NCBI GenBank assembly: GCA_000447185.1
Contig: KE647291.1
Location: 1 to 37,337 of the forward strand
DNA from: Vairimorpha apis BRL 01
Lineage: Eukaryota; Microsporidia; Nosematidae
Length of the DNA stretch: 37,337 bases
Reading direction: 5' to 3'
This document shows, piece after piece, positions 1 to 37,337 of the stretch. The notes below the pieces were generated by a model. It was not told where the DNA came from, searched no databases, and saw only the letters and a program-made list of their open reading frames with translations. The position numbers were made by a program, and so were the translations under genes. Each line of letters begins with the position of its first letter. Position 1 is the stretch's first letter.

Positions 1-95
1 ATTTACTTTAACTATATTAAATGAATTTTCTTTATTAAGAAATTCTATAAAAAATTCTTTATTTTGTTCTTTATATGAATAAATAAAAAAATTAA
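1..95 (-). other. possible 5' part of a gene running off the left edge
   Basis: Read on the minus strand, the first ~95 bases form one open frame, rich in Lys, Glu, Asn and Phe as the real proteins of this window are, and it is still open at position 1. No ATG occurs between the preceding in-frame stop and the edge, and no CCC signal is visible. If this is coding, its start lies in another frame (a break like those elsewhere here) or outside the window. Too short to recognise. Confidence 0.2.
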
Positions 96-249
96 TTGAT
101 TAATTTTTAAAAAAGAATATGTTTTTGATAAACTATCATTCAACAAAATTATATACTTTTGTTTATATACATAATTTTTAATTACACTTTTAAATTTTTT
201 AGACTAATGACTTTTAATATTTAAATTTACATTTAAATATTGGAATAAA

Positions 250-252
250 CCC
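250..252 (+). promoter_or_regulatory. CCC start signal of EFL1
   Basis: A CCC triplet directly abuts the ATG at 253 in an otherwise C-poor leader. CCC-like motifs just upstream of start codons are known in microsporidia. It supports this ATG as the start. Confidence 0.6.
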
Positions 253-2422
253 ATGGTATCAATAATTACAACGGTTGTAGCACATATAGATCATGGAAAA
301 ACAACACTTATAGATTGTTTAGTTGCTGCACATGGTAAAATATCTAAATCTTTAGCTGGTGATATGAGGTTTATGGATACACGTGAAGATGAACAATCGC
401 GTGGTATAACACTAAAAATGAGTGCTATAAGTGTTATGAACAACAATACAACTCATACTATTATAGATACTCCTGGACATGTTGATTTTGAATTTCTTAT
501 AGAACAGTCTTCACTTTTAAGCGACTGTTTTTTAATAATTATAGATTTAAAAGAAGGTATTACACCACGTACTCATTCACTTATAAAATATATAAATAAG
601 CACATGACTATTTTAGTAATAAATAAAATTGACAAAGTTCCAGAAAACACAACATTTTTAATTTTAGATATTATAAATTTAATAAATGAAATGATCGGAG
701 AAATGATATTTACTTGGGAAAATAATAATATTATATTATGTAGTGCTATTTTGTGTTATGGTGTAAACTATCAAATAAGTAAAAAAATATTTAGAAAAAA
801 TACAACTATAGAGCATATTGTTAAATGCATTAATTATATCGAAAAACAAATTTTTTATTTTGAAAATAAAAAGCCAAATGAAATTGATAAATTGTGTAAA
901 AAATTTTTTGTTGCAAATAAAACAAGAAAATCTATATTGAGTTCTATTATGTCATTATCTGATAGCATTTTTAATAGTTTAGAAACGATTTATAAATATG
1001 ATCAAAAAGAATACATAGCTTATGTTTCTTTAGGATTAATTAAAAACGAGTATAAAAAGGAAGATTTGCTTTTTATTACTAGATTGCATTATGGAATTCT
1101 AAAAATTGGTACTGTTTTGTATAGTCATGAATGCGAACACAAAATAAAAGAAATATATAAATATACTTTGAACGGACTTGAGAAAATCGATGAAATTACA
1201 GGATCAAATTTAATATGTATAAAATCTAATGTTAAAAAAAACACTTTTTTATCAAACAAGCCTCATAATCTTTTATTTAAAGAAGTAATGTATCCATTTT
1301 ATAGATCATTTTTTAAATATAATGATTTTTATGAAAGAAGCTTTAAGTGCAATTGTCAATACAGAACAATGTTTAAAACTGAAAATTGATAAATTTAATC
1401 AATTATCTGTTATGTCATCTGGTAAAGTACAGGTAGAAAAAATGTTGGAAGATTTAAAAAAATGTGGAATTTATTTGGAATATGTTGAAAATGATTTTAT
1501 ATTTTGTGAAAGTGTACGGGAAAAATATAAAGAAATATTTGAAGGTAATTTAAGCATTTGTATATATCCAAATACAAATAATATAGATGAAGATAATGAA
1601 AGTAATTTTTTTGAATTTTTTAAATGCAAGTATGGTGAAAGTTCTAAAAATGAACTAATTTTAAATGTAAACTCAAGAAATAAAAATTCGAAAAATAATG
1701 ATGTTTATTTAAAAAATAAATCTAAATTTGTAAACCAACAAAAACTTATTTTAGATAATAATTTGTCCAACATACAAAAACACGAAAATAATAGGCGCGG
1801 TAATATGAATATTGAAGATCAGATTGAATCAATTTCTTTACATAAAGTTTATAAAGATGAATTTAATAATATTTTTAAAATAAAATCTAAAAAATGGTAT
1901 GACTTAATAATTAGTATATTGGAAATTTTTACATTAAGTGGTCCTATTATTAACGAAAATATACGTGATACAACGTTTGAAGTCACTTTTGATGAGTATA
2001 ACTTGACTACTGATCAAGTTTATTATTTTATTAAGGATAAAATTAATCATGTTTACCATAAATCGTCTCCTCAAATTTCTCCTTTTTTTTACCATGTAAA
2101 AATTTCTACAAAAGATGAATATTTAGGAAAAATTTATACTTTATTACAAAAAAATAAATGTTTTTTGAAAGGTGAAGAATATGAACAAAATACCGGTTTT
2201 TATATTTTATATTCACTTGTTCCTCATTTTAATTATGATTTACTTGTAGAAAATATTCGCATACATACAAAAGGAACTTCATACATGTCAAGTACTGAAT
2301 ATGGATTTTTTCATTTGTTAGATTTTTCTGAATATATTGACAAATTACGTAAACTAAAAGGATTACAAACAGATGAGAAAATTATCGATAATCCAGAAAA
2401 ACAAAGGACTTTAAAAAAGTAA
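253..2422 (+). CDS. EFL1: EFL1/RIA1 ribosome-assembly GTPase, one frame break
   Basis: Translational GTPase that, with SBDS, releases the anti-association factor eIF6/TIF6 from late cytoplasmic 60S subunits. The first part (253-1389) has P-loop AHIDHGKTT (residues 10-18), switch I ending RGIT, DTPGH (72-76) and NKID (124-127). The signature MDTREDEQSRGIT separates it from true EF2, which has a different switch I. The second part (frame of 1322-2422) carries domains III-V: a QLSVMSSGKVQVEKML stretch and the EFL1-type C-terminus KGLQTDEKI...EKQRTLKK. The frames overlap and must be joined near the T5 run at 1325-1329. The join needs one base fewer or two more, unlike the other breaks here, which are one base short. 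The joined length of about 720 residues is short against about 1,110 in yeast, as expected for microsporidia. The start is fixed by CCC at 250-252. Family assignment is confident; whether the gene is really broken is unknown. Confidence 0.9.
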
Positions 2423-2791
2423 TTCTTCAAAAAGATGCACAATTAATAGTTTAATAAATTAATAATGTTACTTATAGATTTTGAGAAATAAATTATATAA
2501 TTTTAACAAAAATTTAGAATTTAACATAAAAAATTCATGATAGACTGGTTTATTATTTATAAAATTTCTATAATCTATTTTTAATTATTTATAAAGTGTA
2601 TACATCAATAAAAAGTTTTTTATTCATCTAATATTATATGTCATTATAATTTATGTTTAAAATATTTTTAAATGGTTAGTTAAGATTATTTTTTTTGAAT
2701 TTATTTTTTAATTTAAAAAAATATTCAACTTGTTAAAAATATTATATTTCAATTTTTATATTTTAAAATTCTTAACATCATAAAATATTAA
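2423..2791. other. A+T-rich intergenic spacer
   Basis: About 370 bases between EFL1 and the RING gene. I see only short A/T runs, no open frame of note and no GC island. Confidence 0.7.
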
Positions 2792-2794
2792 CCC
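2792..2794 (+). promoter_or_regulatory. CCC start signal of the RING gene
   Basis: CCC followed by 7 bases and the ATG at 2802; same placement as at other genes in this window. Confidence 0.6.
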
Positions 2795-2801
2795 TTTAGT
2801 A

Positions 2802-3224
2802 ATGAACAACAAGGCAATTTCAAAAAAAGACATTATAAAAAACAAAATTTTAGATGTATTAAACGTAAAACCAATCTGTCCGATATGTTTAGACATATGT
2901 AAAAATCCTGTAGTTGCTTCTTGTGGTCACATTTATTGTTGGTCTTGTTTGTATGAATGGTATAAAGAAAGTAAACACGAATGTCCTCAGTGTAAGCTTC
3001 ATTTAGATTTAAATGATACTAGTAAGACCAGTGATAGATGTTATAGTAAATATACTAAACCTGTCAAACTTGTTCATCCAGGATTAAGCAATAATGCAAG
3101 ATTTTTCGGTAATAATGTATTAGAAAATGATGTGAGTGATATTTTAGGATTGAGACCTATGTTATGTATAGTATTTATTATGATTATATGTTACATATTT
3201 TCATGTAGATATTTATTCAAATAA
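2802..3224 (+). CDS. membrane-anchored RING E3 ubiquitin ligase, RNF5/RMA1-like
   Basis: 140-residue protein with one C3HC4 RING finger and a C-terminal membrane anchor. Zinc ligands are C26, C29, C41, H43, C46, C49, C61 and C64. The CPICLD..NPV..SCGHIYCWSCL..W pattern is that of the RMA1/RNF5/RNF185 family, ER-anchored ligases in ER-associated degradation. Residues about 116-137 are hydrophobic (MLCIVFIMIICYIF) and end in a short basic tail, so the RING would face the cytosol. Family members are about 180 residues with one or two C-terminal membrane segments; this one keeps a single segment. The frame is intact and the start is supported by CCC at 2792-2794. The ER-degradation role is inferred from the family; the RING itself is certain. 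Confidence 0.85.
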   Translation: MNNKAISKKDIIKNKILDVLNVKPICPICLDICKNPVVASCGHIYCWSCLYEWYKESKHECPQCKLHLDLNDTSKTSDRCYSKYTKPVKLVHPGLSNNARFFGNNVLENDVSDILGLRPMLCIVFIMIICYIFSCRYLFK

Positions 3225-4054
3225 AACTTAAAAAACTCTTTAAATAAATTACATAGAGATTAATTAATTTTTAGATATTTTTGTATATTTTGTAATTATT
3301 GAGAAAATATGATAAAAATTTAAAATAGTTTAGTTTTATTTATCTTAAAAATTATTTAATTGCCAATTTTCTTTTTCAAAGTACAATTTTTAAAAAAGTG
3401 ATCAAAAATTAATCATATGAAGATTTAACAATATATCAATTGATTATCACAAAAAAACATTTTGTATTTTTTATATACATAAAATAATTTAAAAAATGGA
3501 GTTTTCATTTATTAAAATAGATATTATATATAAAAAAAATAAAAGTTATAATTTTTTGTGTAATTTAAAAATATTTTAATTTGTTTATAAAAAAAAGTTT
3601 TTTATTAAAAAATAATGTAAATTATCAAATAAATTTAAAAATGTCATATATATCATTTTAAAAGTTATAAATTTTGAAATTTTTTATCATGTTTAATAAA
3701 TATGATAATTTTAAAATAAAAATATATAAGAACAAGAAAAAAAATTTAAATAATAAATATTTGGTATTTGTAAAATGAAAATTGTTATCCATTCATACAT
3801 TAAAAAATTAAAGTAAAATATATATATTAAAAATATAAAATTATGATTTTACATATTTTTATAAATAGTTTATAAAATAAACAAAAAATTACAACTTTAT
3901 TATTTATTTGCATCAAATATGTTATAATAAATGTTTAAAATTCTTTGTGACATTTTATACTAAAAATTATGAAAAATATAATTTTGAACTTATATATTAT
4001 GGCAAAACTTTATGATAAAACTTTTTATTTGAGGGTTAATTTCATTATTCTATT
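3225..4054. other. A+T desert
   Basis: Very A+T-rich sequence with no recognisable gene. A 62-codon frame beginning at 3969 runs into the opposite-strand LINE relic that follows and has no CCC signal, so I do not call it. Confidence 0.6.
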
Positions 4055-4235
4055 ATTTTTTTCCGCTTCCGTATCAAACGAGTTCACTTGGTATGTAAGT
4101 TTTCGTTCCTCTCGTTCTCCGCTAATATTAAATCGCCTCCTCTTCTGTACTCTATAGCACACTCTCTAAAGTTTTTTTAAAGTTACTGATTGGTATATGC
4201 TTCAATTCGTTCTGGCAAAACTTTATAATAATCAT
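4055..4235 (-). mobile_element. LINE 3'-end relic, copy A
   Basis: A GC-richer island in the desert. On the minus strand it reads, across frames and stops, RIEAY, then KTLES (near 4156-4178), then YRRGG. The same order occurs in the other relics of this window (EAYI, KTLES, RRG in copy C; ETYIQS in copy D), at the extreme C-terminus of a LINE reverse-transcriptase protein with a restriction-like endonuclease domain (Dong/R4/R2 type). Only the tail is present, with stops and frame shifts, so the copy is dead. Element class is inferred from shared motifs and from what I know of microsporidian LINEs. Confidence 0.55.
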
Positions 4236-4864
4236 TTATAACTTAAGAAATTCTTCACAATAAACTTTGCATGTATATTTTTACATTTATAATTATCGTA
4301 TTTATTGTTTTTTTTGTTATTGGTAATTACATCCCCATCATCTTTTACATTTCTATATCTTTTAGAGGTCATCTATATTTATTGTTTGTTTTTTTTTGCA
4401 TATAAAATATTTATTTAATTGTAGTATTAAAAATAATAGATCAAATATTATTGTGCTCATTTTAATACAAATATATATTAAAAATACTTTAAAATAATTT
4501 TTAATAAAATTTTAACAATAATTTTTTAGAAACTTTTTTAAAAATTCTTTCATCATATTATATTTTTTATACTAAAAAATTTTGTTATCTCTTTATATAA
4601 CTTTTTTTAAATTTTTAAAACATTATAAAGTTAAACAAATTATGATTTAAAATCTCTTAATGTCAATAAATTTTAGAATTGTAAAGTTAAAAATTTAATA
4701 TATTATTTGTGCACTGCTAATTTTTTATTCAATATTATCTTTCATACCAAAACATGTTTATATATAGGTTTTGCTTAAAACTTTTAACTATACATATAAA
4801 CTTTTTTATTTTTTTATATATTTAAAATTATTATTACATTATATTTTATATATTTAAAAATCTA
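4236..4864. other. A+T desert between two LINE relics
   Basis: No frame, RNA-like fold or repeat that I can support. A CCCC at about 4330 has no open frame behind it. Confidence 0.6.
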
Positions 4865-5245
4865 AATGTCGAAATTGTAATCATCAATCAAAACTGTATG
4901 ACTATTATGAGAACAAAAAATTAAGAAAGTATGATCTTTTGGCTAATGAATTTGGTCAAATTTATTAATTACAAACAAGAATTATTCCATATGTAATAAC
5001 ATGGGATGAGGTTGTAACCAAGTACCATAGAAAGTATATCAAAGTGTTTAAAATTTAAACTAACCTTGAGGTGTATATATACAATCTATCGTACTTAATA
5101 AGACGTTTGAATTGATTTTTTGAATCAGGGACGAGGATGTGGTGGAATGAACCTAGATAATAAGAGGTGGAAAAGCTGTTAACAAGTAAGTAAGTACTAT
5201 ACTTGTTAAAAAATCTTTATCGAGGAGGAAAAACTTAAATTAAAT
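4865..5245 (+). mobile_element. LINE 3'-end relic, copy B
   Basis: Plus-strand relic. It starts with VEIVII (the strand after the endonuclease PD...D core), shifts frame, then reads KLRKYDLLANEFGQIY, a stop, RIIPYVITWDEVVTKYH, a stop, EVYI and KTFE. KLRKYD, IIPY and the YIQ/KT tail recur in copy D in the same order and spacing, so B and D come from one element family. Base composition is less A+T-rich than the flanks up to about 5330, where the relic fades. It lacks everything upstream of the endonuclease, as expected for 5' truncation during target-primed reverse transcription, followed by mutation. Confidence 0.65.
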
Positions 5246-6516
5246 AAAACAAAAGTGCCTTAAGATATTAAAAACGAAAAATATAATGCGAAACAGAACT
5301 GTTAATGTCACAAGATTGAAATAATAATAAAATGAATAGTTACAACATAATAACACAATAAATCTACTTGAATAATTTTAAATATATAAATTATATTAAA
5401 TTTTAATTTAAACTTATTTTAAATAATTTTGAATAAAATAAAATAAAATATTTAAGATTTTTCTTCTAATATAAAGAACAATTATTATTTTATTTACCTA
5501 ATATAAGATAAATTATTAAAATTTTTATGAAATAATATCTTTGCAAATTTGTAATAAAATTAAAAAATATTAAATAAATTATAATCAATAAACTTTTTTT
5601 TCGTTAAATTTTAAGATATTTTAAACAAAATTTTATTTATATTTTAGCTTTTATATAATTTATATAAACTTTAAATATTTAAAAATATTAAAAAAATGAA
5701 AATTATGTACGATTATTCTCAATAATAAAAATAAATAATTATTTGCTATAGTAAAGTTATCAAAAATAATACTTTTCAAAAAAATTTATTTACAAAAGAA
5801 TAATAAAATTAAAAATACTTTTAATTTGAAATATATATATTAATTATTAAATTATAAATATTAAAACTTATTTTGATTTAAACAACTTAAATTATTCATT
5901 ATCAATTATATCATATGAAAATTTTAATATTGATTTATTTATTTAATAATTTTTGCAAATAATATAGTCAAATTTAAAATTTAAGTTTTTGATCATTACA
6001 ATTATTAATTGCATAACTACAAGAAACATAAGTATTTTTGATGTAAATATTTATAATATATATTATTTTATAATTTTTGTAAATTATTTGTCAGGTTTAT
6101 TTATACCTTAGATTAAACTTTAATAATAAATTTCAATATAATAAAAACATGTTTTATTTTTAACAGAATACAAATATATTATAATTTATAATATATTTAC
6201 AAAGATCATCTTTCTTTATAAAATTTTATTAATTTTTTTAAAAAATTTTTAATACTTACAACGATATTTAAAAATAAAATTAGTTACATACATTTATTTT
6301 AAAAAAAAATATTTTATATAAATTGCTTTGATACATTTTTTCATTTAAATAAAAAAACTTTATTATTTATTTTGAAATTTAGAAAAAAACAACATTTTAA
6401 TTAAAATTCACAAATATTAGAAATATTTTAAAATTATTCAACCTTTTTTGGTTTATTTTCATTTTTATCTAAAATAAAATAAATTTTTGTAGTCCTTAAT
6501 ATAAGACATTTATATA
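5246..6516. other. A+T desert upstream of the RRP6-like gene
   Basis: Nearly pure A/T. A faintly GC-richer stretch to about 5330 may be the end of LINE relic B. Nothing else is supported. Confidence 0.6.
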
Positions 6517-7527
6517 ATGAAAAAATATGCAATTGAGGCAAAAAAACTGCTTACACAACTTAATTGTAAAATAAAATTATCAAATGATGGAAAACACGAT
6601 GATAAATATTTTGAAGAAATATTTAAACATATAAATAACATACAGATTTTATTTGAATATGATAAACTGTTTATAAATAAAATTTTTTTATCAGATATAA
6701 AGAAACAAATATCGTCTAATTTATATTTTCTAGTTCAAAATAAACAATTATATGCTATTTTAACTAAAGATTATATGCAAAATTTTATAGACAATACTGT
6801 AATAAATACAGATTTGGAATTTATTAAAGTAATTGAAGAAATTGGTGATGATATTGTTTTAGATTTACTAGATCAATCTTACATAAATTACACTCCAACA
6901 TTATGTTATGTGCTTATTTTTTCTAAAAACAAATTATATATAATCAATTTTTCTAAATTATACAATAAAATAGGTGTATTATTAAATGATAAATTTTGTA
7001 AGATTTTCGCTAGTTTAGATTGTTATCATAAGTTTTATTATTACATAAACATTAAATTTAAAAATTTTTATATAATTAAAAATAATAATTTTACATATAA
7101 TATGAAAGGATATCAAATTAATAACAAAACATATATAGATTGGAAAATACCTGGAATTTGCAAAATTTTGCGTGATTATTTACATGCAAAAATATTGAAT
7201 GTTTCTAAACAAATTAAATACAAAAAAAACTATTTTAAAGATAATTTAACAGATGATGATTTTTTATATACTTATAGAGATACTAAAAAATATTTTCATA
7301 TGTGGGTAACTTTTTTAAATCGAAATAGTGAATGGTTTAAAAAACTTCTTTTAATTAGAGATGATTTAGCTAAAAAAAACGACAAGTCGATTTATTATAT
7401 AATGACAAACAAACAATTACTTGAGTTTCATGATTATAAATTTAATTGTTTAGAAGATATTTATAATAATAATATTAAAATATCTTCATTGATTTATTGT
7501 AACATCAAGAAGTTTTTATACAAATAA
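6517..7527 (+). CDS. RRP6-like exosome protein with eroded catalytic site and HRDC domain
   Basis: 336 residues, intact frame. The middle (about 105-205) follows the fold of an RRP6 3'-5' exonuclease domain: IVLDLLDQSY...TLCYVLIFS...LYIINFSKL, parallel to the family's motif I and its CLMQIS...IIDTL strands. Residues about 268-335 read as an HRDC domain (WFKKLLLIRDDLAKKNDKS). RRP6/EXOSC10 is the nuclear exosome subunit that trims pre-rRNA and other RNAs. Odd: motif I has D116 but L118 where the catalytic Glu should be, the motif II Asp is not clearly placed, and motif III (LRDYLH) keeps an Asp but lacks the usual Tyr. If aligned correctly this is a shortened and probably inactive RRP6, used as a scaffold or RNA-binding subunit. 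No CCC lies before the ATG. Assignment rests on domain order by eye and could be wrong. Confidence 0.5.
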   Translation: MKKYAIEAKKLLTQLNCKIKLSNDGKHDDKYFEEIFKHINNIQILFEYDKLFINKIFLSDIKKQISSNLYFLVQNKQLYAILTKDYMQNFIDNTVINTDLEFIKVIEEIGDDIVLDLLDQSYINYTPTLCYVLIFSKNKLYIINFSKLYNKIGVLLNDKFCKIFASLDCYHKFYYYINIKFKNFYIIKNNNFTYNMKGYQINNKTYIDWKIPGICKILRDYLHAKILNVSKQIKYKKNYFKDNLTDDDFLYTYRDTKKYFHMWVTFLNRNSEWFKKLLLIRDDLAKKNDKSIYYIMTNKQLLEFHDYKFNCLEDIYNNNIKISSLIYCNIKKFLYK

Positions 7528-8320
7528 TGCATTTTTAAATAAATCTACGAATTGCTATAAATTTTTTATGGTATTTATTTATAATATCAAAGAAAATTTT
7601 TTTTTAATGATAGATACAAAGTTATCTCAGTTAAATTTAAGATTTTTATTTTTTATGTGCGACTTTAAAACTTTAAATGTATATATAAATCATATTATAA
7701 AGTTAATTTTAAATTATAAAATAAATTTATATATCAATATATATATTCTTTTAAATAAATCTATTAAATATAATTTTAAAAAATTAAAAAGATTTAAATT
7801 TTAATTTCGTTGTTAGTTATGATAGTTAAAAACCATAAAAAGGTAGTAATTTATTAAATTGATTTATGTTATTTGTTTTTTTATCTTTAATAAAGTAACA
7901 ATAATAGTTACATATAGTAAGTTTTACAAAATATTTTTTGTTATTTGGCAAAAAATTATGACATTTTTAAAATAAATTTTGAAAATGTGTATAATTTGAA
8001 TCATTTTACTATTAATTTAAATTTTTAACTTCAACATTGTTAAATTTTTGATTTTTAATCTTTTTGAGAATTAAAATTATTGTATTATAATATTAATATA
8101 TATGTTCAATAAAAAATTTAGAAAATTAAATGTTTTAATTTTATCTTTTTATTTCGATTTTTCTAAAAACTATAAAATAGAAAACATGTTATTTAAAATA
8201 TTATTATATGTATTTAATGTAATAAAAAATTTTAAAAAATTCTTTTAACAAATTTCATATATATAAATTTTCTGATACTTTCTCCTTTTACAAATAAAAA
8301 AAAAATTTTAACAAAAAAAC
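7528..8320. other. A+T spacer
   Basis: Contains a 78-codon frame (7568-7804) made almost only of Ile, Leu, Asn, Lys, Phe and Tyr; this is what chance gives at such composition, and it has no start signal. Nothing else is seen. Confidence 0.6.
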
Positions 8321-8760
8321 ATGAAACAAAGAAAAGTTTTTATTTCTCAAAATATAAGTTGGATTTTTCAAAAAGGAAGCTGGTTTATACATATATTAAT
8401 GACAATATTTATAAAACTTACATTATCTCAGTTTTTATCACAACAAACAAGCTGGCAAATGACTGCAATATTTTATAATTTATTAACTTTTTATTTTTTC
8501 ATTGGAGAATAGGAGATCCATTCTGTAGTGAATATTACAATTGCACCGTTTGGGAACAAATAATTGAACAATCAGAAGATACAATACAAGTAAGATTTCT
8601 TGCATTATATCCAATAATACTTTTTATTATTGTAAATAAAATTGTCAAATATTGTAATTGGTTATATTTTGTAAACCTTGGTGTTTTAATTTTGGTTGTA
8701 GTACCTAAATTAAATTTTATGCACATGAAAAGAATATTCGGATATAATAGTTATAATTAA
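8321..8760 (+). CDS. ORM1: ORMDL sphingolipid regulator, one frame break
   Basis: ORM/ORMDL proteins are small ER membrane proteins that bind and restrain serine palmitoyltransferase, the first enzyme of sphingolipid synthesis. The first frame (8321-8499) gives ISWIFQKGSWFIHILM and a TSWQMTAIFYNLLTFYFF segment. The conserved HWRIGDPF, TVWEQI, FLALYPIILF and the closing PKLNFMHMKRIFGYN lie one frame away, from 8500 to the stop at 8758-8760. Together they cover the whole family, about 146 residues against about 153, with its usual four hydrophobic segments. The break lies at T6 (8494-8499), one base short. Conservation on both sides argues for a sequencing under-call or very recent damage. There is no CCC upstream; a CTCC occurs near 8281. 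Confidence 0.9.
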
Positions 8761-10775
8761 ATTCTTTAACTCTACTTAAAATTTACCATTCAAAAGTAAG
8801 ATTAATATTATTAAATTGTTTATGTTATATAGTGTTTAAAGTTTGTTTTTTTATATTTATAAAAAAAAATTAAAATACATATTGAACAAAATAAAATATT
8901 AATAATAAAAAAAAGAAAGCATACAAAATATTAATATAAATTATAAAAAAAATATGAAATGTCATATTTTTGTAAAAATTTTAAATAATTAATAAACTAA
9001 ACTTAAAACTGAAAGTCTTATGTAATTGAATGTCGTAAATCATAGATTTATGGAGTTAAAATTTTTAGCTTGTAGAATATTTGTATATATCTTATTTTAA
9101 AGTGTACAAAAATCTAAACAATAATTTTTATTGCATTTATAGAGTTCTTAATAATAAATTATCAATTTACAATTAAAGATTTTATAATAAAAAATGCGTT
9201 TGTACCATTTTAGTTATTTTGAATAATTTTTATTACTCTGAAACTTATTTTGTATTTTTTAATTTCAGCTCTTAATTTTTTAAAACCCTTTTGATTTTAT
9301 TTTTTACAAAATTAAATTTGTTGTTTTAAAACTTAGGAGATTAAGTTGATAAATTATTGTATTTTTAGAATATAAATTAAATTTCGAATAATACAATTTT
9401 TTTTCTTAATTTATTAGAACAAATATTTTTAAAAGATAATGTGATATAATCAAATAAGTTTAATAAGTTACTTAAGATATTATTTTATAAATTTTAATAG
9501 TATTTAAATTAATATGTTTTTTCTTAAAAATTCTAAATATAATGTTTATTAACTTTATAATTACAACTATAAAATACAATAAAAGTTGTTATTATTTAAA
9601 TTATTTTTATACAAGAAAAATATAAAAGGGTTTTTTATTATATACAATTTTTTAATTTTTTTAACATGTCAAACTAATAAAAAATGATTTTTCACATGAT
9701 TAAAAACTAAATCAAATTTTTATATGAATTTTGTGTGTAGAAGTTGTCAATGTTGTTTCATTTTTTAGTTGTTCTACATAAGAAAAATTAAATATCTTTA
9801 TAGAATATATTTTAAAAAATCTTTTATTTGATATTTTTGTATACAAGTTGTTTTATATTTAAATATAATTTAATTTAATTTTATGTTTATTAAATAAAAA
9901 TTTTATTCTTTTTTTCATTAAATAAACTATAATTTAATCGTTAATATATATTCTGTTTGAAAAAAATGTAAAGTAATTTATTTATACAATCACATCAAGT
10001 ATAAAAAATATTATAATTTAATGGTTGATAAGAAAGACTTTAACAAATAATATGAATTAAATTTAATATATTTTAAAACTGATATAAACTTATAACAAGG
10101 TATATAACAGTATTTATAATTTTATTTTGAAAGTTTGAAAATAAAAATTAAATATTTTATATTAAAACTAAATAAATTAAAATTTTATTTTGCTGCTAAA
10201 TCAATCATATATATTCTTAATTATATAAATATAATTGCAGAAAAATAACACAAAATAATTTTTGATTATGAAATAAAATAATCATTTTTTTCGTTTATTA
10301 ATTTATAACAAAATATTAGCATATGTTATGTTTTAAATTAATCATAAATGAAATTTTGAAGTTTTTACTAAATAAGCGCATTGACATATTTTTATTAATA
10401 TCAAAAAATAATAAACTTGTTTATATTTTTCTATTTACAAAACATAAAAATTATGTCTTAGTTTTTTTATAAAATTTTATCTAATATTTTTATTTTTTAA
10501 TAATACAAATTAAGAAAAATATTTAAATTTATCTATTTCAATGATTTTTTTTATTAAAAATTAAAAAAAAAATATATTGTAGTGTTAAATATATACCATA
10601 CATATAGCGTAACATTTTTTTAGATAACTAGGTTATTAAATTAAATTAAATTAAAATATAATACAAATATCAGATATTTTAATTTCAATAAAATTAATAA
10701 TAAATTAATTTTTATAAAATATAATTAAATTAATAATAAAAAATTTTATGACATTAAATGTGTATAAAAATTTAA
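8761..10775. other. 2-kb A+T desert
   Basis: No protein-like frame on either strand and no GC island. Isolated CCC (near 9295) and GGG (near 9628) triplets have no open frame behind them. I see no RNA gene. Confidence 0.6.
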
Positions 10776-10826
10776 TTGATAGGTTTTCTCCTTTATTTTA
10801 TTAAAATTTTATTTTGTTTTTTATCC

Positions 10827-11267
10827 ATGTCAAAGTACACAATTAGAAACTTAGAAGAGACAGATTACAAATTAGGATACATGGATTGTATAAATGAACT
10901 TACAGAACCAGTTAATGTGGCTGAAAAAGATTTTATTAATAGATTAAAATTTTTAAGGAACAAACAAGATTATCATAGTATTGTTGTTGTAGACGATCAA
11001 TCAGGTTTAATCGTAGGTTGTGGTACTTTGTTTTTAGAATATAAATTTATTAGGGGTCTTGTTACTAAAGGGCACATCGAAGATGTAGTAGTGAAAGAAG
11101 ATAAGAGAGGAAGTGGAATTGGCACATTGATAATTAACCATTTAATTAGTATCGCAAAAGAAAAAAATTGTTATAAAATATCTTTAGTATGTAATCGAGA
11201 TAATGTTAAATTTTATAAAAAATGTGGATTTCAAGAAAAAGAAGTAGAAATGGTAAAATATACATAA
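10827..11267 (+). CDS. GNA1: glucosamine-6-phosphate N-acetyltransferase
   Basis: GNAT-fold enzyme that transfers acetyl from acetyl-CoA to glucosamine 6-phosphate, on the route to UDP-GlcNAc and so to chitin, a main component of the microsporidian spore wall. Counting from the ATG at 10827 (146 residues; yeast 159), GHIEDVVV (82-89) is the family's substrate-side strand, KRGSGIG (93-99) is the acetyl-CoA pyrophosphate loop, and NRDNVKFYKKCGF (123-135) is the GNA1-specific C-terminal signature. An in-frame ATG at 10776 would add 17 very hydrophobic residues. I prefer 10827 because MSKYTIRNLEETDY matches where family members begin, but the longer form would be a membrane-anchored enzyme and cannot be excluded. 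The frame is intact. Confidence 0.9.
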   Translation: MSKYTIRNLEETDYKLGYMDCINELTEPVNVAEKDFINRLKFLRNKQDYHSIVVVDDQSGLIVGCGTLFLEYKFIRGLVTKGHIEDVVVKEDKRGSGIGTLIINHLISIAKEKNCYKISLVCNRDNVKFYKKCGFQEKEVEMVKYT

Positions 11268-11408
11268 ATAAAATTTCTTAGATTTTTGAGTATTAAAATA
11301 AACAAAAATAAATAATCTAGACAATTTATAATTTAATTAAATATGTTCTAAAAAGACACAGTATTTTAATAAATTTACTATTTATTTTACTAATATTAAA
11401 ATAAAAAA

Positions 11409-12859
11409 TTAAATTAAATTATGTTTTTTTTCAAAAATCATTTCCCTTTTTTTATAATACGTATCTCCTCTATATTCAACAATATGTAACACGTTTAAGG
11501 CATGATCTAACAAATTAAGATGTATTAACACTTCTACAAATTCTAAAACAAGAAATTCTTCTACACGATCAAATTTTTCTTTATTATCAATAGTCATTTT
11601 AATTATTTTTGTAATGTCGCTAGTATTTATTTCAAATGCATTTTTGTATATTTTTATAGCTGCATCTATATTATTATTTTTTATATAAAATTTCATTCCC
11701 ATAACCTTCATTTGATTATTAAAGAAGCATTTTCTATAAAAATAGTCAGCAGAATCTTTTTTATCCAATTTTTCATAAACAAGAGCACATCCATAATAAG
11801 ATTTATAATTATTTTTTAGCATTAATTGACTTTTTTTAAAATAATCTAAAGCTTCCAAATATTCATTTCTGTGTATACTTTCAAATCCTAAAAGATTAAG
11901 TGTAGTATAATCATTTATTATATATCTGGATCTTTTTAAAGATAACATACTTCTAGAATAATCATTTTTATGATTATAAAAATTTCCCAAAGCTTTCCAT
12001 GTATTAGGATGATTTGGTGAATCTATTATAAGGTTTTTACATAAAATACCTAATTCTGTAATATCAGAAGAATGCCATAAAGCAGTACTTAAATAGTCCA
12101 TATAAATAATAAACTTTGGATCTTTTGATCTTACTAGATAAAAAATCTTCTTACTTTCTTCAATATATCCAAGATCAAATATTTGTTTCCCTAAAAAAGC
12201 AAGTATATATGAACCAATACCTGGTGTATTTTGTATATATTTGTCAAGTATATCATGATAACTGGGTTTTGGTTCTTTTAATAAAAAAGGTTTAGCTTTT
12301 TCTTTTATCAACATTATTTTAATTACATTATCATAATATGTATTTGTTTTTATATTAACATTTAAACCTTCATTGATAATATTTTCAACTGTGTTGTAAA
12401 GTGGAAAAATAGAAAAAGATTCTAAAAAAAACTTGTTTGCCGAGTCTTTATCATATAATTGTGTATGTAATAGTCCCATTTCATTATAAAAATGTTCTTT
12501 ATCATTTAAATCCACTATAAAATTTTCTAAATCAAGTAATTCAATTTCTAATGATTTATATAATAAACTTTTTAATGCATTTAGAGCTTTTTTAAATTCT
12601 TTAATTTTTTTATAGCACAAAAATTCGTAATATATAGATGTAGGTGTATTCATTTGAGTTAAAAAAATAAAGATCTTGAATATTCTCCAAGATGATATAA
12701 TGAAATAGGTAACAAAATTTTATATTTTGATGTGTTGTTATATAAATATGAAGCTAAAAATGACATATTCTCATAATTTTTATACTTAAATGACTTTAAC
12801 AATTGTGAAATTATTTGTGTTTCCATTAAGGGTAATCTATTAAAAAACTTTGTCATCAT
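11409..12859 (-). CDS. CDC27: anaphase-promoting complex subunit CDC27/APC3, one frame break
   Basis: TPR scaffold subunit of the APC/C ubiquitin ligase, which binds the IR tails of co-activators. The upstream part (12859-12659) is the N-terminal helical dimerisation region, with YKNYENMSFLASYLY and LLPISLYHLGEYSRSL. The downstream part (12653-11409, 414 residues) has the LSTALWH motif typical of CDC27, followed by NHPNTWKALGNFY, LNLLGFE and a run of TPRs (ALDYFKKSQ...YYGCALVYEKLDKKDSADYFYRKC). The two frames abut at the run 12661-12667 (T7 on the coding strand), which is one base short. Joined length is about 482 residues against 758 in yeast; the loss is in the non-TPR linker. No CCC before the start at 12859. 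CDC16 or CDC23 would be alternatives, but STALWH favours CDC27. Confidence 0.8.
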
Positions 12860-13445
12860 ATTATAATATATATTAAAAAATATATCTTAAATTTACTAAT
12901 TATCTTTTAAATAAAAGTATGTTAAATCAACTATTTAAACGTTTTAGAAATAAGATGAATGTTAATTACATAAAAAAATATTAATAAAATTTTTTGTTTA
13001 ATACAAATAATTTAATATTATTATATGTATTTAATAATTTTTATATATTTATTTATAATATAATTTTATATATTATTTGATAAAAATTTAAATTTATAAT
13101 TAGTGTGTTTAAAATTTTTAATCTTTTTTTAAAATTTAATATTTACAATATAATAAAAAAGTATTTTTATACATTAAATCGATAATTTTTTAAAAACTTT
13201 TTTTTAAGTATAATAAAAAAATAATTAATTTATCAAAAACAAAAAATAAAATAATAGTTTTAGTTATAAAATGTTAATAATTAAATAAAAAACTAATTCC
13301 CAAATTTTACTTTTTAATAAAAAAATTTCTTATCTTGGTATTAAATTTAATAATTTTTATTATGTGTTTAATATGATATGTAATATAATTTAAATTTATT
13401 ATTTTTAAATATTTTTAATAAATTTTATGTGTTTGATATTAAATT
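12860..13445. other. A+T spacer between CDC27 and UTP15
   Basis: Nothing but short A/T runs; no frame or fold supported. Confidence 0.6.
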
Positions 13446-14766
13446 TCAACATTTAAAACATTCAATAAAACTATATAATTCAATGATTTTTTCTTGAAAT
13501 ATGACTTCCTCATCTATCAATTCACTTAATAATATAAAACGCTCAAATATATTATTATCATCATATATATCGTAAAAATAAACAGATAAAAGTATATTTA
13601 TTACTTCAAAAAAACTTCAAATAATTCTTTTATATGAATATTATTTATAATAAAATCAAGTAATAAATAAATATAATTTTTTTCTAAAAAAGTAAAGCAT
13701 TTTTAATTTTATGTTCTTGTTGTAAATAATATAAAACAGAAAAAATATCTTTAAAATTATTTTTTGAAAGTACATATAGAAGTGCTCCTTTATGCTCAAA
13801 TTTTTTAATTAATTTCTCAATTTCATTGTTCATATAAAAATCTTGTTCAAATGTTTTATATTTAATTTCTGATTCATATTCCTTTAATTTTTTATTTTTT
13901 ATTTCAATCTTATTAACTTGTTGTTCTTTTTTATATGATTCAATTTTACAAATTTGACCAATTTCCAAAGAAAAGTAAAATGTTGTTTCTAATAATGAAA
14001 AACCTGTTATTGAGCTTCCAAGTGATATTTGACTTATCAATTTGCCATTAATAGTCCATGATTTAAAAAAACCATCGAGACCAACAGTGTAAATTCTATT
14101 TTTTATGATTTTAAGTGCTGTTATATTCTTAGTATGACTGCCTAAATGTTCTAGTATATTTTTCTTATTAATTTTATAAATTTTGTTGTATGAAGTAAAT
14201 ATTATAGAACATTCTACAATACTAATATTAAAAATTGCAGTATTACAATTTTTTTCAAATTCAATTTCATAAGATTTAAGTGATACACCATAAATATATC
14301 CATTCATTAAACCACAATATAAAACTTCGTTGTCTATTTTTAAACATCGAATACGATCAGTAAAACAATCAATTATTTTTATTGAATGATTCTTTTCAAA
14401 TGAAAAAAATCTAATAGTACCGTCATCAGAACACGAAATAAGAACATTTTTATACATTTCAAATTGATTAATTCTATTTTTATGTTCGTTAAAACTTTTT
14501 ATTTGAATATTATTACTAAATAATTTAATATTACCAGAATCATCACCTGCTACTAATAAATTATCAAAACTTTCCAATGATGTTACAGTGTTTTGACATT
14601 TATTCTTTTTATTAGTTCTTAATTTGTAAATATAGTTTAATTGAGAAAAATATATATCTGATTTATTTGATACAATGTTATTAATTTCTGAATTACTTGT
14701 AAATATTACATCAAATGGAATTTTTGTATGATCTTTAAAAGTAAAATTATTGCTTTTAAAAAACAT
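13446..14766 (-). CDS. UTP15: UTP15, small-subunit processome WD40 protein, two frame breaks
   Basis: UTP15 is part of the t-UTP/UTPA complex that binds nascent pre-rRNA and starts 18S maturation in the nucleolus. Residues about 70-280 form a degenerate WD40 propeller (GDDSGNIKLF, SCSDDGTIRFF, VGLDGFFKSW). The C-terminal UTP15 domain begins at IEKLIKKFEHKGALLYVL and does not end at the first stop (13684-13686). It continues one frame over with LLLDFIINNIHIKELFEVF, then shifts again to VINILLSVYFYDIYDD and ends at the TGA on 13446-13448. Both breaks lie in T runs of the coding strand (13686-13691 and 13608-13614), each one base short. The full product is about 440 residues against 513 in yeast. 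The start is supported by CCC at 14773-14775. The protein-like text downstream of the stop is strong evidence that the breaks are technical or very recent. Confidence 0.8.
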
Positions 14767-14772
14767 TTTTTA

Positions 14773-14775
14773 GGG
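14773..14775 (-). promoter_or_regulatory. CCC start signal of UTP15
   Basis: CCC on the coding strand, 6 bases before the ATG at 14766. Confidence 0.6.
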
Positions 14776-15164
14776 TACAATAAAAAATACGAGCATAATT
14801 TAATTTTTAGAAACTTATCTAATTGTTTGGAAAATTGAATATATTATAGAAAAGTAAATAAAATATGATAAATTAAAGTTTTATAAAATAATTTTTTAAA
14901 TGTAAATTATTATTTATTTTTCTAAAAATTCAATGGAAATGTTAATATAATAGAATATTAAAAACGATAAATGTTTAATAAATTATACATATAAAATAAA
15001 AAAAATGATTCATACATTTAAAAAATTTTAATGTTTGATTTATTTATTTAACAATCAATATATACACATATAAAAATTTGATAAATTTACATTTTTTTAT
15101 TAAAAACGTTATTACTTTCGTGAAGAAATGGGAAAAATAAAGAAAATTATATACTTTTTAAACA
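14776..15164. other. A+T spacer
   Basis: About 390 bases between the UTP15 start and the phospholipase D stop. No feature seen. Confidence 0.6.
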
Positions 15165-17635
15165 TTAAAAATAAATAAATTCAGGAATGATCCGATCTAA
15201 ACTAAAAATTCCACCATCAAAATCTTCTTCACACAAAAATTTATAAGGATATAACACCAAATTTCCAATTATTTTTTTAAATTTTTTATTTTTTAAATTT
15301 GGTTTCATTGATTTAATTTCATAATAAATTTTCTTGTTTATTACATGGTTGTTAGAAAAACATTTAAATACATCAAAATACAATTTAGAATTACTTTTTG
15401 CAATCTTTTTTATTTCAAAAAATATGCTATCATTTGACAAATCTAAAATATTACATTTTAAAAGTTTATAAATTTGTTTGTGTTTTTTTTTGTAAATTTT
15501 TATTTTTTTAAAGTCAAGATGTTCATGTAATAATTTTTTCAAAAGATCATTTATCTGATTAAATTTAAAATCTTCAACATATATGCATGACTCTGTATCT
15601 CTATCTCCCAATAAACTTCTATCGTTAATATTTGCGCTTCCTGTGATCATTTTTAATCCATCTGATATAATTATCTTAGAATGTACATATATCTGCTCAT
15701 GTTTAAAATTACATACATCATAAATCGATTTATGAAATTTTTTTAGAGATAAAAAGATTACGTATTTTTTATAATCGATACCTGCTTGTTTTAAAACATT
15801 TATAAATGAGTTTTTGTTTCTATATATGCAATCTGTTTGTATTCTTAAAATATGCGCCATAACAGAATTGCATAAATCTAATTCAAATGCTGGTAGAAGA
15901 GGAATTACAATATAAACTTTAAATTTTATGTTATTTTCGTATGCATTTTTAATTTTCTTAAATATTTCAAATCCTAATAAATTTTGAGGATCCGATATGT
16001 CGCCTTTTACAAATTTTGTTATAAAAAATTGATTTTCTATATATAAAAACTTTTTAGTGTTTCTAATTAAATTAATGTAAGCCAAATAAATTGAGTTTTC
16101 TGTTTGGCTTTCATAAGACCACATTCCAATAGATCTTAAAGCTTGACAAGTAACAAATGGATACATTTCTTGTATGTTATTATAAAAAAAAGATTCATTT
16201 GGGACGATAATTTTATCAGATAGATAATTCCAACGTTGAATAAAATGTAATGCTATATCAAAAGCTGTATCTCCTATAATTTTGGTTTGTATATCATGCC
16301 ATGGCATTCTAGGTGTATTTTTTCTATCTATAAGACAAATATCTGCTTTTTCTAATCCAATAAAATCTTTTCTTAAAGGATTTGAAAAATCCTTACCAGG
16401 CCATACATACCATTTTTGTTTGTGTTTATCATATATTTTTTCAAATAATAGATGTTCTGATGTATCGTACCTACCTAAACATAAATCAATACCTCCTGTG
16501 TAAGCTATTTTTTGATCAATAATAACCAATTTTTCATGATGTGTCCAATATATGAAAGTATTTGGTGTATTATTAGGATGTCTAATAATATTTACATTAT
16601 GATGAAGATTATTAAAAATATTATATGTATAATCAGAATTGATATTAACAGCAAAACTTATTTCATGATAAATTAATATATAAATTTTGACGTTTTGTCT
16701 AGCTTTTTTTTTAACAAATTATCTAAACGATGTTTTTTTTGTAAACCATTTTTTCTTTTTAAATACAACCCAGGAAAGATCCACCATCCTGCAATAAAAA
16801 TTTCAGATTTTGCATTTTTTAAAGAATTATATAAATCTAAAAAATAATTTTTTCCATCAATGTAAAAATTACAAATATTGTTAAATCTTAAGGGCGCATA
16901 GGATTTTATATTGCTTGAAAAACTAGTAATTTTCTTTAGCATTTCATAATGTAAATCTTTAACTCTTTGTCTCATAAGTGATGTTATATTTATTTTAATA
17001 TTATTATCTATTATGACCATCTTGGAATAAATTGGTCCATTTATCAATTTAAATTCAGTATCTTTTGTAAAAAATATAATTTTTTCAATTTTTTTTCATT
17101 TTTATAATCATAAAGTATCAAATGTGTAGTTTTACAGATTATATAAAAAGATTTATATAATTTTTTTGAAAAAAAGTTACAGCATATTTTTGAATTATTT
17201 AAATCTGTTGATAAAACATAAAATGTTTCTTCATATATTCTAGGACCAAAAAATGAAAATTCAGAAATTCTAAAAAATAAAAAAACATCATTTATCTTTA
17301 AAATACTTTGGTTATTAAAAATTTCATATATAATTTCTAATATTTCTGTTTTAGATAAAGAAAAAACGTTTTTATTTTTTTATATGCTTCAATAATAATG
17401 TTTTTTTTTCTAAATTTGCACAAAATTGTAAAAGTTTAATTTTATATTTTTTAATACTCCATTCATATATACCATATTTTAAATAAGCAGTAAAGTATGA
17501 AGTTTTACAATCGTCATCACGAACTTCTACGTTGATTAAACTAGGTATAATTTTAAGTGTAGGCGCTATTAAAATATTTAATGGTATTTTGATACACTCT
17601 TCTAGTAAAATTTTGTATCTTAAAAAATGTTCCAT
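15165..17635 (-). CDS. PLD1: phospholipase D (PLD1/SPO14 type), several frame breaks
   Basis: Hydrolyses phosphatidylcholine to phosphatidic acid and choline, a signalling and membrane-shaping reaction. Four frames join into about 820 residues. 17635-17372 is a PX-like N-terminus (EVRDDDCKTSYFTAYLKYGIYEW). The next frame has a PH-like region (SKKLYKSFYIICKTTHLILYD). 17047-16673 and on has SYAPLRFNNICNFYIDG and AGWWIFPGLYLKR. Then comes HKD motif 1, HHEKLVIID near 16516-16542, followed by GGIDLCLGRYDT. HKD motif 2 is HSKIIISDGLKMITGSANIN, and the C-terminus is the PLD type (LVLYPYKFLCEEDF). Both catalytic HxKxxxxD motifs are whole. Breaks lie at 17369-17381 (T7 plus T5), 17080-17096 (T6 or T8) and 16704-16712 (nine bases), seen on the plus strand; each is explained by missing bases in a homopolymer. 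CCC at 17649-17651 supports the start. SPO14 in yeast has about 1,380 residues. Confidence 0.85.
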
Positions 17636-17648
17636 ATTTTAAATTATA

Positions 17649-17651
17649 GGG
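17649..17651 (-). promoter_or_regulatory. CCC start signal of phospholipase D
   Basis: CCC on the coding strand, 13 bases before the ATG at 17635; a slightly long distance for this set. Confidence 0.5.
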
Positions 17652-19369
17652 ATTTTTTATAAAAAATTTTAACTTTTTAAAACAAATGCATGATAATCAT
17701 AAAATTTCTTATTCCTGATAATAAACATATCTAATGATTAAAATTTTTTTTATTTTTTATTTAAAAATTCGAGTAAAAAATAAGTATCTTTTTACATTTA
17801 AATATTAATTATAAGATTATATAATTAAAAAAAAACTTCTACTAATAATTTTGTTTTATAGCTATAAAAGTTAATATATTTATTTTTTTACAAAAAATGT
17901 CAGTTAATTTATATTCTACAAATATTATAAATATAATAATTTACATAAAAAAATTATTTTATAAAATAAAATCCTATTTGATCAAATTTTTTATGAATAT
18001 TGTAAAGAAAGTAATATTTAACAAAAAAACAATTAAACATATTTAGAAAAAACTAGATTTAAATTGAATAAAATTTAAATTCAAACTATTTTAATCATTC
18101 AGTGAAATATTTTTGTAGTTGAAGCGTGATTTTTTTATGTTATTTGAAAAAACAAGTCTTATATTTTTAAATCAATCATTCTAATAAACATTTTTTTTTA
18201 TAAAATTGACAAATAATTTTATTGTTTTTTTTCTATCTTTAAATATTTAATTTTATTGATAAATATATACAAAAAAGTGTTTTTATAAATTTATACATAT
18301 TTTTTGAACTGAAAACAATATTCAAATTTAATTTATATTCTCAATTTAAAATTTATTTGATAATATTTAGGTAAAAAATCAATGTTATAAATTTTTTGAA
18401 ATTTCTTTATAAATATTGTATAAAATATATAAAAGTTATTAATATCTATTACTACTATTTTATAAATATCTAAACAATATATATACCTTTATTTTTGTTT
18501 TTTTATAATTAAATAACAATTACTCAAAAATTCAAGATATTGAACATTTTAGAAAAAAATATTTATTTTGTTTGTTTATATTATTTATATCGGTTAAAAG
18601 TATTTTATATATTTTTAAATTTATTATTTGATGAGATTATACATTTCAAAGCTTCTTTTTCAATTTAAAATATATATATATAATATTTTGAAATATGTAA
18701 AAAAATTAAGTATTTTTTATTGTTGCATTTAGTTTATATAAATATAAAAATTAATTTTATTAAGTATTATTCAAAATAAAATTATATTGAATCATTATAT
18801 AAAAAAATTATGTCAAATTATTTTAAAATATTTATAATTTTTAAATTATACAAGATAAGTTATACCTTAAAATTAATTATATTTTAAAAAATTAAAAAAT
18901 AATTTGTCTAATTTTTTAATAGTTGTATATATTATCAAATTTTTTAATATAGTAAAAACTTTCATTAAATTAATAATTTTTTTGATTTTGATTAATCACA
19001 ATAAAAGGTTATAAAAAAATAAAATAAATATTTTTTATTTCGATATTTTTAAATTAAACTATAAAATGATTTATATTTTTTAGTACAAAAAATATAATAA
19101 AATAAATATATGTGAAATTAAATTATTTAAGAAATATAGTTGTTTATAAAAATAACAAGTAAATTATATAGTTTAGATTTTTAATTTTTACAAATATATA
19201 AATAAATGATTAATTTCGTATATAAAAATTTATTATTGCTTTATTTTTTATAAAATAAGTGTTATCATTATTTTATACATAATTTAAAATAAAAAATCAA
19301 AAAAATATTAAATAAATTTCAATTGAGTGTTTTTGATTAACTAAAATTTTAAAAGTTAAAAATTTCATT
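17652..19369. other. 1.7-kb A+T desert
   Basis: Almost pure A/T on both strands; no frame, CCC signal or GC island. Nothing supported. Confidence 0.6.
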
Positions 19370-19729
19370 TTATAAATAATAAAAGTTTTTTATAGACTTA
19401 AATGTTGATCCGTTAAAAATAATAAATAAATTAGATTTTTTATAAAACATTAAAAAATTATCGATGTATTTTTCATCGATAAAAAAATAAACTAGATCGT
19501 AATCATCTATTAACGTATAAATTTCATCTTCAAAACAATTAAAAGCAACGTATATATCTATTTTTATATTCAAAAAATTTTTGTGAAATTTTTTTATCTT
19601 TCCACAAAAATCAATTATTATTATTTTTATATTTTTATTATGAAATTGGCTTAAATGTAATCCAATATTAATATTTTTTAATTTTGATACAAATCTTTCT
19701 AAAAAGAAATCATAGGCATTTACATACAT
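19370..19729 (-). CDS. small protein of unknown function, CCC-headed
   Basis: 119 residues with Met at the start and CCC only 4 bases upstream of the ATG, in a desert where CCC is rare; both argue for a real gene. The sequence alternates helices with beta-like stretches (IKIIIIDF, IDIYVAFNC, YDLVYFFIDE, NLFIIFNG), suggesting an alpha/beta fold. The start MYV, the NC that follows a hydrophobic strand, and the FFID...FYKKSNLFII order resemble the N-terminal DHH-like part of the replication helicase factor CDC45. That resemblance is weak, the usual active-site Asp pattern is missing, and CDC45 would be at least three times longer with no continuation visible downstream. I therefore leave the function open: a truncated or degenerate CDC45, or an unrelated lineage-specific protein. 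Confidence 0.5.
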   Translation of the reverse strand: MYVNAYDFFLERFVSKLKNINIGLHLSQFHNKNIKIIIIDFCGKIKKFHKNFLNIKIDIYVAFNCFEDEIYTLIDDYDLVYFFIDEKYIDNFLMFYKKSNLFIIFNGSTFKSIKNFYYL

Positions 19730-19733
19730 TTGA

Positions 19734-19736
19734 GGG
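19734..19736 (-). promoter_or_regulatory. CCC start signal of the 119-residue gene
   Basis: CCC on the coding strand, 4 bases before the ATG at 19729. A TTAATA-like repeat follows upstream (19751-19772). Confidence 0.55.
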
Positions 19737-19789
19737 ATAATTATTAAAATTTAATATTATTAATATTAATATTAATAGCTACAATAATC

Positions 19790-19985
19790 AAAAAAACATC
19801 TCACACTTAGTACGGAAGCCTACATTAAACTAGATCCTTTAATAAAACGTTGGAGAGTATTTCTCTAGATTAATAAGAGGACTTGAAGATGGCGGTAGTG
19901 GAATTGGTGACATTGAGCTGATGGATGTTAAATTAAAGGAAGAACTCAGGGATACAAGTAATTGGTGTAAATAAAAACACTATAA
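19790..19985 (+). mobile_element. LINE 3'-end relic, copy C
   Basis: GC-richer island. Reads EAYIKLDPLIK in one frame, KTLESISLD (from 19844) in the next, then RGLEDGGSGIGDIELMDVK and LKEELRDTSNWCK to a TAA in a third. EAYI, KTLES and RRG are the tail motifs shared with copies A, B and D. This copy extends furthest to the 3' side and probably shows the true C-terminus of the element's protein. The three frames show it is dead. Confidence 0.6.
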
Positions 19986-21965
19986 AAGAAAATTTAAGAA
20001 GCTTTAATAAATAATCTTTTTATATTAATTTCTTAAAAAAATAAGCTTTTATCTCATTATAAGTTTTACATAAAAAATTTAATTAATAGTACATCAATAT
20101 ATTATAAATATTTTTAGATTAAACAATTTTTTATAAAAAACTATTTTATTTCACAATAACTAAATATTATAATTAAAATTATATATGAACATGCACATTT
20201 TTAATAAATAAGATTGTTCTTTTCATAAATATTGATTATGTGTTAGTTAAGAATAAAATTTTATTGTTTTGAATTTATTTCTAAAAATATATTTTTTATG
20301 CAATTACTTAATCTTTAATTCTATCAATTTATTTCTAATGTTTTAAATTTAATTTGAAAACATGTTAACTGATAATAAGTTTAGTTGCAGGGCTCATTGT
20401 TATAGGTAGTTATTTTTTTTCATGCTTCAGTAACACCTCTTGTTGTGCAAGTTTTGCCAAATTAATGATTAATGAATGATATTTATATGGCTAAATTGCA
20501 TAGGCTGAAGACCTTTTTTATTACTTTTAAGTATAGTTTATCTGTTTTTTTCATAAATTTTATAATATTAAACTTATAAAATATATATCCTTTTTTATTA
20601 TTTAAAATGAGAAATTTAAAGTGGTAAACATGTTTGTGTTTTTTGATAAATAAATTTAGTACATATATATTAAAAATTTTAATTGTTTTTATTTTATTCC
20701 GACATATAGATATTATAAATTTTCTAGCTTAAAGTTTGTAAAGTTTCTCGAATATTTTACATTGCTATATAATTGTGTTTAGTCTACTCACATTTCCTTC
20801 TTTAATCCACCAAAACATTTAAAGTATATTCTTTTTTTTAAAGATAAATTGTATGTATATTTTATATTTGAATTTTTGCTCTTTAATAAAATTTTTGATA
20901 TTGTTTTCTCTTCTCAAATCTCTTAATAAACATAAAAAAATCATATTTATTTCTGTGTATCTATTCTAGTTAAATAGCTACAAGATCTTATTTTTTAATT
21001 TTATTATATTTAAAATTATCAAACAATATTGATTGATAATTTTAACCCACTTTTATATTCAATTTTAATTTTTATAATTACAATAATATTAGGTTTGTTA
21101 TGATCACTTAATATTAATTAATTTTTATATTTCCTCGTAGATTATTAATGTTTTCAAAACAACATTTTAAACTATATAAAATCAATTATTAAGTATTTTT
21201 AATTTCTTGAAAAAATATTAACTATTACTTTTCATTAATTATGTATTGTTAGATTAAAAAATAATTATAAATTATTAAAATATCGTTTTAAAAGAAATAA
21301 TTAAATTATTTTATTATACTAAATTGAGCAATACAATTTTTAAAAAAATTTTCATGTTTTATGATTACCATAATTAAACAAAAATAGATATTCTTATATA
21401 TTTTTTCTAAAAATATATGTATAAATAATTATTAAAATACATACATACTATTTATCTAAGTATAATAAAATAATTTTGTTTCAAATAAACATAATGTAAA
21501 AAATTTTATTTAAAAAAACAAAATTGTATTTGAACTAAAAATTATTTTTTTATTAATTATACATTAAATTATATTCTTAATTAAATATTTTATATATCTT
21601 ATTAAATATTAAAACTAATTTTAAACGTCTATAATTAAAACATTCATATTTATTATAAATTTTTAATAAATTTGAAAAAAAATAATTTGTTCATTCTATT
21701 TATAAGCTATTATTATTGTTAAAAGAATTTTTTTACTGACTTTATATAAGAATAAAAAAATTAAGCATTTATAAAGCATGTTTAATTATTAAAAATCGAT
21801 AAAAACAAATAATAGAGGTTATCGCTACAAAATAATTATCAATAATTTATATTATAAAAACTTAAATTTTAAATAAATTACATAAAACTATGTAATAAAT
21901 CACAGAAAATGTAGAATTAAATATTTTAAATTTTTATTTTCAAGGATAAAAAAAAGTAAAATTAA
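19986..21965. other. A+T desert with a slightly C-richer island at 20380-21000
   Basis: No intact gene. From about 20380 to 20470 one plus-strand frame reads a short Cys/Ser-rich hydrophobic piece (GSYFFSCFSNTSCCASF), faintly like the N-terminus of SERINC/TMS1 membrane proteins, but stops follow at once. The stretch to 21000 has more C and G than the surroundings. It may be a decayed membrane-protein gene; I cannot prove it. 21000-21965 shows nothing. Confidence 0.35.
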
Positions 21966-22532
21966 TTATCTCGGTAAAAAAATTTTCCTTTTTTTTATAA
22001 AATTCTTATTTTTTAGTAAATTTAAATATATAGTAAGTTTATCAAATTCAATCATGTTAAATTTTTCAACAAGATTTTCAAAAGAAACATTTTTATGTCT
22101 ATCAATATAGTTGTAAACGTTAAAAAGATTTTCTTCATTTTTAAATATTTCAGGTATTTTTTTTATATCAAAATCTACAATCTCAGAAGACATGGATTCA
22201 TCAAAACAACAATCACTATAAATTTTTATATTATCAACAAGTGAGGATGATTTTTCACTAACACTAGTATCAGTAAAAGGATCTTTTGGAGATGAAGACT
22301 TCATAATTATCGAACTATTAAACAAGTTTTCTTTAAAATTACTTTCAATTTTATCTTCTTTCTTGACAGAAAAAAAGTTTATTAATGGTTTATAATCTTG
22401 AACAACTTTTAAATTTATTTCATAAATATTATTAATTTTTGCTTCTATTTCTTTTAAAGTTCTATTTATTATTGTAAAATTATTATCTAGTTGTTCTAAA
22501 TAAAAAATTGTTTGTTCATTTTCTTCTATCAT
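21966..22532 (-). CDS. ASK1: Ask1-like DASH/DAM1 kinetochore subunit
   Basis: 188 residues, intact frame. The N-terminal helix IFYLEQLDNNFTIINRTLKEIEAKINNIYEINL (two parts joined for description) follows the Ask1 pattern, in which an LEQLDQNIT-like stretch and a long coil are followed by an aromatic FF. Ask1 is a subunit of the DASH ring that couples kinetochores to spindle microtubules in fungi. The middle is Ser-rich and acidic with an SSSPKDPF segment, a plausible Cdk site (S-P-K); yeast Ask1 is Cdk-phosphorylated in its C-terminal half. Odd: residues about 137-188 look like a small winged-helix-type unit (VYNYIDRHKNVSFENLVEKF, then LLKNKNFIKKRK), not a feature I know in Ask1. Assignment rests on the N-terminal 45 residues and is tentative. 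There is a CCTC just before the ATG, but no CCC. Confidence 0.5.
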   Translation of the reverse strand: MIEENEQTIFYLEQLDNNFTIINRTLKEIEAKINNIYEINLKVVQDYKPLINFFSVKKEDKIESNFKENLFNSSIIMKSSSPKDPFTDTSVSEKSSSLVDNIKIYSDCCFDESMSSEIVDFDIKKIPEIFKNEENLFNVYNYIDRHKNVSFENLVEKFNMIEFDKLTIYLNLLKNKNFIKKRKIFLPR

Positions 22533-22946
22533 ATGAGGTAGAAAAATAATAAAATCTTTTTTGTTTAATTTTAGTTATATTATAAACAGAAAAGACATGA
22601 TTTTTGATAGAAAAATATAAAATATAAATGTATATTTATTAGAAAGGAACACAATGAATGAGAACGAATAATAAGATAATGAGTTTTATATGTAAAGATT
22701 TAATAAATAAACATTCAAATAAATATTTAATTAGAAAAAAAGTTTATAACGTGAAATTTTGAGGTCTATTTATAAAAAGGTTACTCTCTACATGAACAAA
22801 AAATTTAAACTTTTATTTTTAATTATTTCTATAAAATATTTTTTATTTTTAAATATGTAATATAAAATAATGATACTTTTGTTGTATGAAATAGCATATA
22901 TTAATATAAAAACTAAATATATATTATAAATTGTTAAGAAAAATTT
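22533..22946. other. A+T spacer
   Basis: About 410 bases with no frame or fold that I can support. Confidence 0.6.
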
Positions 22947-23150
22947 TTATCTGTTAACTAAAGCTGTGGTATTAACCGCAGGTAGGTGTCCTAAAGAGAA
23001 GAACTCTTCTAGGATGCAACCTCCTGAATAAATAAAATGACGTTTATAATTAAAGTATTTATTGTTATTATGTTGTTGTATGTTATTAGTCGTTGCACGC
23101 TGATACTTATTGCTGCTAAATGACTTTATGTTATTCATAGTTGTTATCAT
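22947..23150 (-). CDS. small ORF of unknown function, GC-richer than its surroundings
   Basis: 67 codons, ending in a GC-richer, protein-like stretch with few A+T-type residues (GGCILEEFFSLGHLPAVNTT, then ALVNR and a stop), while the first half is Asn/Gln/His-rich. CCCC lies 15 bases upstream of the ATG at 23150 (second in-frame Met at residue 5). The contrast in composition between halves suggests either a small gene with a conserved C-terminal part or a captured fragment of a longer coding sequence or mobile element cut at its 3' end. I do not recognise it. Confidence 0.4.
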   Translation of the reverse strand: MITTMNNIKSFSSNKYQRATTNNIQQHNNNKYFNYKRHFIYSGGCILEEFFSLGHLPAVNTTALVNR

Positions 23151-23165
23151 ATCGTTCTATTTATT

Positions 23166-23169
23166 GGGG
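23166..23169 (-). promoter_or_regulatory. possible CCC start signal of the 67-codon ORF
   Basis: CCCC on the coding strand, 15 bases before the ATG at 23150. This is the most distant of the set, so weaker. Confidence 0.35.
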
Positions 23170-23463
23170 TTAGCTAAAAATAAATTTTTATTTTTATTTT
23201 TAGAGGGAAGCTTAATTGAATCATGTGGTAATAAAACCACAAAAGTAAAATAAAAAATAATATATTGACTAAAAAAAGTTTATTTTTTAATAACCACGTA
23301 AAAAAATTAAAAATTCAATACAAAGTTTTTGAGAATACATTAAAGAAACACAATAAAGAATATAAATTGATTTATCATATTTTAAAAATATTTTCTTATA
23401 CTCTAACTGATAAATATTTTAAAATTAATTTATAAGAAAAAGATGTTTTCAAAATTTTTTTTG

Positions 23464-24630
23464 TTAGTTTTCTTTTCTTTTATAATGAACATCTTCAAAT
23501 CCATCTATTATATCTTGTATATAATTACGCTTTCTTTTAGATAATGAAATTAATATGTTTTTATCGATAAAATTATTTATTTGAAATGGTGACTCATGTT
23601 TGGGTAATTTTGTACCTATTCTGTACAATTCAATATCCAATAATGAATTTTTATTCAGACAATCTAAGATGTATTGGGGATGTAAATAAATTTTATTCTG
23701 ATCAACTGTCTCAAAAATATCGCCTAAACAAAAATCAAAAGAATTGTCTACAACTATTTGACCAGAACACGATTCTATGATAAATTTAAGTTCATCTTCT
23801 AAATTTTTACATTCTATATAAAATTTTTTATTTTTAAATAATTGATTTTTATTATCAAAATTTTTGTACATATTTTTAAGTTTATATAAAACCAATTTAA
23901 GATGATATTTTTGAAATGTCGTATTATAAGACAATAGAGAAACATCGAGCTTATCGTTTTCTTCTTTGCTAAATTCTGAAGATTCATCAGAAAAATAATC
24001 CTCTTGTATTCTTAATTTCTTTATTTTATCGGTTTTAATTTCAAAAGTATCCTCTATATTTTTACCACTAAAAACACTTAAATAAATAACTCGCATATTC
24101 TTAAAATTGATTTCATAATAAATGCCATGATTTGACAGAAACGCATATTTTAAAAGACCATATTGAATTACAAAATTTTTAAATTCATACAAAATATTAT
24201 CAATATCTTGATCCAATTTCAATTTTTGTGATAAAAAAAGATTGGCCAATGAATTTCCAAGTTCATCAACAGCTTTTCCAAATGATGTATATCTACTTTT
24301 GACTAAATTCACATAATTATATTCTTCTTTCTTAATTTTAGCTGCTCTAAATTCTAATCCTTGGTTAGAATATTTTAATATTTTATCATTTTTTATTTTA
24401 TTTATTTTAAATGTTTTAAATATTTCAGATTTTTTCAATTTTTCATAATCAGTAATTCTGTAAAAATAATCTCTTATGCGATCGGATTTTTGTTTTTCTT
24501 TTGGAACATATGGATATAAACCTATAATAGTAACAAGATTATCAAATTCTTTGTCACTTAAATTTAATTCATGTTTTATAAGTGTTCTAGAAATAAATTT
24601 TATTTGTGGCTTTAAAAATTTTTGTGACAT
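23464..24630 (-). CDS. NOP7: Pescadillo/NOP7 60S ribosome biogenesis factor
   Basis: 388 residues, intact frame. Pescadillo forms the PeBoW complex with BOP1/ERB1 and WDR12/YTM1 and is needed for ITS2 processing in 60S precursors. The N-terminal domain shows the family features: KFISRTLIKHELNLSDKEF, IIGLYPYVPKEK, LVKSRYTSFGKAVDELGNSL and the FLSNHGIYYEINF strand. A charged middle (EDYFSDESSEFSKEEND) precedes a single C-terminal BRCT domain (about 265-365: FYIECKNLEDELKFIIES and LHPQYILDCLNK), followed by LPKHESPF, which is typical of the family. Yeast NOP7 has 605 residues; here linkers and the C-terminal acidic tail are gone. Before the ATG there is CCG rather than CCC. It faces the kinesin gene divergently across 313 bases. 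Confidence 0.88.
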   Translation of the reverse strand: MSQKFLKPQIKFISRTLIKHELNLSDKEFDNLVTIIGLYPYVPKEKQKSDRIRDYFYRITDYEKLKKSEIFKTFKINKIKNDKILKYSNQGLEFRAAKIKKEEYNYVNLVKSRYTSFGKAVDELGNSLANLFLSQKLKLDQDIDNILYEFKNFVIQYGLLKYAFLSNHGIYYEINFKNMRVIYLSVFSGKNIEDTFEIKTDKIKKLRIQEDYFSDESSEFSKEENDKLDVSLLSYNTTFQKYHLKLVLYKLKNMYKNFDNKNQLFKNKKFYIECKNLEDELKFIIESCSGQIVVDNSFDFCLGDIFETVDQNKIYLHPQYILDCLNKNSLLDIELYRIGTKLPKHESPFQINNFIDKNILISLSKRKRNYIQDIIDGFEDVHYKRKEN

Positions 24631-24933
24631 TATAACGGTTAAAAATTGTTATTTAAGATATAAAGTTTAAAAAAAAATTATTGTTTATTAATTAAATATA
24701 ATAAAAAAATTTTAAACATCACTATTATTATGATAAACTAAGAACTTTACTTTTTGCCAATATTATAAATTTAAGTTTTCATTGTTATAAATTTAAATAC
24801 AAAACTCACTTAATAAATTGATTTTTAAATTTTTTAATGTATTAAAATATAATTATTTAAAATTGTGAATTAATTAGTTCATTATATATTAATGGTATTT
24901 ACGACATATTTTTAATTTAATTTATTATTTTTG
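24631..24933. other. divergent spacer between NOP7 and kinesin-13
   Basis: About 300 bases of A+T-rich sequence that must hold both promoters. Apart from the CCC of the kinesin gene I see no motif. Confidence 0.55.
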
Positions 24934-24936
24934 CCC
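24934..24936 (+). promoter_or_regulatory. CCC start signal of kinesin-13
   Basis: CCC then 7 bases and the ATG at 24944; same spacing as at the RING gene. Confidence 0.6.
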
Positions 24937-24943
24937 TTTTAAA

Positions 24944-26334
24944 ATGAAAAACCTTCAACAAAAACTAGAAATATATAATCTTCATTACATATACCCTATT
25001 TTGAAGCAGTCAGGAATATCATCCTGGGAGTCTTTAACTAAATTAAGTTTCATTGAAATTCAAAATTTAAGTTTACTTAGTTCAGATGAAAAAGACAAAT
25101 TATTTCAACTAATATTAGAAAATGAAAAAATTATTGTATGTGTACGCAAAAGACCATTAACAGATAAGAATAATGATGCTATCAAGGTTAATAATAATTG
25201 TATAATTGTAAATGAACCTAAAATTAAAGTTGATTTGCAATCTTACACAGAAAAACACACTTTTTGGTTTGATAGGGTATTTGAAAAAGATGCAAATAAC
25301 GATTTTATTTATGAAAATGGTATAAATACTATAATAAAACATGTTATTAATAAAGGTTGTGGTTCTATAATAGCATATGGACAAACAGGAACTGGAAAAA
25401 CATATACAATGATGGAAGAAACATCCGGAATAATTTATAAATCAATATATGAAATAATGAAAGTAAAAACGAATGGAAATATTTTATTTTGTGAAATTTA
25501 TTTGGGAAATATTTATGATTTAATTAAGAATCGAGAAAAAATATTGTTACGAGAAGTATCAGGTGTTGTTCATTTAACAAATTCCACATCAGTTGAATTT
25601 AATTCATATGATGAAGCAGTTAGAATTATTAAAAAGGGTCTAAATTTAAGAAGAGTAGGAGTTACTGGTGCTAATAAAAAATCATCTCGTTCACATGCTA
25701 TTCTTATTGTAAATTTCGATAAAAAAGTTATTAATGCTATTACTAGTTCAAATTCTTTAATTTTTGTAGATCTTGCTGGATCTGAAAGAGGAATTGACAG
25801 AAAAATAGTTTCTGCAGAGACAAAAGTAGAAGGTGCGGAAATTAATAAAAGTTTACTTGCACTAAAAGAATGTATACGTGGTATTGAACAGGATAAAAAG
25901 CACCTTCCTTTTAGACAAAGTAAATTAACACAGATTTTAAAAAATTCCTTTATTGGTGAATCAAAAACTTGTATTTTGGCAACTATCAGTCCATCTTATG
26001 AAAATATAGAACATACGCTAAATACATTAAGATATGCTTCTAGAATCAAAGAATTTAAAAAACAAGATTTATCTTTTGATTCTCTTTCAAAATTAACAAA
26101 TGAAAGAGTTGATAATGATTTTAGTAATTCAAGTTGTGTTTCAAATAATTCATTATTTTTAAGTCCTAATTTTAATATTTCAAGTATTCTAGATGATAAA
26201 ACTGAATTTGTATTAAAAAAAACATTTTTAAAATTCTAGATGATATTAAAAAATTATGTGAAACTAAAAATCGTGAAGAATTGGAAAATTTATTAACTAA
26301 AGTTGAAAATTTTTTTTGTGATGTAGATAAATAA
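24944..26334 (+). CDS. kinesin-13 microtubule depolymerase with N-terminal SAM-like domain, one frame break
   Basis: Kinesin-13 motors (KIF2/MCAK/KIF24) peel tubulin from microtubule ends instead of walking. Residues 1-60 look like a SAM domain (ISSWESLTKLSFIEIQNLSLL), which among kinesin-13s points to the KIF24-like branch. The motor core has the P-loop GQTGTGKT (146-153), SSRSHAI and DLAGSE, the class-13 KVD loop (95-97), and class-specific NKSLLALKECIRGIE, LPFRQSKLTQIL, TCILATISPS and HTLNTLRYASRIKEF. The first stop (26237-26239) is not the true end. One frame over, the text continues ILDDIKKLCETKNREELENL and stops at 26332-26334, giving about 462 residues. The break fits one missing T at 26225-26229. 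No long coiled coil follows the motor, so the protein is minimal. Confidence 0.88.
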
Positions 26335-27173
26335 AAATAATTAATAATAAGTTAAAAAATAGATAATTTTAATAAATATTTTTCAAATATCAAATAAAAC
26401 TTTTAAAATTATTGTTTGATATTAAAAAACTTATAATAACATATATAAAAATTTAATACATTATATTACTTTTCGTCAATTTTATATTTGTGTATATATT
26501 TTTTAATAATGAAAAATAAATATTTACATTAATTTATATGTCTTAAAAAAATAAAATTTAAAAATTATTTATGAATACCTATCAAATAACAAAACGTATG
26601 TATTTACTTTCAGAATTTACAAAGACGTAAAAATATATTTTTCAAATTAATGTCAAATATATAAAAAATATCAATATTAATTTATTATAAAATATTATCA
26701 TTTCCGTGGAATAATCCATATTTCCAAAATTTTAAATTTCTAGAAATAATAAATTCTAAAAATATAAGTTATGTAAACAAAATGACACCTAAGACATAGA
26801 TGTATTAACAAGGACGAGATATGCAAAGTTAAAAATACACTGATAAATAAATAAAAAAATAATTTTAATTTTACATTTTATGTGAAACTTAAATTTAAAA
26901 GTACATAAAAAAAATACTTTATGTACGAAACGATCACATCTAAATACATCAAGTTCTATTTTTGAAATATATAAAATTAAAAATATATAATATATATAAA
27001 TTCAAAACGAAATTTATTAAATAACGAAAATCTTTATAATTGATTGTTTATTTAGATTTTTAATTTAACGCTAAAAATATGCGTAGATATTCAAAAAATT
27101 TACTATATATGAAAAAAAAATTTTTTTTAAATTTATTGAAAAATTATTTTTAAAATTATTATAAAATTTTTTT
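26335..27173. other. A+T spacer with a slightly GC-richer patch
   Basis: 840 bases between two convergent genes. A patch at about 26700-26830 holds more C and G than its flanks but no frame longer than a few codons; it could be a relic of an old coding or mobile sequence. Nothing else seen. Confidence 0.45.
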
Positions 27174-28787
27174 TTATTTAAAAGAAGCCTTGATAAAAGC
27201 TGAAAATAAAGGAGAAGGATTTAAAGGTTTAGCATTAAACTCTGGATGATATTGAACTCCAATAAAAAAATTATGATTTTTAAGTTCAAAAATTTCAGCT
27301 ACATTTTCGCATTCAGATCTACCAGAACAAACAAACCCATTTTCTTCTAATAAATCTATATATTTTTTATTTATTCCATATCTATGTCTATGTCTTTCAG
27401 AGACAATATTTTTACCATATATAGAGGTTATTTTAGATTTTTTTGTTAAAATAATATTATTTTCACCAAGTCTCAGAGATTTAGACTGTACTCCATTTAA
27501 ATCAAGAAGTGAAATGAAATGCATACCTGATTTAGAATCAAATTCTTCTGATGTGGCATTTTTATAATTTAAAACATTTCTTGCAAATTCAATAACAGAT
27601 AACTGTAATCCCAAACAGATTCCTAAAAGAGGTTTATTATTTATTCGACAATACTCAATTGCAATAATCTTTCCTTCAATTCCTCTTATACCGAAACCAC
27701 CTGGTATAATAATTCCTTGACTTTTATCAAGTTTTTTTAATTCTAATTCATCTTTTTCCTCTAATTTTTCAGCATCAATCCAAGAAATTTCAATATTTAC
27801 ACCAACTTCGGCTGAAGAAAATAAAATTGCATGTATAATGCTAGCATATGCATCACCCTTAGACCCATATTTTGCTACTATACCGATAATAATAGTTTCA
27901 TTATGTCTTTTAACAAGAGTTTCAAATTTGTCCAGAATTTCTGTGTTATGCATTCTGTCTTTTAAATTAAGTTTTTTCTTTAAACATTCAAATAAATTGT
28001 TATTAAGTAAAAACTGTGGAACTTTATATACCGATTTTAAATTTGGAAGATGAAATATAGAATCAGAATCAACATTACATTTATCTGCAAGTTTTTCTAT
28101 AATTTCAGATGCCAAATTCATTTGTGTTCGACATATTATTATGTCAGTTTTTAAACCATAGGATCTTAATTTTCTAGCAGAAACTTGTAAAGGTTTAGTT
28201 TTATGTTCAAAATTGTGAAGTTCAACAAGAAAATCTACAGAAATAAACAAAAAATCTTCATGTTTAATATTTTTGAAAAATTTATAAAAAGCCTCTAAAT
28301 ACATTATAGATTCATTATCTCCTACAGTACCACCCAGTTCAATAACTACAATGTCAGCTTTTGTCATTTTATTTTTATATTCATCAAAAATTTCAGTTTC
28401 ACAAACATCATTTATTCTGTTAAGAATTTCATTAACACAATGTGGATTTATTTGTAACGTTTTTCCATTGAATAAACCTTTCATTTCTTGTTTAATTACA
28501 TTATAATATATTTTACCACTTGTTATTGCATTTTTTTCGGAAAATTGTAATCCTGAAAATCTTTCATAATTTCCCAAATCCAAATCAGTTTCAGTTCCAT
28601 CAGATAAAACATATACTTCACCATGTTCTGATGGAGCCATCATTCCAGCAGAATAGTTTAAATATGGATCTATTTTTATGTGAGAGACATTATAACCTTT
28701 TGATTTCAAAATCGTACCAATACTACTCGCTGTAATACCTTTTCCAATACCAGAAATTACACCACCCGAGATAATTATATATTTCAT
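27174..28787 (-). CDS. URA7: CTP synthase
   Basis: Makes CTP from UTP, ATP and glutamine, the only de novo route to cytidine nucleotides and a key step for a parasite that imports purines and ATP. 537 residues, full length and intact. The N-terminal synthetase domain has the P-loop GGVISGIGKG (8-17), the HIKIDPYLN strand and the LGGTVGDNES loop (151-160). The C-terminal class I glutamine amidotransferase domain has PGGFGIRG, the nucleophile Cys391 in GICLGLQ and the catalytic pair H514 and E516 in QYHPEF. It is the longest gene in the window with no frame break. A six-base C run ends one base before the ATG at 28787, which fixes the start. Confidence 0.97.
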   Translation of the reverse strand: MKYIIISGGVISGIGKGITASSIGTILKSKGYNVSHIKIDPYLNYSAGMMAPSEHGEVYVLSDGTETDLDLGNYERFSGLQFSEKNAITSGKIYYNVIKQEMKGLFNGKTLQINPHCVNEILNRINDVCETEIFDEYKNKMTKADIVVIELGGTVGDNESIMYLEAFYKFFKNIKHEDFLFISVDFLVELHNFEHKTKPLQVSARKLRSYGLKTDIIICRTQMNLASEIIEKLADKCNVDSDSIFHLPNLKSVYKVPQFLLNNNLFECLKKKLNLKDRMHNTEILDKFETLVKRHNETIIIGIVAKYGSKGDAYASIIHAILFSSAEVGVNIEISWIDAEKLEEKDELELKKLDKSQGIIIPGGFGIRGIEGKIIAIEYCRINNKPLLGICLGLQLSVIEFARNVLNYKNATSEEFDSKSGMHFISLLDLNGVQSKSLRLGENNIILTKKSKITSIYGKNIVSERHRHRYGINKKYIDLLEENGFVCSGRSECENVAEIFELKNHNFFIGVQYHPEFNAKPLNPSPLFSAFIKASFK

Positions 28788-28788
28788 T

Positions 28789-28794
28789 GGGGGG
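28789..28794 (-). promoter_or_regulatory. C6 start signal of CTP synthase
   Basis: A run of six C on the coding strand, one base before the ATG; the longest C run seen at a start in this window. Confidence 0.6.
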
Positions 28795-31700
28795 TAATTT
28801 TTTTTATTTATATATTTTTAATATGACGAAAATTACACATTTTATTACAATTATGATTTTTTTTAATTTTCAAGTTTTTAATTTATTAAATGAATATTTG
28901 TTAAAATTTTTTTGATCTATATAAATATTTTACTTTTTTTACATTTAAATCAAAACATTAATTTTAATAAATGTCAATTTTTTTATTTAATTTATTAAAC
29001 AAAATTTGTTTATGAAAAAAAATAAATAATTATATTTTTTTATAACAGTTAATATTATGTTTTATTGATGCTCATATAAATTCGATTAAATTATTTTTTT
29101 AATTTTAACTTCTAGATTTTAATTAAAAATTTCTTTAAAAAATATTAACATTAATGATATAATTTAATTTAAATGTGTATTATATAATTATTAAAATTTA
29201 ATATTTTTTATTTATTCATATTTAATGATTATCAATATAGTAATTTATCAATTATTATTATGATTTTTTATTTACATAAATACATAATTCATTATTTTTA
29301 AATATTTTGAATTTTCTTAATAATAATTAAAAATTATATTTTTCTTTCATTTTTATTTTTAAAAATAAAATTTAATGGTTAGTGTACAAAAAAATTACAT
29401 ATAAAGTCAATAATTATAAAAAAAATATACTAATAATTTGTAAACTTTATATAGGTAATAATTATTTTATAAATAAATACTAATACGATTTACATAATAA
29501 AAATTAAATTTATTTATATAAAATTAAATTTTAATACACATATTTAAACATTTAAAAAGAAAAATAATACATTACTTTAGATATAAAAATTTAAAATATA
29601 ATAAACTAGACGTATTAGATCTGTACCTAACTAAAAATAAAATTTACATAAATAAATTTTATTAATTTTTAAATTGTTTTAAAAAAACATTATATTATAT
29701 TTTATATACGAAAGATGTTAATTTTTTTAGATAATTGATCTTTAAAATATAAATTAATAAGAAAATAAAAAAGAAGAATTTTATAAAATAATTAAATTGC
29801 CTGACCATTAGTATATTTGAAAAAGAAATAGACTTTTAATATTAAAACAATAAATATGATAAATAAAATATAAAATAAATTTATTATATATCATAAGGTT
29901 GATTATATTTAATATACACGGATCATCGTGTTAATAAATATTATATATATGTGTAGCTGTTTTATATATATAGATAATTATTTATATTATTAAAAAAATA
30001 CAATTAATTTATTTTTTTATAAATATTATTTAATATTAGTGTAATTTTAAGTAGGTTTTTGGAAGAAATTCATATTTGAATAATTTTTTTTGTAAATAAT
30101 AAAAAAAAACTATAAAATATTTATTTTTATTTAAATTTGAACAATACATAATAAAAATATATGATTTAATTTATATTTTTAATAAACAAAACAATTTTTT
30201 AGCTAACTTTACAATACTGAGCAAAAAAATTATTTTATTAATGTATCCAATTTTATAATAGTTTTTTAGAATCAAACTAAATGAATAATTTTTTTAATAA
30301 AGTTACTTTCATTTATTTATAGTTTAGAATTTTAATTTTTTTATTTTAAATTAGTTTTGATAAATTTTTTTAAAAAATAAATATTTTGTCGTTTAACCTT
30401 TGATTTTTTTATAATTTTAATTTAAGCTTTTTTATTATGGTATGTAATTATTTGTCATAAATAGAATTAAATTACATATACAATTCTTAGAATAATTATT
30501 TTTTTATAAATCTTATAGCATTAAGTATTACTTAAATATAAAAATTATAATTTTCGCATAAAACAAACCTAATTATAATAACAACTTTTATAAATTTGAA
30601 AAAATTTTCTAAAATGATTTTTAATAACAAAAGAGTTATAAATACATGTTATATAGTTTTATTAAAAAATTTAAAAATTTACTTTGTTTATAAAATTTCA
30701 GTTCTAAAATAAATAACATTTGAATAATTAAAAAAACATTTAAAAATATGTAATAAAAAAACCATGAAATGTAAGCTATAAAATAAAAAATTATTTTACA
30801 ATAAATCTTTTTTTATTATCAGAACATATAAACAATAAACAAAACAAGTATATAAAAATCAATTAAATTGTTTTTTTAGTAAATTTGTATATTAATAATT
30901 TGATTTAGTTTATATTTTTATATATAAATAATTTATAAAATATATATATTATTTGGTTTTTGTATTTTTATAAAATGTAAAGTCAATAAAAATTATATAA
31001 AAAATTAATAGTTGATTAATTTATGTATAATATGAATAATTTTATATTATAAATATAAAAAAATCTATTTTTATATATAAATTTTATAATAATAAAACTA
31101 ATAGCGAAAATATAATTTTATTAAAAAATAATATTAATAATATTGATGATATGTTTAAATTTTGTAAAATTATTTTTTTAATCTTTTTTATTCAATATAT
31201 TAATATAATTACATCATAAATAACAGTAATTTGCTTTAAAATAAAAATCATAATTTAATTTATATATTAAAAATAAAATTTATTAATTGTTTAAAAATAC
31301 GTTTTTAATTATGATTAAATATGTATCATGTATATTAGTAATATATTGCATAAAAAAGATTAAAAAATATAATTTTACAAAATTTAAACATATCATCAAT
31401 ATTATTTATGTTATTTTTTTGAGAAATTTTAAATACTCTAAAATAATTAAAATATCTTTTTAATATATAAAAATTTAAACAAATCTATACAACATTTAAC
31501 GTATTAATAGGAAATTACTACGTTTTTAAATGATGTATGTTTTATACATTCTTAAAATTAAAAGAGTAAAAACCTTTAATTTGAAATAAAAATTTATTTT
31601 TTTATTATCTCTATAATTGTTCTATCTTAAAATAATTGTTTGTCTTTTTTACAAATACAACACAGTATAAATTAATTAGAGGTTGTTTTTGTTTAAAAAC

Positions 31701-31969
31701 TTCATTTTTTCATAAATTTTTTATAGTAAAGATTTTAAAACAAAATAATGTATACTGAAAAAAATAATTATTTAATAAAAAATTAAAATTAATAATAATA
31801 ATATCGTTTTTACATAAATATTTATTACAATCAAGATATATGTGCAGAACAGATGTTGTTTTTTATAATATTAAAAATATTTTAGGGTTTAAAAATAATT
31901 TAAATAAACTTATTTTATAAAAAAATTTCTTTTATAGAATAAAAATTATATTAAGTCTCGAGATGAAAT
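28795..31969. other. 3.2-kb A+T desert
   Basis: The longest empty stretch: close to pure A/T on both strands, with no frame above about 60 codons and no CCC-headed start. The only structured spot is a short palindrome at 29916-29931 (ACACG, six-base loop, CGTGT). This may be structural or repeat-derived DNA; I see no gene. Confidence 0.6.
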
Positions 31970-32935
31970 TTGAAGCGACAGAAATGATCTGGAAAGAATG
32001 GCGGCTATCTTAGCGGTTTAAATAAAGCAGGAACATATTTTGCTACTATAGAAAGATATTTTAAAATAAAATATTATATGAAAGCTGTGAATGTTGATCA
32101 GTTACTTCAAGTTAAAAATAAATCTTAAATAACGAGATATCGAACAAAACTTTACACAAAAAGTTATTTAAGAGTTTACAACATGATGGTGTATCAATAA
32201 AAGAATCCTCAAAATGGCTTAGCAAAGGAAATAACCAAGCTAAACATGAAGCAAAATTATGCTTTTTACAAGATAGGAATGTTTTCTTTAATGAAGGATG
32301 AATGTCCCCTCATTTTAACCAAGCTAGAAAAACATTAGATCACATATGGCCACAAGATGCGAATGTTAGATCACGATCATATGCGCAGACAATGCTATTG
32401 TTAAATGCATTCATTTGTTATTGTGTAATAAATATAATATAGCAATAGGAATAAATAAATTGAGAGGACATTTTGTCCAACAAAAAGTCGCAATTAAATA
32501 TGTTGAAATAAGTGCATTAAGACCATAAAAACAGACGTCAAGATAAGGTATAATAAAACCGATATATTTAATTGACAAAAGTAAGAAAGAACAACTTTTT
32601 GTGAAGATAAAAATTACCTCACTTGACAATTTGTAAAAATATGAATAAGAAAAACTTAGGAAATATGATGAACCTACATTTGAATTGGATCTGCTACATG
32701 GATGTAAGACAAAGATAATACCATATATGAAATGTGGTATTGTATGGTGAGTAAATATTATTCTAAACACTTAAAAGAGCTTGGTATAGCTGACCGAATT
32801 GAAACGTATATTCAATCCACAACTCTTAACAAAATTCTTATAACATTTAAATGGTGCATAAGAGAGGAGACGGATAACAGAAACCGTAAAGACGGACTAC
32901 CAAACTATTTTTTTTTCAAGGTCCGATACTAGCAT
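31970..32935 (+). mobile_element. LINE 3'-third relic, copy D (restriction-like-endonuclease type)
   Basis: The longest relic. Across frames and stops it reads, in order: a linker (GLNKAGTYFATIERYF, AVNVDQLLQ); SSKWLSKG and LCFLQDRNVFF (about 32210-32295); MSPHFNQARKTLDH, where a CPxC...H...C zinc knuckle would stand but with its cysteines lost; RYNK with KPIYLIDKSKK, at the place of the PD...D endonuclease core; KLRKYDE (32652-32670); KIIPYM (from 32713); and ELGIADRIETYIQS near 32780-32820. A zinc knuckle followed by a restriction-like endonuclease after the reverse transcriptase is the layout of R2/R4/Dong LINEs, described in microsporidia. No reverse-transcriptase core is present. Many stops show decay. 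Copies A-C match its last third. Confidence 0.7.
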
Positions 32936-33640
32936 TAACAAATAATATAATGAAAATGACTCTCAAATAAACAATTTTAATTTAAAATAAAAGTTTTATT
33001 TATTTTTCTATGATTATTAAAGTAATTTCATAAATATTTAGATAAAAATTACTTAAAAAATTATGTTTTTTTACTAAATATTGATTAAATTTATTTATGT
33101 TAAACAATTAGATAAAATTTTTAAAGTTTTTATGTTAACCTATACTATTTTTTACATGTAGTTTAAAATAATTAAAATGAAAATACAAATATTTTGTATT
33201 AAAATAACCCTACATAAGTTAAATTTTTTTAATTATAAAATTTTGTTATAAAATTGGCATTCTAAAAAAAAGTTAATTAAATATATTTAAATTGACTTTC
33301 AATCCATAAAATACTTTTTTCTGTAATTTTTAAACGCTATTTTGTAACTTATTACAAAAATGTAAATAATTTTATAATGTATATAATATTTTTGAATACA
33401 AATGTTTTTGATAGTTTTTATTTGCATAAATTTTTACAATATAAAATATTAAATTATTATTGAGATCTTTTAAAAAATTTTAATTAAAATTTATATATAT
33501 GATAAAAATTATAATAATATTATCTATCAAATTCAATTTTATAATGATATAATATGAAAACATTATTGTATTTGTTGTTATCGTTCGAACTAAACATATA
33601 ATTGAAAGTGGTTTTTTTTATTGATAAATTGTATTAATCG
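32936..33640. other. A+T desert
   Basis: No frame or fold supported. A CCC near 33205 has no open frame behind it. Confidence 0.6.
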
Positions 33641-33659
33641 TTTCACATCAACACATGAG

Positions 33660-33775
33660 TTTCTTATCTCAAACCTAACCTAAGACAGACAGCTTTAGGT
33701 CTGCCTACAACAGTATTTTTTTTTAATTATTCCTTTTGATACCGTTGTCTCCACAACAACGACATGTAAAAGAAG
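33660..33775. other. GC-richer island with two hairpins
   Basis: Two clear inverted repeats in a GC-richer patch. AGACAGAC (33683-33690) pairs with GTCTGCCT (33699-33706), seven of eight positions, 8-base loop. CGTTGT (33743-33748) pairs perfectly with ACAACG (33756-33761), 7-base loop. A T9 run (33716-33724) after the first hairpin could end a plus-strand RNA polymerase III transcript, with ACA close to that end. No protein-like frame. It could be a small structured RNA (H/ACA-like at most) or a mobile-element end; I cannot decide. Confidence 0.35.
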
Positions 33776-33920
33776 ATTTTTTTTACATAAAATAATAAAA
33801 ATAATTAATTCAAATATTCTATTATTATTTATCATAATTTAAACTTTTAGATGTTGCAAATAATCGCGTTAAAATTATAATTTTTTTAATATTTGTTCTT
33901 AAAAAGGAGTAAATTTTTTA

Positions 33921-34090
33921 GTGCAGTTGATAAATTTATTCTCCGAAAGTAAAAATCAATTTGAATTTGAATGTCAACAAAAAGAATGGCTAGAAATTAA
34001 TAACAATAAAAAATTATAATGATATTTATACTACTTTCAGTATTGTTTTTATTCATATTAATTATTGCTCTGAGTGCAAAAGGTCAATAA
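33921..34090 (+). CDS. possible small tail-anchored protein, broken frame, start unclear
   Basis: One frame from about 33921 reads an acidic/polar stretch (SKNQFEFECQQKEWLEI) up to a stop at 34017-34019. One frame over, an ATG at 34019 opens a pure membrane segment (MIFILLSVLFLFILIIAL) that ends KGQ at the TAA 34088-34090. One extra A in the A6 run 34008-34013 would join them into a small protein with a C-terminal anchor, the same type of break as in the conserved genes. No ATG with a CCC signal is seen upstream, so the start is unknown. Family not recognised. Confidence 0.3.
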
Positions 34091-34522
34091 ATAAAATAAC
34101 ATATGTTTATAAAAAAATATAAATAAATTTTTTAAGCTTTAAAACTAGTTCTTATATTTTTTAAAATAAATAAAATTTAAAACTTAAAAAACATTGAAAT
34201 TATTAATAATTATTTATTTAGTAACTAATAAAACAAAAAATACAAAAATTCCATTTGAAAATTAAAAGTTTTAAATTGCATCAATAAAAAAATTATTATT
34301 ACCTAAAAATACTAAATTTAATAAAAAATGTAATTATAAAATATTTGTAACCTTCAATAAATATTTTTCAGAAAAGATTAATGTTTTAAAATTTTTATTA
34401 GTTAGATTTGAGATTAAAAAAGAAAATTTAAATTCATCACTTAAAAATAAAAAAATATTTTTATAGCAATATAATCTTAAAAATAAGTCATCTTTGACGG
34501 CAATATTTAAAAAAATTAAACT
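34091..34522. other. A+T spacer
   Basis: A minus-strand frame of 81 codons spans 34334-34579 and runs into the MRP RNA candidate. Its first 18 codons would be RNA sequence, so I do not call it in full. The remainder (from about 34525 down) has no start signal but is a little richer in G and C than the desert. Confidence 0.4.
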
Positions 34523-34528
34523 AAAAAA
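34523..34528 (-). terminator. T6 run ending the RNase MRP RNA candidate
   Basis: Six T on the minus strand, beginning two bases after the 3' strand of helix P1. A run of T directly after the last helix is the usual RNA polymerase III stop. Confidence 0.55.
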
Positions 34529-34680
34529 TGAATAAAGAGTAAGCCTCATTTGGTTAAGTAGACCAATACTCAACAGCATAAAACTATTTTAACGAAAAAA
34601 ATGTCGATTAAGGTGCTTTTTCAGCGATAATTTCCGAGGACTTTCCATAGAGACGAGCTCCATTGCTGTTCTTCTATTCC
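34525..34680 (-). ncRNA. candidate RNase MRP RNA
   Basis: About 155 bases, minus strand, folding by eye into the P/MRP plan. P1: GAAUAGAAGA (34679-34670) with UCUUUAUUC (34538-34530), one bulge. P2: AACAGCA (34670-34664) with UGCUGUU (34578-34572), 7 of 7. P3: AUGGAG (34663-34658) with CUCUAU (34652-34647). CR-I: GGAAAGUCCUCGG (34646-34634). P8-like hairpin: GCU, loop GAAAA (34622-34618), AGC. A P19-like hairpin: UUGGU with ACCAA (34566-34550). CR-V/P4 3' strand: GAGGCUU (34547-34541), which pairs with AAG(U)CCUC of CR-I leaving U34640 bulged, the universal P4 bulge. A T6 run follows. CR-I close to GGAAAGUCCCCGG, the GARAR-type loop and a P19-like hairpin favour MRP, which cleaves pre-rRNA in ITS1, over RNase P. 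Its 5' end is 37 bases from a divergent ATG. Fold done without software. Confidence 0.75.
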
Positions 34681-34707
34681 TTAGGGTAAAAAATAAAAAA
34701 TTTTAAA

Positions 34708-34710
34708 CCC
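34708..34710 (+). promoter_or_regulatory. CCC start signal of the tiny divergent gene
   Basis: CCC then 7 bases and the ATG at 34718; same spacing as at the RING and kinesin genes. Confidence 0.5.
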
Positions 34711-34717
34711 TATTATA

Positions 34718-34863
34718 ATGATCATTGACGAATTAGAAAAAAACTATAATAAATTTATTTATGTGTTGGAAAAAAAATGTTTAATAGCAAAAAAGAAATA
34801 TTGGAAATTATAAACCTCATGGAAAATAATGCACTTGAAATTTTATTCAATCCAGAATGTTAG
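34718..34863 (+). CDS. tiny protein of unknown function, one frame break
   Basis: From the CCC-headed ATG at 34718 one frame gives MIIDELEKNYNKFIYVLEKK and then ends at 34811-34813. One frame over, after the A8 run at 34770-34777, it continues NSKKEILEIINLMENNALEI, then LFNPEC, stopping at 34861-34863. One extra A in the run joins them into about 47 residues, mostly helical. Its TAG overlaps the TAA (34860-34862) of the minus-strand gene that converges on it, so the two genes share stop bases. The start signal, the tight packing and the protein-like text on both sides of the break support a real gene. It could be a small subunit of a larger assembly; I do not recognise it. Confidence 0.5.
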
Positions 34864-36450
34864 CCAATATCTTGTTCTATTCTATATATTAGTAATTTTT
34901 TAGCTTTAGATTCTTTAAAAATTAAGTTTATTAGTATTATAACTTCTGTATTATCAAGATATAATTTTCTGGACAAATAAATATCAGAAATTTTTCCTAA
35001 ATCATTTGTTAAAATTATATAAACTGAATTTATTCTTTTAAAAGATAATATATTTTCTTTTGATATGTTATATGACATTTCAATTAAATATTTTAAAGAA
35101 TCAGATAGTTCTCTGATTTTTTCATTTTCTAAAAACGTCATACATAAAATATTATTTACTACGTTTGTATAGATAAGATTAAAAAATGTAGTTTCAAATA
35201 ATACATAACAATTTTTCGGAACATATACTTTTAAAGACTCCAAAAAATCAAAATGTTTTTCTTTAAAATAAACTTTTAAAATAAGCGAATTTTCTTGTAA
35301 ACTTTTTTCAATCACTGTACTTTTTCGAACGATGTCCATAAAAGTGTTTTCTTTGATTTCTAATAAGGCTGAAAGATTAAATTTCTGAATAGAAAAAGAA
35401 ACATCAGCAAATAAAACAAAATAATCTTCATGTGTTAATAATTTTAATAATGCACGATCAATTAATTTTTTCGCTTTTGTAATTCTTTTAGAATTTATAG
35501 ATTCAAAAACTTTTAAACAAATATTAAATTTATGTAGTTCTTCTGAAATATATTTTGGTAAATAATTACTTTCTTCTTCTATCTTGACTAAATTATTCGA
35601 TTTTTTAGATTTTGATAATCTTATTATTTCTGTCATAACACAATCCAATTTCCACTCATTTTCATTAATAATAAAAAATTCACTATTTTTTAAAAAATTG
35701 TTTGTAGCTATAAAATTTGTTTTTTCAAGTTTGTTCGTTAACAATCTTAAGTTAAGATTTGATTTAAAAATTTCTAAAAATATATCTCCAATCTGTGGTT
35801 TTTTTAAAATTTCTAAATCTACAGGATTAATAGAATTAAAGTATTTTAAATCTATAGATATCTGTTTGTACGTTAAAAACCAAAAAAATAATAATATGAA
35901 TTATCATCAAATATTTCAAAATCACATACCAAAATATCGTACATCTCTTCAAATAATATATCTTTGATTCTTTTAAAGCAATCAAAGTAATATTCATCTT
36001 TTAAAAATAAAAAAATTCATTAATATCTTTAGAAATTTTTAATACTTTATAAGTTCCATATTTACATTCATTTTTTAAAGAAATCTTTGCAAATGTTTCA
36101 CTAGAAATAGATAAATCATAAATTAATGAATTTGTAAAACTTATACACTTTTCCATAATAACTTTTTTATCGTTTAAAATTTCAAATAATGCCTTTATTT
36201 CCGAAATTGTGTAGCAGTCTTTAGAACTTAAATCAATTCTTTTTATTTCATTTTCAATCTTCTTATATTCTTGTTCTAAATGGTCTTATTTTTAATTCTA
36301 AACTTTGACTTAAAATCAGGATCCAATTTCTATTTTTAAACTTGCTGTTTCATTTTCTAAAAATGTAATGTGTGTTTTAATTTTATAAAAATCAAAAATT
36401 ATACTTTCAATATCTTGAACATCTTGATATAAATTATTTATTTCTTCCAT
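34860..36450 (-). CDS. coiled-coil protein of unknown family, several frame breaks
   Basis: Starts at the ATG on 36450 with CCC 5 bases upstream. The first frame reads a coiled coil (MEEINNLYQDVQDIESIIFD, HITFLENETASLKIEI) and stops. Two shifts near 36260-36320 lead to LEQEYKKIENEIKRIDLSSK, ALFEILNDKKVIMEKC and KYGTYKVLKISKDINEFF. Breaks at 36003-36015 and 35875-35888 (A runs on the plus strand, each one base short) lead on through EYYFDCFKRIKDILFEEM and ISIDLKYFNSINPVDLEI into the long open part that ends at 34860 (ALLKLLTHEDYFVLFADVSF, YIILTNDLGKISDIY). Total is about 520 residues. A helical protein with an N-terminal coil and no catalytic motif would fit a vesicle-tethering (COG/exocyst/Dsl1) or kinetochore subunit, but this is a guess. 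A gene is well supported; identity is not. Confidence 0.6.
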
Positions 36451-36455
36451 AAGAA

Positions 36456-36458
36456 GGG
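36456..36458 (-). promoter_or_regulatory. CCC start signal of the coiled-coil gene
   Basis: CCC on the coding strand, 5 bases before the ATG at 36450. It was the clue that the gene starts well upstream of its longest open frame. Confidence 0.55.
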
Positions 36459-37337
36459 TCGTTTTTTATTGTTTTAAAATCTAAAATTTAATATATATAG
36501 TATTTAATGTAATTAAATTTTTAATACACTAAAAAGCAAAATTTAATTTTTAAATTAAAATATTGTTTTATGACAAAAAAATACAATTAATAAAATATCA
36601 CAATCAAATAAATTGATTTTAGCTTAGAACGAAAGACTCGAAAATTTACATTCTAAAGTAAACTTGTCTATTTGGAGCGATAATGTAATGTAAAAATGAA
36701 AAATAATTTTCAAAAAAAAAGTTTTTATGAAAATTAAATAAACAAAAAAATATTTACTTTTAAATTATAATGTAATATAAATATTGATTTTGTTTATCAT
36801 TGTTGTTATCACTACACATTTAAAAAATTTAAAATTATTACTATTTTAAGAAAGAAAGGTTTTTTAAACAATTAATTTTCAAATTAAAATGCTTTTAAAT
36901 ATACAAAAATAATTTTTTCATTTATTACGAAATTGCATAATATATGTATCTTCTTTAACCAACACTATGTAAGAAGATGATAATCAAAAAGCTAAATTAT
37001 AATATTACATACAGTAGAGGTATTCTAATTGTAAACAAATACAAAAGTTGTTCACTTTAAGATGTGGCTTGATGATATTTTTACATAGTTAAATATTAAA
37101 ATACATAAAAAATAATTATAAAAGCTACTAAGTTAATATATTATATAATAAATTCCTAAAATAATAATAAAAATGATTTATACGTTTTAAATTTATAATT
37201 TAATTATATATAAGTTTATTTGATTAAATTGTTTAAATAAAAAATTGAATATAATAAATTTATTATGTTATATTATATATATTTCTATACAACATTTAAA
37301 ATTAATTTAATCAAAAATTTATTCACATCATATTTTA
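36459..37337. other. A+T-rich right end
   Basis: No gene supported. Two slightly GC-richer patches (about 36620-36680 and 36950-37080) have only short frames interrupted by stops; they could be old relics. Confidence 0.5.

Follow-up and report, generated by a model that had tools for sequence, protein, structure and literature searches.

A predicted RNase MRP RNA gene in an intergenic spacer of the microsporidian Vairimorpha apis BRL 01

The minus strand of positions 34527-34683 of the DNA analysed here, a stretch of 37,337 nucleotides of Vairimorpha apis BRL 01 (contig KE647291.1, hereafter the window), most probably carries the RNase MRP RNA gene of this nosematid microsporidian, a reading to which we assign a probability of about 0.94 on the basis of sequence comparison. 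The covariance model of the RNase MRP family (RF00030) matches this intergenic span of 157 nt over its full length (model positions 1-266 of 266), with 49.3 bits and an E-value of 6e-13 in a cmscan search of positions 34300-34900. The gathering score of the family being 50, the locus falls 0.7 bits short, and at gathering cut-offs Rfam yields no match across the whole window; the locus is therefore an example of a gene hidden by an Rfam cut-off by less than one bit. An earlier note, made from the letters alone, had proposed an RNase MRP RNA or a minimal RNase P RNA of about 155 bases at this place and had suggested a covariance-model check, which returned the match from end to end but under threshold, a shortfall that formally speaks against the proposal and does not decide the case. 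RNase MRP is an enzyme that cuts ribosomal RNA and occurs throughout the eukaryotes. As a kind of gene, RNase MRP RNA is already known, microsporidia included, and the present RNA adds a member of unusually small size.

Family match and architecture of the RNA

Across the assembly (5,960,447 bases in 223 contigs), the locus is the sole RF00030 match at E<=0.001, with an E-value of 1.4e-12 and all five of five candidates scored, and a DNA search of the genome finds it in single copy; a better MRP RNA elsewhere, which the earlier note had named as a counter-finding, did not turn up in this search. Among 14 control genomes, the model gave one match, in Thermotoga maritima and below the cut-off, which we take to be the RNase P RNA of that organism. 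The window contains a single copy of the P4 pattern AAGTCCTC-N(75-100)-GAGGCTT, which never appears in 100 shuffles. Compared with the printed Rfam consensus, 21 of the 22 pairs of P1 to P3 form, 13 of them changed on both sides, one on one side and seven the same. With the 3' letters of these helices redrawn at random, 21 pairs were reached in 0 of 200,000 trials, a figure that overstates the case, the alignment having been chosen by the model. The MRP core pattern was found in no stretch of the viral contigs and genome contigs scanned for relatives.

All elements of the RNA lie on the minus strand and follow each other as in the RF00030 consensus of 266 positions, which features P1, P2, P3a, a P4 with a bulged U, a GARAR P8, P19 and the conserved regions CR-I, CR-IV and CR-V. 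The 5' strand of P1 (34673-34682) pairs with its 3' strand (34527-34536) at nine of ten positions and the 5' strand of P2 (34665-34670) with 34572-34577 at six of six, both 3' strands being placed by the Rfam alignment and a pairing check. P3 (34647-34663) is a plain hairpin of 6 bp, all of which form, with a loop of 5 nt, lacking both an internal loop and P3b. The adjoining CR-I, GGAAAGUCCUCGG (34634-34646), was located by the RF00030 alignment and by direct reading. It contains the 5' strand of P4, AAG-U-CCUC (34643-34636), which pairs seven out of seven with GAGGCUU (34547-34541) within CR-V, AACCAAAUGAGGCUUA (34540-34555 in the RF00030 alignment), U34640 being left bulged. This is the helix described in the earlier note, where GAGGCUU was set about 90 bases after CR-I; the distance between GAGGCUU and the paired CCUC measures 88. 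The P8 hairpin GCU-GAAAA-AGC (34615-34625) with its GARAR pentaloop also stands in the order claimed there after P1, P2 and P3. Further on, CR-IV, AGUUUUAU (34578-34585), carries a two-base insertion against the MRP consensus in the Rfam alignment, and a P19-like hairpin GAGUA/UACUU of 5 bp occupies 34556-34571. A T6 run, read directly at 34523-34528 and presumably an RNA polymerase III-type terminator, overlaps the final two bases of P1, which agrees with the stop that had been seen after P1. The mature RNA probably extends from 34682 to about 34523-34525, close to the ends near 34680 and 34525 expected before; the match measures 157 nt.

Set against the consensus, the RNA lacks the P3 internal loop, its second domain is nearly gone and CR-IV is longer by two bases. 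A hairpin of 7 bp with one bulged U at 34589-34611 is a possible P10-like element and possibly all that is left of the second domain past P8; a statement that the RNA has no P10 was dropped, as this hairpin could be P10. A P5 of 3 bp, GGA/UUC (34633-34635 with 34594-34596), can be paired, and it has bases in common with the hairpin at 34589-34611, so that the two are mutually exclusive. The local energies are +1.4 for P5 with P8, -2.8 for P8 alone and -4.3 for P8 with the hairpin, and a P5 in this RNA is doubtful. The free RNA has a fold no more stable than those of its shuffles (-33.2 kcal/mol, z -1.34, 15 of 200 shuffles equally good). Its minimum-energy fold has P1, P2 and P8, and P3 and P19 are missing from it; the P4 pseudoknot cannot show in such folds, and a nested model that includes P5 and P7 and omits P4 reaches just -12.0. 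Folded locally to minimum energy (-6.0), the second domain pairs up CR-IV, an arrangement that we judge, without proof, to be unlikely in the particle.

Distinction from RNase P RNA and competing readings

A separate nuclear RNase P RNA is encoded at 11129-11362 (+) of contig C77, with an RF00009 score of 67 bits against a cut-off of 28, reproduced in the 501 bases around it. This RNA of 234 nt features a specificity domain, a P3 that is a plain hairpin, and a T run at its end. It resembles the RNA of the window in its catalytic core, the simple P3, an ACCCT before P1 and the T run, and differs from it in its length, its P-type specificity domain and the loop of the hairpin GCC-GAAAU-GGC, which stands at a place like that of P8 and is one letter off a strict GARAR. 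The GARAR loop has been described as unique to MRP (PMC3737539; PMC13184271, in part), and the passages of PMC13184271 on the marks of MRP name a P5 of 3 bp beside CR-I, a GARAR P8 and a CR-IV of six bases, that of RNase P counting eight. Since the P RNA on C77 carries GAAAU, GARAR separates the two kinds of RNA less well in this genome; the mark put forward in the earlier note is present here as GAAAA, but it weighs less than was assumed, and a statement that the P RNA has nothing GARAR-like was withdrawn once its loop had been found. The absence of ACAGAA from CR-V was likewise abandoned as a separator, the RF00009 consensus itself reading AACCCAAU there. A rule for MRP given in PMC1796607, as far as its text was available, asks for AnAGUnA 0-3 bases ahead of P2; AUAGUUU of CR-IV fits six of these seven positions, the final A being off, and lies 3 bases ahead of P2.

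It is very improbable that the RNA of the locus is an additional RNase P RNA in minimal form. P1 to P4 are common to both RNAs, the GAAAU loop on C77 comes near to GARAR, and CR-IV counts eight bases to P2 in AGUUUUAU, which is the P-type length, the P RNA on C77 having AGUCUAAC there. Against this, RF00009 matches C77 as the sole place in the genome at E<=10 and gives nothing at the MRP locus at that threshold (15 of 28 candidates scored; four of the 14 control genomes matched, none over the cut-off), and cmscan, by which only the best among overlapping matches of a clan is kept, shows RF00030 at the locus. Moreover, no CR-II/CR-III element is seen in the 29 bases (34614-34586) that separate P8 from the AG of CR-IV, whereas the RNA on C77 has this region. 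The assignment to MRP, also favoured in the earlier note, was retained because the family model matches over its full length, a specificity domain is missing and the P RNA is encoded separately; next to these, the GARAR loop is a lesser sign.

A decaying MRP pseudogene, with the working copy missing from the assembly, is just as improbable. The assembly is divided into 223 contigs, and the model of the microsporidian SSU rRNA (RF02542) has no match in it at E<=0.001, with 5 of 24 candidates scored and 9 of the 14 control genomes matched, so the rDNA may be absent from it; in addition, one gene of the window is apparently split between frames. What speaks against decay is that CR-I, CR-V, P4 and P8 are intact, that all but one of the consensus pairs of P1 to P3 form, that a start signal and the T6 run are in place, and that a second copy was not found genome-wide. 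A chance resemblance in an A+T-rich spacer can practically be dismissed: helices of A and U arise easily at such a composition and the thermodynamic z-score is just -1.34, but the whole-genome E-value and the absence of the P4 pattern from the shuffles weigh heavily on the other side. An RNase MRP RNA gene accordingly stays the preferred reading.

Start signal, protein partners and presumed function

Microsporidian mRNA genes are described, in the available parts of PMC2803860, as bearing a CCC-like and sometimes GGG-like signal right before the start codon; for N. apis, ACCCT has been reported and for N. ceranae TTTTTTTACCCC, with GGG below significance in Nosema (PMC11592040, in part). In 236,717 bases from 21 sources of the present genome (the window and 20 further stretches), CCC occurs within the last 15 bases before the ATG in 17 of 44 open reading frames of at least 200 aa, 0.6 being expected, and in one of the 44 at -60 to -46. 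Within the window, 6 of 13 frames have CCC at most 10 bases before the ATG, two of its 15 frames being excluded as apparent parts of split genes. An ACCCT (34683-34687, minus strand) also stands directly upstream of the MRP RNA; the sequence TTTTTTACCCT ends at 34683 and P1 begins at 34682. The 5' end of the RNA was therefore placed there, and the position of the signal argues for a living gene. A TATA-like TATAATA (34711-34717, minus strand) lies about 35 bases upstream, which is weak evidence in a very A+T-rich genome. The RNase P RNA gene has ACCCT as well (L002 1492-1496, where L002 1501-1734 corresponds to C77:11129-11362 on the plus strand), two bases before P1 as drawn (P1 from A1499, Rfam match from 1501). 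Elsewhere, the genes for P, MRP and U6 RNAs are commonly transcribed by RNA polymerase III. The U6 snRNA gene of this genome (C3:7277-7374, plus strand; L011 1501-1598; 51.6 bits) has GGGG at a distance of one base ahead of the match and a T5 run six bases past it. All three RNA genes looked at (MRP, P and U6) hence have CCC or GGG at most two bases from the predicted start, a regularity noticed post hoc. In the 236,717 bases ARAGORN found no tRNA genes, against which the CCC signal could have been gauged. The main text of PMC2803860 mentions neither tRNA nor polymerase III nor RNase. The ACCCT ahead of both the P and the MRP RNA gene points to a microsporidian CCC signal that extends beyond mRNA genes.

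The known RNAs closest in kind are those of E. cuniculi and 'Nosema locustae', the latter presumably an Antonospora. RNase P and MRP RNAs were reportedly treated broadly by Piccinelli 2005 and Rosenblad 2006. The literature ranks the MRP RNAs of E. cuniculi and 'Nosema locustae' as the shortest (PMC1796607; PMC3228867, each in part). The RNA of 157 nt falls into the size class of the shortest MRP RNAs, no rank among them being implied. Like the present RNA, both are stated to lack P3b in the available text of PMC1796607, a trait thus already given for microsporidian MRP RNAs; the present RNA differs in belonging to the Nosema/Vairimorpha clade. A literature search for RNase MRP with microsporidia, Encephalitozoon or Nosema, in which few subscription journals were covered, returned no MRP RNA of this clade by title. 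In Giardia intestinalis, P and MRP RNA alike have a short P3 that lacks an internal loop, as is the case here, and the MRP RNA spans 189 nt by its coordinates (isolates A and B; PMC3228867, in part), against 157 nt in the window.

Several protein subunits can be read from the same genome: Pop1_N in two pieces, both over the cut-off, Rpp30 (67 bits), Pop5/Rpp14 (53.6 bits) and Rpr2 (35 bits), whose best PDB row is yeast Rpr2 (E 5.4e-5). Rpp29 is weak, with 23.3 bits against a cut-off of 27, and it is similarly hard to find in E. cuniculi, where POP4 was reported only via its feature architecture (PMC3919561, in part). A second Rpr2-like zinc ribbon of 90 aa on contig C187 (L009 1429-1701, minus strand) gives a weak Rpr2/Rpp21/Snm1 match of 20.9 bits, and a database search with it returned two proteins, one identical and one a relative at 76%. 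On mixed support, this protein is a possible MRP-only subunit and counterpart of Snm1. Both RNAs of the P/MRP type and a protein core are now read from one Nosema/Vairimorpha-type genome, so that this RNA-protein enzyme can be examined in one of its smallest forms.

The P3 internal loop is absent from both the MRP RNA and the P RNA on C77, P3 being a simple hairpin in each. In yeast the Pop6/Pop7 pair and in human the Rpp25/Rpp20 pair binds P3, according to parts of PMC7351766 and PMC11621453. Genome-wide, Alba (PF01918) and Rpp20 (PF12328) gave no candidate at E<=10, a result that is weak in a fast-evolving genome. The literature search found no paper on Rpp20 and Rpp25 in microsporidia, and PMC11621453 does not mention the group. 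The loss of the internal loop and of the Alba/Rpp20 proteins may go together, and the simple P3 in both RNAs along with the undetected proteins offers a testable case of joint shrinkage of RNA and protein. As a tentative picture that we hold to be possible rather than probable, the nosematid RNases P and MRP would have been stripped jointly: the P3 internal loop would have been lost in both RNAs, and with it Rpp20/Rpp25; apart from the core, P8 and a single small hairpin, little of the MRP RNA would be left, and its CR-IV would have drifted to RNase P length; the zinc ribbon of 90 aa would be the MRP-only Snm1 counterpart; and the P, MRP and U6 genes would share a CCC/GGG start signal with the mRNA genes.

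In the proposed mechanism, transcription would begin just past ACCCT, at about 34682, and end in the T6 run, at about 34525. The RNA would fold into the catalytic core of P1, P2, P3, P4 and P19, which RNase P has too, and into a minimal second domain that bears the P8 hairpin with its GARAR loop. It would form a particle with Pop1, Pop5, Rpp30, Rpp29 and perhaps the second Rpr2-like protein, in which the GARAR loop would dock on P4 near the active site. For the family, a core of P4, CR-IV and CR-V is described as cutting single-stranded pre-rRNA, with the GARAR loop next to P4 and touching the substrate (PMC7351766; PMC3737539; PMC13184271, each in part). The nosematid particle would likewise cut single-stranded pre-rRNA, the SSU-LSU rRNA spacer being the likeliest substrate. 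Two reported points complicate this picture: LSU precedes SSU in N. bombycis and its kin, and a cited work on E. cuniculi disputes, by its title, that the presumed ITS1 is fully excised.

Surroundings in the window

The gene upstream of the MRP locus (34860-35900, minus strand) encodes 258 aa from its first ATG within an open frame of 346 aa, and no CCC lies within the 60 bases before that ATG. Its protein matched nothing in Pfam at E<=0.1 and no sequence of the PDB at E<=1; eight stretches of viral contigs matched it, none of them a relative. On the other side of the MRP locus, about 5.5 kb (28818-34333) have no ATG-started frame of 80 aa, and a search of three frames of this region gave no Pfam match over the cut-off. 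Raised G+C and short, stop-broken frames at 32112-32932 perhaps mark a decayed mobile element. Farther off, a phospholipase D-like protein (15165-17020, minus strand) has PLDc_2 and PLDc at 15165-16307 and a second frame upstream (16673-17020), which may be its displaced N-terminal part. An elongation-factor-like GTPase (253-2422, plus strand) consists of the overlapping frames 253-1389 and 1322-2422, with GTP_EFTU followed by a below-cut-off EFG_C, and carries a frameshift, whether true or from the assembly. The CTP synthase of the window, which points to a nosematid host and bears out the microsporidian origin assumed in the earlier note, is identical at 85% to another database sequence, at 68% to that of Vairimorpha bombi (Nosematidae), at 63% to that of V. 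necatrix, at 61% to that of Nosema granulosis and at 59% to that of N. bombycis.
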